Below are positions 1 to 48,558 of a DNA stretch of 48,558 nucleotides, piece after piece. The notes under the pieces are model-generated. The model did not search any database, was not told the DNA's origin, and saw only the letters and a program-made list of their open reading frames with translations. How positions within the stretch are numbered: position 1 is the first letter of the stretch; every line of letters begins with the position of its first letter. The translations under genes were made by a program, and so were the position numbers. The stretch covers positions 1 to 48,558 of the forward strand of contig JAIPAP010000012.1 in the NCBI GenBank assembly GCA_021740045.1. The letters run 5' to 3'. Origin of the DNA: Bacteroidales bacterium (GTDB taxonomy: Bacteria; Bacteroidota; Bacteroidia; Bacteroidales; JAIPAP01).

Positions 1-19
1 ACTGGCTGCCGGTGAATAA

Positions 20-324
20 TATCGAGACGATAAAACTCAAATAAACCTGTACCAGAAAGAATACATCTACCGTATCAACCGCGTGATCGATTACATTGAT
101 GAAAATATCGATCAAGTGAACAGCAAAATCGGTAAATCCTTAACCTCCGGCGGTGACTATGTCTGCAGCATGATTCACTTAAAAATGGAGGTTTTATCAT
201 GAAAAGTAAAAAGATCGAGATCAAAGACATGCCGGAAATGAGCCATGGATGTTACTGTTTTTCATGGGAATATTGCTATGCCAAGCTATGTAGGCGTTTT
301 CCCTATCTGAATAATTTAAGATAA
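20..324 (+). pseudogene. Remnant of an AraC-family regulator with GyrI-like domain
   Basis: Two short reading frames match the ends of a typical AraC/GyrI-like regulator. Frame 1 (20-202) encodes YQKEYIYRINRVIDYIDENI, the usual first helix of such proteins, then jumps straight to a linker ending in KMEVLS and a stop. The body of the helix-turn-helix domain is missing. Frame 2 starts at ATG 199, overlapping that stop, and encodes MKSKKIEIKDMPEM, the typical opening of the GyrI-like effector domain, but ends after 41 residues at 322. No start codon is present before position 53 in frame 1; a TAA lies at 17-19. The gene therefore shows an internal deletion, a frameshift and a C-terminal truncation. 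The family assignment rests on recalled family patterns. Confidence 0.6.
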
Positions 325-390
325 TCTTCAAATAAATATTGACCTGATTTAAATGACTTCATTTTTTAAAGATTTAAACAAAGGTAAGCT

Positions 391-422
391 TTATTTAAGT
401 TTTTCGCAAAAAACTTAAATAA
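391..422. terminator. AT-rich inverted repeat, possible bidirectional terminator
   Basis: Perfect 14-bp arms TTATTTAAGTTTTT (391-404) and AAAAACTTAAATAA (409-422) enclose a 4-base loop. It lies 38 bases beyond the stop of the minus-strand lipoprotein gene. A third partial copy of the arm (TTTATTTAAGG) follows at about 431-441. The T-rich arm could act as the U-tract for the minus-strand transcript, but GC content is low, so terminator function is an inference. Confidence 0.4.
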
Positions 423-460
423 GCAACTCGTTTATTTAAGGTATTTGTTTTGTCATGCGC

Positions 461-1963
461 TTACTCAAGCATCTCCGGATCGAATTCATACATTTCTTCT
501 CTTTCAAATTGGCCTATGCCAATATAGCCTTTACCGCCAATCGAAAATGATGCATAAGGCTTACGGAATTCGGGGTTTTCAGGTATTTTTCTGAGGGAAT
601 TTTTTACTGGATCGAATTCCCAGAAATCATATTTTAAGTCATTGCCCGTGTAATATTTGTTGTTTAATGTAAAACCCTCCATCGTGTGGAAATGTCCTGG
701 AAACTCGATAAGGCTTGTCCATTTGGAGGTTGCCGGATCGTATTCATAAATATAATTTTTGGAATATTGACCTTCGTCCTCTTTACAGATTATATAGCCT
801 TTATTCCCGATAGCAAATCCAGATGATGGATAATTGGGTGAATAAGGGAAATCCGGTTTTTGTTCCCACATATCCATTTCCGGGCTGTATTCCCAGAGGT
901 GTATTTGGGTTTTTGATTTACCATCCACATAATATCCTTTTTTGTTAAGACTAAACACAGCACTTGAATTAGTCTTACCACCGGGATAATCAGCCTTTCT
1001 TTGCCAATTATTTGAGGCCGGATTATACGTCCATAGTTGAACAATGGTGTCATTATCAAAATCAGGTTCAATTATCAGGTATGCATTTCTGTTCAATGTA
1101 AAAGTGCATATACTTACAATCTCATCAATGTCATAATCTCCCGGGAATTGTGTTTTTTCTTCCAATTCACCCTTATCCGGATCATATTCCCATAGGATCA
1201 TATCTTCCGAATCCAGTCCCAAATAGGCTTTATCATTGATAGAGAAGCTTACAACATTATACCTGTTAAAGCTCCTTGGAAGATCGCTAATTCTTTTCCA
1301 GGGATACTTAATAGTGAACCTTTCAGGATGAATATCATGCATTGTATAAGTTTGGTTCGGATAAACTACAACGCTAATATTTACGCTGCTTGATCGCGGG
1401 GCATTGCCAAGGTGGGCAATAATTTTAGTCTGGGTAGCTGAATCTACAATTGCAGGGTATTCACCAAAGTACACCTTGTTTTCTGTTGTAGAATTAGCGA
1501 AATGCTCTCCGGTAATTTCAATCTTCTTGAATACTCCACCTATTTTAGGTTCAAAGTCAATAATTTTCGGAGATTTCGTAACAGGGCTGGTGAACTCAAT
1601 TTGATTACCGTATACAACATATAGCTTACTTTTAATATAGGACCTTACATGGTAATCTAAATTATTAACAAGTCCTCCGGTTACCCTAAAGGAAAAGGGA
1701 CCTTCTTTAATATTGATTAAGAAGGTTTTTTTATGGTCATCCACAGTGGGATTGGGGCTATTATCCCACACAAATCCATACTCGAGCACCTGGCTGTTTC
1801 CAAGGTGTACGATCTCGCCCTTCAAAAATGCCCCTTCCTGGCTTGTTTCTACTTCTTTTGTTAACACATACGGGTGTCCTTTTGGCTGGGGTTGCAGATC
1901 TTCTTCACAGGCACCCAATCCGATAATAACTAACACCATGAGAAACGATGAATAGACTTTCAT
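461..1963 (-). CDS. Kelch-like lipoprotein with IPT/TIG domain
   Basis: This is a 500-residue predicted lipoprotein: a hydrophobic N-terminus ends in the lipobox LGAC (Cys19), followed by acidic residues EED. Residues about 30-126 resemble the fibronectin-like module common in Bacteroidota surface proteins (EYGFVWDNSPNPT). Residues about 131-219 look like an IPT/TIG immunoglobulin fold (SPKIIDFEPKIGGVFKKIEI). Residues about 222-500 contain five or six kelch-like blades with repeated W-x-Y-x-P patterns such as LWEYDPDKGELEE, WTYNPASNNWQ and YEYDPATSKWTSL, which predict a beta-propeller. The start lies 1 bp after the stop of the upstream beta-barrel gene, so the two are probably cotranscribed. 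It is likely an outer-membrane-anchored surface protein of unknown ligand. No enzymatic motif is visible. Confidence 0.75.
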   Translation of the reverse strand: MKVYSSFLMVLVIIGLGACEEDLQPQPKGHPYVLTKEVETSQEGAFLKGEIVHLGNSQVLEYGFVWDNSPNPTVDDHKKTFLINIKEGPFSFRVTGGLVNNLDYHVRSYIKSKLYVVYGNQIEFTSPVTKSPKIIDFEPKIGGVFKKIEITGEHFANSTTENKVYFGEYPAIVDSATQTKIIAHLGNAPRSSSVNISVVVYPNQTYTMHDIHPERFTIKYPWKRISDLPRSFNRYNVVSFSINDKAYLGLDSEDMILWEYDPDKGELEEKTQFPGDYDIDEIVSICTFTLNRNAYLIIEPDFDNDTIVQLWTYNPASNNWQRKADYPGGKTNSSAVFSLNKKGYYVDGKSKTQIHLWEYSPEMDMWEQKPDFPYSPNYPSSGFAIGNKGYIICKEDEGQYSKNYIYEYDPATSKWTSLIEFPGHFHTMEGFTLNNKYYTGNDLKYDFWEFDPVKNSLRKIPENPEFRKPYASFSIGGKGYIGIGQFEREEMYEFDPEMLE

Positions 1964-1964
1964 T

Positions 1965-3089
1965 TTATATATTTATTGAGGTTAGGAATTGGATTTCTTC
2001 ATTACCTGATCCTCCGGGTTTTAGTTTCTCGAAAGCTTTTTTATAGCGAAATTCGAAAAACACCGAATGCTTCATGCTTATCTTCCATTCAAAGCCACCG
2101 CCAATCGTAATCCCATACATTCTCCGGTTAATTATGTCGTTGGAATTGATGTCGTTGATGGTAACATTGTAATCATCATAGGAGCATTGGTAAAAGGAAT
2201 AATCATTTTTAAGGTTATAACTTAATAAAAGGCCGGTGTTGACAAAAGGCCTTAGGGTTTTAAACGGATAGGCGTATCGAACCTGAACCGGTAGTGTAAT
2301 TGTTGAAAGATCGGCGAGAAAATCAACATTTACTTCTTCGATTATTTGTGTATGTGATAGGGTATAGCGGCTGTATAGGAATTCAATATGCCATGAGAAG
2401 AAACTCATGGCAATGGGCTTGTCAATAAAAAGTCCGGCAGTATATCCACTTTCCTGATCTGGTTTTAAATCCTTTACCTTAGGCGATATACTATTCTGGG
2501 CTGGTTTTAGCTGCGAGCTGTAGTATCCGCCCATTGCACCGAACTTGAAAAAAGGAATAGGATTGAATTCGCGGCGGTTATATCGGCTGATGAATTCGGC
2601 CATCGGCTTCTTTCGATAACTGATAAAACTCAGGTACGGTGCTAAATCAGGGAAATCATCGGTAAGCTCCTCTAATTTTTGTTTGTAATGGGTTTCACCA
2701 CTTTGCCTGGGCAAGGAAGTCAGGGGTTTGTCATTTGTTTCATAAAAGAACATTTTTTCTTTTCGGCCCTTGTAAAAGTACAGGTTTATATCCCCTTGTT
2801 CCAATCGCTGCAGAAAGACCAGCTGCCTATTATCATTTATTTCAATCTCCTTTGCCACATATATACTTCCATCATCAAGGCCATATTCTTTCACTTCATG
2901 GGGTGTGTATTTAAATTGCTCATCGCCAACCATCACATGACAGTACTTCGAATTCTTATAATCTCTCCGGTCAATAACCTTGGCGCCTATTTGCGCTTCA
3001 TCATCTACGGTGATATAATACGCGCCTTGACTAAAAAGAATAACCGGCAGGAAAAACAACAAGGTGAATAATCGGTATTTCAGCTTCAT
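1965..3089 (-). CDS. Outer-membrane beta-barrel protein (porin-like), unknown function
   Basis: The 374-residue product has a Sec signal peptide (MKLKYRLFTLLFFLPVILFS, cleavage near SQG). An N-terminal half of about 170 residues is rich in charged beta segments. From about residue 175 there are alternating aromatic/hydrophobic strands (FFKFGAMGGYYSSQL, SFFSWHIEFLYSRYT, GITIGGGFEWKI, HSVFFEFRYKKAF) typical of small Bacteroidota outer-membrane barrels of the PF13568 type. It is the first gene of a two-gene minus-strand unit with the kelch-like lipoprotein 1 bp downstream. A sequence TATGTTCG (one mismatch to TAnnTTTG) lies on the minus strand about 90 bases upstream and may be the -7 box. The substrate or partner cannot be told from the sequence. 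Confidence 0.65.
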   Translation of the reverse strand: MKLKYRLFTLLFFLPVILFSQGAYYITVDDEAQIGAKVIDRRDYKNSKYCHVMVGDEQFKYTPHEVKEYGLDDGSIYVAKEIEINDNRQLVFLQRLEQGDINLYFYKGRKEKMFFYETNDKPLTSLPRQSGETHYKQKLEELTDDFPDLAPYLSFISYRKKPMAEFISRYNRREFNPIPFFKFGAMGGYYSSQLKPAQNSISPKVKDLKPDQESGYTAGLFIDKPIAMSFFSWHIEFLYSRYTLSHTQIIEEVNVDFLADLSTITLPVQVRYAYPFKTLRPFVNTGLLLSYNLKNDYSFYQCSYDDYNVTINDINSNDIINRRMYGITIGGGFEWKISMKHSVFFEFRYKKAFEKLKPGGSGNEEIQFLTSINI

Positions 3090-3221
3090 TTATTTGAGTG
3101 TTTTAGGGTTAACCTGATCCATTCAAACACACATCCTTAACTATTCAGGAAATCAAAACTTGAAATTCTGCTACGAACATAAGCAACTTTGTACAAAACT
3201 CAAAAGAAATATTGAAAAGTA

Positions 3222-3254
3222 AAAACAAAAAAAGCCCTATCATCGACAGGGCTT
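3222..3254 (-). terminator. Rho-independent terminator of the Omp28 operon
   Basis: On the minus strand, AAGCCCT - 9-base loop - AGGGCTT is followed by a run of T (complement of A at 3225-3233). It begins 28 bases past the stop of the Omp28-type gene and separates it from the next minus-strand transcript. Confidence 0.85.
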
Positions 3255-3281
3255 CTGTTTTCAACACTTTCTTGATATGGG

Positions 3282-4157
3282 TTATTCTATGATTTTCTGT
3301 TCTGCAGCCTGGAGGATCTCCTTGGTTTCGTCATCATAAACATAGGCAATAAGGGAGCATTGGCCGGCAACCCAAGCTGTGTCGATGCTGCCGGAGTAGG
3401 ACTTTTCTATTTCGGCATCGGCCTGCACTGAGCCCGAGGGGTTGAGCACATCGCCCCAGGTACCGTTAAGCGAGCCACGCAATACATGGTTGTGATAATA
3501 ATCTTCGATTACCGGGGTGGGCCCAATCTCTTCATCGCTGTTTTTTTGGGGTGCCTGTATGCTGTCTTCAAGAACATACACACAAAGCTTAAGGTTCATA
3601 TCCAGGTCCTCAAAAAACATTGTGTTAACCGTGGCATCTACTGTGCGTGATGCATCATCGTATTCGCTTTCAATTTGGATATAAGCCGTTGGAGAAGCTT
3701 CAACCTGTGTTGCAACCTGTGTGCCCCAGGCATTGGGACTTAATATGGGACTACCGGCAATTTCAACCCGGTTTACCATGCCATTGGGATTCCCAACAGC
3801 GCTGATGCCAAAATACTGATCAAGTTCTTCGCCCACATCGGTGCGAAAATCGGTGGTCATATCACCGATTGGCATGGCAAAAAAGCCGGCATGCACCGAC
3901 ATTACAACCAGTTGCTCACCATAAGCCTGTTTCAGGCCATGAGCTGTTTCGGCTGCAGCAGGGCAATTAACACAACGATGGCCGGTATAATCCTCCAGAA
4001 GGATCACCCGTTTAACCTGCACGCTGTCGGTGGTGTCATCTCCGCCACCGTTTCCCCCGCCAATTGTTTGGGCGTAAGGCTCATCTACTTTATCACAGGA
4101 GGACAGGAACAAGCCCAGGATAAAAAGGATTCCGATTATGTTATATATGCGTTTCAT
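3282..4157 (-). CDS. Omp28-related lipoprotein with thioredoxin-like CxxC
   Basis: The 291-residue product carries a lipobox LSSC (Cys21) after a hydrophobic helix, then a Gly/Asp-rich linker (GGGNGGGDD). Residues about 50-140 match the thioredoxin-like part of Omp28-type proteins: LLEDYTGHRCVNCP places the redox pair at Cys62 and Cys65, and the segment after it (VVMSVHAGFF, GNPNGMVNR) has the expected fold elements including a cis-Pro-like GNP. The C-terminal half is beta-rich (MNLKLCVYVLEDSI, YYHNHVLRGSLNG) as in the family. It is the last gene of a three-gene unit after the TlpA-like thioredoxin and the DUF6029-like protein (16-bp gap). It is likely attached to a membrane and exposed to the periplasm or surface. 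The biological substrate is not known. Confidence 0.85.
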   Translation of the reverse strand: MKRIYNIIGILFILGLFLSSCDKVDEPYAQTIGGGNGGGDDTTDSVQVKRVILLEDYTGHRCVNCPAAAETAHGLKQAYGEQLVVMSVHAGFFAMPIGDMTTDFRTDVGEELDQYFGISAVGNPNGMVNRVEIAGSPILSPNAWGTQVATQVEASPTAYIQIESEYDDASRTVDATVNTMFFEDLDMNLKLCVYVLEDSIQAPQKNSDEEIGPTPVIEDYYHNHVLRGSLNGTWGDVLNPSGSVQADAEIEKSYSGSIDTAWVAGQCSLIAYVYDDETKEILQAAEQKIIE

Positions 4158-4173
4158 CTTACTTCATTTTTAA

Positions 4174-5868
4174 TTAAAAGCTACTGCTGATGCTTAATTT
4201 CAATCCACTGGCGGCAGGTACGTTTCGGCATACACCACCCACACAAATAATACCTTCGCGTTGTTTACCCCAGGAAAGAGAAATACGGTTTGCACCTTGG
4301 TTATATCCGAATGCCAGGTTATAGTAGTGATGCTGATCGTTTTCCACCGGGTTACCGTAATTGTAATCATCGGATATCACAAAGAACCAGTGAGGGGCAA
4401 CATTATATTCAAGCATTGCCATGGCCCAGTCACCATCGTCCTCTTCGGTTGATAAGTGCTGAAGTTCCATCCGCAGCGATTTCTTATAAGTGAATTTGTA
4501 GGTCATATCAGCAATGAAAACATTGGCATGGACCATAGGTTCACCGGGATGCCCTTCGATCACATCGATGTTGTAATCGAGGTTGACCCATGAGAACACC
4601 CCTTTGAAAGATTTGCTGAATTTCTTGCGCACCTCCACGTTGATGTCGCGGAAGTACCTTTCATCGCCAAAGGCAAAAAAGTCCGATTCATAACCATCCG
4701 TTCCCGGCGCATGAACCGGAAACTCAGATGAGATCCTTTCGGTTTCGATGGAATTGGCCAGGGAATAATTGATCGAAAGATCGGTTCCGTATTTACCGCC
4801 AATGGCGGTCTCTTCGGGAATGCTATAAATGACCTGCCCCTGTAATCCAAATTCCCCGTTGGGTTGTGTTGCGTACGGGTAAATGGAAGCAAGGCTATAG
4901 GAATGTTGCCGTGTCATAGCCGGCAAATAATTAATATCAAGCACATTACCCAACTCAGTGCGGCTTGATTTAAAGCTCATATTGTCGATGCGCTTAGCCG
5001 AAAGCGTAATGCCCAAGCCTTTTACCGAATAAGAGCCGGTTAACACCAGGCCTTGTCCTTGGCGATAGATCAGGTTGTTGACCGAGGAGGGGTCATTGGC
5101 TTTATAAGCATATTCCCCGGTAAGGCTCCAGGGGCCGTACATCAGGTTAAGCCTTCCGGCAAAAGCGCCCACATTTTCGGGTAAATTCAGTTGGTAAAGG
5201 CTGTCGTCACGGGTAAAGGTAATTACTTCATCCGGTTGGTATTTGCTGATAAAACTACCCCCAAGGATCACTTTCAGTTTTTTATCCTGCCAGCCGGAGA
5301 CAAGTTCATTCAGGTAAAATTCAGCATCGGCACCCCGCACAATGCCGGGGCCCTGATCCCAAAACAAACGCTGCTTACCCATTAGGCCGGTGAAATTGAT
5401 CCCCTTAGCAGGATTGTATTTAACCCTTACCCCGTCCATAGCATTATCATACCCGAGATTGGGCTCTTCATAACTACGGAAAATCAATCCACTGCCAAAT
5501 TGTTCGTAGTAGTTCCCCACAGTTATATCAAAATCGCCTTTACGGTAACGGGCATAGCGGTATGCTATACCATGTCCTTCCCACCGGGGATCATAGCCCT
5601 CCAAAGGGTTCAGGTAAGCTTCATAGCGTATGCCGGCCGAAAAATTATCATTAGTGTAGATCAGGTCAGCGTATGCATTCATGTTGAATTTTTCGGGTAC
5701 CTCAAATGCCCCGATGGCTGAGTCGGGCTCATAATACTGGGCATCGAGCTGGAAGTTGCCGTGCACCTGCCCGCCTTGCAGAAAGCCCTGTTGGGCATAA
5801 GCTAACCCGGGTAATAAGATCATCATCCCGAAAATCAGCCCTATGCAAATAGTTGTTTTTCTTTTCAA
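4174..5868 (-). CDS. DUF6029-like outer-membrane protein
   Basis: The 564-residue protein has a signal peptide ending at LAYAQ. The rest is dominated by amphipathic beta-strands with many Tyr and Asn residues (YARYRKGDFDITVGNYYEQF, HGIAYRYARY, NVAPHWFFVISDDYNYG). It ends in the aromatic KLSISSSF, typical of outer-membrane barrels. Composition, length and its position between a TlpA thioredoxin and an Omp28 protein fit the Bacteroidota family I know as DUF6029; that name is from memory and could not be checked here. It starts 35 bp after the thioredoxin gene and ends 16 bp before the Omp28 gene, so one transcript is likely. The role is unknown; the context suggests work linked to oxidative folding or redox delivery at the outer membrane. 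Confidence 0.7.
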   Translation of the reverse strand: MKRKTTICIGLIFGMMILLPGLAYAQQGFLQGGQVHGNFQLDAQYYEPDSAIGAFEVPEKFNMNAYADLIYTNDNFSAGIRYEAYLNPLEGYDPRWEGHGIAYRYARYRKGDFDITVGNYYEQFGSGLIFRSYEEPNLGYDNAMDGVRVKYNPAKGINFTGLMGKQRLFWDQGPGIVRGADAEFYLNELVSGWQDKKLKVILGGSFISKYQPDEVITFTRDDSLYQLNLPENVGAFAGRLNLMYGPWSLTGEYAYKANDPSSVNNLIYRQGQGLVLTGSYSVKGLGITLSAKRIDNMSFKSSRTELGNVLDINYLPAMTRQHSYSLASIYPYATQPNGEFGLQGQVIYSIPEETAIGGKYGTDLSINYSLANSIETERISSEFPVHAPGTDGYESDFFAFGDERYFRDINVEVRKKFSKSFKGVFSWVNLDYNIDVIEGHPGEPMVHANVFIADMTYKFTYKKSLRMELQHLSTEEDDGDWAMAMLEYNVAPHWFFVISDDYNYGNPVENDQHHYYNLAFGYNQGANRISLSWGKQREGIICVGGVCRNVPAASGLKLSISSSF

Positions 5869-5903
5869 GTCGATCGGTTTTTGGTTTTAGTAAGCAGGGT
5901 TAA

Positions 5904-6416
5904 TTAATCGTCCAGTGATTTGCCTTCCTTCAATTTCAATACCTTTTCATACAATTCATACTCGCTGCCTTCGGTATAGGAGGTATGTTGATAAATAATT
6001 TCCCGGTCGCCGTTGAGCAAGAATACGTGCGGGATCATGTTTACATTCATGGCACGTTTGAATTCGCCGTTGGGATCGAGATATACTTCGTAATCCCATC
6101 CCTTACCATTAACTGTGGGTTTTACCCGCGAAGTGGAACGGGCATCGTCGATGGAAACGGCTACTACTTTCAGGCCGGTCTCTTCCTGCCAATCATCATA
6201 TACTTCCGAAATAGCATCCAGTTCCTTAATGCAGGGCTTACACCATAACGCCCAAAAACTGATGATCATCGGATCACCGTCGTTGGTAATTTCTGAAGTG
6301 CTCACGGTTTCCCCTTGCATGGTTTTTATTTCAACATCGGGTAATGTGTTGCCTCGTTGGGCATAAAGCTGATTAAGAGCCAAAATAGCAATAAACAGAA
6401 TGAAAATTTTCCTCAT
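5904..6416 (-). CDS. TlpA-family thioredoxin-like protein
   Basis: The 170-residue periplasmic protein has a signal peptide MRKIFILFIAILALNQLYAQ. The redox motif is WALWCKPC (Cys59, Cys62), followed by the helix IKELDAISEVY, then LKVVAVSID and a cis-Pro in NMIPHVFLL, the complete thioredoxin fold of TlpA/ResA proteins. Such proteins reduce disulfides or handle peroxides outside the cytoplasm. It heads the unit with the DUF6029-like and Omp28 genes and lies 52 bp after the manA stop. Co-occurrence with a second CxxC protein suggests electron transfer within the set, which is inference. Confidence 0.9.
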   Translation of the reverse strand: MRKIFILFIAILALNQLYAQRGNTLPDVEIKTMQGETVSTSEITNDGDPMIISFWALWCKPCIKELDAISEVYDDWQEETGLKVVAVSIDDARSTSRVKPTVNGKGWDYEVYLDPNGEFKRAMNVNMIPHVFLLNGDREIIYQHTSYTEGSEYELYEKVLKLKEGKSLDD

Positions 6417-6468
6417 GATTTATCGAATTTATTTATGTAAATATGTGCCACTAAAATAATATACATCA

Positions 6469-7491
6469 TTAAATTATGGATGAATCGGGTTCTCTTTTTT
6501 TGGGAATGATCACGTAAGTCTCCAATATCCGGGTTTCAGCATGGGGTTTGTAAACTACACGGTTAAGCTCAGCCGGGATAAGCACCGATTCTCCTTTGTT
6601 TACCTGAACCTCTTGCCCATCGCGGTATTGAATGGTGTAACTGCCTTCAATGCATACGTTGATCACAAAGCTCTCCAATTCGGTATAATCCTTTGCCAGT
6701 GCCTTATCGATATGGATCAGATTGGTGGTGAAATACTCCGAATTAACCAATTCGCTGCTGGCGTTCTTGTCATCCTTATAATGCGTTTTGTAATCATCAT
6801 ACACTTCAAAATCGATGGCATCAAGGGCTTCGTCGGTATGAAGCTCCCGTGATTTGCCTTCGCTGTCTGTGCGGTCCCAGTCATAAATGCGGTAAGTTAC
6901 ATCCGAGGTTTGCTGGATTTCGGCAAGCAAAATACCGGGACCAAGGGCATGCACCCTCCCTGAGGGGATATAAAATACATCACCCGGTTTCACCTTTTCA
7001 ACATTCAGAATATCCTTTAGGGTTTTATTCTTCAAGTATGTGAGATAGGTTTCCTGATTGACTTTTTTACTAAAACCGGTAATAAGTTCCGAACCGGGTT
7101 CAGCATCAATAATATACCACATTTCCGTTTTGCCCATTGAATTATGCCGCTGCATGGCAAGGCGGTCGTTAGGATGCACCTGAATAGATAGATAATCATT
7201 GGCATCGATAAACTTGATCAGCAACGGAAATTGCTGCCCGAACTTCTGAAACACCAAATCACCTACCAGGTCACTCATGTAGACCTCGATCAGATCATCC
7301 AGCGGATTCCCGGCCAGGAAACCGTTTTGCACCTCACTAACATTCCCTTCCACGCCCGAAACCATCCAAGCCTCACCGGCATTGGTTAAGGGTGAAAAAT
7401 CCTGCTTCAACACCGTTTTGATCTTATCCCCACCCCATATTTTATCTTTAAAGATGGGCTTAAACTTCATCGGGTAGAGCACATTCTCCAT
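6469..7491 (-). CDS. manA: Mannose-6-phosphate isomerase, class I
   Basis: This enzyme interconverts mannose 6-phosphate and fructose 6-phosphate in the cytoplasm, linking glycolysis to GDP-mannose and exopolysaccharide synthesis. The 340-residue sequence has the N-terminal KIWGG segment, the metal-binding SIQVHPND (Gln104, His106), Glu123 in KTEMWYI, and His181 in IPSGRVHAL, which together form the zinc site. Arg201 (YRIYDWDR) is the expected catalytic arginine. Length fits the short bacterial class I enzymes of about 310-340 residues. The C-terminal cupin part (GSYTIQYRDGQEVQVNKGES) is complete. It is upstream of, and in the same orientation as, the TlpA gene, with a 52-bp gap, so a shared transcript is possible. 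Confidence 0.95.
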   Translation of the reverse strand: MENVLYPMKFKPIFKDKIWGGDKIKTVLKQDFSPLTNAGEAWMVSGVEGNVSEVQNGFLAGNPLDDLIEVYMSDLVGDLVFQKFGQQFPLLIKFIDANDYLSIQVHPNDRLAMQRHNSMGKTEMWYIIDAEPGSELITGFSKKVNQETYLTYLKNKTLKDILNVEKVKPGDVFYIPSGRVHALGPGILLAEIQQTSDVTYRIYDWDRTDSEGKSRELHTDEALDAIDFEVYDDYKTHYKDDKNASSELVNSEYFTTNLIHIDKALAKDYTELESFVINVCIEGSYTIQYRDGQEVQVNKGESVLIPAELNRVVYKPHAETRILETYVIIPKKREPDSSII

Positions 7492-7829
7492 ATAGCTGAT
7501 TTTTACAGGTTCGCTTCAAAAAGGGTGTAAAAATACAATTATTTGATGGAGTGAAAACTGCTAAACAAATAAAGAGATAGAGGGGCGAAGTACATAAAGA
7601 AATTTTCAGACAGACGCTAAGTAACACTATTTTGGAGCAATTTCATCTGGCATAGCGAGCAACATCCCGGTATTTGTTAGATCACCAGTGATATCCGTTT
7701 CCAAACAAAGTACTTGTCACTCAATATCAATCACTTATAAATTCCACCCAAAAATTCCGGGGCTTCACCCAAAATCTCTGAGACTTTACACAATTAGTTC
7801 ATAAATTCTACAAAATTAGATATATAACA
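7492..7829. other. Intergenic region without a recognisable gene
   Basis: This divergent spacer between manA (minus) and the large T9SS protein (plus) shows no coding signal on either strand. It contains the short duplicated phrase CACCCAAAA (about 7746 and 7767) and no strong palindrome. It presumably holds the manA promoter, but I could not pick a convincing -7 box on the minus strand. Confidence 0.5.
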
Positions 7830-7860
7830 TTTACTTAAATGCGCTTTATATGTATCTTTA
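7830..7860 (+). promoter_or_regulatory. Bacteroidota-type promoter for the large T9SS protein
   Basis: TATCTTTA (7853-7860) matches TAnnTTTG in seven of eight positions, and TTTA (7830-7833) sits 19 bases upstream where the -33 TTTG is expected. Transcription would begin near 7867, leaving a leader of about 100 bases before ATG 7970. It also argues against the TTG at 7871 as the start. Confidence 0.5.
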
Positions 7861-7969
7861 GCCTGTTCAATTGACCCTTGAACTGCATTTAAAAAAGATA
7901 TTTACTAAGGAATTCACCCAATTTTCCCCTAGAACTTTCTGGATTTGCAAACAACTTAAAATCAATGTT

Positions 7970-10900
7970 ATGAAAACAATTGTATTATTTTTCATGAGCT
8001 TGCTGTGGGGGTTATTCTCCATTGCACAAACGGGGAGTTGGACGGTTTACGACATTTCCAATTCCGATCTTCCTTCGAATAAGATTGAATCGCTGGCCTT
8101 TAATGCTGATGGCACCTGGATAGGAACCTATGAAGGGGGCGTTGCGTTCTTTGACGGAACAACCTGGACCATCTATAGTTCGACGAATTCTGATCTTCCA
8201 ATCGACCGTGTATTATCCATTGCCATAAACGGTGATGACAAATGGTTTGGAACCGGGTGGGGATTAGCCAATCTGGATGCCGCCGGGGATTGGACGGTTT
8301 ATCACACTTCCGGCGGCCTTCCGCAGGAATATGTCTCCGCCCTTAAATTCGATGGCAGTGGTGACCTGCTGGTCGGAACCGGTGGAGGTGGCCTGGCAAA
8401 ATATGATATTGCCAGCGATACCTGGACCACGCTACTTTCCGGTCAAAATGTTACCGATATTGACATCGACAGTGGAGGCGACCTTTGGATTTCGACCTAC
8501 ACCAATGGTGTGTATTACCTGGAGCCTGACGGTACCGAACTGGGACATTATACCTCCACCAATTCGGACCTGCCCCATAACCGGGTACTGGCTATTGCCG
8601 TGGATGGCAGTGACAACAAATGGATAGGCTGCCATTGGCATGGTGCAGCAAAACTGGCCTCGGATAACTCCACCTGGACAGTATACAACGAAACCAACAG
8701 CGATTTGCCCGACAACAAAGTGAACAGCATCGATATGGACAGCGACACCTGGTTTGCCACTGATGATGGCCTTGCTGAGTTTGACGGCTCTAACTGGACC
8801 ATATATAACACCGGCAATTCCACCATTCCCAGCAACCTGGTAGAGGTGATCAGAATCGACTCCGGTGGCGACAAATGGGCAGGAACCTGGGGCGGCGGCC
8901 TGGCCGAATATGAAGTCCTCAGCGACGATCTGGGCATAACGGCAATTTCTTCCCCATCATCAGGCGTAGGGCTTACGGCTAATGAAACAGTAACGGTTAC
9001 CATTACCAACTTTGGCAATAATGCCCAGGCCGGTTTTGATGTTTCGTATACCATCGATGGTGGGGCAGCGGTAACCGAAAATGTGGCCGGGCCCATTGCA
9101 TCAGGAGCTACCCTGGATTATAGCTTCACAACCACTGCCGATCTTTCGGAATATGCCACCTATTCCATTGAGGCCTACACCGAACTGGCCGGCGATGAAA
9201 ACAGCGCAAATGACGATCATACCGTTTCAGTAACCAACACACCACCCGCTCCTGCTTTAACAGGTGCCGCACAAGACGGTTATGACATCGATTTAACCTG
9301 GGATGCCTGGGCCGGAAGCGGTTCCATCGATCATTTTAAGGTTTATCGCGACGGTGTTGAAATCGGTACAGCGGGGGCCGGAACAACAGGCTATACGGAT
9401 GATGACGATTTTACCGGTGGTGTTACCTATGAGTATTACATCACTGCCGTGAAAGGCTCACTGGAATCGGGGCATTCCGATACGCTTTCGGCAACATACC
9501 AACTTTACTACTGCGAGCCTGCTTTTAATGACCCTATGCCCCGCGAACATTACATCGATTCGGTGGGGTTTGTTGGAATTCATCATTATTATACCGGGCT
9601 TACCGGATCAGGAACTGATTATTATAACGATTATACAGATACACATGCTACTGAACTTATTCGCGGTAACACCTACACTCTCGAAGTTTATTACAAACAG
9701 GAAAGCGGAGCCGATAATGCGGACGAATACGGTGTTTGGTTCGACTGGGATGCCGACGGAAGTTTTACCGGTGCAGCCGATTCGGCCTATACCGGCTCGT
9801 TGGATATGACCGGCGATTCATCACTACTCACCCTAATGGTAAATGTTCCGGCCAATGCAACTATAGCACAAACCCACATGCGGGTTATAAACATTGCTGT
9901 GGACGGCACGCCCATCGATCCATGCGGTGATTATACCGCTGGCGCCAATGTATCTTCCGGCGAAGCAGAAGACTATGCACTGAACATTGTAGATGCTCCC
10001 TCAACCACCCACTGGGATTTCGATGGCGGTAACCCGGCCGATCCCACCTATACCATCTATTTCCAGGATGCCACCCTGGATGGCACCAACCTGATGCCGT
10101 ATGATGAAATAGCCGTATATGATAACGACACCTTGGTTGGTGTGATGCAACTTACCCAGGTTTGCACCGATGACAACTGGAGTGAAAATGTATTGATTGC
10201 CTTCAGCACCATCGACGAAACCGGCGACGGTTATACCCCCGGAAACGATGTGATCTTTAAATGCTGGGACTTCAGCGAGGGTGAAGAACACACCCTGAAT
10301 GAGATCACTTACCTCGATCCGGCCGGCGATGCCTGGACCAGCTCAGTGTTCCCATCGGGCGACGGCGAGTACAGCATTATTGAGTCCGATTTTTACAACA
10401 CCCATTTTGATTTTGTGGGCGGAAACGAAAGTGAGAACACCTGGACCATCTACATTTGGGATGCCGAGATCGATGATGCGAATATTGAGCAGTATGATGA
10501 GGTTGCCATTTTTGACGGCAGCAAAATGGTGGGGCACCTTAAGCTTTTGGGGGCTTTTAGTGAAAACACCACCAATCATGCTTTAACAGCCTATCATAAG
10601 TTAATAGATGGAACCACTGGGTACACCTCCGAAAATCCGGTTATTTATAAACTTTGGGATTACAGCGCCGGAGAGGAAGTCATCTATTACACCCTTGACA
10701 CGCATGCCGAGAATCCCGGCACGGATTACATGGATGAAGTCTTCCCGTCCGGCGACGGGGAAGTGAGTTACCACATGATCGACGCCACCAGCACTGGTAA
10801 CATCGATACCCAAACCATCAACCTGGAATCCGGCTATCAATTTGCCTCCACCTATATCAATCCCTTTGATCCGCAGGATTATGATGAAATCATTTCGGAT

Positions 10901-12682
10901 ATACTGAATGCCAACAGCTTGCAATTTGTACGAAACGACAACGGAAATATGCTGCATAAGATCGGCCCCAGCTGGATCAACAATATCGGCGACTGGATCA
11001 CCACCGAAGGTTATCTTTATAAGATGTACAGCAACGACGTGGTTACGGTGAACGGTACTGCCGTTGATCCCACCAGTACGGATGTTCCGGTGGATGAAGG
11101 CTATTCCTTTATCAGTTATTTGCGAAATTCGCAAATGGATGCTTTAACAGCCTTTGGAAATGATGCTGACGGCGTTTCAGATACTTATGATGATTTGCTG
11201 GATGATGACACCGAATTCATCCGTGATTCCGATGGCAGCATCCTGCACAAGATCGGCGCCACCTGGGTCAATGGTATCGGTAACCTGGTGCCGGGCGAGG
11301 GCTATCTGGTTAAACGCTCGGCCATAGCGCCGTCATCGGATTCTTCCCTGTATTTTGACGGAAGCGATGATTACATGAACCTGGGTGATATTGATGAGCT
11401 GAACGGCACATCGGCATTTACCATCTCTTTCTGGATGAAGGATGATGATAACTCAGCCTCCGACCGCCTGTTCCATAAACTTGGCGACAATACACTTTCC
11501 CAGGATATATCCTTAGCCACCCATACGGATGAATTTTATGTAGAAATCGGTAACGGCGATAACAGCTTTGGTTATTGGGATGATTATGCTACTACCCTAA
11601 GCTCGGGAACATGGTTCCATGTAGCTACCGTTTTTGACGGTTCACAGGCTACCAACGATGAGCGGCTAAAGCTTTATATCAACGGTTCGGAAGTAACCCT
11701 CACTTATAGCGGAACCATTCCTGCCACCACTTATGATCTGAGCGGAAAAGATGTTTTTGTTTCCTATCCCGACGGGGCTTGGTATTACGGCGGTTACCTG
11801 GATGAGATGCGCGTATGGAACACCGCCCGTACGGAAACGCAAATTAATAACGATATGGTTTCCTCACTCAATGGTAATGAGCCGGGTTTGGCAGGTTACT
11901 GGAAGCTGGATGACGGCTCCGGAACAACCGCCACGGACGAAACTTCCAACGGTTACGACGGAAGCATTACCGGCGCCACTTGGGACGGTGATACTCCCTC
12001 CACGAGTATTAACTTCCAATACCCAGCCAATACCAAATCGATCGTTAGCAGCGTGGTTCGGAATCAGCCGCAGCACTTTATTTTTAAAGGCGGAAACCCG
12101 GCCGATCCGGTTTACACCATTTACATCCAACCCGGCAACGACGTTCAGCCCGGCGATGAAGTAGCGGCCTTTGCCGGTGGCAAACTGGTTGGTTCCACGG
12201 TGATCTATTCCGAAGAAGCCTACGACAACGCCATAGCTGCTTTCAGCACCCTGAATGCAGGAGATGGTTATGAAGCCGGAGATGAACTGAGACTGCATCA
12301 CTGGGATCACCAAACCGGTGAGATCAGTACGCTTTATTACCAAATGAGCGATGTTTATGAAGAGGCCTATACCGGCAGCGCCTACCCTGAAACCGACGGG
12401 GAATACAGCATAGCCAAGGTCACCAAAACGGCAGCTATGGAAAAAGCAGAGGAAGCAAGCTTTACCATGTACCCCAATCCGGCAAGGGATAAGATTTTCA
12501 TCAACAGCAATGTAAACATTGATGAAGTCCAAATTTACAACACTGTTGGAAAGCTGGTGATGCAGCAGCGTATTGGTGAAAACCAAACCAGCATCAAGCT
12601 GCATACCTTAACCGATGGGCTTTACATCGTCCAGATTACTTCATCGGATAAAATCATCACCAAAAAGTTGATTGTGAAATAG
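7970..12682 (+). CDS. Giant multidomain secreted protein, T9SS cargo
   Basis: The 1570-residue protein starts at ATG 7970 (signal peptide MKTIVLFFMSLLWGLFSIAQ). The open frame extends to a TTG at 7871, but that lies at the predicted transcription start. Domains in order: a beta-propeller of repeated LWISTYTNGV/WIGCHWHG-type blades (about 24-319); a CARDB-like domain (319-424); fibronectin type III (424-513); a GEVED-type domain with EYGVWFDWDADG (515-674); two copies of a module of about 125 residues (680-807, 811-934); a module with two KIGxxWxNxIG repeats (944-1119) also found in the FISUMP protein of this window; a LamG/concanavalin-like domain (1122-1346); a third copy of the 125-residue module (1367-1486); and a T9SS sorting domain from SFTMYPNPARDKI to KKLIVK. 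It is exported across the outer membrane and probably cell-attached, with a likely binding or adhesive role. No catalytic site is seen. Confidence 0.85.
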   Translation: MKTIVLFFMSLLWGLFSIAQTGSWTVYDISNSDLPSNKIESLAFNADGTWIGTYEGGVAFFDGTTWTIYSSTNSDLPIDRVLSIAINGDDKWFGTGWGLANLDAAGDWTVYHTSGGLPQEYVSALKFDGSGDLLVGTGGGGLAKYDIASDTWTTLLSGQNVTDIDIDSGGDLWISTYTNGVYYLEPDGTELGHYTSTNSDLPHNRVLAIAVDGSDNKWIGCHWHGAAKLASDNSTWTVYNETNSDLPDNKVNSIDMDSDTWFATDDGLAEFDGSNWTIYNTGNSTIPSNLVEVIRIDSGGDKWAGTWGGGLAEYEVLSDDLGITAISSPSSGVGLTANETVTVTITNFGNNAQAGFDVSYTIDGGAAVTENVAGPIASGATLDYSFTTTADLSEYATYSIEAYTELAGDENSANDDHTVSVTNTPPAPALTGAAQDGYDIDLTWDAWAGSGSIDHFKVYRDGVEIGTAGAGTTGYTDDDDFTGGVTYEYYITAVKGSLESGHSDTLSATYQLYYCEPAFNDPMPREHYIDSVGFVGIHHYYTGLTGSGTDYYNDYTDTHATELIRGNTYTLEVYYKQESGADNADEYGVWFDWDADGSFTGAADSAYTGSLDMTGDSSLLTLMVNVPANATIAQTHMRVINIAVDGTPIDPCGDYTAGANVSSGEAEDYALNIVDAPSTTHWDFDGGNPADPTYTIYFQDATLDGTNLMPYDEIAVYDNDTLVGVMQLTQVCTDDNWSENVLIAFSTIDETGDGYTPGNDVIFKCWDFSEGEEHTLNEITYLDPAGDAWTSSVFPSGDGEYSIIESDFYNTHFDFVGGNESENTWTIYIWDAEIDDANIEQYDEVAIFDGSKMVGHLKLLGAFSENTTNHALTAYHKLIDGTTGYTSENPVIYKLWDYSAGEEVIYYTLDTHAENPGTDYMDEVFPSGDGEVSYHMIDATSTGNIDTQTINLESGYQFASTYINPFDPQDYDEIISDILNANSLQFVRNDNGNMLHKIGPSWINNIGDWITTEGYLYKMYSNDVVTVNGTAVDPTSTDVPVDEGYSFISYLRNSQMDALTAFGNDADGVSDTYDDLLDDDTEFIRDSDGSILHKIGATWVNGIGNLVPGEGYLVKRSAIAPSSDSSLYFDGSDDYMNLGDIDELNGTSAFTISFWMKDDDNSASDRLFHKLGDNTLSQDISLATHTDEFYVEIGNGDNSFGYWDDYATTLSSGTWFHVATVFDGSQATNDERLKLYINGSEVTLTYSGTIPATTYDLSGKDVFVSYPDGAWYYGGYLDEMRVWNTARTETQINNDMVSSLNGNEPGLAGYWKLDDGSGTTATDETSNGYDGSITGATWDGDTPSTSINFQYPANTKSIVSSVVRNQPQHFIFKGGNPADPVYTIYIQPGNDVQPGDEVAAFAGGKLVGSTVIYSEEAYDNAIAAFSTLNAGDGYEAGDELRLHHWDHQTGEISTLYYQMSDVYEEAYTGSAYPETDGEYSIAKVTKTAAMEKAEEASFTMYPNPARDKIFINSNVNIDEVQIYNTVGKLVMQQRIGENQTSIKLHTLTDGLYIVQITSSDKIITKKLIVK

Positions 12683-12707
12683 AAGCTTTGTTCTGTCAAT
12701 ACCAAAC

Positions 12708-12740
12708 GGGCATCTCTGCATGGCAGGGATGCCCTTTTTT
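12708..12740 (+). terminator. Strong rho-independent terminator
   Basis: A 12-bp stem (12708-12719 with 12723-12734, one T-G pair), loop ATG, then six T. It lies 25 bases after the stop of the T9SS protein gene. Confidence 0.92.
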
Positions 12741-12995
12741 GTTAGAGGGTAGAGAGTAGACGGTAGAAAATTGAAGATAGATAATAGATGAGCTTTGCAA
12801 CAGGGAATTATTCAATCTGCTATGCGGCATAGGGAATAGCGTGATCATAGAATGTATTGTATATAGCACGTAGTAAGGCCATTCATTAAGCATGTGACAA
12901 AATATGTAATTTATGTATCATTTGGATGATTTTTGTCAGCGATTAAACATAATTAGAGGTTTTTATTCTTTATTGATGATGAACATGAGATAAGT
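12741..12995. other. Gene-free spacer with a degenerate heptamer tract
   Basis: No gene seen. Near 12745-12768 the sequence GGGTAGAGAGTAGACGGTAG is the reverse complement of the CTACCCT/CTACCTT heptamer pattern at 17603-17644, so the same low-complexity repeat family occurs on the other side of the nuclease-NTPase gene. Confidence 0.45.
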
Positions 12996-13213
12996 ATGGA
13001 GAACTACAGGTATATATCAGAACTCATGAAGATACTTCATCCACTTGATAAAAGCACTAAGCTTGAGATCATTTCCAGATTATCCAACGACCTTAAATCA
13101 GATCTACTGGGAAAAAATTGATAAAAGCAAGCTATTGCATCAACTATATGGTTATTGGGATGATATGATGAAACGGTGTTAGAAGAAACAATAAACGCTT
13201 GAACAATTTCTAA
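12996..13213 (+). pseudogene. Broken type II antitoxin-like gene
   Basis: ATG 12996 opens a 41-codon frame whose core YISELMKILHPLDKSTKLEI resembles the conserved N-terminus of a small Bacteroidota antitoxin family (recalled pattern: YRYIAELxKILHPLDxxTKLELI) that usually sits before a PIN-domain toxin. After the stop at 13121 the homologous pattern continues in a second frame as LLHQLYGYWDDM (about 13132-13167) and in a third frame as RNNKRLNNF ending at 13213, matching the expected xTNRxIExF tail. At least two frameshifts therefore separate pieces of one gene. No toxin gene follows; the nuclease-NTPase gene does. Confidence 0.6.
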
Positions 13214-13402
13214 AAAAGTATATTAGTTTTTAACAATGATGAATGAAAGAATCTCCGAAAAATGGACAAAAACGGAGTATAGAAAACACATTGGATAAAT
13301 TTAATTGGTTTCACTATTTTCAAAATTACATTATTTATCGTATCTTAGCAAAATAGATTATAATCCTATAAAAGGAGAGGTTTAGATAAAAAATATTCAC
13401 TT

Positions 13403-16400
13403 TTGAAACTTTTAGAGATTACCGGAGATGATGTTGCCAAACTTAATGATAAACAATTAAGGGAACTTCTTGGATTATTATGCGAAGCTGATTATCGAGT
13501 GGCTAGCCTTACCACCAGGGGCATACGATGGGGAGGCCATCAGGATGCAAAAGATGGGGGATTAGATGTTGTAGTACAAAGTAATTTTGACCCTCCTGAT
13601 TCAAGCTTTATTCCAAGTAAATCCACAGGATTTCAGATAAAAATATCCGATATGCCTCGTCATAAGATTTTAAAAGAGATGAGGCCAAATAATCAACTTA
13701 GACCAGAAATAAAACAACTTATCAAGGAAAAGGGAGCTTATGTTATAGTAAGCTCTAAAAGCTCGAATACTAATACAGCCCTAAATAACAGGCTTGGTGC
13801 AATGGAAGAAGCAATTCAAAATGAAAATGACTGGAATAAGTTGACTTTGGACTTTTATGGATGTGATAGAATTGCTTCATGGCTTAGGTTTCACCCTTCA
13901 TTAGTTTTTTGGTTACGGAATAAGATAAATAAGAGTCTAGATGGGTGGTTGCCATATGATAATTGGGCTCAGTGTCCCGGAGGTGCTAATGAGAATTATT
14001 TACTAGATGATCAATTTAGGCTTATGGAGATGTCATCAAAAGACTTCTCATCATATTCAGTAAGAGATGGCCTTTATAATTTATGTTTAATCCTTTCGAT
14101 TCCCGGAAATTCAATTCGTTTAACAGGTTTATCTGGTGTGGGAAAAACAAGGTTGGTTCAGGCCTTGTTTGATAACAATCTAGTGAATAATGCTTTAAAT
14201 TCAAGCCAAGCGATATATACGGATATATCCTTTAATCCGTATCCAACACCAACTAATTTAGCAAACCAGCTTATAAATGAAAAGTCAAGAGCTATTCTTA
14301 TTGTGGATAATTGTAAGCCAGAATTGCACAATCAGCTAACAAAAATATGTACTAAAGAAAATAGTGTGCTGAGTTTAATAACTGTTGAATATGATATACG
14401 TGATAATGATTTGCCTGAAGACACCCAGTGTTTTAAGCTTGAGCCAGCCAGTGTAGAAGTCATAAAGAATATATTAAGAATCCAAAATAAACAAATAGGT
14501 CAGATAAATGAGCAAATCATCGCCAAACATTCTGGAGGAAACGCTAAAATTGCATTGGCACTTGCAAAAACTCTGCAAATTGGTGAAACCTTATCTGATA
14601 TAAAGGATAACCTGTTATTTGAAAGACTTTTCTATCAAGGAAATGAAAAGTCTGAATCTCTTTTGCAATCTGCTGAGGCTTGTTCCTTAGTATACTCCTT
14701 TAATGGAGAAGAAACAATATCAGAAAAGTCTGAACTTAAGGTTTTAGGAGAATTAATTGACAAAAGCTGCCCAAATCTTTATACTGATGTAGCCGTCTTA
14801 ATTCAAAGGGATTTGATACAAACACGAGGTAAATGGAGAGCAATTTTACCGGAAGCAATTGCAAATTGGCTTGCAAAAAGAGCACTTAATAAAATTCCAA
14901 AGGATCGAATCTATAGCACATTTTTAAAAACAGGCTCTGAACGTTTATTGAAATCCTTTTCTCGTCGTCTAGGAAACCTCCATGATTCTAAAATAGCAGT
15001 TGACATTGTTAGTGATTGGCTCTCTATAGGCGGTATTATAGGAAAATCTATAACTAATCTCAGCCGCCTAGAAATTGATGTTTTACGGAATATCGCTCCC
15101 GTTTGCCCACAAAAAACACTCGAAATAATTGAGCATGCAGCTAATGGCATAGGTGGGAGTCAATTTACTTCAAGAATAAACCCGTATCACCGTGAATTTA
15201 CAACAATATTAAGACATATTGCATATGAAGAAAAATATTTCGAGAGAGGTGTGTCATTAATATGTCGATTTGCAATCACTGAAAAGATTGGAGAAACATA
15301 TAATTCCATCCGTGACTTACTTAAATCACTTTTTTATATCTATCTTTCAGGTTCACATGCAAAACCTAGTATAAGGGCAAAATTCATTGAAAAGCTAATC
15401 TTTTCGGAAGATAATGAGAAAACAACTATAGGTCTCTCTTTGCTTGAAGCATCCTTAGAATATGGACATTTCAGTTCCCTTTATAGACATGAGTTTGGTG
15501 CTAGGCCAAGAAATTTTGGTTATGAACCAAGATCGCTTTCAGAAATTCAAGAATGGTTTGGACCATTTATTACTTTATGTACAACTGTGGCAATTTTAGA
15601 TCAGTTCCCCTCTCGTAAAGCTAGGAAAATGCTTGCTGATAAATTGCCCAATTTATGGACAAGAGCGGGCTTATATGATATTATTGAAAGATCCATGAAT
15701 CAAATTCTAAAAAAGCACTCATGGCATGAAGGGTGGATTTCAATCCAATATATGATTGAAAGGGATATTGATCAACATGAAAAAGATGTTAAAGAAAGAC
15801 TTCATAGACTTGAGGAAAAATTAAGACCTAAAACTCTTTTGGAAAAATCCAGGATATTTACACTGGCAGATGCAAGGTACAGAATTTCTCTAAAAGCAGA
15901 ATTAGGAGATAGTGCAGATTCTATCGAAGATATAGATAAACCCTATGAAACTACCCGTAGGCTTGGTTTTAAGGTTGCCAAAAATTTGGAAGTATTGCAA
16001 TCTCTCTTACCTGATTTAATCATTAATAACGAAAAAATTTCAAATCATCATAGGCTATACGTTTTTGGGCAAGGACTTGCAGCGGGTGCAAAAGAGCCAA
16101 GTAAAATTTGGAAAAATATTTGTAAAGCTCTCGAAGGAGTATCAAGAGAAAAATGGAATCTTTTCCTATTTACGGGGTTCTTATCTGCCTTTCATAAAAA
16201 GAATAAAAGAACTTATGATAAAATATTGGATTCAATAGTTGAAGATAAATTGCTAAGAGAACAGTATCCTTTATTTGAAGCATCTGCTCCTATTGATAAA
16301 GCGGGTGTTAATCGTTTATTTAAAGCGTTGAAAGTCGGCAAGGCAGATGTTAGAACTTATCTTCACATAGGCAGTGGTGCTCATGAAACCATTAGTAGCG

Positions 16401-17257
16401 ATGATTTAGCCAAAATCCTTCATGAAATATTAAAAAGTGAAAACGGTTCCAATATTACTTTGGGAATTTTGTCATCTAGATTTTACAACCTTGACAAAAA
16501 TCCAAGTCGAATTAATAACAAACTCATAAAAGTAGCTCAAAAAGCGTTGGAAAACTTTCGTTTTAAGGAAATAAGGGGAAGTAGGTTAATCGATGATCAT
16601 GATTTACATTATGTGGCAAAATATGCCTTAGTTGGAAAAGAAGGAGCAAATATTGCTTCTAAACTATGTAGGAATTTCATGATTAAATTTAAAGAAGAAT
16701 ATAGCTTTAAGGATGATTACCCTGAATTACTATCAGCAATTGCTAGGCAGCAGCCCATTTCTTTTTTAAATGAGGTTTTATCTCATGAACAAATAGGAGA
16801 TTATCCATTTAACATTCTTACAAGAAAATCTGAAAACATCTCAAAGCCCATTGATTCTATTCCAGATTTTGTAATAATAGAATGGTGTGAACAAAATCCT
16901 CATCGAAGATATGTGCTAATAAGCTCCTTAATTCAGACATACTACAGAAATAAAGACAATAACAGCTTTACTTGGAAATCAATTGTACTTAAAATTATTA
17001 GCCAGGCACCTAATCTTGGAGAGGTTTTCAATGAACTTGCAGATTCCATATCACCTTGGGTGTGCCATGGTTCACGAGCAGCTGCTTTAGAAAAGAGACT
17101 GGTATTATTTGAGAGCCTGTATAATCATAATAACACTAAAGTAAGAAACTGGGCTCTGAGTGAACACGAAAAAATGCAGGAAAAAATTACCAAACTTCGA
17201 GAAATGGAGAAAATGCGGGAGATTGAAATGAAAGAACGTAATGAAAGTTTCGAATGA
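13403..17257 (+). CDS. PD-(D/E)XK nuclease-STAND-like NTPase, probable antiphage defence protein
   Basis: The 1284-residue product has three parts. Residues 1-190 look like a restriction-endonuclease-type PD-(D/E)XK fold: Glu28 in LLCEADY, Asp55 in DGGLDVVVQ, and Gln78-x-Lys80 in GFQIKISD, followed by GAYVIVSS and DFYGCDRIASWLRFHP, a pairing seen in Mrr/Cap4-like effector nucleases. Residues about 200-400 hold a P-loop NTPase: Walker A GLSGVGKT (242-249), Walker B RAILIVDN (Asp302), and HSGGNAKIALALA, typical of STAND/AP-ATPases. Residues about 430-1284 are all-alpha and repeat-like, as in sensor arms. No transmembrane helix is seen. The start is uncertain: TTG 13403 is the only likely in-frame start near the N-terminus, yet AAAGGAGAGG (13371-13380) is rather far upstream. 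A possible -7 box TATCTTAG is at 13341. The gene is clearly AT-richer than its neighbours, which suggests transfer. Function is inferred from architecture. Confidence 0.75.
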   Translation: MKLLEITGDDVAKLNDKQLRELLGLLCEADYRVASLTTRGIRWGGHQDAKDGGLDVVVQSNFDPPDSSFIPSKSTGFQIKISDMPRHKILKEMRPNNQLRPEIKQLIKEKGAYVIVSSKSSNTNTALNNRLGAMEEAIQNENDWNKLTLDFYGCDRIASWLRFHPSLVFWLRNKINKSLDGWLPYDNWAQCPGGANENYLLDDQFRLMEMSSKDFSSYSVRDGLYNLCLILSIPGNSIRLTGLSGVGKTRLVQALFDNNLVNNALNSSQAIYTDISFNPYPTPTNLANQLINEKSRAILIVDNCKPELHNQLTKICTKENSVLSLITVEYDIRDNDLPEDTQCFKLEPASVEVIKNILRIQNKQIGQINEQIIAKHSGGNAKIALALAKTLQIGETLSDIKDNLLFERLFYQGNEKSESLLQSAEACSLVYSFNGEETISEKSELKVLGELIDKSCPNLYTDVAVLIQRDLIQTRGKWRAILPEAIANWLAKRALNKIPKDRIYSTFLKTGSERLLKSFSRRLGNLHDSKIAVDIVSDWLSIGGIIGKSITNLSRLEIDVLRNIAPVCPQKTLEIIEHAANGIGGSQFTSRINPYHREFTTILRHIAYEEKYFERGVSLICRFAITEKIGETYNSIRDLLKSLFYIYLSGSHAKPSIRAKFIEKLIFSEDNEKTTIGLSLLEASLEYGHFSSLYRHEFGARPRNFGYEPRSLSEIQEWFGPFITLCTTVAILDQFPSRKARKMLADKLPNLWTRAGLYDIIERSMNQILKKHSWHEGWISIQYMIERDIDQHEKDVKERLHRLEEKLRPKTLLEKSRIFTLADARYRISLKAELGDSADSIEDIDKPYETTRRLGFKVAKNLEVLQSLLPDLIINNEKISNHHRLYVFGQGLAAGAKEPSKIWKNICKALEGVSREKWNLFLFTGFLSAFHKKNKRTYDKILDSIVEDKLLREQYPLFEASAPIDKAGVNRLFKALKVGKADVRTYLHIGSGAHETISSDDLAKILHEILKSENGSNITLGILSSRFYNLDKNPSRINNKLIKVAQKALENFRFKEIRGSRLIDDHDLHYVAKYALVGKEGANIASKLCRNFMIKFKEEYSFKDDYPELLSAIARQQPISFLNEVLSHEQIGDYPFNILTRKSENISKPIDSIPDFVIIEWCEQNPHRRYVLISSLIQTYYRNKDNNSFTWKSIVLKIISQAPNLGEVFNELADSISPWVCHGSRAAALEKRLVLFESLYNHNNTKVRNWALSEHEKMQEKITKLREMEKMREIEMKERNESFE

Positions 17258-17328
17258 TTATAGTGGTGTCCTTGTATAGATAGTTCATTGTAAAGACCCC
17301 CCAAAAACCTTCACTTTGCTTCAACCTA

Positions 17329-17356
17329 ATGAAAAGAAAAACATCTTTCTTTTCAT
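17329..17356 (+). terminator. Inverted repeat after the nuclease-NTPase gene
   Basis: Perfect 11-bp arms ATGAAAAGAAA (17329-17339) and TTTCTTTTCAT (17346-17356) with a 6-base loop, 72 bases after the stop codon. There is no T-run after the stem, so termination is possible but not certain. Confidence 0.4.
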
Positions 17357-17461
17357 GATCACACAATCGATCAATCCCTATATTTATTAAGCATTTTCAT
17401 TATCAACAATTTTTAGGGTTTACGTAGGGATTCTGTAAAGCTATTTCATAGGGTGCAAGTA

Positions 17462-17566
17462 CTCCATGCTCCGCACTCTATGCTCTATGCTCCATGCTCT
17501 CTGCTCCATGCTCTCTGCTCCATGCTCTCTGCTCCATGCTCTCTGCTCTATGCTCTCTGCTCCATG
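17462..17566 (+). repeat. Heptanucleotide tandem repeat, 15 units
   Basis: Fifteen consecutive 7-base units of the form CTCCATG, CTCTCTG or CTCTATG (one CTCCGCA). In the middle CTCCATG and CTCTCTG alternate, giving a 14-base higher-order period repeated four times. All three frames stay open because a 7-base unit cycles frames, but the encoded peptide is an artefact. Confidence 0.95.
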
Positions 17567-17602
17567 CCTTTCTAAAGAAATAACCCCTAAGAGATTCAAG
17601 GG

Positions 17603-17644
17603 CTACCCTCTACCTTCTACCTTCTACTTTCTACTTTCTACCCA
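17603..17644 (+). repeat. Second heptamer tract (CTACCTT/CTACTTT)
   Basis: Six units: CTACCCT, CTACCTT twice, CTACTTT twice, CTACCCA. It has the same 7-base period as the tract 37 bases upstream but a different unit. Confidence 0.85.
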
Positions 17645-17725
17645 CCTACCCTCTTGTCCGCTCGCGTACACCCACTGAATAATACCGAACATTTCTAAAG
17701 CCGGGCAATTGTCCTTTCAATTCTA

Positions 17726-17733
17726 TATCTTTG
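17726..17733 (+). promoter_or_regulatory. -7 box upstream of the outer-membrane protein gene
   Basis: TATCTTTG is an exact match to TAnnTTTG, 33 bases before ATG 17767. The -33 element is weak (ATTG at 17708-17711 is too close). Confidence 0.45.
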
Positions 17734-17766
17734 ATTTTGTTTAACTTATATAAACTGGCATAAATT

Positions 17767-18630
17767 ATGAAACAGCTCATTCCCAGAACGAAAAACCGGC
17801 TACAGATGCTAAAGAACAACTACAAGGCATTTATTTTTCCAGCACTGCTGCTTTTAGCGGCTTTTTTAACAACGGATAATATGCAGGCTCAGCAAATAAG
17901 CGATTATAGTCAAATCGGGCCCGGCGGGCTTTATTTTCAAACCCGCGATAAGGCCATGTCGCCCATGATCTATAATGGAGCAGCCGGATATATTCAGACA
18001 GGGTATTTTCGCAATAACAGTGACACCATCCTGAATAATGTCAATGCATTCTTTGGAGTAGGCTATACACGGCCTGAACATTATGATTATTCAGGTGCAA
18101 CAGCCATTACATTTAAAACCGGCATCGATTATGATCACCTCAGGCATGTTTCCAAAATAGGTAATACCGGAATCGACTGGTATGCCGGGGGCGCGTGGAA
18201 TACGATTATAAGCTACCGCGAAAACCTGCGCTTTGCCAATACGGCTATCAACTATGATTTTGTTTCCTCACTTTCACTGGCTGCCAAATTCCACCGACCG
18301 GTCACCATCTGGAATCTGGATCTCGACTTGGACATGAAACTGAATGTACCGGTGATATCGGCCATCGTTCGGCCGTCTTATGCCTCTTCGAGGCCGGAAG
18401 GAGCCTTGGATAATGATGAGAAATATGTGAAAGATTTCTTTCAAAGCATCAGGATCGAAAGCCTTGATAACTTCCAGCGCCTGCGTTCCAAAATCTCAGC
18501 CACCTATTGGCTTCAAAACGGAAATGGACTCAGGTTAACCTACGACTGGGATTACTACAATTATTCGGAGGTAAATGAAGTGTTTGCGGCAACGCATGCT
18601 TTATATGCCAGTCTGTTTTTCAAATTTTAA
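17767..18630 (+). CDS. Outer-membrane beta-barrel protein, uncharacterised
   Basis: The 287-residue protein has a long charged N-terminus and a signal peptide hydrophobic core FIFPALLLLAAFLTTDNMQA; an internal Met14 is an alternative start that would give a more usual signal peptide. The mature part consists of amphipathic beta segments (TAITFKTGIDYDHL, IDWYAGGAWNTIISY, RPVTIWNLDLDLDMKL, GLRLTYDWDYYNY) and ends with SLFFKF, a terminal Phe typical of outer-membrane insertion. It is transcribed from a TAnnTTTG promoter 33 bp upstream and ends 4 bp before the S41 protease lipoprotein, so the two genes are probably coupled. I do not recognise a named family. Confidence 0.6.
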   Translation: MKQLIPRTKNRLQMLKNNYKAFIFPALLLLAAFLTTDNMQAQQISDYSQIGPGGLYFQTRDKAMSPMIYNGAAGYIQTGYFRNNSDTILNNVNAFFGVGYTRPEHYDYSGATAITFKTGIDYDHLRHVSKIGNTGIDWYAGGAWNTIISYRENLRFANTAINYDFVSSLSLAAKFHRPVTIWNLDLDLDMKLNVPVISAIVRPSYASSRPEGALDNDEKYVKDFFQSIRIESLDNFQRLRSKISATYWLQNGNGLRLTYDWDYYNYSEVNEVFAATHALYASLFFKF

Positions 18631-18634
18631 AACC

Positions 18635-19657
18635 ATGAAAGCAATGATAAAAAAATATATACTTTTCCTTTCCGGCCTTTTCGCCCTGGTATCCTGCGAA
18701 AAAGCCCTCGTTGAGCCGGATCCGGCAAACGAACCCAAAAAGAACTTCGACATTCTGTGGGAGACCTTTGATAAGAAATACACCTTTTTCGAGCTGAAAA
18801 ACATCGACTGGGATTCGGTTTATCATGTTTATGAGCCCAACGTAAAACCCGGCATGAGCCGCTATGAGCTGTTCGATGTGATGGACAACATGCTCTACAC
18901 CCTCGAGGACGGCCATGTGAACCTGGTTTCGCGCTTCGATGTTTCACGCAATTGGAACTGGCGCCTTGATTATCCGTCCAATTTCGATTATGATCTGGTG
19001 GAGCGCCATTACCTGGGTAATGATTACGAAAGAACCGGCCCTTTTCAAAACAAGGTTATCGACTCGATCGGATATGTGTATTATGGCTCCTTTGCCAATA
19101 GCGTAAGCAACTTCAACATCAATTACCTGGTAGCCAAGTTCTGGCATACCAAGGGGATCATTTTCGACATCCGTGACAATGGCGGTGGCTATACCAGCAA
19201 TGTAGAGCGCATTGTTAGTCGTTTCGCCGATAAAAAGCGCCTGGTTAGCCTAACGTATTATAAAAACGGCCCCGTGCACAACGATTTCACCGATCCGGTT
19301 GAGGAGCACATCGAGCCTGCAGGGCAGCGGCAATACACCAAACCCGTGGTGGTTCTTACCAACCGCAGTTGCTATAGCGCTGCTAATGATTTTGTACTGG
19401 CAATGGATGCTTTTCCGAATGTTATGATTATTGGTGATAAAACCGGAGGCGGGGGAGGTATTCCCATTGATTACGAATTGCCCAATGGATGGCGGTTCAG
19501 GTTTTCAGCCACTAAAACCACCACACCGGATGGGTTCAATGTTGAGGAAGGCATTCCGCCTGACATTGAACAAAACCTGTTGCAGGAGGATGAGCAGCAA
19601 AATATTGACAGCATCATTGAACGAGCTATGGAATATATCAATCAACAATATAAATAA
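18635..19657 (+). CDS. S41 (C-terminal processing) peptidase lipoprotein
   Basis: Start chosen at ATG 18635: it gives a lipoprotein signal (lipobox LVSC, Cys21), whereas the frame upstream overlaps the previous gene. The 340-residue product has the S41 N-terminal helical region (about 38-100, with the typical LEDGHVNL at 90-97) and a protease core with DIRDNGGG (178-185) and LTNRSCYSAANDF, where Ser248 is the expected nucleophile, then GDKTGGGGG. There is little room for a full PDZ domain, which is common in short Bacteroidota S41 lipoproteins. It probably cleaves periplasmic or surface peptides. The next gene, an FtsX/MacB-like permease, starts 34 bp downstream. Confidence 0.85.
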   Translation: MKAMIKKYILFLSGLFALVSCEKALVEPDPANEPKKNFDILWETFDKKYTFFELKNIDWDSVYHVYEPNVKPGMSRYELFDVMDNMLYTLEDGHVNLVSRFDVSRNWNWRLDYPSNFDYDLVERHYLGNDYERTGPFQNKVIDSIGYVYYGSFANSVSNFNINYLVAKFWHTKGIIFDIRDNGGGYTSNVERIVSRFADKKRLVSLTYYKNGPVHNDFTDPVEEHIEPAGQRQYTKPVVVLTNRSCYSAANDFVLAMDAFPNVMIIGDKTGGGGGIPIDYELPNGWRFRFSATKTTTPDGFNVEEGIPPDIEQNLLQEDEQQNIDSIIERAMEYINQQYK

Positions 19658-19691
19658 CCGCAAGCAATGGCTTGACTAAAACACTAAAGTC

Positions 19692-22076
19692 ATGATCAAG
19701 AACTTTTTAAAAATAGCCTTCAGAAACCTGGTGAGAAACCGGGTGTACACCCTGATCAATATTATTGGGCTTACTATTGGTATCACCTCTTTCCTGCTTA
19801 TCCTAATGTATGTCGAAGATGAACTGAGTTATGATAAGTTCGTTGATGATTCCGAAAACATTTACCGCTGCGTGGAAATTCAAAATGCCGAAGGTGTGGG
19901 CGAGCAACACGTGGCCATTACGATGGGCCCCTTGGCGCCTGCCATGATAAGCACTTTTCCCGAAGTCACCAATGCCGTGCGCTTTATGGGCGATTGGGGC
20001 GGTGTGTTAAAATACGGTGAAGACCGCTTTATTGAGGATAATGGCGCTTATGCCGATACCACCGTTTTTGAAATGTTGAGTGTTGATCTTTTTTTGGGAA
20101 ATCAGGAAAAAGCCTTATCGGAGATCAATACCATGGTAATTTCGGAGAAACTGGCCAATAAGATATTTGAATCCCCGAAAAACGCTATGGGAAAGATGAT
20201 CACCTATAATGAAGGCACCTCCTTTAAGGTAACCGGTGTTTTCAGAGACACCCCTAAAAATGCGCATTACAAAATATCCTATTTGATGAGCTTTGAAAAT
20301 GCACTGGAGCGCAGGCCGTATCTCAGGGATAATTGGGGAAGCAATAGTTTGATCACCTATGTTAAACTTCGTGAAGGTACTGATCTGGAAGCCCTTCATG
20401 AAAAATTTCCCGGGTTTATGCAAACCAATATGGACCGTGAGCCCGAAGATTGCTATCAACTCTACCTACAGCCTTTTGAAGACATACACTTGAAATCGGG
20501 GCATATCAAATTCCAATACAACCGTAATCCCGGTGATATCAATACCATTTATGTGATGTCGGGGGTTAGCTTGCTGATTTTGGTCATTGCCTGCATCAAC
20601 TTTATCAACATCACCATTGCCCGCTCGATGAAACGGGCACGGGAAGTAGGCATGCGTAAGGTTTTGGGCGCAACCAGGGCGAAACTGGTGTACCAGTTTT
20701 TGGGTGAATCCCTGCTCATCACTTTAATTGCGATTTTACTTTCACTGGCCCTGGTTGAGATATTGCTACCCGAGTTCAACACCCTCTTGTACAAGGCTTT
20801 GAATTTAAACTTTGATTTCTTACTGATCGGAAGAATACTGCTGATATTGGGTGTGGTGAGTACATTATCGGGAAGTTATCCGGCTTTTTACCTTTCGCGT
20901 TATAATCCGGCAAAGGTTCTAAAGGAAAATCTTTCGAGCAGCGGCCGCTCCGGATGGCTGAGCAAAGGGCTGGTGGTCTTCCAGTTTGTGGTGGCCATTG
21001 GGCTTATCATTTCCATTATTATCATGCGGCAGCAGATCAATTATATCCAAAATAAAGACCTGGGATTAAATTATAATGATGTAATGGGCGTAAACCTGCT
21101 TAACAATGTAGATAATCCCGACCGTCTCAGGGCTTTTAAGGCCGAGTTGATGCAAGATCCGCTTATTAAGGATGCCTGCTTTGCATCGGGATACAATGGC
21201 GTTAGTGGCAATCAAAGTACCCTGAATGTGGATGATACCACCGAAACCGCTATGATGACCAGACTTGGTTTTGTGGATGAGAATTATTTTGATATGATGG
21301 AAATCCCAATTCTCCATGGGCGGAGTTTTGCTGAAAATAGTGGTACCGATTCAACCATGGCGCTCATTTTAAACGAGGCTGCCGTGGAGTACCTGGGATG
21401 GGAAAACCCCATAGGAAAAAGGTTTCAGGGAGTCGGTGATAATGAATCCCTGATGGTGGTAGGCGTGATCAGTAATTACCATTATTATTCGCTGTTTTCC
21501 AAGATAGAACCGGCAGCCTATGGAATTATGCCCTCCCGCATGCGGCATTTACTGGTAAAGCTGGACCCCGGCGATATCAATGGCGGCAAGAAATTCGTGG
21601 AACAAAAATGGAATGACTTTTTCCCGGGACAACCCTTCGAAAGCTATTTTGCCAATGAGCGTGTGCGTGCCAATTATGCAGGAACCAACAATTCAGCCAA
21701 GGTGCTTACCTTCTTTATGATCATTACCATTGTAATTTCGGGTATGGGCTTGTATGGCCTAACTTCCATGATCACCGAAAGAAGGACCAAGGAAATTGGC
21801 GTACGTAAAGTAGTAGGCGGCTCCTCGGGACAGATCGTAATGTTGTTGCTCAAGGATTTCCTTATCCTGGTAGGCATTGCAGGTATCATCGCCACACCCA
21901 TTGCTTACCAATTAATGGATCGCTGGTTGCAGGAGTTTGCTTACCATATCGATTTGAACTGGTATCAGTTTGTGCTTTCTATAATCGGGGCCGGCCTCGT
22001 TGCATCTTTAACCATTTTCTTCAAAGCATTTCGGGCAGCCCGGCAAAATCCGGTAGTGGCCCTGCGATATGAATAA
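19692..22076 (+). CDS. FtsX/MacB-like ABC transporter permease (paralogue 1)
   Basis: The 794-residue protein has the eight-helix, two-half architecture of large Bacteroidota FtsX-like permeases. TM1 lies at about 19-41 (YTLINIIGLTIGITSFLLIL), followed by a MacB-type periplasmic domain (about 45-280). The first FtsX unit covers about 287-410 with AREVGMRKVLGAT after its first helix; TM5 is at about 425-447, then a second periplasmic domain, and the second FtsX unit at about 673-790 with TKEIGVRKVVGGS. It ends in NPVVALRYE. No ATP-binding domain is fused or encoded nearby, so an unlinked ATPase must drive it. It starts 34 bp after the S41 peptidase and ends 14 bp before the next permease, so all three are probably cotranscribed. 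MacB/Lol-like roles in lipoprotein, peptide or lipid handling are possible; the substrate is unknown. Confidence 0.9.
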   Translation: MIKNFLKIAFRNLVRNRVYTLINIIGLTIGITSFLLILMYVEDELSYDKFVDDSENIYRCVEIQNAEGVGEQHVAITMGPLAPAMISTFPEVTNAVRFMGDWGGVLKYGEDRFIEDNGAYADTTVFEMLSVDLFLGNQEKALSEINTMVISEKLANKIFESPKNAMGKMITYNEGTSFKVTGVFRDTPKNAHYKISYLMSFENALERRPYLRDNWGSNSLITYVKLREGTDLEALHEKFPGFMQTNMDREPEDCYQLYLQPFEDIHLKSGHIKFQYNRNPGDINTIYVMSGVSLLILVIACINFINITIARSMKRAREVGMRKVLGATRAKLVYQFLGESLLITLIAILLSLALVEILLPEFNTLLYKALNLNFDFLLIGRILLILGVVSTLSGSYPAFYLSRYNPAKVLKENLSSSGRSGWLSKGLVVFQFVVAIGLIISIIIMRQQINYIQNKDLGLNYNDVMGVNLLNNVDNPDRLRAFKAELMQDPLIKDACFASGYNGVSGNQSTLNVDDTTETAMMTRLGFVDENYFDMMEIPILHGRSFAENSGTDSTMALILNEAAVEYLGWENPIGKRFQGVGDNESLMVVGVISNYHYYSLFSKIEPAAYGIMPSRMRHLLVKLDPGDINGGKKFVEQKWNDFFPGQPFESYFANERVRANYAGTNNSAKVLTFFMIITIVISGMGLYGLTSMITERRTKEIGVRKVVGGSSGQIVMLLLKDFLILVGIAGIIATPIAYQLMDRWLQEFAYHIDLNWYQFVLSIIGAGLVASLTIFFKAFRAARQNPVVALRYE

Positions 22077-22090
22077 TAAAAGGAGCATTT

Positions 22091-24430
22091 ATGTTTAGTA
22101 ATTTTTTGAAAACGGCTATACGAAACCTGGTAAAGCAAAAAGGATTTTCAGCCATTAATATACTCGGCCTTGCCATTGGCATGGCCGTGTTTATCCTGAT
22201 CATGCTTTTTGTGTCCGATCAGTTTCAATACGATCAGCATAACAAAAAAATCAATCGTATATACCGCCTGGAACATTCCAAATGGGCGGTAATGCCCACC
22301 CGTATACCGGACATCATCCTGGAACAATTCCCCGAGGCCGAAGACCGGGTGCGGATCGATAACTGGGGAAGCAATGCCATGATATCTTATAAAGACCGTG
22401 ATCTGTACCTGGAAAACTTCATACAGGCCGACAGCTCCATCACCAACATCTTTACCTTCAATTTTATTAAAGGAAATCCCAAAACAGCACTGGATGAGCC
22501 ATTTTCAATAATTTTAACCGAAACCACGGCCAGGGAGCTTTTCGACGAGCAGGATCCAATCGGGAAAGTGGTTTCTTATAATAACAAGCATGATTTCAAG
22601 GTGAATGCCATCATAGAAGATGTGCATCACTCCCACCTCGAAATAGATGCCATTGCCGACTTTGCCTCCAAGCAAACCATCAACAATGACCCCGATTTCT
22701 TTACCTACATTTCGGGGCGGTGGAACTATCCCACTTACCTGCTGCTTTCACCCAATGCCAATCCTGAAAAACTGGAGGAAAAGATCAACGATCATTTCAG
22801 CCGGCTGGCCCATTGGAAAGATGAGGGGGAAATGCCGGAATTCAACCTGCGTCCCTTAAACGATGTTTATTTCGAAAATGAGATCACGGCTTTTCACAAC
22901 AAACGCGGTAACTTGCAAATGGTGAAGATCTTTATCGTTATTGCCGTCTTCATTATCCTGGTGGCTGTGGTGAACTTTATCAACCTTTCCACAGCCAGGG
23001 CTACCAAGCGAAGCAAAGAGGTAGGCATACGAAAGGTAAGCGGGTCCACGCGTAATCAATTGGTTACCCAGTTTTTGAGTGAAGCGGTGATCATTACGAT
23101 CATTTCTGCCATAATAGCTATTGGCCTGGCTGAAATTGCCCTGCCCCAGCTCAATACCATGATCGAAGGGAATTTGTCCATATCATATGACTGGAAACTA
23201 TTCGTGCTATTCATGAGCGGCACCTTCATCCTGGGTCTTTTGGCCGGTCTTTATCCGGCCTTACAGCTTACCTCATTCCAACCAATCGAAGCGGTAAAGG
23301 GGACACAAACCAAAGGAACCAAGGGAGCAAATTTTCGCAGGCTGCTTACCATTGTTCAATTCGTGATCACCATTGGTTTGATCGCCTCCACCCTGGTGCT
23401 TTATCAGCAAATGAATTATGTGCAGAACAAAGACCTGGGGTTTGAAAAGGATCATGTGGTGGTCATCCAGTTAAACCGGCAATTGCGCGATAAGCTGGAA
23501 CCATTCCGGGAAAGCCTGTTGCAATACCCGGAAATCCCCATTGTTTCATACACCAACCAGCGACATGGAAAGATCGCCTGGACGAACAGCGCAGAATTGA
23601 ACGGCAAGAAAAAGCGCTACAAATACATTATCACCGATTCTTACTATATCGACCTGATGGGGATAGAGATCATTAAAGGAAGAAATTTCCATAAAAACAG
23701 TCAGGAGGATCAGGCTAATGCGGTTTTGATGAATGAAACCGCTGCCCGACAGTTTGAGCTGGACGAACCCATAGGCACAAAAATTCCAGGACATGGCACC
23801 GAGCGCAGGGTTATTGGTTTGCTTAAAGATTATAATTATAACTCATTGCATAAAAACATTAGTCCGGCGCTTGTTGGCTGGCATCCAAATTATTTCACAC
23901 GGGCTTATGTAAAGGTAAATGGGAACAATATCTCCCAGGCCTTGCAAAATATTGAAAAAGAATGGTTGGCCTATTCCCCGGAATTTCCATTCCGCTATAA
24001 TTTCCTCGACCGGCAGTTCGATGAATTGTACCGATCGGAAATGCAAATGACCAGCTTGTTTACTTACTTTTCCCTGCTGGCGGTTTTCATTGCCTGTATG
24101 GGATTACTGGGACTGGTAACCTTTACCACCACCCAAAAAACCAAGGAGATAGGAATACGGAAGGTTTTCGGGGCTTCCACCCAAAGCTTGGTGGTACGCC
24201 TGATCAGGCAATTCTCCTTGTGGGTGATGCTAGCCTCCGTGATCGCAATACCAATTAGCTGGTGGTTGATGTCCAACTGGCTGGAGAATTTCGCCTATCA
24301 CATCGATTTGCAGGTGATAAACTTCCTGCTGGCGGTACTGATCACCCTGGTCATTGCCCTGGCAACGGTATTCGGACAATCACTAAAGGCTGCCAACACC
24401 AATCCGGTAAACGCTTTACGGTATGAATGA
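22091..24430 (+). CDS. FtsX/MacB-like ABC transporter permease (paralogue 2)
   Basis: The 779-residue protein has the same arrangement as the preceding gene: TM1 (FSAINILGLAIGMAVFILIM), periplasmic core, FtsX unit with SKEVGIRKVSGST, a central helix (LLTIVQFVITIGLIASTLV), a second periplasmic core and a C-terminal FtsX unit with TKEIGIRKVFGAS, ending NPVNALRYE. A clear Shine-Dalgarno-like AAAAGGAG lies 6-8 bases before ATG 22091, unusual among the genes here. It is separated from paralogue 1 by only 14 bp. Sequence divergence in both periplasmic domains from its neighbours suggests separate partners or substrates rather than a recent duplication. Confidence 0.9.
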   Translation: MFSNFLKTAIRNLVKQKGFSAINILGLAIGMAVFILIMLFVSDQFQYDQHNKKINRIYRLEHSKWAVMPTRIPDIILEQFPEAEDRVRIDNWGSNAMISYKDRDLYLENFIQADSSITNIFTFNFIKGNPKTALDEPFSIILTETTARELFDEQDPIGKVVSYNNKHDFKVNAIIEDVHHSHLEIDAIADFASKQTINNDPDFFTYISGRWNYPTYLLLSPNANPEKLEEKINDHFSRLAHWKDEGEMPEFNLRPLNDVYFENEITAFHNKRGNLQMVKIFIVIAVFIILVAVVNFINLSTARATKRSKEVGIRKVSGSTRNQLVTQFLSEAVIITIISAIIAIGLAEIALPQLNTMIEGNLSISYDWKLFVLFMSGTFILGLLAGLYPALQLTSFQPIEAVKGTQTKGTKGANFRRLLTIVQFVITIGLIASTLVLYQQMNYVQNKDLGFEKDHVVVIQLNRQLRDKLEPFRESLLQYPEIPIVSYTNQRHGKIAWTNSAELNGKKKRYKYIITDSYYIDLMGIEIIKGRNFHKNSQEDQANAVLMNETAARQFELDEPIGTKIPGHGTERRVIGLLKDYNYNSLHKNISPALVGWHPNYFTRAYVKVNGNNISQALQNIEKEWLAYSPEFPFRYNFLDRQFDELYRSEMQMTSLFTYFSLLAVFIACMGLLGLVTFTTTQKTKEIGIRKVFGASTQSLVVRLIRQFSLWVMLASVIAIPISWWLMSNWLENFAYHIDLQVINFLLAVLITLVIALATVFGQSLKAANTNPVNALRYE

Positions 24431-24487
24431 TGAAAACCAACAAAAAGGAAACAAATGGTAACCTATGTGATAAAAAAACCAATTAAC

Positions 24488-24605
24488 CCTCCCTAGCGGG
24501 AGGTAGACCGTGCCTTACGGCAGGCAGGCCATACCATACGGTAGGCAGGCAATCAACCAATCAACCAATTAACAAATTAACCAATTAACCCTCCCTAACG
24601 GGAGG
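24488..24605. repeat. Palindrome pair bracketing an AACCAATC-type tandem repeat
   Basis: CCTCCCTAGCGGGAGG (24488-24503) and CCTCCCTAACGGGAGG (24590-24605) are near-identical perfect-stem palindromes, each preceded by CCAATTAAC. Between them are GGCAGGC phrases and an octamer tract of AATCAACC/AATTAACC units (about 24551-24589). It fills most of the 200-bp gap between permeases 2 and 3. Confidence 0.8.
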
Positions 24606-24630
24606 CAGGCAATTAACTAACCTCTCAACC

Positions 24631-27012
24631 ATGTGGAAAAACTACCTGAAAACAGCCTGGCGGAACATGATCAGGCAAAGAGCCTACTCCATCATTAATG
24701 TGTTGGGGCTTTCCATCGGGATGGCGGCATTTATACTCATTGCCCTTTTTGTGATCCATGAATTGAGCTATGATAAGTTCCATACCGATGCCGGCCGGAT
24801 TTACCGTGTGGGCTTGCAAATGAAACAGGAAACCAGCGAACAACGCTTTATTCATTTAATGGCACCATTGGCCGAAGCCCTAGAAACGGAAATTCCGGAA
24901 ATAGAATCGGCCAACCGCAATGTGTATTGGGACGATAAAGTGCAGTTCGATTATGGCGAGAAACGGGTTTTTGAAGGAAATACCCTGTTTACCGAAAAGG
25001 ATTTCTTTCGCTTTTATTCCCATAAACTCTCAAGGGGAAACCCCGAAACTGCCTTGGTGGAACCTTACTCCATGGTGCTAACCGAAAGCCTGGCTAAGAA
25101 ACTTTTTGGTGATCAAGATCCCATGGGTAAGATGGTCAAGTTGCGTGGTGACGATGATTTCAAGATCACCGGTATCATGGCCGATCCGCCTTCCGTAACC
25201 CATATGCCCATTTCGGCAGTGGTTTCCTTCGCCACCATTTATGAAAAAACGCTTAAAGACTGGAAATGGGATTTATGGTTCGGAAACTTTTCTTTTCCCA
25301 CCTACGTGAAGTTGGCCAAAGGAGCAAGCCTGGAGGATGTGAAAAAACGCATGCCCGAATTCACCCATAAACACCTCTTGCATAAATGGGAAAAATATGG
25401 CGTGGATGCCGAATTTTTCTTTCAGCCCTTGACCGAAATTCATCTTCATTCCCATCTTTCCGATGAACTGGCTGTAAATGGCGATATTAAGAATGTGTAT
25501 ATTTTTTCCACGGTAGCTTTTTTCATCTTGCTTATTGCTGCCATCAATTACATCAACCTGAGTACGGCCCGCTCCCTGAAACGTGCCCGCGAAGTGGGAT
25601 TGCGTAAAACCTTTGGTGCAGAACGTAAGCAGATCATCCAACAATTCCTGAGCGAATCGGTTATCACCACCCTGATATCCCTGGTGATTTCTTTTATCCT
25701 GGTGGAGGCCTTCTTACCGGAATTCAATAACCTGGCTGAGCGAAACATCCAAAGCAGTATGCTGCTTGAGGCCAGCCCGCTTATTTTATTGGGCATTGTG
25801 CTGTTGGTGGGTATCTTGGCCGGCAGCTACCCCGCTTTTTACCTTTCATGCTACGAAGTGGATGATGTGCTGCGCAACAAGGCTGGCAAAGGCGCCGGGC
25901 ACTCGGCTTTCAGAAATTCACTGGTGGTGGTACAGTTTGTTATTTCCATCGGATTGATCATTGGTACCGGGATTATCTACAGTCAGCTGAGGTACATGAC
26001 CGGCAAAGACCTGGGGTATGAAAAAGAACATTTGCTGTCAATCGATTACTATGGTGAAGATCTGGAAGAGAATTATGCTTCCCTGAAAGGGGAATTGCTT
26101 TCCATTCCGCAAGTAAAATCGGTGAGCGTGGCTTCCGGTGACCCGGTAAATTACGGCTACATGGAGGGCCATCTGCCCGAAGGCTTCAAAGACCCCATGA
26201 TGGTAAATGTACTATTTATGGATGATGATTACATCGAAACCTGTGGAATGGAATTGATCCTGGGCGAAAACTTCCGGGCCGAAGCCGCCGGAAACGATCT
26301 TTCCATGATCGTGAACGAAACCATGGTAAAACAATGCGGATGGGATAACCCCATTGGGAAAAAAGTGGAGCGGAATAATAAAACCTATAATGTAATCGGA
26401 GTAGTGAAAGATTTCCATTTCGCCTCATTGCATACACCCATCGGTCCGCTTGTTATACGGCACGAACCCGATAGATTTGGAACCTTCCTCCTGAAAATTA
26501 GCGGAAAAAATGTGTCTGCTACCATCAATCAACTGGAGGGAATGTGGAAAGGGATCGACCTCAAACGGCCGATGAATTATTCCTTTATGGACCGTAAATA
26601 CAACGCCACTTATAGCAATGATCAGCGCTTCGGGACCATCTTTCTTTACTTTAGTATATTGGCGATTTTTATTGCCTGCCTTGGACTGTTAGGCCTGGCA
26701 GCCTATACAGCCGAGCAGCGCACACGCGAGATCGGTATCCGAAAAGTGCACGGAGCCACCACGGTGAATATTCTGAAACTGCTTTCTTCCGATCTGGCCA
26801 AATGGATCGTCGTGGCCAGCATCATTGCCTGGCCCCTGGGATGGTATTTTATGGATAAGTGGTTGGAAGGGTTCGCTTATCATATCGATATGAAATGGTG
26901 GCTGTTTGGCGCTGCGGCCGTGCTGGCCCTGTTCGTCGCTATGGCAACCGTCAATATTCAGGCCTACAGGGCCGCTTCACAGAATCCGGCAGATACGTTG
27001 AAGTATGAGTAG
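24631..27012 (+). CDS. FtsX/MacB-like ABC transporter permease (paralogue 3)
   Basis: The 793-residue protein has TM1 (YSIINVLGLSIGMAAFILIA), a MacB-like periplasmic domain, first FtsX unit with AREVGLRKTFGAE, central helix (SLVVVQFVISIGLIIGTGII), second periplasmic domain and second FtsX unit with TREIGIRKVHGAT, ending NPADTLKYE. It is separated from paralogue 2 by 200 bp of palindromic and octameric repeats, so it may be transcribed on its own. As with the others, no ATPase gene is adjacent. Confidence 0.9.
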   Translation: MWKNYLKTAWRNMIRQRAYSIINVLGLSIGMAAFILIALFVIHELSYDKFHTDAGRIYRVGLQMKQETSEQRFIHLMAPLAEALETEIPEIESANRNVYWDDKVQFDYGEKRVFEGNTLFTEKDFFRFYSHKLSRGNPETALVEPYSMVLTESLAKKLFGDQDPMGKMVKLRGDDDFKITGIMADPPSVTHMPISAVVSFATIYEKTLKDWKWDLWFGNFSFPTYVKLAKGASLEDVKKRMPEFTHKHLLHKWEKYGVDAEFFFQPLTEIHLHSHLSDELAVNGDIKNVYIFSTVAFFILLIAAINYINLSTARSLKRAREVGLRKTFGAERKQIIQQFLSESVITTLISLVISFILVEAFLPEFNNLAERNIQSSMLLEASPLILLGIVLLVGILAGSYPAFYLSCYEVDDVLRNKAGKGAGHSAFRNSLVVVQFVISIGLIIGTGIIYSQLRYMTGKDLGYEKEHLLSIDYYGEDLEENYASLKGELLSIPQVKSVSVASGDPVNYGYMEGHLPEGFKDPMMVNVLFMDDDYIETCGMELILGENFRAEAAGNDLSMIVNETMVKQCGWDNPIGKKVERNNKTYNVIGVVKDFHFASLHTPIGPLVIRHEPDRFGTFLLKISGKNVSATINQLEGMWKGIDLKRPMNYSFMDRKYNATYSNDQRFGTIFLYFSILAIFIACLGLLGLAAYTAEQRTREIGIRKVHGATTVNILKLLSSDLAKWIVVASIIAWPLGWYFMDKWLEGFAYHIDMKWWLFGAAAVLALFVAMATVNIQAYRAASQNPADTLKYE

Positions 27013-27034
27013 AATTGGGGTGATAAGATATTGG

Positions 27035-27080
27035 CTCGTTAAAAACGAGGGAATTTATAGGGCAGGTGTTAAGTCAATGC
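27035..27080 (+). repeat. REP-like element A, left-end fragment
   Basis: CTCGTTAAAAACGAG hairpin (27035-27049) followed by GGGCAGGTGTTAAGTC, a degenerate copy of the left end GGGCACGCGTTAAGTC seen in element C. Only the left end remains. Confidence 0.65.
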
Positions 27081-27134
27081 GCCATGAGGTTTAGAAAATT
27101 TGCTAATCATATAACAATTCACTGCCAATGGATA

Positions 27135-27355
27135 GAGATTTCTCATCCCAAAATTCCGTAAAAAGTTATTATTAACAGCCAACAGTATAGTGCGGAATTT
27201 TGGGATTCGAAATGACAAGGTTTTTGAGGATTTCAGGGAGGATGGAAGGGGAGCGGCTTCGCCGCTCCCCTTCCATCCTCTCCTTCGCACACAAGCCTAT
27301 TGTCATTTCGACTGGAGCTGCCGAGCGATAGTGAGGCTGCGGAGGGAGAAATCTC
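27135..27355. repeat. Nested inverted-repeat element of about 220 bp
   Basis: Four pairs of inverted arms are nested: GAGATTTCTC (27135-27144) with GAGAAATCTC (27346-27355); TCGAAATGACAA (27207-27218) with TTGTCATTTCGA (27300-27311), enclosing a 20-bp perfect hairpin with a 3-base loop (27238-27280); and, beside it, TCCCAAAATTCCG (27146-27158) with CGGAATTTTGGGA (27193-27205). The phrase TTGTCATTTCGACTGGAG resembles a dispersed intergenic repeat that I recall from other Bacteroidota. No coding content. Confidence 0.85.
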
Positions 27356-27419
27356 CATCGAATAGCTCTGGAATGAGTTTGAATATGAAGAATTAGAAAT
27401 AAAACAAAAACCAAAAACC

Positions 27420-29834
27420 ATGATACGCAATTACATTACCCTGGCCATTCGTATGCTGAAAAAGCAAAAGCTTTACACCTTTATCAATATCGTTGGGCTT
27501 TCTATCGGTATAGCTACCTGCCTGCTTATTCTTACCTATGTGCAGCATGAACTAAGCTACGACCGTTTTCATGCGGATGCCGACCGCATCTTCCGCATTG
27601 TTGAAACCCGCAAGATCACCGAGCAGCCCCAGCAACTGGCTAGCAGTCCGGCGCCGGTAGCCGGGCATTTTCCACAGGTATTTCCCGATATTCCGGTAAC
27701 CCGCTTTATTCCTTTTTCGGAACGGTTTAAGATGGAATCGGGGGACAAAAAATTCATGGAAACCGGTTTCTTTTTCGCTGATCCCAGCCTGTTCGAAGTG
27801 TTTGATTTCAGCCTGATCAACGGAAATGAAAATACGGTGCTGCGAAAACCGGGGACCGTTCTTATATCAGAAACCATGGCCCAAAAATATTTTGGTGAAC
27901 AATCTCCCCTGGGGAAGACCCTAAGCCTTAAGGGACAACTTCCCCTGGTGGTGGAAGGCGTTTTTAAGAATGTCCCTGATAATTCACACATCCGCTTCCA
28001 TTTTCTCTCCTCCACCTTAACGGCCGAAAAGGTTTTCGGTCAATCCCTGATGAGCAGCGGTTCATGGTGGTCACCTCCGGCATATACCTATATCAAGCTT
28101 CCCGCTTCCATGGATCCGGCCAATGTTGAAAGGCAGCTTACAAGCATTATGGAACGCTATCCTGACGGCGATATGACCAAAAAGCGACTGCTGAGTCTTC
28201 AGCCGCTGACCGATATTCACCTGCAATCGCACCGTAACCAGGAATTGCAGGCCAACAACCGCCTCAGCAATATATACCTCTTTATGGCCGTAGCCGCCTT
28301 TATCCTGGTCATTGCCTGCCTCAATTTTGTCAACCTGTCCACCGCCCGTTCTCTTAAGCGGGCCCGTGAAGTGGGTATGCGGAAGGTGATCGGGGCTACC
28401 CGCAAGCAACTTATCTTCCGGTTTTTGTCGGAATCCTTTCTTTTGGTTATCCTGGCTTTTGTCATTGCCCTTGCCTTGGTGGAGGTCTTTTTACCGTTGT
28501 TCAACCAACTATGGGAGAAGGAACTTAGCTCAAACTTCCTGCAATTCAACGGGTTCTGGATTAGCAGCCTGCTGGTAATAGCGATCACCGGACTTTTGGC
28601 CGGTGGGTACCCGGCGTTTTATCTTTCGGCATTTACACCGGCTCACGCCATGCGAAACCAAGCCGGAAAACCTGCCGGAAAATGGAGCTTGCGCAGGGCC
28701 TTGGTAGTGGTGCAGTTTGCCTTTGCCATTTTATTGATGATAGGAACCGCCATTATCCTCGATCAGCATCGTTTTATCAAAACCAAAAATTTGGGTTTTG
28801 ACCGGGATAATATCCTGGCAATACCCATTATGAATGAACAGGTAAAGGCAAAACGGGATTTTATCAAGAATGAATTGCAACAGAACCCCAACATCAAAAA
28901 TGTGAGCTTTACCGGTGGTTTGCCGGGGATGAAGTCGCTTTCGGAATTTCCCTATCAAATTGAAGGACAGGATAAGGAAAGCCTGCCCAACATCCTGGTG
29001 TACATGACCGATTATGATTTTGTGAGTACCTTTGATATGGAGCTGGCAGAAGGCCGCGTCTTTTCCCGCGAATACCAAACCGATAAGGATAAAGCCTTTC
29101 TGATCAATGAAAAGGCAGCCCGCACTTTTGGCTGGGATAACGCCACCGGCAAAGATTTCACCCTCCTTCAGTTCGATGGCAAAGGCATGCAAACCAAGGA
29201 GGGTAAGATCATTGGGGTGGTGAAGGATTTTCATTTTAACAGCCTGCACGAAAATATTGAGCCCATTGTGATGGAAATACCCCCGGCCGATTTTTACCTG
29301 AGCCATATCGCCATCCGCATGAAAGCCGGGGCTTCGCAGCAGGTGATCGATTTTTTGGAAAGCCGGTGGGATGAGATCGCTCCCGGCACCGGCCTGAGCT
29401 GGTTCTTCTTCGATGAACATCTGGATAAACTTTACCGCAGCGAGCAAAAGCTCACCAGCATCTTCACCAGCTTTTCGGCGCTTGCTATTTTTGTGGCCTG
29501 CCTGGGCTTGTTTGGGCTGGTGTCCTTTATGAGCGAACAGCGCACCCGCGAAATCGCCGTGCGCAAGGTGTTTGGCGCCTCCTCCAAAACCCTCACCCTG
29601 ATGCTCATCCGTGACTTCACCCGCTGGGCTTTGCTGGCCAATATCATGGCCTGGCCCGTGGCCTATTATTTCGGTTCGGACTGGCTGAACAACTTCGCTT
29701 ACCGCACGCCCCTGCATTGGTGGATTTTCCCGGCAGCCGCCATTCTAACCCTCATCATCGCCATCGCCACCGTCTCGGCCTATGCCATCAAAACCGCTAA
29801 TGTGAACCCGGGGGAGACGTTGAAGGATGAGTAG
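27420..29834 (+). CDS. FtsX/MacB-like ABC transporter permease (paralogue 4)
   Basis: The 804-residue protein has TM1 (YTFINIVGLSIGIATCLLIL), a periplasmic domain, first FtsX unit with AREVGMRKVIGAT, central helix (ALVVVQFAFAILLMIGTAII), second periplasmic domain and second FtsX unit with TREIAVRKVFGAS, ending NPGETLKDE. The final residues differ from the ALRYE ending of most paralogues. It is isolated on both sides by repeat-rich spacers of 407 bp (upstream) and by the REP/transposase segment (downstream), so it is likely its own transcription unit. Confidence 0.9.
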   Translation: MIRNYITLAIRMLKKQKLYTFINIVGLSIGIATCLLILTYVQHELSYDRFHADADRIFRIVETRKITEQPQQLASSPAPVAGHFPQVFPDIPVTRFIPFSERFKMESGDKKFMETGFFFADPSLFEVFDFSLINGNENTVLRKPGTVLISETMAQKYFGEQSPLGKTLSLKGQLPLVVEGVFKNVPDNSHIRFHFLSSTLTAEKVFGQSLMSSGSWWSPPAYTYIKLPASMDPANVERQLTSIMERYPDGDMTKKRLLSLQPLTDIHLQSHRNQELQANNRLSNIYLFMAVAAFILVIACLNFVNLSTARSLKRAREVGMRKVIGATRKQLIFRFLSESFLLVILAFVIALALVEVFLPLFNQLWEKELSSNFLQFNGFWISSLLVIAITGLLAGGYPAFYLSAFTPAHAMRNQAGKPAGKWSLRRALVVVQFAFAILLMIGTAIILDQHRFIKTKNLGFDRDNILAIPIMNEQVKAKRDFIKNELQQNPNIKNVSFTGGLPGMKSLSEFPYQIEGQDKESLPNILVYMTDYDFVSTFDMELAEGRVFSREYQTDKDKAFLINEKAARTFGWDNATGKDFTLLQFDGKGMQTKEGKIIGVVKDFHFNSLHENIEPIVMEIPPADFYLSHIAIRMKAGASQQVIDFLESRWDEIAPGTGLSWFFFDEHLDKLYRSEQKLTSIFTSFSALAIFVACLGLFGLVSFMSEQRTREIAVRKVFGASSKTLTLMLIRDFTRWALLANIMAWPVAYYFGSDWLNNFAYRTPLHWWIFPAAAILTLIIAIATVSAYAIKTANVNPGETLKDE

Positions 29835-29858
29835 GATAAGTGGGCTGGTAAATAGTGT

Positions 29859-30063
29859 CTCGTTCCAAACGAGGGATTTTATTCGGCACGCATTAGGTTC
29901 CAGCGTTCCGTAAGGCCGGCACATTGAGTACACCAATTGCTATCCGCCCAAACCGCGCGCCATCGAACGTCTTTGCAAACAGCCGTATGGGGTGCGCTTT
30001 GCAAACAGCCAGCTGGCGCGCGTTTGTAACGCGTGCCCAATGATTTCACTCGCTTGTAGCGAG
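29859..30063 (+). repeat. REP-like palindrome-ended element B
   Basis: A 205-bp element. The left hairpin is CTCGTTCCAAACGAG (29859-29873), the internal sequence includes CCGCCCAAACCGCGCGCCATC, and the right end has hairpin GGCGCGCGTTTGTAACGCG-TGCC (30015-30037) and CTCGCTTGTAGCGAG (30049-30063). It ends 10 bp from the stop of the transposase gene. Confidence 0.85.
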
Positions 30064-30073
30064 GAAAGATTTA

Positions 30074-30637
30074 TCAAAATGATCGCAGTTCAGGTGTAAC
30101 CAATTCCACATCCAACAATGAATCTAGCCCGGCATAATTTCGTGCTGAACTGAAAAGATAATGTTCCGGCTTTTCAACAATCATTTCCTTAACCGGATTA
30201 TTATGAATATAATTCAACTTCTGCCACAAAAAATCATTGGAATAAATTAACTCAGGATGATTCCCATCCTGCCACATTTTGTAGTTCTTTATACGATTTA
30301 AGTACTGCCCTGTATATCCAAAATAAGAAAGCATCCATTTTCTTCTTCCCTCCTTTTCTGAAGCAATATTGTCAATTATCCTCTTAGTGGTATACTTTTT
30401 AAAATCCCTTATAATACCGCCGAGGTTTTCATCCTTTGCCTGTGCAATCATATGCAAGTGATTACTCATTAAACAATACCCATATATGATCAATCCTTTC
30501 TTGTCCTGACAAAATTTAAGCGAATTCAATATAACAAGTTTATGTTCTTTTTTAGCAAATACATCAATCCATCCGGTAATTGTGGAGGTTATGAAATAGG
30601 CTTTATCAGGATCAATTATTTTGTATTTCTCTGACAT
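30074..30637 (-). CDS. REP-associated tyrosine transposase (RAYT, IS200-like Y1 family)
   Basis: The 187-residue protein belongs to the HUH single-strand transposase superfamily. The metal-binding HxH is in LMSNHLHMI (His60, His62), preceded by GYCLMSN as usual. The C-terminal part has the RAYT-type tail WQKLNYIHNNPVKEMIVEKP followed by YLFSSARNYAGL, which separates RAYTs from plain IS200 transposases. The catalytic tyrosine should be Tyr112 or Tyr119 (GQYLNRIKNYKMW); I cannot decide between them. Length and motifs look intact. Such proteins nick and move REP palindromes, often as single-copy domesticated genes. Flanking palindromic elements B and C support the assignment. Confidence 0.9.
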   Translation of the reverse strand: MSEKYKIIDPDKAYFITSTITGWIDVFAKKEHKLVILNSLKFCQDKKGLIIYGYCLMSNHLHMIAQAKDENLGGIIRDFKKYTTKRIIDNIASEKEGRRKWMLSYFGYTGQYLNRIKNYKMWQDGNHPELIYSNDFLWQKLNYIHNNPVKEMIVEKPEHYLFSSARNYAGLDSLLDVELVTPELRSF

Positions 30638-30716
30638 TTGATTGATATGTTGTGGTAAATATACGATAAGATCACAAGCTAAATCAATGAATTTTTATGA
30701 AAGAAGGAATATAGGA

Positions 30717-30987
30717 CTCGTTACAAACGAGGGAATTTTACAGGGCACGCGTTAAGTCCCTGCACTCAATAGGGCCTGCGCATTGAGCAAACCAACTGCA
30801 ATCCGCCTGAAACGCGCGCCAGCTAACGTCTTTGCTAACAGCCGTATGGGGTGCGCTTTGCAACCCGCCCGCTGGCACGCGTTTGCAACGCGTGCCTTCT
30901 AAATTGCTGACCGGCGTATGTTTTGCAGGAAGTCTGATGGCGCGCGTTTGTAACACGTGCCGAATGGTTTCACTCGCTTGTAGCGAG
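30717..30987 (+). repeat. REP-like palindrome-ended element C
   Basis: 271 bp. Left hairpin CTCGTTACAAACGAG (30717-30731); then GGGCACGCGTTAAGTC. Two right-end hairpins: a perfect 10-bp stem GGCACGCGTT/AACGCGTGCC (30874-30896) and a degenerate copy (30939-30961). Final hairpin CTCGCTTGTAGCGAG (30973-30987). The doubled right end suggests a tandem insertion or partial duplication. Confidence 0.85.
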
Positions 30988-31049
30988 GCCACGCTATCCC
31001 CGGTTTATAAAACATGAATCATAGGGGTTCTGAAAGTCTTAACAAAAAC

Positions 31050-31165
31050 CTCGTTACAAACGAGGAGCTTTACCGGGCACGCATTAGGTTCCTGCATCAC
31101 GATGCTAAAGAACAATTTCTAGTCCGTAGTGCAACCCTCCTGAAACGCTCGCCATCGAACGTCAA
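31050..31165 (+). repeat. REP-like element D, truncated
   Basis: Left hairpin CTCGTTACAAACGAG (31050-31064) followed by GGGCACGCATTAGGTTCCTGC and internal CTGAAACGCTCGCCATCGAACG; the right-end hairpins are missing. Confidence 0.75.
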
Positions 31166-31219
31166 GGCAAATGACAAGTTGTTATGTGCTTGTAAGGCCT
31201 GCTAGTATCAACAAACATA

Positions 31220-31311
31220 GGGTTTCAACTTTTTCAGGGAATTGAAACCCGACGAACAGGTTTTAAATCCTGAACCTTTGCCTTTAGGCCGGTATCAGGG
31301 TTGGAAGACTT
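31220..31311. repeat. Inverted repeat and copy 1 of a dispersed repeat
   Basis: GGGTTTCAA (31220-31228) pairs with TTGAAACCC (31242-31250). The following stretch (about 31258-31308, with TTTAAATCCTGAACCTTTGCC) is similar to 35181-35233, so both belong to one dispersed intergenic repeat. Confidence 0.6.
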
Positions 31312-31349
31312 AAGCAATCAAATTATAAAAGGCTGATAGAAGCAAATCA

Positions 31350-31399
31350 TTACCCCGTTAAATAAGCCTTCGGCTTAGCAAAGCTATTTAACGGGGTAA
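31350..31399. repeat. Large cruciform-like inverted repeat
   Basis: TTACCCCGTTAAATA (31350-31364) is perfectly complementary to TATTTAACGGGGTAA (31385-31399), and the interior AAGCC-TTC-GGCTT makes a second small hairpin. The structure lies in the spacer after the FISUMP gene. No T-run follows on either strand. Confidence 0.8.
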
Positions 31400-31428
31400 A
31401 CGGGTAACTGATCATAAGTAGCCATAGC

Positions 31429-31462
31429 AAAAAATAAAAATTCGATCCCGCTTGCGCGGGAT
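31429..31462 (-). terminator. Rho-independent terminator of the FISUMP gene
   Basis: On the minus strand ATCCCGC-GCAA-GCGGGAT (31445-31462) is followed by CGAATTTTTATTTTTT. It begins 28 bases past the stop codon at 31490. Confidence 0.85.
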
Positions 31463-31489
31463 TAAATGTTAAATTTCAAATATCGAATG

Positions 31490-33673
31490 TCAATCCTGAA
31501 GGCACCTGACTGAGAAACCGTAGTACTTATAGGTGCCGTAACGGCCCACTTCAGCGAGGTAGCCGAACAGGCGCCGGCTCCACGCGTAATCACTATAGTC
31601 CTCCGAAGAAGACCAAAAGTACGCGCGGTCGCCCAGAAGGTAGAAATAGCCACCTAAATTACGGTAGCCCGCCGGCAGGGCCGCAAAGCCAAAGGCATCG
31701 GAGCCGTTGCCGTTATTATACCATCCGCTGGTGCTTTTTAGGTTGAAACCGGCATCAGAGCCGCGCCATCCCCATTGTTCCCATTCCGAGTCGGGGTAGC
31801 CGTATTGGCTATCCACAGCGCCTTCCAGCATCATCCATTCCTCATCAGTGGGGATATGCCAACCGGGCGGACAAATGCCCTGCGTACCCTCCTGGGTGGT
31901 GTATTGCATCATCTCATCCCACTGGTACAGGCCGCCGTATTCGTCGCAGTTGGCTTCGTCATCATTATAGCAGTATTTCTCCATAATGTCGTTGTTTTGC
32001 ATTTCTTCGTTGCCATTGATGCGTTCGCCTGTGTTGAGGTTTTCAGCCATCCAGCATTGGTTACCTATTAATACGGCTTCGTATTCCTGCCCGTCGCGGG
32101 GGTCGGTGAAGGTGGAGGGGCAGCCGGTGGATTCCTCTTCCGTTGTAAAACTCCACACGGATCCTTCGGTGGTGTTGCCTTGATCATCATGGGCCACGAT
32201 TTTCCAGTAATATGTGGTGCTGTATTCCAACGTGCCCGGGTCATAAGTGGTTTCGGATATTCCGGTGGCCTCCTGCTGGGGAGCTTCATTTATTCCAAAA
32301 TACACATCATAAGTAAGCGGGTCTTGCTCCGGATCGGTGCATGCCCAGGAAAGATCGGTATTAATGGATTGGCCGGTGGCTTCATCTCCAGGAAAGGGAT
32401 TGGAGGGTACGGCCGGGGGCTGGTTTTGGGTAGTGGTTGTATCCTTTAGGCACCTGACTGAGAAACCGATGCTCTTACTGTCGTAGTTACGGCCCACTTC
32501 ATCGCTGAGTTTGTCCAGGCCCCGGTACCGCGCGTAACCACTACCGTACTCCGACGAAGACCAAAAGAACGCGAGGCTGCCCAGATAGTAGAAAACGCTA
32601 TTACTAAGACGCCAGCCCGCTGGCAGGGCCGCAAAGCCAAAGGCATCGGAGCCGTTGCCGTTATTATACCAACCGCTTGTGCTTTTCAGGTTGTAGCCGG
32701 CATCGGAGCCGCGGTAGCCGGTTTGTTCCCATTCGGGATCGGGGTAACCGTACTGGCTATCTACGGCGCCTTCCAGCATCATCCATTCTTCATCAGTGGG
32801 GAGGTGCCAGCCGGGTGGGCAAATGCCCTGGGTTCCCTGCTGGGTGGTGTAATGCATCATCTCATCCCACTGGTACAAGCCGCCGTATTCGTCGCAATTG
32901 GCTTCGTCGTCATCGTAGCAGTATTTTTCCATAATGTCGTTATTTTCCATTTCTTCATCGCCATCAATACGCTCGCCAATATTCAGGTTTTCGGCCATCC
33001 AGCATTGGTCACCTATCAATACAGCTTCGTACTCCTGCCCATCGCGGGGGTCGGTGAAAGTTAAGGGGCATTCGGGCTGGCTTTGGCCGGGGTAAACAAG
33101 TTCACCATCACCCAGCATTTTTACCAGGTAAAACTCCCCGGGCTGGGCGTCGCCTATGCCGTTTATCCAGTTGGGGCCAATTTTGTTGATCACATCCCCA
33201 TACATATTTCGGATAAACTCAAGGTCATCACCAATTATGCTTTCAAAAGCTTCCATGGCATCCAATGGCTCGGTAGGCAGGTAGCTTAAAAACTGGTAGC
33301 CTGTCTGCACGGGTATAGGCGTGGTTGGATCAATTACCTCGCCATACAGGGTGAGGGTTTCGGCTCCGGTCATCCTGAACAAATAGCCTTCGGTGGTGTT
33401 CCAATCGCCAATGCCGTTTATCCAGTTGGGGCCAATCTTTTGGATGATATCGCCTTGGGCATTGCGAATAAATTCTACATTATCGCCCAGTATGTCTTCC
33501 AGCACCACCAGCATATCAGGATCATCCGGCAGGATGTGGGAAGATACAAAACGATAGCCGTTTTCCAATTCAATAGTTTGGCTGGCACGTCCGTTTCCGA
33601 TGGGATTACTGTTTTGACCGTAACTCATTAGGAAGGCAAAAAGGGCTACGAAAAAAAGTAATGCTTGTTTCAT
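31490..33673 (-). CDS. Secreted protein with two FISUMP domains, probable DGR target
   Basis: The 727-residue protein starts at the ATG at 33673, just before a Sec signal peptide (MKQALLFFVALFAFLMSYGQ); an in-frame ATG at 33718 lies upstream of the predicted transcription start. Residues about 32-196 carry two repeats around KIGPNWINGIGD, a module shared with the T9SS protein at 7970. FISUMP domains (C-type-lectin-like fold, TFTDPRDGQEYEAVLIG) lie at 202-411 and 518-727, separated by a fibronectin-like domain (419-515). The FISUMP copies are nearly identical except for residues 354-402 and 670-718, where 23 of 28 differing codons keep the same pyrimidine third base and differ only at positions 1 and/or 2. 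This pattern is expected from a diversity-generating retroelement acting on AAY codons. The domain ends in GFSVRCL. No lipobox or T9SS tail is seen. Binding variable ligands outside the cell is the inferred role. Confidence 0.85.
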   Translation of the reverse strand: MKQALLFFVALFAFLMSYGQNSNPIGNGRASQTIELENGYRFVSSHILPDDPDMLVVLEDILGDNVEFIRNAQGDIIQKIGPNWINGIGDWNTTEGYLFRMTGAETLTLYGEVIDPTTPIPVQTGYQFLSYLPTEPLDAMEAFESIIGDDLEFIRNMYGDVINKIGPNWINGIGDAQPGEFYLVKMLGDGELVYPGQSQPECPLTFTDPRDGQEYEAVLIGDQCWMAENLNIGERIDGDEEMENNDIMEKYCYDDDEANCDEYGGLYQWDEMMHYTTQQGTQGICPPGWHLPTDEEWMMLEGAVDSQYGYPDPEWEQTGYRGSDAGYNLKSTSGWYNNGNGSDAFGFAALPAGWRLSNSVFYYLGSLAFFWSSSEYGSGYARYRGLDKLSDEVGRNYDSKSIGFSVRCLKDTTTTQNQPPAVPSNPFPGDEATGQSINTDLSWACTDPEQDPLTYDVYFGINEAPQQEATGISETTYDPGTLEYSTTYYWKIVAHDDQGNTTEGSVWSFTTEEESTGCPSTFTDPRDGQEYEAVLIGNQCWMAENLNTGERINGNEEMQNNDIMEKYCYNDDEANCDEYGGLYQWDEMMQYTTQEGTQGICPPGWHIPTDEEWMMLEGAVDSQYGYPDSEWEQWGWRGSDAGFNLKSTSGWYNNGNGSDAFGFAALPAGYRNLGGYFYLLGDRAYFWSSSEDYSDYAWSRRLFGYLAEVGRYGTYKYYGFSVRCLQD
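31520..31666 (-). other. Candidate DGR variable region 2 (C-terminal FISUMP copy)
   Basis: 49 codons (residues 670-718). Compared codon by codon with variable region 1, invariant blocks such as TTTTGGTCTTC, GAAGTGGGCCGT and the following GGTTTCTCAGTCAGGTGCC are base-identical, whereas variable codons differ at positions 1/2 and end in the same C or T. Examples (copy 1/copy 2): GTT/TAT, TAT/CTT, AGC/GAC, GAC/TTC, AGC/CTC, AGT/TAT. Confidence 0.8.
32468..32614 (-). other. Candidate DGR variable region 1 (N-terminal FISUMP copy)
   Basis: 49 codons (residues 354-402), equal in length to region 2 with no indel. It encodes a Ser/Tyr/Gly/Asp-rich variable surface (LSNSV, GSLAFF, YGSGYARY, NYDSKSI). 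It is followed by the conserved end GGTTTCTCAGTCAGGTGCC, where an initiation-of-homing site would be expected. Confidence 0.8.
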
Positions 33674-33703
33674 AAAAATTAGATTTTTAGGATTAAAGGA
33701 CCA

Positions 33704-33735
33704 TAAAAGTAAAAACAAAAATTTGAAAATCCAAA
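33704..33735 (-). promoter_or_regulatory. Bacteroidota-type promoter of the FISUMP gene
   Basis: Minus strand: TTTG (complement of 33732-33735), 20-base spacer, then TACTTTTA (complement of 33704-33711), one mismatch to TAnnTTTG. The start codon at 33673 is 31 bases downstream. Confidence 0.6.
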
Positions 33736-33973
33736 AAGATCGTTTTATTGTATGAGTGGGAAAATGGGGGTGGTTTTAAGGGCAGAGAGTGGAAATTTAG
33801 AATGGGTTTGAATAGAAGTATAGCGCGAAGCGCAGAGCGCAGGGCAAAATTGAGGGAGGGGAAGATGGGTTGCTGTTGTGGAAGTTTCTTTTAAGGGTTT
33901 TTATGCGTTTAGATGGTTTTTACAGCCTTTAGCCCGTCTGTCCTCACTGAGGCGAGGCTTACAGGTCTCATTT

Positions 33974-34027
33974 CAAAATTCCGGTGCAACGTTGTAAGTG
34001 ATGGTCAACGACTAGTGCGGAATTTTG
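33974..34027. repeat. Second copy of the AAAATTCCG inverted repeat
   Basis: CAAAATTCCG (33974-33983) and CGGAATTTTG (34018-34027), 34-base interior ending CTAGTG. The same arms and the AGTG before the right arm occur at 27147-27204, so this is a dispersed element. Confidence 0.75.
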
Positions 34028-34086
34028 TCTTGATAGATATACGGGGTGCTAAGGATAAGTGAATGATGTTAGCATATGGTTATTAT

Positions 34087-34326
34087 TTAAACCTTGTTAA
34101 TAAAATTGGAAATCTGCTTGAAGATTCTTTGGCAGGTTTCGAGATGGCCGCCAATCTCAGTACGAACTGGCAAGGAATAATTTGGCCCGGGATATCGCTC
34201 AGTTTGATAATGATCACTTATAGCGATAATATCGGTATAGTGATCTTCACGAAAAAGTAATTCCGCGGTCTCCAGGTGACGCCGGGCTTTTTCCAGCCAT
34301 TCATTGGCATAGGTTCGGTTAGGCAT
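34087..34326 (-). pseudogene. Frameshifted HEPN-domain toxin gene
   Basis: The first 36 residues (WLEKARRHLETAELLF, HYTDIIA) match the start of small HEPN-domain proteins. After that the frame no longer resembles the family, and it stops at 79 residues instead of about 120-135. The expected QQAxEKALKA helix and the R-x4-6-H catalytic motif are absent. The frame two bases over, though interrupted by stops, shows AISRAKLFLAS, which may be the lost helix. It overlaps the upstream nucleotidyltransferase gene by 8 bp, the usual MNT-HEPN arrangement. The toxin is therefore probably inactive. Confidence 0.65.
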
Positions 34327-34642
34327 ACAGGATTTTTCCTTGTGAATAGATCTCTTTATAAAACAAATCTCCCAGTGCTATGCGGTTGCGAATGCGTTCT
34401 TCATTATCGACTATGATATCAAATTCATGATTGAATTCACCCAACCCCTCATAAAGCGCCTTCTTTAGTTTTATTCTAAAGTTCCGCACTTCTTCTCTTT
34501 GCAGATCTTTTATCACTAATAGATCAATATCACTTTCAGCTGTGCTGCTACCATTAGCCCTGGAACCGAAAAGGATAATTTTCTCCACATCAAATTGTTT
34601 AATGATGGTGGTTGCTTTTTTTATGATATGCCTTTCCGTCAT
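34319..34642 (-). CDS. MNT-type nucleotidyltransferase (antitoxin of HEPN/MNT pair)
   Basis: The 107-residue protein has the minimal nucleotidyltransferase signature FGSRANGSSTAESDIDLLV, i.e. GS-x10-DxD with the aspartate pair in DID, plus the third acidic strand FDIIVD. Length fits free-standing MNT antitoxins, which modify or neutralise the partner HEPN RNase. The core looks intact although its partner gene (overlapping by 8 bp) is broken. It sits between repeats in the unstable segment 29835-35652. Confidence 0.85.
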   Translation of the reverse strand: MTERHIIKKATTIIKQFDVEKIILFGSRANGSSTAESDIDLLVIKDLQREEVRNFRIKLKKALYEGLGEFNHEFDIIVDNEERIRNRIALGDLFYKEIYSQGKILYA

Positions 34643-34742
34643 CTAAAAACCATCTTTGTGTTTATCAACCTGTAAATATACAACATATTTTTGTCGGTTA
34701 GCTTATTTTGAAATGACTATAATTGTAAAAAGACGGGGGACA

Positions 34743-34787
34743 AGCATTTGCAACGCGTGCCTATTGATTTCACTCGCTTGTAGCGAG
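34743..34787 (+). repeat. REP-like element E, right-end fragment
   Basis: AGCATTTGCAACGCGTGCC followed by CTCGCTTGTAGCGAG (34773-34787). The left part is missing. Confidence 0.75.
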
Positions 34788-34847
34788 ATAACACAATGTC
34801 CAATTGATAAAAAAACCAATCCTACTGTTTGTAAATAATTTTTCTAT

Positions 34848-35131
34848 CTCGTTCAAAACGAGGGGGTTTTATGGGCACGCGTTAGGTTGCTGCATTACGT
34901 TGTTTTAGGACAATTACTAATCCTTATTGCAATCCGCCCAAAACGCGCGCCATCTCACGGTTCTGCATTAAGCTTACGGATAAGGATTTTCATCTCGCAT
35001 TATATGCCCTGAATGTCATACGTTTTTTCCGGCATCTCTATCAATTACTGATTGTTCTTCAGAACTCCGCAACCCGCCGGCTGGCGCGCGTTTGCAACGC
35101 GTGCCGACTGATTTCCCTCGCTTGTAGCGAG
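34848..35131 (+). repeat. REP-like palindrome-ended element F
   Basis: 284 bp and apparently complete: left hairpin CTCGTTCAAAACGAG (34848-34862), GGGCACGCGTTAGGTTGCTGC, internal CCGCCCAAAACGCGCGCCATC, right hairpin GGCGCGCGTTTGCAACGCG-TGCC (35083-35105) and CTCGCTTGTAGCGAG (35117-35131). No gene inside. Confidence 0.85.
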
Positions 35132-35180
35132 ATAGGAATCGACAAACACTTTTTTGAACAGTCTCTCGAAAGTTAATGGA

Positions 35181-35233
35181 AAGGTTTCAAACCCTGAAAC
35201 TGTGCCTTTGGACCAGGGGAAGGGTTGAAAACC
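35181..35233. repeat. Copy 2 of a dispersed repeat
   Basis: AAGGTTTCAAACCCTGAAAC through CCTTTGGACC to AGGGTTGAAAACC, similar in order and spacing to 31258-31308. The ends (GGTTTCAAACCC, GGGTTGAAAACC) form an imperfect inverted repeat. Confidence 0.55.
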
Positions 35234-35329
35234 GTAATAAAAGGACGTTTCTTTTGCCCGGAATTTAGCGTCCCTACGGGACAGGTGTAAAGCGGTTGGT
35301 TACAAACATAGAACATATGCCTTCATGGT

Positions 35330-35616
35330 TTAAGGAAAGAATTTGTAAATGTCTTTCCGATGCAGCAAGCGTTTAAATATCAGGTTGTTATTTTCATATA
35401 TAATACCAGCTCGATATTCACCGAACCTTATTCGATAATAATTGTGATACCCTTTGAGTTTCGATAAATTTGGAATTTCTGTAATATTCTGATATCCCTA
35501 ATTTTACTAAACACAAAATCTTCAATTCGGATTCTGTCTTGTTTAGGAATGCGTGATTACCACCTTGTTTGATAAGGGATATGCTTTTTTAAACTCTTAT
35601 GATAGACATGTAACAT
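35330..35616 (-). pseudogene. Broken RelE/ParE-family toxin gene
   Basis: On the minus strand one frame gives [20 protein letters not shown] (up to about 35480); the next frame continues with [20 protein letters not shown] and then [20 protein letters not shown] to a stop at 35330. These blocks match the C-terminal two-thirds of RelE-type toxins (KLKGYxxYYRIRxGxYR, LHRKxIYxxFP). A single frameshift divides them. Upstream the frame from ATG 35616 is closed by a TGG-TAA after 19 codons, so the N-terminus is also lost. No antitoxin is visible; the permease gene at 35653 begins immediately beyond. Confidence 0.75.
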
Positions 35617-35652
35617 TTCTCCATACCAAAGGTCGTTGAAAGAAAAACAACC

Positions 35653-38070
35653 ATGTACCGTAACTATTTGCTGATCGCTTTACGCAATCTGAAGAAAAAC
35701 AAGGTTTTTGCATTGATCAATATCCTCGGGCTGGCCATCGGGCTGGCTTCCTTCTTGTTCATTTTTATGTTTGTGTGGGATGAGCTGCAATATGATCAGT
35801 ATCATCACCAAAAGGATAATATCTACCGCATGCTGATCAAAGGGAAAAAGAGCGGCAAGCGACAGGCCATTTCACCGGGCGTGGCAGCGCCGCTTATCCG
35901 GGAAAACCTCCCCGAAGTGAAAAGCCTCTGCCGCTTAATCGGGCGGAACCCTACTTTACGCTATCAAGACCGTCAGTTTAAGGAAGAAGATTTCATTTGC
36001 GTCGATTCCACTTTGTTTCAGCTGTTCGACTGGAAACTGGTGAAAGGAAATCCCGAAACTGCCCTGGAAGGACCCGGATCGGTGATCCTCTCCCAAACTT
36101 CGGTCAGGAAATATTTTGGCGAAGATAACCCCATAGGGAAAACGCTGCTTTATGAAAACGAACAACGCTTGAAAGTAACCGGTGTTTATGAAGACATTCC
36201 CAGGCATTCGCATTACCGTTTCGATTTTGCCGCTTCCATGGATCTGATTGAAAAAGTAAACCCATACGCACTTAGCCATTGGGGGAACTCCTCGGCTTAT
36301 CTTTATTTACTATTACAAAATGGTGCCGATCCAAAAAACGTGAGCCAAAAGATCCACGAAGTGGTTATCCGGCATCAGGATGGAACATCATACAAGAATG
36401 CAATATTCGAATTGCAAGCCTTAACGGATATTCACATCGGTTCGGGAAAGGTGCAGTGGGAAATTGCCGAACAGGCCAACCTCCAGACTATTTATTCTTT
36501 CTCATTGATCGCCATTCTCATTTTAGCTATTGCATGCTTTAACTTCATGAACCTTTCCACTGCATGCGCCGGCGCCCGGGCCAAGGAAGTGGGCATGCGC
36601 AAGGTTCTGGGTGCTAACAAGCCCATGCTGATCCGGCAGTTTATCGGGGAATCCGCTTTATATGTTTTGCTGGCAGTGATCATTGCGTTGGTGATCATCG
36701 GTTCCCTTTTTCAACCTTTTAACATCTTAACCGGCAAATCATTGGGATATGCTGCCATGATGGATCCCGGTTTTCTGGGACTGCTGGCCATTTTGATCCT
36801 CCTGGTGTCGCTGTTGGCCGGTAGCTATCCCGCTTTTATCCTTTCACGTTTCCGGCCGGTAACTGTCCTGAAAGGAAATCGCATGGTGCATAATCATGAT
36901 CAACATCAAAAAAGCGGGTTTCAATTCCGATTCAGGCAGGTGCTGGTTACCCTGCAGTTTGCCATTTCTATCCTGCTAATCATTGCTACCTTGTTTGTTA
37001 CCCGTCAAATGGATTATATACGAAAGAAAGACCTTGGCTTTTCGAAGGATCAGATAGTGACGGTAAAGAACCCCTATAACGAGAAAATGGAGGAACGCTA
37101 TGATCGCTTCAGGGAAGCCATGCTGAGCAACCCGAATGTGCTTGCATTTACGGCCTCGCATAACATTCCTTCCAAGCGCCTTAACAATTACAGCGGCGGA
37201 TTCCGCCTCCAGAACCAACCCGATTCCGAAGGCAAGCATATGGGTTTTACTTCGGTAGAATATGATTTTTTTAAGATCATGAAAACCAAAATACTATTGG
37301 GCAGGGATTTTTCAAAGGAGCTTTCCACAGATGAAGGCAATGCGGTGATCATTAATGAAAAGGCATTAAAAATGCTGGGGGTTAAAGATCCCATCGGACA
37401 AAAAATCATGGGCTTTTACAATGGTAAATCCAAACGCATCGTCGGGGTGGCTGAAAATATGCACTTCACCTCGCTACATGAGGAAGTGCTGCCCATGGTA
37501 TTTTTTGTCCAGAAAGGAAGCTATCCGCCTTACACCCTCAATTTCATTGTCCGCATCAGCAATCAAAATGTATTTCAAACCATAGATGCCATGGAAAAAA
37601 CCTGGATCGACATAGCCCCTGAGTGGCCGTTTGAGTTCTCGTTTTTGGATGAACGGATTGACCGGCTCTATCGCACCGAGCAAAGAACTTCAACCCTGAT
37701 CAATATTTTTACCTTGCTGGCTATTTTCATCTCCTTTTTGGGACTTTTTGGATTGACACTTTATGTATTGGAATCAAAAACCAAGGAGATTGGGATCAGG
37801 AAAGTGATGGGTGCTAAGTTGTCCGATATTTTTAATATGGTCTCCCGCGAATTCCTTATATTGCTCATCATAGCTAATGTGATCGCCTGGCCACTGGCAT
37901 ACCTGGCCATGGAAGATTGGTTGAATAATTTTGCCTATGCCATTTCCCTAAAACCTGTTCCTTTTATTATAGCTGCTTTCATCACCTTTAGTGTTGTTAT
38001 GGTGACCATAGGTTTTCAAACCATACGATCGGTCAGACGAAAACCCGTGGAAGCATTGCGTTATGAGTAA
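35653..38070 (+). CDS. FtsX/MacB-like ABC transporter permease (paralogue 5)
   Basis: The 805-residue protein has TM1 (FALINILGLAIGLASFLFIF), a periplasmic domain, first FtsX unit with AKEVGMRKVLGAN, a longer His/Gln-rich linker (HNHDQHQKSGFQFR) before the central helix (VLVTLQFAISILLIIATLFV), second periplasmic domain and second FtsX unit with TKEIGIRKVMGAK, ending KPVEALRYE. It is about 5.8 kb from paralogue 4, with the REP/DGR-target/TA segment between them, which may have inserted into a once continuous permease array. The DUF6263-like gene starts 84 bp downstream. Confidence 0.9.
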   Translation: MYRNYLLIALRNLKKNKVFALINILGLAIGLASFLFIFMFVWDELQYDQYHHQKDNIYRMLIKGKKSGKRQAISPGVAAPLIRENLPEVKSLCRLIGRNPTLRYQDRQFKEEDFICVDSTLFQLFDWKLVKGNPETALEGPGSVILSQTSVRKYFGEDNPIGKTLLYENEQRLKVTGVYEDIPRHSHYRFDFAASMDLIEKVNPYALSHWGNSSAYLYLLLQNGADPKNVSQKIHEVVIRHQDGTSYKNAIFELQALTDIHIGSGKVQWEIAEQANLQTIYSFSLIAILILAIACFNFMNLSTACAGARAKEVGMRKVLGANKPMLIRQFIGESALYVLLAVIIALVIIGSLFQPFNILTGKSLGYAAMMDPGFLGLLAILILLVSLLAGSYPAFILSRFRPVTVLKGNRMVHNHDQHQKSGFQFRFRQVLVTLQFAISILLIIATLFVTRQMDYIRKKDLGFSKDQIVTVKNPYNEKMEERYDRFREAMLSNPNVLAFTASHNIPSKRLNNYSGGFRLQNQPDSEGKHMGFTSVEYDFFKIMKTKILLGRDFSKELSTDEGNAVIINEKALKMLGVKDPIGQKIMGFYNGKSKRIVGVAENMHFTSLHEEVLPMVFFVQKGSYPPYTLNFIVRISNQNVFQTIDAMEKTWIDIAPEWPFEFSFLDERIDRLYRTEQRTSTLINIFTLLAIFISFLGLFGLTLYVLESKTKEIGIRKVMGAKLSDIFNMVSREFLILLIIANVIAWPLAYLAMEDWLNNFAYAISLKPVPFIIAAFITFSVVMVTIGFQTIRSVRRKPVEALRYE

Positions 38071-38154
38071 ATTAATAAAACTGCTCCATATGTAAACCTG
38101 AACAGATTGCGTTATTCCTTGTTGATTGTGAGTAAACCCAAACAAAACGGAACC

Positions 38155-39081
38155 ATGAAATTAAAAGGATTTCTTACAATCACTTTAGCCCTGATCGTGA
38201 TAAGCACCATAGGGCAAACAGTAAACCTGAGCTTGAAGCTTCCTGTAGGGAATAAATACCAGGTGGTTACAGCCACAGAGCAAACCATACAACAGGATGT
38301 AATGGGCCAGAAACAAAACGTCTACCAGTACCATGAGATCATCAACACCATGGTTGTTGACGGTAAAACCGATGATCAATATACAGTTGAGTACGAATAT
38401 GCCGATGTTGTGTATAAACAATTGCTCGATCAGCGCGAAATTGTCGCTTATAACTCGAAAACCCACGAAGGCCCGGTTCCTGCCGAAGCAAAAAGCTGGG
38501 CTAACTTATTGAATAAGAAATTCAATATTATCGTAAAAGATAATGGAGATATTATAGATGTGAATGGCATCGATGACATGCTCAGCAAAATGGTTGATGA
38601 GTATGAAGTGAATACCGACCAGGATCGCAAAGACCTGAAAGAACGCCTGGAAAAGCAGTTTGGCAAGCAAAACATTAAAGACATGGTGGAACCCATGTAT
38701 GATTACCTTCCGGGTAAATCTGTAAATGTTGGTGATAGCTGGAAAGAAAGCCGTACCATTAAATCGACCTTCGAATTTACCCTTAACTCCACCTATACAC
38801 TCAAATCCATTGAAGGTGATAAAGTAACCGTCGAAATAAATTCCGAGCTTTCTACCGGCGAAAATGGTTCTTCGTTCTACCAGGGCGGAAATCAAATGAC
38901 AGCACAGGTAGACGGCACTCAAAATGGGACTATGATCATCGACCGCGAAACCGGCCTGATCATGGAAGCCAACATGGAACAGGACATGACCGGCGAAATG
39001 GTGCTTGAGCAAGCGGAGCAATCCTTCAGCATCCCTATGCAATTGGAAACCAGCATCGCAATTACCACTGCTGAGCTGTAG
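38155..39081 (+). CDS. Secreted protein, DUF6263-like
   Basis: Start chosen at ATG 38155, which directly precedes a signal peptide (MKLKGFLTITLALIVISTIG). The frame remains open back to 38107, but that adds a polar stretch before the signal. The 308-residue product is mostly beta-strands and amphipathic helix: LSLKLPVGNKYQVVTATEQT near the N-terminus, DMLSKMVDEYEVNTDQDRKD in the middle, LPGKSVNVGDSWKES, and a C-terminal IDRETGLIMEANMEQDMTGE. The layout fits the Bacteroidota periplasmic family I know as DUF6263 (name from memory). Function unknown. It may be cotranscribed with permease 5. Confidence 0.65.
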   Translation: MKLKGFLTITLALIVISTIGQTVNLSLKLPVGNKYQVVTATEQTIQQDVMGQKQNVYQYHEIINTMVVDGKTDDQYTVEYEYADVVYKQLLDQREIVAYNSKTHEGPVPAEAKSWANLLNKKFNIIVKDNGDIIDVNGIDDMLSKMVDEYEVNTDQDRKDLKERLEKQFGKQNIKDMVEPMYDYLPGKSVNVGDSWKESRTIKSTFEFTLNSTYTLKSIEGDKVTVEINSELSTGENGSSFYQGGNQMTAQVDGTQNGTMIIDRETGLIMEANMEQDMTGEMVLEQAEQSFSIPMQLETSIAITTAEL

Positions 39082-39223
39082 GAAAGGAGCAAAAGGAAAA
39101 TGAAGATATTCTGGCAAGCCTAAACTTTGCTAAACTATACCTTTCCGGGAGGTCGATTAATGAAGTTGCTTAATGAGATTTTTATGTGATGAACCTTATT
39201 TGAATGTTAGCATTTTACCCGTT

Positions 39224-39287
39224 AACCAATCAACCAATCAACCAATTAACAAATCAACCAATTAACCAATCAACCAATCAACTGATT
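39224..39287 (+). repeat. AACCAATC octamer tandem repeat, 8 units
   Basis: Eight consecutive 8-base units: AACCAATC twice, AACCAATT, AACAAATC, AACCAATT, AACCAATC twice, AACTGATT. The same unit makes up the shorter tract near 24551-24589. Confidence 0.92.
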
Positions 39288-39361
39288 ACTCAACTGTCCA
39301 AAGAACAACATAGCATGATGTAAGCTTATATCTTTCTACAATTCAATTGTGGATAATCTCT

Positions 39362-39369
39362 TACTTTTG
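39362..39369 (+). promoter_or_regulatory. -7 box of the radical SAM gene
   Basis: TACTTTTG is an exact TAnnTTTG match 16 bases before ATG 39385. It lies downstream of the GTG at 39349, which argues that translation starts at 39385. Confidence 0.5.
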
Positions 39370-39384
39370 CCCAAAATTTCACCT

Positions 39385-40164
39385 ATGGGAGGAATCTTAT
39401 TCGACAGCATTGTATTCGGACCGGTTCGTAGCCGGCGGTTTGGCGTTTCACTGGGCATTAACGTGCTTCCCACCGACTCGAAGTTCTGTACCTTCGACTG
39501 CGTTTATTGCGAATGCGGCTGGACCTATAAAAGCGATATGCGCAACGCCCGCTTTTATTCCCGACAGGAAATCCGCGAAGCCATGGAAAGTGATTTCCCC
39601 AAACTATTCGAAAAAGATATTATCCCCGATAACATCACCTTTGCCGGTAACGGCGAACCAACTGCACATCCTAAATTCGAAGGCATTATCGATGACACCA
39701 TTGAAATGCGCAACCGGTATTTTCCACAGGCCGAGATCACCGTTTTGACCAATGCTACCTTATTGCACAAAGAATCGGTAAACCGCGCCTTACAAAAGAT
39801 CAGGAACAGCATTCTTAAGCTGGATACGGGAAAGGAAGAAACTTTCCAAAAGATCAACCGTCCTTTGCAAAACATTAGCCTCCATCATATTGTTGATCAG
39901 ATTAAAACATTCAAGGGCAGGAAAATTATCCAAACCTTGTTTGTGCGTGGTAAATACAACGGCGACAGTATCGATAATACCACAGAGGTGGAGATCGCAA
40001 CCTGGCTGAATACCTTACGGGACATTCAGCCCAATAAAGTGATGATCTATCCCATTGACCGGTCAACACCGGCCGGTGAGTTGGAGCGCATTCCCGGCAC
40101 TGAGCTGGATGCCATAGCTGAAAGGGTTCGCGCCGAAGGATTTACCACCGAAGTTTATTATTAG
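39385..40164 (+). CDS. Radical SAM protein
   Basis: The 259-residue protein from ATG 39385 carries the radical SAM cluster CTFDCVYC (Cys35, Cys39, Cys42), with an extra Cys44 in CEC, and the second motif FAGNGEPTAHP that binds S-adenosylmethionine. The N-terminus FDSIVFGPVRSRRFGVSLGI is typical of a small family whose members I have seen annotated only as radical SAM proteins. It ends 24 bp before the pterin dehydratase gene, so the two are probably cotranscribed. The substrate is unknown. Confidence 0.88.
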   Translation: MGGILFDSIVFGPVRSRRFGVSLGINVLPTDSKFCTFDCVYCECGWTYKSDMRNARFYSRQEIREAMESDFPKLFEKDIIPDNITFAGNGEPTAHPKFEGIIDDTIEMRNRYFPQAEITVLTNATLLHKESVNRALQKIRNSILKLDTGKEETFQKINRPLQNISLHHIVDQIKTFKGRKIIQTLFVRGKYNGDSIDNTTEVEIATWLNTLRDIQPNKVMIYPIDRSTPAGELERIPGTELDAIAERVRAEGFTTEVYY

Positions 40165-40188
40165 AAAATCAAAAAAACGGAGGTAAAC

Positions 40189-40416
40189 ATGTGGAAAGAA
40201 GAAAATAATAAACTGACAAGAACCTTTGAGTTCAAAAATTTTGTAGAAGCCTTTTCATTCATGACGCAGGTAGCCCTGCTGGCCGAAAAGCGCGACCATC
40301 ACCCCGATTGGAGCAATTCCTATAACAAGGTCGAGATCAGCCTGATGTCGCATGATGTAGGAAAGATAACCGAACGCGACCGTGAACTGGCATCAAAGAT
40401 CGATGAGCTGGTTTAA
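40189..40416 (+). CDS. 4a-hydroxytetrahydrobiopterin dehydratase (pterin carbinolamine dehydratase)
   Basis: The 75-residue protein contains the family signature EKRDHHPDWSNSYNKVEISL (His37, His38, Pro39, Trp41) and the second block MSHDVGKITERDRELA (His55, Asp56). It dehydrates 4a-hydroxy-tetrahydropterin, regenerating the cofactor of aromatic amino acid hydroxylases; many bacteria without such hydroxylases also keep it, possibly for molybdopterin or folate chemistry. It is shorter than the usual 95-115 residues because the N-terminal extension is missing, but the active-site part is whole. A GGAGG Shine-Dalgarno (40179-40183) precedes the ATG. Confidence 0.9.
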   Translation: MWKEENNKLTRTFEFKNFVEAFSFMTQVALLAEKRDHHPDWSNSYNKVEISLMSHDVGKITERDRELASKIDELV

Positions 40417-40458
40417 TTTTAAAGCATATATTGAAAATAATTTTCTACCTTCGGGATA

Positions 40459-40860
40459 ATGTTGCAACATTACCCGGTAAAAATATTATTGGCTTTTGGG
40501 GAGACCTTTAGCGGCAATGAAGGCTTGTACAAGTGGTTGTTGAATCATGGTTATCCTGAATTAGCTGCATTATCCAGCGCCATTCGGGGCAGCGAGAATG
40601 CTTTCCAATGGTTGCTGGATAATGGCTTTCAAAGCCTCGCCGCTCTGGACAGTGCCATCGATAAAAAGCAAGACGCACTTAACTGGCTGCAGAATAATAA
40701 CTATCCTTTGCTATCATACCTTGCCCAGGCTGTTCATCAAAATCAGGAAGCCATCAACTGGCTTCGACAAAGGGATTTGGGCATCTTCATCCACCTTGCC
40801 ATGAAAATCCGCAATTTCCGCGAAAGCCAGTTTTTTGACCCCCATAAACCGCCGTTTTAG
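40459..40860 (+). CDS. Small helical-repeat protein, uncharacterised
   Basis: The 133-residue protein is built from about three and a half copies of a repeat of roughly 32-34 residues: YKWLLNHGYPELAALSSAI, FQWLLDNGFQSLAALDSAID, LNWLQNNNYPLLSYLAQAV, INWLRQRDLGIFIHLAMKI. Each looks like two short helices, as in ankyrin- or HEAT-like stacks. There is no signal peptide or membrane segment, so it is cytoplasmic. A TACCTTCG box at 40446 lies only 5 bases before the ATG, so a nearly leaderless transcript is possible. I do not recognise the family; a protein-binding role is the only reasonable guess. Confidence 0.65.
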   Translation: MLQHYPVKILLAFGETFSGNEGLYKWLLNHGYPELAALSSAIRGSENAFQWLLDNGFQSLAALDSAIDKKQDALNWLQNNNYPLLSYLAQAVHQNQEAINWLRQRDLGIFIHLAMKIRNFRESQFFDPHKPPF

Positions 40861-40982
40861 AAAAGACTAGTTCCAAGAGCCTTTTGTATGGTAAAGTTTA
40901 ACTTAGCTTAAGGCGAAAATTTAAATCCATCGAGTCATAATCCAAAATAGAATTTCAAAGACTGCTATACAATTATCGCCAC

Positions 40983-41174
40983 TTAATTCTTTATTGCCTT
41001 TGGTTTCTTTAACTTAGAAAGATCAGATTTGATGCCTTCCAAGACAGATAATGCAATTCCAGTACCATAGTCAACATCGGTATTATCTTTTAAAGCATTC
41101 TCACGCTTTTGAAATTCAGGTAACAAATCTTTCTTTAATTGTTCTATGTTATTAAATGACTTTTGCTTTTTCAT
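40983..41174 (-). CDS. Small charged protein linked to the Ntn-hydrolase-like gene
   Basis: The 63-residue product is Lys-rich and mostly helical (IEQLKKDLLPEFQKRENALK, LSVLEGIKSDLSKLKK). It begins only 4 bases after the stop of the proteasome-like gene, in the same direction, and shares its low GC content, so the pair is probably cotranscribed and transferred together. No known family is recognised. It could be a partner, inhibitor or substrate of the larger protein; this is inference from position only. Confidence 0.6.
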   Translation of the reverse strand: MKKQKSFNNIEQLKKDLLPEFQKRENALKDNTDVDYGTGIALSVLEGIKSDLSKLKKPKAIKN

Positions 41175-41178
41175 AGTT

Positions 41179-42477
41179 CTATTTATTTAAATAATTCATA
41201 AAAAAGTGTTGATTCAATTCACGTTCAAAATAGTGCTTACGCCTTATCCATATTAAACCATCTCCTTTAGAAATTACTGCTACATCAATTGGGCCACCCA
41301 CTGTTTCTTCGTCCATGGATATTTTTTTCCTTAAGCATGTAAGATTTACTAAAGACTCTGCCATTTCAGCTAATTCATTTTTTGGTAAAAAGGTAACCAC
41401 TTTTAGAATCGGTTCAATGAAATGTCGATACTGTATTTCATCAATTTTTTTTATACCTTCCCTTAAATTACTATTTGTAATTTTTTTCAACTGCTTTATT
41501 AAATCTTCTTCAACATCTTGCTCAACATCCTCAACTAATTTGCTGATAATAAGTCTAGGGTAATTGTCAATGGTCTCACTTATTAAATTGTTATATAATT
41601 TATAAAAAAGTGGTGAGATACCATTAATAAATGTTTGCACCATTTCCATTTGTGCAAAAGGATTTATTATAGCACTTTTATCATAATCGACCTGTTCGAA
41701 ATTAGTTTGCTTATATTTTAATATATTATTAGCGATCCCTTCAATAGAATATGATATTATTGATGGAAATATTTCATCTTCGCCAAAACCTGTAATAACT
41801 ACACCCGATATTCCTGAATTTGATATTCCTTCAGGAAAGCAGAGAAAAAGGTTAGTTGCTATCTTTGAAAGTGAATTTTTAGCTTTTTGCGATAAAGGTA
41901 TTTTTTCAAATATGTCCTTGAGTGCTGATTCATATATTTTATTATACTTCTCAGAAAGTTCTTTTTCCACTTCGCGTTTATTATCTACATTACACTCACC
42001 AGCCTCCCATCTTTTAAGATTATTGGAAATTATTTCATCAGCAATAGTTTCAATCCGGTTGACCTCAATATTCCCCTCCTTTTCGATAGTTTTTTCAATC
42101 GTTTTTAGAACTTCATTTCTGATTTCCAGAAAATATCCATAAATACAACCTTTTGCATACTTCTCTTGTTCACTCTCAGGAAACAGATTAGATTCGTTTT
42201 TTAAGAACTTAATGAATTCTTCCCCATACTGCATAAGTTGATCAAACTTTTTATCACGCAATTTTTTCCTAAAAATTTTTATAATTGTTTCCCATGGCAC
42301 TCCCATAAAATTGGCATTTCCATAGATCATTACGCCAACGGGATGATACTTTGAGAGAGAAAATATTTTATTTGCGGAAGAAAATATCTTTTGTCGTGAT
42401 TGACCATTACCAGTTGAGGCACTGTCTGCTGCAATTGCAACAGCTTCTCTATTCAATATAGCTACTTCTGCTGTCAT
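41179..42477 (-). CDS. Proteasome-like Ntn-hydrolase candidate, uncharacterised
   Basis: The N-terminus MTAEVAILNREAVAIAADSA closely follows the start of proteasome beta subunits and HslV. After Met removal the first residue is Thr1, and Asp falls at position 17 (AIAAD) exactly as in proteasomes. A Lys in SSANKIF (Lys36) could be the equivalent of Lys33, and the strand GVMIYGNANFMG parallels the Gly47 turn. Beyond about residue 90 the 432-residue protein is largely helical and charged and does not resemble a proteasome, so the Ntn fold, if real, is followed by a long extra domain; GVVITGFGEDEIFPS (about 225-240) could be a later core strand. No signal peptide. The gene is strikingly AT-rich beside lipA. 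I recall similar unannotated proteins but no assigned function. Confidence 0.6.
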   Translation of the reverse strand: MTAEVAILNREAVAIAADSASTGNGQSRQKIFSSANKIFSLSKYHPVGVMIYGNANFMGVPWETIIKIFRKKLRDKKFDQLMQYGEEFIKFLKNESNLFPESEQEKYAKGCIYGYFLEIRNEVLKTIEKTIEKEGNIEVNRIETIADEIISNNLKRWEAGECNVDNKREVEKELSEKYNKIYESALKDIFEKIPLSQKAKNSLSKIATNLFLCFPEGISNSGISGVVITGFGEDEIFPSIISYSIEGIANNILKYKQTNFEQVDYDKSAIINPFAQMEMVQTFINGISPLFYKLYNNLISETIDNYPRLIISKLVEDVEQDVEEDLIKQLKKITNSNLREGIKKIDEIQYRHFIEPILKVVTFLPKNELAEMAESLVNLTCLRKKISMDEETVGGPIDVAVISKGDGLIWIRRKHYFERELNQHFFMNYLNK

Positions 42478-42795
42478 AATACTTAGTGAATAATAAATAT
42501 ATATCTTCTTTCCAATTCTGTCATTTTAATATTCTGCAAATTACAGATAATTATTTATTAAGCATTAAAATTAATTAAATTTTTCGATTTATAGAATAGA
42601 CATGACTTAATCTAAAGTTAAAAACTAGTTCAAAAAACTATAGAGGTTATAGCTTTTGGTCGAGCCCCTAGAAATCGGACAATTTGGTTTTAGCATGTAA
42701 AAATAGTCATTTTCTTGTAAATTACAGGATCAATCCCATGGACCTATGCAGAACAAGGATTATGAATTCACGGAATAATCTTCTCCATAAATCCT
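42478..42795. other. AT-rich intergenic region without a gene
   Basis: Divergent spacer between the proteasome-like gene (minus) and lipA (plus). No open frame with coding character, palindrome or repeat stands out. AT content is highest next to the proteasome-like gene, marking the probable edge of the transferred unit. Confidence 0.5.
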
Positions 42796-42803
42796 TAACT
42801 TTG
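42796..42803 (+). promoter_or_regulatory. -7 box of the lipA-lipB transcript
   Basis: TAACTTTG is an exact TAnnTTTG match 23 bases before the lipA ATG. I did not find a good -33 TTTG. Confidence 0.5.
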
Positions 42804-42826
42804 TCCTTTCATTTGAAAAATATTCG

Positions 42827-43684
42827 ATGAAGGAATCAAAACAACATACGCGCAAACCTTCGTGGTTGAAGATCAAGCTCCCCATAGGCACGAATTACGC
42901 CCAGGTAAAATCTATTGTTGATTCGCACCGGCTGCACACCATATGCACCAGCGGTAAATGCCCGAACATGGGCGAATGCTGGGATGCCGGCACGGCCACC
43001 TTTATGATCCTGGGTGAGATATGCACCCGCTCCTGCCGCTTTTGTGCCACTACCACCGGCAAGCCCGAACCAGTAGATTGGGATGAACCCCAACGCCTGG
43101 CCGAGTCGGTTAAGTTGATGGGGTTAAAGCATTGCGTGGTTACCTCGGTCGACAGGGATGACTTGAAAGACGGAGGCGCTGCCGTTTGGGCAGCCACCAT
43201 CAAAGCCATCAAAAAAGAAAATCCGCAAACTACTATAGAGGTTTTAATACCTGATTTCAAGGGGAAACTCGAAGATGTGGATAAGGTAATAGCCGCCAAG
43301 CCGGATATTATTTCACATAATCTTGAAACTGTTGAAAGGCTTACACCGCAAATACGGAGTGCTGCCAGCTATGCACGCAGCCTTAAGGTAGTGGCGCATA
43401 TTGCAAAAAGCGGAATACCAGCTAAATCGGGTATTATGGTTGGCCTGGGTGAAACCCGCGAGGAAGTGCTGGCTACCATGGACGACCTGCTCGCAGTTGG
43501 ATGCCGGATCATGACCATTGGGCAGTACCTGCAACCCACACGGGCGCATCAGGATGTTGACCGCTATGTTACCCCGGAAGAATTCGACGAATATCACGAT
43601 ATTGGAATAAAAAAAGGTTTTCGTTTTGTGGAAAGCAAACCCTTGGTGCGCTCTTCCTATCACGCCGAAAAACATGTTGAATAA
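42827..43684 (+). CDS. lipA: Lipoyl synthase
   Basis: This radical SAM enzyme inserts two sulfurs into protein-bound octanoate to make lipoate for pyruvate and 2-oxoglutarate dehydrogenases and the glycine cleavage system. The 285-residue sequence has both clusters: the auxiliary cluster Cys40, Cys45, Cys51 (CTSGKCPNMGEC) and the radical SAM cluster CTRSCRFC (Cys66, Cys70, Cys73). It also has the C-terminal VRSSYHAE, whose serine ligates the auxiliary cluster. The start at ATG 42827 follows a TAnnTTTG box. The stop is directly followed by the lipB ATG with no gap, so the two are translationally close and form one operon. Confidence 0.97.
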   Translation: MKESKQHTRKPSWLKIKLPIGTNYAQVKSIVDSHRLHTICTSGKCPNMGECWDAGTATFMILGEICTRSCRFCATTTGKPEPVDWDEPQRLAESVKLMGLKHCVVTSVDRDDLKDGGAAVWAATIKAIKKENPQTTIEVLIPDFKGKLEDVDKVIAAKPDIISHNLETVERLTPQIRSAASYARSLKVVAHIAKSGIPAKSGIMVGLGETREEVLATMDDLLAVGCRIMTIGQYLQPTRAHQDVDRYVTPEEFDEYHDIGIKKGFRFVESKPLVRSSYHAEKHVE

Positions 43685-44389
43685 ATGAAGCATAAGGTCA
43701 TTTTTAAGGATCTCGGTAATATCGATTATAAAGAAGCCTGGGATTACCAGCAAAAGCTCTTTGATGAGATTGTTGAAATGAAACGCAACAATGAGCAACT
43801 CACTACCGGTGAGCAAGCTCCCACGACTAATTACCTGCTTTTTTGTGAACATCCGCATGTTTATACCCTGGGGAAAAGTGGTTCGGAAAACAACCTGCTG
43901 ATCAATCATATCCAACTAAAAGCCAACAATGCCACCTTTTACAAGATCGATCGCGGGGGTGATATTACTTATCACGGGCCGGGGCAAATTGTGGGTTATC
44001 CCATCCTGAACCTCGAATATTTTGTTAAAGGGGCTAAGGAATACATTTTCAAAATTGAAGAAGCCATCATTAGAACATTAAATGAATATGGCATCGAAGC
44101 CGGTCGCCTGAAGGGCGCCATAGGCGTTTGGCTCGATCCTGAGGTGGCCGGAAAGGCCCGGAAAATCTGTGCCATTGGTGTAAAAACCAGCCGTTGGGTG
44201 AGCATGCATGGATTTGCTTTTAATATAAATACCGGTCTCAACTATTTTGATTATATCAACCCCTGTGGTTACACCGATAAGCAGGTTACTTCACTGGAGA
44301 AAGAACTAGGTGCAAAACAGGATATGGAACAAGTGAAAGAGGTGGTGAAAGAGAAGTTGGCCCAAGTATTTGAATTTGAATTGGAATAA
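43685..44389 (+). CDS. lipB: Octanoyl-[acyl carrier protein]-protein transferase
   Basis: LipB moves octanoate from acyl carrier protein to lipoyl domains, the step before LipA. The 234-residue sequence contains RGGDITYHGPGQ (90-101), the catalytic Lys160 in RKICAIGVK and the acyl-accepting Cys194 in INPCGY, with the usual HGFAFNI between them. The length is normal. It begins immediately after the lipA stop codon, and the LOG-family gene starts 11 bp after its own stop, giving a three-gene transcript. Confidence 0.97.
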   Translation: MKHKVIFKDLGNIDYKEAWDYQQKLFDEIVEMKRNNEQLTTGEQAPTTNYLLFCEHPHVYTLGKSGSENNLLINHIQLKANNATFYKIDRGGDITYHGPGQIVGYPILNLEYFVKGAKEYIFKIEEAIIRTLNEYGIEAGRLKGAIGVWLDPEVAGKARKICAIGVKTSRWVSMHGFAFNINTGLNYFDYINPCGYTDKQVTSLEKELGAKQDMEQVKEVVKEKLAQVFEFELE

Positions 44390-44399
44390 ACCAAAGCGG

Positions 44400-44993
44400 A
44401 TGAATCACATAAGAAGCATATGCGTATTTTGCGGATCGAGCAAGGGAACCCGGAAGGAATACCTGGAAGAAGCCCGGCAACTGGGGCGCATCCTATTGCG
44501 CGAGAATATCGAATTGGTATACGGGGGCAGTAACATCGGTTTGATGACCCATCTTGCCGATACGGTGCTCGAAGGTGGCGGGAAAGTCATTGGTCTTATG
44601 CCCAAGCGACTTATCGACAAGGAAGTGGCCCACAAAGGCTTAACCGAGTTTCATGTAACCGACTCAATGCAAGAACGCAAAGCCCGCATGGCCGAACTGG
44701 CCGATGCTTTTATTGCTCTGCCCGGTGGGCTGGGAACCCTGGATGAATTAAGTGAGATCTTAAGTTGGAATCAACTGGGCATCATCCATAAACCCATTGG
44801 CATCCTGAATGTACAAGGATTTTACGATCATTTGATCAAAATGCTCGATCATGCAGTGGAAGAAAAATTCATCCGGCAGGAGCATCGCGACAATCTGATT
44901 GCGGAATCGGATGCGGAGAGCTTGATTGAAAAACTTAAGACCTTCGAGCCGGCAGTGCTGGATAGTAAGTGGATAGATGAATTGAAGCATTAG
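44400..44993 (+). CDS. LOG-family (TIGR00730) nucleoside 5'-monophosphate phosphoribohydrolase
   Basis: The start is placed at ATG 44400, 11 bases after the lipB stop; upstream codons in frame would overlap lipB. The 197-residue product has the Rossmann-like N-terminus ICVFCGSSKG, the substrate loop MQERKARM (90-97) and the hallmark PGGLGTLDE (108-116). The family releases the base from nucleoside monophosphates (cytokinin activation in plants, purine or pyrimidine nucleotide turnover in bacteria). Coupling to lipoate genes has no obvious metabolic logic and may only be shared expression. Confidence 0.93.
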   Translation: MNHIRSICVFCGSSKGTRKEYLEEARQLGRILLRENIELVYGGSNIGLMTHLADTVLEGGGKVIGLMPKRLIDKEVAHKGLTEFHVTDSMQERKARMAELADAFIALPGGLGTLDELSEILSWNQLGIIHKPIGILNVQGFYDHLIKMLDHAVEEKFIRQEHRDNLIAESDAESLIEKLKTFEPAVLDSKWIDELKH

Positions 44994-45015
44994 AGAAGTT
45001 CTTGGTTCTAAGTCC

Positions 45016-45069
45016 CGAAAATTTTAAATTTTCGTGGATGCCCGCCTGAATGAATTCATTCGGACAGGC
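45016..45069. repeat. Two adjacent palindromes
   Basis: CGAAAATTTTAAATTTTCG (45016-45034) and GCCTG-AATGAATTCATTCGGA-CAGGC (45044-45069), the second with inner palindrome GAATGAATTCATTC. They occupy the spacer after the LOG gene and may aid termination. The rest of the 45000-45243 spacer shows repeated phrases such as AGTTC(C/T)TGGTTCT at both ends but no gene. Confidence 0.65.
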
Positions 45070-45243
45070 TCGAAAAAATATGAAATCGAAGATTTCTGTT
45101 TTTTCGGCATTTCAAGTTCCTGGTTCTTAGTTTTAAGTTTTGGATTGCATTATAGTTTAAACTTGAAAGTGGTAAACAGTAACTGGAGATATAAAGATCA
45201 TTAGTTTACGCTAAATAGAAGAGTATTAACAAACACACTGTTC

Positions 45244-45801
45244 ATGGTCATCATTGGAATTACGGGAACGCTGGGAGCCGGGAAGGGCACAATAGTGGAT
45301 TACCTTGTAAACCGCAAGGGATTTCTGCATTACTCGGTGCGGGGTTATCTGTTGGAAGAAATTGAACGAAGGAGCCTGGAGCCTAACCGTGATAATATGG
45401 TGATAGTGGCCAATGAGTTGCGTACACAAAACTCACCTTCCTATATTGTTGATCAGCTTTACGAAAGGGCCAGAGAACAATCTGCCAATTGTGTGATCGA
45501 AAGCATACGCACGCCGGGTGAGATCGAATCCCTGCGAAAAAATGGCCGTTTTTACCTGTTTGCTGTGGATGCTAATCCAAAGATCCGTTATGAACGCATC
45601 AAAAACCGCAATTCCGAAACCGACCACATAAGTTTTGAAGAATTCCGTGCCAACGAAGAGCGGGAAATGAACTCCGACAACCCCAATAATCAAAACCTGC
45701 GCAAATGCATCGAACGAGCCGATTTTGTTTTCGACAATAACGGAACCATCGACAACCTGTACGATCAGCTTGAAAAAGTGCTAACCAAAATTGACAACTG
45801 A
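45244..45801 (+). CDS. P-loop nucleotide kinase-like protein
   Basis: The 185-residue protein starts with VIIGITGTLGAGKGTIVDYL; the Walker A GTLGAGKGT (8-16) is of the adenylate/cytidylate or dephospho-CoA kinase type. Following elements fit an NMP-kinase fold: YSVRGYLLEE, NCVIESIRTPGEIESL (Walker B-like, binding and catalytic Arg) and RYERIKNRN as the lid region. The start of the dCMP deaminase gene is 1 bp after its stop, so the kinase probably acts in deoxynucleotide metabolism. Substrate specificity cannot be read from the sequence. Confidence 0.78.
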   Translation: MVIIGITGTLGAGKGTIVDYLVNRKGFLHYSVRGYLLEEIERRSLEPNRDNMVIVANELRTQNSPSYIVDQLYERAREQSANCVIESIRTPGEIESLRKNGRFYLFAVDANPKIRYERIKNRNSETDHISFEEFRANEEREMNSDNPNNQNLRKCIERADFVFDNNGTIDNLYDQLEKVLTKIDN

Positions 45802-45802
45802 T

Positions 45803-46306
45803 ATGACGGAAGAGAAGAAAAACAAATACGTCCGCCCTACCTGGGACGAATATTTTATGGAAGTGGCCAACACCATCGCCAAGCGGGCTACCTGCGACCG
45901 TGGAAGAAGCGGTTGCGTGATTGCCCGCAACCGGCAAATCCTGGTAACCGGCTACGTAGGATCACCTCCCGGCTTTCCGCATTGCGATGATGAAGGGCAT
46001 TATTTCAAAAAGACCGTTCATGAAGACGGGCATGTGAGCCAGCATTGTGTTCGTACCATCCATGCCGAGCAAAATGCCATTGCCCAGGCCGCCCGCAACG
46101 GGGTTTCGCTGGAAGGCGGCACCATCTATTGCCGCATGACCCCCTGCCGCACCTGCACCATGCTGCTGATTTCGGTAGGTATAAAGCGGGTGGTATGTGA
46201 ATGGCGCTACCATTCGGCTCAAGAATCGGAGGAAATGTTTAAATACGCCGGCATCCCGGTAGAGTATGTGAATGATGAGGTGCTGAAGTATAAACAGCAG
46301 AAATGA
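45803..46306 (+). CDS. dCMP deaminase / ComEB-like zinc deaminase
   Basis: Start at ATG 45803, 1 bp after the kinase stop. The 167-residue enzyme has the zinc and proton-shuttle motif HAE (His87, Glu89) in TIHAEQNAIAQAA and PCRTC (Cys115, Cys118), and the family N-terminus RPTWDEYFMEVANTIAKRAT followed by CDRGRSGCVI. It makes dUMP from dCMP for thymidylate synthesis. The insert GFPHCDDEGHYF is usual in ComEB-type members. Together with the kinase it forms a compact two-gene deoxynucleotide unit. Confidence 0.93.
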   Translation: MTEEKKNKYVRPTWDEYFMEVANTIAKRATCDRGRSGCVIARNRQILVTGYVGSPPGFPHCDDEGHYFKKTVHEDGHVSQHCVRTIHAEQNAIAQAARNGVSLEGGTIYCRMTPCRTCTMLLISVGIKRVVCEWRYHSAQESEEMFKYAGIPVEYVNDEVLKYKQQK

Positions 46307-46330
46307 TTGGAGATTGGAGGTTCAATTTTG

Positions 46331-46344
46331 TTTACTTAAGTAAA
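46331..46344. repeat. Perfect 14-bp palindrome
   Basis: TTTACTTAAGTAAA in the 133-bp spacer between the deaminase and the glycoside hydrolase gene. It could be an operator for the downstream gene, which starts about 95 bp further on, but nothing else supports that. Confidence 0.4.
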
Positions 46345-46439
46345 TTGAATGTAGATTGTAGATTTATTCTCCACTCTCCATTCGCCAGGCACAAATGACT
46401 CTTTTTACAGTACATTAGTTAAAATCATGCTGACTGGTT

Positions 46440-48224
46440 ATGAAAAAATTTGTGGTATTTCTTTTAGCCTTTTATATGATCTCAACTGTTTTGAAAGGGC
46501 AGGAGAAAGACCATCCTTCCATCCACATCGAACAAAACAAGTATTACAAATCGCTTTATCAAAAAGGTATCAGCAACTGGGATTCGGTGATGGGGATAGA
46601 TCCTGGTTATGAAGTTGAGGAAGATACCAGTATCAGATTAAATAAGCGTATTTTTGGCTGGCACCCTTACTGGTCGGGAAATGCCCATTTGAATTACCGA
46701 TGGAACCTGCTTTCCGACCTTTGTTATTTTTCCTATGAAGTCGATCCCAATACCGGCGATGCTGTTACAATTCATGACTGGCATGATGCTCCGGCCATTG
46801 ATTCGGCCCTGGCAAATGATACGCGGGTTCATTTGTGTGTGACCTTGTTCGACAACCACAAATCTTTTCTGGAAAACACCCAGGCCAGGCAGAATCTCAT
46901 CGATAACTTAATTGTATTGATCCAGGAAAGGAATGCCCATGGGATCAATATCGACTTTGAAGCCATCCCCACTGCACAGGCTGAGAATTTTAACGATTTT
47001 CTGGTGGATCTTTCCATACAGTTTCACCAGTCAATGCCTGAAGGTATTCTCAGCATTGCCGCTCCGGCGGTTAACTGGAATAATAAATTCAACCTTCCCC
47101 TTCTCCATGATTTTATTGACTGGTTTGTAATCATGGGTTACGATTATTACTGGAACGGCAGCTCGCAAGCCGGGCCGGTTGATCCATTGCATACCCTGTC
47201 GAATTACTTCGATTACAATTTGTCGCGCACGGCAAGTTATTACCAGCAATATATTCCCAATGACCGCATACTGCTGGGACTTCCTTACTATGCCCGGCAA
47301 TGGCCCACCGATCAGAAACTGGCTCCCTCAAAGGTGCGGGGCTATGGCACGGCTTTTACCTACAACTACATTCGTGATCATTCCGACGAAACCTATTCAT
47401 CCGAAAATCAGTATTTTGAAAACAACAGCCAGTCGAATTATTATGCCTTTAACAATGAAGGATGGTTTCAATGCTTTGTGGAAAGCGGCTTTAGCATGGG
47501 CAAGCGCTTTGAAATGGTGAATAGACGCAAGTTAGGCGGAATAGGAATTTGGGCGCTGGGTTATGATGATGGCCATGACACTTACTGGAACCGGATCAGG
47601 GATAAATTCTCCAATAAACGTGTATTTCCCGAAACCGATACCATTTATGATTCAGGGGGTCCTGCTTTTAATTATTATGATCACGAAGATTATACCTACA
47701 CCTTGCATTCGGATGAGGCTAGCGGTATCGATCTTTATTTTACTGAATTTGAGCTGGAGGAAGGCTACGACAGCCTTTGGATATACGAAGGTCCAAATAC
47801 CAACTATCCTTTGATGGGGGTTTACACCGGAGCAGACAATCCCGGGCACATTCACTCCGATCAGCCTTGGTTGACGCTTCGATTCAAATCCGATGGAGCT
47901 GCGACAGCTTCCGGGTGGCGGGCTACGCTCAATACCAAGCCGGACGCTATTGGTGAAAATCCGGTAGCGGGATCATTCAAGATTTACCCGAATCCTTTTC
48001 ATGAGAAGCTTACAGTTCAATTTAAGTCTCAGCATAACGGGAATGTTGTATTACAGCTGATAGACTTGACTGGTCATGTTCTTCAACAACAAGAACAGAG
48101 CATTAATCCCAACCAACAAAATCAATTTAACCTTAACACACATAACCTTAGCCCGGGTGTTTATTTCATCCAGCTATTTTTGAATGAGGGAGAGATAAGA
48201 ACCCAAAAAATTTTCAAGTACTAA
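46440..48224 (+). CDS. Secreted GH18-type glycoside hydrolase with CUB-like domain and T9SS tail
   Basis: The 594-residue protein has a signal peptide (MKKFVVFLLAFYMISTVLKG). A GH18-like (chitinase/spore-hydrolase type) TIM barrel spans about 70-400: IFGWHPYW, then the active-site strand HGINIDFEAI, where Glu174 is the expected acid; Asp172 is kept while the first residue of the DGxDxDxE motif is His. Later strands are FVIMGYDYYW, ILLGLPYYARQW and GGIGIWALGYDD. Residues about 405-500 look like a CUB domain (SLWIYEGPNTNYPLMGVYTG). The C-terminus from FKIYPNPFHEKLTVQF to RTQKIFKY is a T9SS sorting domain. It is therefore exported to the surface or medium and probably cuts chitin, peptidoglycan or a related N-acetylglucosamine polymer. 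Confidence 0.88.
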   Translation: MKKFVVFLLAFYMISTVLKGQEKDHPSIHIEQNKYYKSLYQKGISNWDSVMGIDPGYEVEEDTSIRLNKRIFGWHPYWSGNAHLNYRWNLLSDLCYFSYEVDPNTGDAVTIHDWHDAPAIDSALANDTRVHLCVTLFDNHKSFLENTQARQNLIDNLIVLIQERNAHGINIDFEAIPTAQAENFNDFLVDLSIQFHQSMPEGILSIAAPAVNWNNKFNLPLLHDFIDWFVIMGYDYYWNGSSQAGPVDPLHTLSNYFDYNLSRTASYYQQYIPNDRILLGLPYYARQWPTDQKLAPSKVRGYGTAFTYNYIRDHSDETYSSENQYFENNSQSNYYAFNNEGWFQCFVESGFSMGKRFEMVNRRKLGGIGIWALGYDDGHDTYWNRIRDKFSNKRVFPETDTIYDSGGPAFNYYDHEDYTYTLHSDEASGIDLYFTEFELEEGYDSLWIYEGPNTNYPLMGVYTGADNPGHIHSDQPWLTLRFKSDGAATASGWRATLNTKPDAIGENPVAGSFKIYPNPFHEKLTVQFKSQHNGNVVLQLIDLTGHVLQQQEQSINPNQQNQFNLNTHNLSPGVYFIQLFLNEGEIRTQKIFKY

Positions 48225-48230
48225 AAAACA

Positions 48231-48259
48231 GGCAAATCCCGCAGGAAATGCCCGTTTTT
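48231..48259 (+). terminator. Terminator of the glycoside hydrolase gene
   Basis: GGCAAATCC (48231-48239) and GGAAATGCC (48244-48252) pair with an internal 2-base mismatch and are followed by five T, starting 7 bases after the stop codon. Confidence 0.7.
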
Positions 48260-48284
48260 GCGATTCCAACCTATTCCTAAGTTG

Positions 48285-48312
48285 AGCGATTTAAATGAAG
48301 CGAAAAATCGCT
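48285..48312. repeat. Short inverted repeat
   Basis: AGCGATTT (48285-48292) with AAATCGCT (48305-48312), 12-base loop. The rest of 48261-48459 shows no gene. Confidence 0.5.
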
Positions 48313-48459
48313 TTACTTATGCCGAAGCATCGGAACCAATTTAGAAATTGTTGCTTTTCATCATCCGGCCGGCCGATATGGTAAAAAACTTACAATTTCT
48401 TTATCCCCATCCCGAAAGTTTCAGCCATTTTTCAGGGGCAATTTATTTTAGTATTTGGG

Positions 48460-48558
48460 TTATCGGAATTGAAAGTCAAGTTTGTAATTATACATCCAGG
48501 GGATACGTGGATCAATACCCTCACTGACCAATTGACGCGGTAAATTGCGATAATGCTT
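48460..48558 (-). CDS. C-terminal end of a gene entering from the right edge
   Basis: The minus-strand frame is open from the window edge to a TAA at 48460-48462 and encodes 32 residues, including NLPRQLVSEGIDPRIPWMYN and ending YKLDFQFR. The peptide has ordinary protein-like composition. The fragment is too short to name; an outer-membrane or enzyme C-terminus are both possible. Confidence 0.4.
   Translation of the reverse strand, partial: KHYRNLPRQLVSEGIDPRIPWMYNYKLDFQFR

Follow-up and report, generated by a model that had tools for sequence, protein, structure and literature searches.

The window analysed here, the whole stretch of 48,558 bp of DNA from a Bacteroidales bacterium, was contig C155 of a 3.9-Mb genome in 161 contigs. 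An open reading frame on the minus strand (30074-30637) encoded a protein of 187 amino acids, which was assigned from its profile matches and motifs as a Y1 HUH transposase of the RAYT type. The protein scored 31.6 bits against Pfam Y1_Tnp (cut-off 23) and 96.8 bits against the NCBIfam model REP_Tyr_transpos NF047646 (cut-off 80), which represents RAYT/TnpAREP. The motifs NHLH, WQ and YIHNNP were located at residues 59, 122 and 143, respectively, with SS at 163-164, and the distance from H60 to Y143 was 83. According to the text of Quentin et al. 2018 (PMC6006769), subclass 2.6 (group 5) RAYTs are recognised by NH[LIV]H, WQ, YIH[QN]NP, an SS tail and an HUH-to-Tyr distance near 82. All of these features were present in the window protein, which by motifs, distance and length appears to fit this subclass. 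The best solved relative in a profile search was E. coli TnpArep (4er8, E 6.8e-8), whereas a single-sequence search of solved structures found none. The gene was present in a single copy in this genome, and the inverted repeats flanking it were dispersed through the genome, the combination of low gene copy number and dispersed flanking repeats that marks RAYT/TnpAREP genes. Its named relatives came from Gillisia, a Bacteroidales MAG and Galbibacter. At two of these three loci (L054 and L056) the gene was flanked by hairpins with other stems, and no hairpin of such kind was found near the RAYT of the third (L055).

The RAYT gene was accompanied by palindromes beginning with CTCG. The right hairpin, CTCGCTTGTAGCGAG, occurred exactly at 30049, 30973, 34773 and 35117, and the left hairpin, CTCGTTnnnAACGAG, at 27035, 29859, 30717, 31050 and 34848, compared with 0.03 matches expected from shuffles, which shows that these hairpins are real. 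Left and right hairpins bounded element B (29859-30063, 205 bp), element C (30717-30987, 271 bp) and element F (34848-35131, 284 bp). As described in an earlier sequence-only reading of this DNA, B and C were in direct orientation with the RAYT reading frame between them, and the minus-strand left hairpins (30717 and 31050) differed from the right hairpin at exactly two positions that paired with each other, a compensating difference.

The CTCG palindrome was found to be one part of a repeat with two hairpins, called the "module" below. From 5' to 3' on the strand carrying a G.T wobble, the module consisted of an (A)GCT "foot", hairpin 1, an AT-rich link of 8-12 nt, and hairpin 2. Hairpin 1 followed the pattern GGCGCnnnnYTGYRnnnnGTGCC with a TGY triloop. 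Hairpin 2 was the CTCG palindrome, with the form CTCGYTTGYARCGAG in the window's genome and other sequences elsewhere. The right-end (RE) type of module comprised GCT, hairpin 1 (GGCGCGCGTT TGY AACGCGTGCC; 10 pairs, with G.T at the fourth), about 11 nt ending in ATTTCA, and hairpin 2 (CTCGCT TGT AGCGAG). The left-end (LE) type was the same module reversed, with an insertion of roughly 60 nt in the loop of hairpin 1. The large size of B, C and F is explained by this insertion and by variable linkers. Three stem states of hairpin 2 were found in the window's genome (CTCGTT/AACGAG, CTCGCT/AGCGAG and CTCGTC/GACGAG), the third of them on contigs C103 and C92. A perfect 10-bp stem, GGCACGCGTT/AACGCGTGCC, had been given as a feature of the right end. 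It does exist, but only in a single copy (30874-30896); the usual form was GGCGCGCGTT/AACGCGTGCC with G.T at the fourth position.

On either side of the RAYT gene, the right-end module of B lay at 30012-30063 on the plus strand (GCT foot, hairpin 1 at 30015-30037, hairpin 2 CTCGCTTGTAGCGAG at 30049-30063) and the reversed module at the left end of C at 30717-30835 on the minus strand, both located by sequence and fold. In the latter, hairpin 2 occupied 30717-30731, the two arms of hairpin 1 (30744-30753 and 30811-30820) were separated by a loop of about 57 nt, and the outer edge was near TTTGC at 30835. The left end of B was a reversed module at 29859-29976 (minus strand; hairpin 2 at 29859-29873). 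Element C contained two copies of hairpin 1. One belonged to its right-end module, located by sequence and fold at 30936-30987 on the plus strand (hairpin 1 at 30939-30961, hairpin 2 at 30973-30987), and the other, identified from printed copies, was an extra hairpin 1 on the plus strand (30874-30896), in which A-T replaced G.T to give the perfect stem. A reversed module consisting of a left end only (D, 31050-31165, minus strand) followed C after 62 bp. Farther right, module E (34739-34787, plus strand; hairpin 2 at 34773-34787) had a decayed hairpin 1 and was followed after 60 bp by the reversed module at the left end of F (34848-34970, minus strand; hairpin 2 at 34848-34862). The right-end module of F, supported by sequence and fold, occupied 35080-35131 on the plus strand (hairpin 1 at 35083-35105, hairpin 2 at 35117-35131). 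To the left, a decayed reversed module (A, 27035-27075, minus strand) was recognised by sequence and BLASTN. Module A and the left-end module of B lay 23 bp and 25 bp, respectively, after the stop codons of two tandem genes. These genes (24631-27012 and 27420-29834) are paralogues that we take to be ABC-permease-like, and the module after each of them may have been duplicated along with the gene.

Folding of the right-end modules as single-stranded DNA gave lower z values on the G.T strand than on the other strand, where the fourth pair became an A.C mismatch. The values were -5.16 versus -3.94 for B, -4.38 (plus strand) versus -2.77 for F, and -2.79 versus -2.49 for C.

The proposal that the hairpins belong to a dispersed family was confirmed by their recurrence outside the window. 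Exact hairpins in the genome numbered 7 right and 15 left, element C gave 43 BLASTN matches, and the repeat copies were spread over about a dozen contigs. The modules tabulated, about 20 of the left-end and 14 of the right-end type, occurred singly, as inverted pairs of both arrangements, and in mosaic clusters, an organisation like that of REPINs and BIMEs. Elements B, C and F were inverted pairs of the LE-RE arrangement, and the RAYT gene lay inside a pair of the opposite, RE-LE arrangement. The LE-RE pairs, found at about eight places by reading of the printed loci, had gaps that varied in B, C, F and others. In RE-LE pairs the gap was 58-62 bp in 10 of 10 tabulated cases, and the spacers fell into two or more clearly unrelated sequence families in addition to the spacer between C and D. 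Repeated examples of both pairings in the window's genome leave it ambiguous which unit moves there.

Pairing in hairpin 1 was followed across genomes of the order with search patterns that left the four central stem positions of each arm open, and the reversed pattern served as the control. Pattern GGCGCNNNNYTGYRNNNNGTGCC gave 59 matches in 10 of 99 genomes, and its reversed control gave none in all 99. All four open positions were paired in 50 of the 59 matches, among which 20 distinct stem variants occurred; the other nine included three genomes with one match each and one position paired, which were taken as chance. When the fourth pair was also left open, pattern TGGCRCNNNNYTGYRNNNNGYGCC matched 48 of 393 genomes, and its reversed control gave no match in the 393. 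The TGGCRCNNNNYTGYRNNNNGYGCC matches listed were the first places in each genome, and 47 of the 48 matched genomes entered the counts (G297 was outside). Among the 150 matches listed from these 47 genomes, 121 paired at four of four positions, 22 at three and 7 at two or fewer; the last 7 were dropped from the wobble and co-occurrence counts. The fourth pair in the remaining 143 listed matches, all with at least three pairs, was G.T in 134, G-C in 5, A-T in 4 and A.C in none. The maintenance of pairing at open stem positions, together with the G.T in 134 of 143, indicates that the stem is held by pairing and that its fourth position is held as a wobble. The wobble is kept on the strand with TGY in its loop. 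A sample of 45 rows chosen by hand from 25 families was biased, since nearly all of these rows were already paired, and its count of 166 of 180 does not belong to the main evidence. The covariation suggested by the two hairpins of the window is thus real, and it was far stronger across genomes (four of four positions in 121 of 150 listed matches) than in the window alone. On contig C52 of G214 (L181:1-420), five modules were arranged in direct tandem with a spacing of exactly 97 bp, resembling a VNTR array.

The sequences around hairpin 1 were compared in 73 distinct contexts. At the foot, position -3 was G in 70 of them, position -2 was C in 60, and position -1 was T in all 73, the last being partly imposed by the search pattern. 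The foot read GCT in 59 contexts and GTT in 9; the canonical REP sequences GTAG or GTGG were absent from the 5' foot. No conservation comparable to that of the foot was found on the 3' side of hairpin 1 in the same contexts. A second hairpin (stem of at least 6, within 50 nt) followed hairpin 1 in 33 of the 73, compared with 1.7% in shuffles.

The family of the window was represented by the window's genome only, and the element edges were sought by other comparisons. Within this genome, with one copy taken from each of 11 flank clusters, the mean pairwise identity of left-end copies was 0.25-0.40 in the flanks and rose to 0.96 where CTCG begins. This jump shows that CTCG is one true edge of the left-end copies. 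Comparison with related genera placed the other edge at the foot of hairpin 1. Of 16 module ends listed in the genus of G082, 15 were preceded by AGCT and the sixteenth by GGCT, with flanks that were otherwise unrelated. A complete unit of 709 bp in G186 had the order AGCT-hairpin 1-hairpin 2-RAYT-hairpin 2-hairpin 1-AGCT. By BLASTN, short copies on contigs C108 (156 bp), C15 and C257 of G082 and C76 of G186 matched the two ends of this unit without its middle. The copy on C108 matched positions 1-62 and 608-709 of the unit and, by reading, kept the last dozen codons of the RAYT gene; on contig C10 of G037, the 3' end of a RAYT gene was joined to the far end. The genus of G082 therefore contains what is expected of MITEs, short copies with the same two ends as a unit that bears the transposase, and the RAYT unit together with these internally deleted copies ending in AGCT-hairpin 1 supports a MITE-like derivation, as judged from sequence comparison. 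The earlier claim that CTCG palindromes are the copy boundaries holds for one sharp edge, but the other edge, judged from relatives, is probably the GCT/AGCT foot preceding hairpin 1. The idea of CTCG at both ends of one element is disfavoured, since RAYT units and their derivatives in related genera end at the foot and carry hairpin 2 inside.

In the window, AGCT encloses the RAYT gene at 30011-30014 and 30821-30824. By analogy with the genus of G082 and with G368 and G144, the RAYT unit of the window probably ends at these positions, which would give a unit of 814 bp on the minus strand (30011-30824) with the order AGCT-module-RAYT-reversed module-AGCT. The only sign of deletion derivatives in the window's own genome was a decayed 5' fragment of the RAYT gene (86% identity) adjoining a module on contig C159, which suggests at least one event in which gene and module were copied jointly. 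The genomes compared, including the genus of G082, yielded no clean empty site. In the best presence/absence case, a locus common to four genomes, G275, G341 and G186 had a single module that G082 lacked, with 7 unmatched bases in G082. The module edges at this locus were AGCT and hairpin 2, two of the three module copies had a damaged hairpin 1, and gain and loss were indistinguishable. At another site, G275 lacked the RAYT unit of G082, with one junction only on the contig. Repeated flanks at L218, in the genus of G082, gave no empty site, and another candidate site was too rearranged to be read. Near position 18500 of contig C29 of G275 (L216), a fused junction, GCGCCAGCTGGCGC, looked as if two ends shared one AGCT, possibly a trace of a tandem or circular form.

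Hairpin 1 and RAYT genes occurred together more often than expected. A RAYT match at E <= 1e-10 was found in 87 of the 393 genomes of the order and in 27 of the 41 genomes that had a paired hairpin among the listed matches (hypergeometric p 1.7e-10, a value that ignores shared ancestry); the other 14 of the 41 had no RAYT at this threshold. Conversely, 60 of the 87 RAYT genomes had no hairpin 1 among the matches listed (59 if G297 is counted), and the code therefore belongs to a subset of RAYTs, or varies. Several RAYTs without hairpin 1 were flanked by hairpins that had other stems and the same TGY/RCA loops, such as CGGATTTGCAATCCG. Proximity was counted on the RAYT rows listed for hairpin genomes, none of which came from G359 or G139. 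Among these rows, hairpins lay within about 100 bp of RAYT genes in 11 genomes, and 16 of the 22 hairpin-RAYT pairs within 400 bp pointed inward (upstream on the strand of the gene or downstream on the other strand), while 6 did not. In G368 and G144, hairpins were present on both sides of the RAYT gene.

Other explanations of the locus were weighed against this evidence. A model that follows the sequence-only reading takes B, C and F for MITE-like transposons with CTCG ends that are moved in trans, with the RAYT gene between two of them by chance. Left-end copies that start exactly at CTCG within unrelated flanks (11 flank clusters) agree with it, as do the eight or so LE-RE pairs. However, several left ends (on C60 and C98, and D and A) had no right end nearby, RE-LE pairs with their nearly constant gap of 58-62 bp were at least as common (10 cases), and the units and derivatives of related genera have AGCT-hairpin 1 at their ends and hairpin 2 within. 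This explanation is unlikely as it was put; its MITE-like family survives in a related genus, in the copies derived from a RAYT unit, but B, C and F represent only one of two module pairings. An ordinary IS200/IS605 insertion sequence with subterminal hairpins, which would likewise have a Y1 HUH transposase and hairpins on both sides, is highly improbable here. The protein passed the RAYT model but scored 21.8 bits with the IS200 model (cut-off 55), one gene copy was accompanied by many repeats, and the Y-motif was YIHNNP of class 2 rather than YxxxQ, following the distinction drawn in the text of PMC6006769. Membership of IS200/IS605 was rejected on the score and the single gene copy.

We consider it quite improbable that the main role of the hairpins lies in RNA or in serving the host (as terminators, mRNA stabilisers, or sites for gyrase or IHF) and that their link to RAYT is historical, although several observations point that way. 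A G.T in DNA is equally a G.U pair in same-strand RNA, the modules of the window were intergenic, two of them 23-25 bp after stop codons, and such functions have been reported for REPs in the available text of PMC2817692. Against it, the genomes with hairpins were enriched for RAYT, the hairpins lay beside RAYT genes, mostly in inverted orientation, and the deletion derivatives behaved as copies of the RAYT unit. A known RNA family was also discarded, since no Rfam family reached its cut-off within the window.

The locus is probably a REP/RAYT system of a subclass 2.6 (group 5) RAYT in which the repeat is the two-hairpin module and the RAYT would drive its movement. The RAYT gene with its flanking inverted modules is a REPtron, and the module is the equivalent of a REP. 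The arrangement of modules is the mosaic organisation of BIMEs and REPINs known for other RAYTs from the texts of PMC2817692 and PMC3116915; the system is thus known in kind, and its hairpin code is its own. The text of PMC6006769 describes the flanking structures of subclass 2.6 RAYTs, which were identified through manual inspection, as atypical and devoid of GT[AG]G; the window shares with them the lack of GT[AG]G, the copies elsewhere in the genome and a Bacteroidetes host, in addition to the protein features described above (NHLH, WQ, YIHNNP, SS tail, length and HUH-to-Tyr distance). In the main text of that paper these repeats appear only as "atypical secondary structures", with no sequence given, beyond which the foot, wobble, loop, second hairpin and edges are defined here.

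Similar to REPINs as described in the available text of Bertels and Rainey 2011 (PMC3116915), the repeats formed inverted hairpin pairs that were linked to a RAYT, predicted to fold as single-stranded DNA, and non-autonomous. They differed from REPINs in having two hairpins per half (50-125 bp) and pairs of 205-284 bp or more, in lacking a GTAG or GTGG foot, and in their numbers (about 20 left and 14 right modules). As for BIMEs in the text of Nunvar et al. 2010 (PMC2817692), the repeats alternated in orientation with mosaic spacers and flanked the RAYT as inverted copies. Complementary stem changes and the capture of rayt 3' ends between repeats, both reported in that text, were found here too, whereas the foot, hairpin code, RAYT subclass and phylum were different. 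TIRYTs and TIRtrons (Di Nocera et al. 2013, PMC3733652, available text) also have a RAYT-like gene flanked by partly self-complementary inverted repeats. However, the texts of PMC6006769 and PMC3733652 place TIRYTs mostly in subclass 2.1 with a common GGGGWSAS-type motif, whereas the window protein carried subclass 2.6 motifs and no GGGGWSAS-type motif was seen in its repeats. In the literature text, as distinct from supplementary tables, no published description of the foot, wobble and loop was found, and six hairpin cores searched as text matched three papers, none of which, by its title and the opening of its abstract, dealt with RAYTs or REPs.

By analogy with other Y1 HUH enzymes, the RAYT, with its HUH motif and Tyr143, would bind folded hairpin 1 on an exposed single strand and cut at the foot through Tyr143. 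It may read the GCT foot, the wobble and the loop as other RAYTs read GTAG-footed REPs. The RAYT would then move or copy modules and module pairs, and the release of single modules or of either pairing could give the observed mosaic. A broader proposal, which we put forward tentatively and with somewhat less than even confidence, is that group 5 RAYTs of Bacteroidetes read a code of their own (GCT foot, G.T three base pairs above it, TGY triloop, freely varying stem and usually a second hairpin), forming a third REP superfamily beside GTAG and CGTC, that the one-strand wobble marks the processed strand, and that modules move singly, paired or with the gene. A wobble kept on one strand in 134 of 143 listed matches is hard to explain by double-stranded DNA alone, and it makes the processed strand testable. 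The conserved foot, wobble and loop provide concrete substrates and mutants for a binding or cleavage assay, and the hairpin 1 pattern is a search tool that needs no alignment. How a RAYT unit gives rise to short non-autonomous repeats is shown by the deletion series of one genus.

Several other sequences were observed near the modules. A dispersed repeat of about 58 bp lay to the right of the modules in the window (31258-31315), outside the hairpin modules, with copies on contigs C35, C103, C31 and C80; on C103 it was near LE-RE linkers. A long near-perfect inverted repeat, CCCCGTTAAATA...TATTTAACGGGG, was seen by eye at 31350-31400 and also gave a self-match on the opposite strand. In the same genome, which has one RAYT, a second hairpin family with the stem GGATT and the loop TGT was nested in linkers and also occurred alone elsewhere (L014 and L016 on contig C103, L113 on C88, and G000:C46:8107-8130). 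Part of a group II intron (Rfam RF00029, 64.3 bits) abutted a left-end module at L032:1425-1500 (C125, near 42300), as if the hairpin region had served as the intron target.

Follow-up and report, generated by a model that had tools for sequence, protein, structure and literature searches.

A two-FISUMP protein of a Bacteroidales genome as a probable target of a diversity-generating retroelement acting in trans

Among the described diversity-generating retroelements (DGRs), that of Bordetella phage BPP-1 carries out adenine-directed mutagenic retrohoming into a C-type-lectin fold (Mtd). In the human microbiome and in Bacteroides phages, DGRs that target Fib_succ_major and DUF1566 domains have been described (PMC4159848, PMC8143477), with adenine-directed variation in a C-terminal variable region (VR). 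Several variable regions in one polypeptide have been reported in Marichromatium purpuratum, where three lie in one ORF of tandem FGE-sulfatase paralogs, an arrangement that the authors could not exclude as an artefact (PMC3521204), and in Thiohalocapsa PB-PSB1, where three variable regions in one target of DGR 4 are diversified in trans (PMC10907252). The same Thiohalocapsa study found loci disrupted in the reference and variants with intact components in the population (PMC10907252). A survey counted 31 of 271 multi-VR DGRs with several variable regions in one ORF (PMC6642488). A FISUMP target, a DGR acting in trans and more than one variable region per ORF have therefore each been published already.

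In this work the window (the whole stretch of DNA that was analysed, 48,558 nucleotides of a Bacteroidales genome) was studied for a gene encoding two FISUMP domains in one polypeptide. We conclude, with a probability of about 0.9, that a DGR has diversified two variable regions of the single polypeptide encoded by this gene, from a cassette that is located in trans and is missing from the assembly. Adenine-directed variation in a fold predicted to be C-type-lectin-like is a likeness to BPP-1, which in contrast has a cis cassette, a single variable region and a phage tail protein as its target. The gene shares the Fib_succ_major/DUF1566 type of target with the human-microbiome and Bacteroides phage DGRs, but it is chromosomal and carries an internal variable region as well. 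It shares several variable regions per polypeptide with Marichromatium and Thiohalocapsa (in trans in the latter), which belong to another phylum and depart from the Bacteroidales FISUMP type, the Marichromatium domains being of FGE type. The first-pass annotation had called tandem variable regions in one polypeptide unusual; they are indeed rarer than single ones, yet they have published precedents (PMC3521204, PMC10907252, PMC6642488).

Target gene and codon pattern of its two FISUMP copies

The 727-aa protein consists, in order, of a signal peptide-like N terminus, an N-terminal part, FISUMP 1, an Ig/Fn3-like linker (weak Big_9 match in a Pfam search) and FISUMP 2. Both FISUMP domains match PF09603 (Fib_succ_major) / TIGR02145 above the curated cut-off. 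The features are as follows:

31490..33673, minus strand: target gene, 727 aa (ORF call)
32444..33022, minus strand: FISUMP domain 1 (PF09603, 131 bits)
31499..32074, minus strand: FISUMP domain 2 (PF09603, 135 bits)
32468..32614, minus strand: variable region 1, 49 codons (codon alignment, FISUMP pair comparison, relatives' templates)
31520..31666, minus strand: variable region 2, 49 codons (same three lines of evidence)
32450..32671, minus strand: homogenised block around variable region 1 (silent differences nearly absent; inferred extent of template homology)
31502..31723, minus strand: homogenised block around variable region 2 (silent differences nearly absent)
32450..32467, minus strand: invariant 3' end of variable region 1, GGTTTCTCAGTCAGGTGC (pattern search; candidate IMH-like end, function inferred from position)
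31502..31519, minus strand: invariant 3' end of variable region 2, GGTTTCTCAGTCAGGTGC (pattern search)

The N-terminal part (33065-33673, minus strand) has no match in Pfam and is probably an undescribed surface-protein module; relatives of it are encoded at some 35-40 places across the same genome. Downstream, at a distance of approximately 0.9 kb, the target gene is followed by a Y1/IS200-like transposase gene (30074-30637, minus strand).

Codon-by-codon comparison of 31520-31666 and 32468-32614 reproduced the 28 differing codons without indels counted in the first-pass annotation. Replacements make up 27 of the 28, and the third base, as had also been noted, is unchanged in 24 of these 27 and is C or T in 23. 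The stretch common to both copies is longer than had been described, comprising 222 bp or 74 codons from TGG at codon 129 to TGC at codon 202 and ending at GGTTTCTCAGTCAGGTGC (31502-31723 and 32450-32671). Within this block 2 of 47 same-residue codons differ silently, versus 34 of 116 upstream (Fisher p=2.8e-4), and non-adenine positions are thus held identical in the manner of homing into a DGR target. Differences at codon positions 1, 2 and 3 number 22, 22 and 5 in the 74-codon block; in the 129 codons upstream they number 10, 4 and 39, with the third position dominant as in ordinary divergence. The block is homogenised between the two copies except at chosen codons.

The pair was then ranked among 185 FISUMP domains from this genome, from the loci of 80 relatives and from one phage locus (16,831 pairs in all). 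The fraction of replacement codons with the third base kept has a median of 0.30 and a 99.9th percentile of 0.79 over these pairs and is 0.89 in the window pair, which also has the lowest silent rate of all 16,831; its pattern is not a product of chance. Equally extreme pairs all occur within single genomes, namely in L124 of MAG RS_12_1 and L091 of KA21, two loci that carry FISUMP domains in tandem.

Templates and a two-domain target in other Bacteroidales

A search for DGR reverse transcriptase (RT) motifs within 8 kb of the 80 FISUMP relatives found none, which pointed to action in trans. When whole genomes were searched, strong DGR RTs (260-344 bits) were detected in many of the genomes behind the FISUMP relatives, and several other Bacteroidales genomes contain an adenine-rich FISUMP template adjoining a DGR RT. 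Five such strong RTs lie on separate contigs of one Bacteroidales MAG (Zod_Metabat.457, G415; L212-L216). Translated, the relatives' templates resemble FISUMP C-termini rich in AAY codons, like GLPGGNRNNNGNFNNVGNNGNWWTSTENNNNNAWNRNLNYNNPEVNRNNNNKENGFSVRCLRD, and their differences from the variable repeat fall on template adenines in 44/44 cases in KA21, 24/24 in G419 and 31/32 in G424.

Measured against these relatives' templates, and not a cognate one, the differences of the window are in the main confined to template adenines. With the KA21 template, 40 of 69 A sites and 11 of 123 other sites differ (odds ratio 14, p=3.3e-13), and with six other templates A sites are favoured in the same direction. 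Because FISUMP loops vary anyway, the template-adenine test was repeated on all FISUMP pairs (16,832). The odds ratio has a median of about 2 and a 99.9th percentile of about 8; the window pair, at 11-13, ranks 5, 5 and 3 of the 16,832 pairs with three templates.

In KA21 the following elements are assembled on contig C101:

L202:4050-5120: DGR RT
L202:5124-5316: template, between the DGR RT and the Avd gene
L202:6193-7605: local FISUMP variable repeat

The KA21 template matches the FISUMP gene on its own contig as well as L143 and L091, which are on other contigs. The latter (L091:7251-9533) encodes a 760-aa protein with two FISUMP domains that both match this one template in trans, with A sites changed in 40/65 and 34/65 and non-A sites in 9/118 and 8/118, respectively. 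KA21 thus has the two-FISUMP architecture of the window's protein together with its template, which acts in trans. The two systems have in common two variable regions in one FISUMP polypeptide, the same variable columns and the trans arrangement, and differ in that template, RT and Avd are assembled in KA21, its RT lacks a motif-4 segment and its target has a different N-terminal part. The missing in-frame segment bears the GxPIGNLTSQ motif, and present activity of the KA21 RT is doubtful unless the gap is an assembly error, though the KA21 targets look recently diversified. By eye, the 44 differences between the local variable repeat and the template are mostly A to G.

Search for a cassette and origin of the variable regions

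The first-pass annotation would have counted the lack of an RT or an adenine-rich template in the same genome against its proposal, and neither a DGR RT nor a template was found in the assembly (G000; 3.9 Mb, 161 contigs, 97% complete). A DGR RT profile search with E up to 10 returned nothing beyond one group II intron RT. A search with the inferred template, whose flank is GGTTTCTCAGTCAGGTGCC, returned only the FISUMP copies themselves. A pattern of AAY runs had no match in this genome or in 393 genomes of the order, a pattern that is too strict, as the relatives do have FISUMP templates. The best match to Avd scored 34.5 bits, below the cut-off of 40, and the Avd-like matches were rejected on inspection as general four-helix-bundle proteins. 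DGR-clade RT, template repeat and Avd are hence all three absent from this incomplete assembly. Template-like peptide and 3' flank searches in viral contigs gave nothing usable, FISUMP relatives in phages and plasmids are distant ones only, and there is no second genome of the same family or genus for comparison. What survives of the original proposal, with strong support from the relatives' templates, is that a DGR mutated two FISUMP regions in tandem at adenines, and not that a DGR is resident and active in the assembled genome.

The exact GGTTTCTCAGTCAGGTGC occurs once more in the genome, at C97:16788 within a FISUMP gene on contig C97. This third FISUMP copy (C97:16239-16808), whose 3' flank is identical to that of the variable regions in the window, gives an odds ratio of 9.9 when paired with FISUMP 2; from these features it is likely that the missing template also acted on this distant copy.

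We propose that a DGR RT would have copied the RNA of one adenine-rich FISUMP template with misincorporation opposite adenines, and that the cDNA would have overwritten each FISUMP copy in its 3' part, as far as GGTTTCTCAGTCAGGTGC. With repeated homing, the two copies would stay the same at non-adenine positions, and AAY codons would turn into NNY. This cassette would have acted in trans, its absence from the assembly being most likely due to its having been left unassembled or unbinned, and otherwise to recent loss. We infer that such a cassette exists in this organism and may be active at present. Loss is the substance of another reading, in which the variable regions are the work of a DGR whose cassette has meanwhile disappeared from the lineage, leaving a receptor that no longer changes. 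The absence of RT, template and Avd from a 97% complete bin fits this reading, as do the signature without an RT in RS_12_1 (L124) and the incomplete KA21 RT. Against it, silent differences between the blocks are almost nil, so homing must have been recent, and of 18 DGR RT stretches retrieved from relatives, about 14 are on contigs shorter than 16 kb; such contigs readily go missing in binning, which makes loss of the cassette in assembly or binning plausible. A fixed relic is on balance unlikely, though it deserves more weight than the readings below.

An origin without any DGR would require that gene conversion homogenised the 3' halves and that strong diversifying selection then acted on exposed loop residues; FISUMP loops do vary in all pairs, and a mild template-A preference (median odds ratio about 2) is present everywhere. 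This we consider very improbable, because 27 replacements versus one silent change over 55 codons, with the third base kept in 24 of 27, lie far outside the distribution of FISUMP pairs, and because selection on residues does not protect the third bases of replaced codons, which often carry two changes each. Still less credible is diversification of these genes by the genome's sole RT, which is encoded on contig C125 beside a FISUMP array, some 1 kb downstream from a four-FISUMP gene. This 420-aa protein has a GIIM domain, reaches 418 bits as a group II maturase and is flanked on both sides by the intact group II RNA domains RF01999 and RF00029, as expected of a group II intron, and a search beside it found no template. 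The complete intron (L020:10501-12320) lies directly downstream of the four-FISUMP gene, a frame of 1362 codons.

Predicted fold and possible role of the receptor

The AlphaFold2 model of FISUMP 2 (pLDDT 97) has as its nearest solved structures Legionella Lcl, C-type lectins, formylglycine-generating enzymes (FGE) and the DGR variable protein TaqVP, with middling VIA-align Z values of 8.6 for Lcl, 7.0 for FGE and 6.1 for TaqVP, and a C-type-lectin/FGE-like fold is predicted; the FISUMP profile found no relative among PDB sequences. The variable codons map to C-terminal strands and loops of the model. By analogy with known DGR proteins, the variable residues would bind ligand, and the two domains may present the two independent binding faces envisaged in the first-pass annotation.

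More tentatively, and at somewhat less than even odds, Bacteroidales may possess recurrent secreted two-armed receptors in which a single remote template diversifies both lectin-fold domains in trans, the targets being without a working cassette in some cells or lineages. If so, two diversified arms would give pairwise combinatorial specificity. The most interesting part is the recurrence of the two-variable-region FISUMP receptor: the arrangement is present in the window and, with a template, in KA21, and its signature in RS_12_1, which argues for a real design. The result is a well-supported two-variable-region polypeptide with a matching template in a relative; in the earliest report of this kind, from 2012, an artefact could not be ruled out. 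Whether both arms diversify together or separately becomes testable. Diversified targets can lie far from the cassette and be assembled without it, and surveys anchored on the RT therefore miss them. FISUMP-like domains are also encoded at two places in a huge phage of 735 kb (L170, LR756501).
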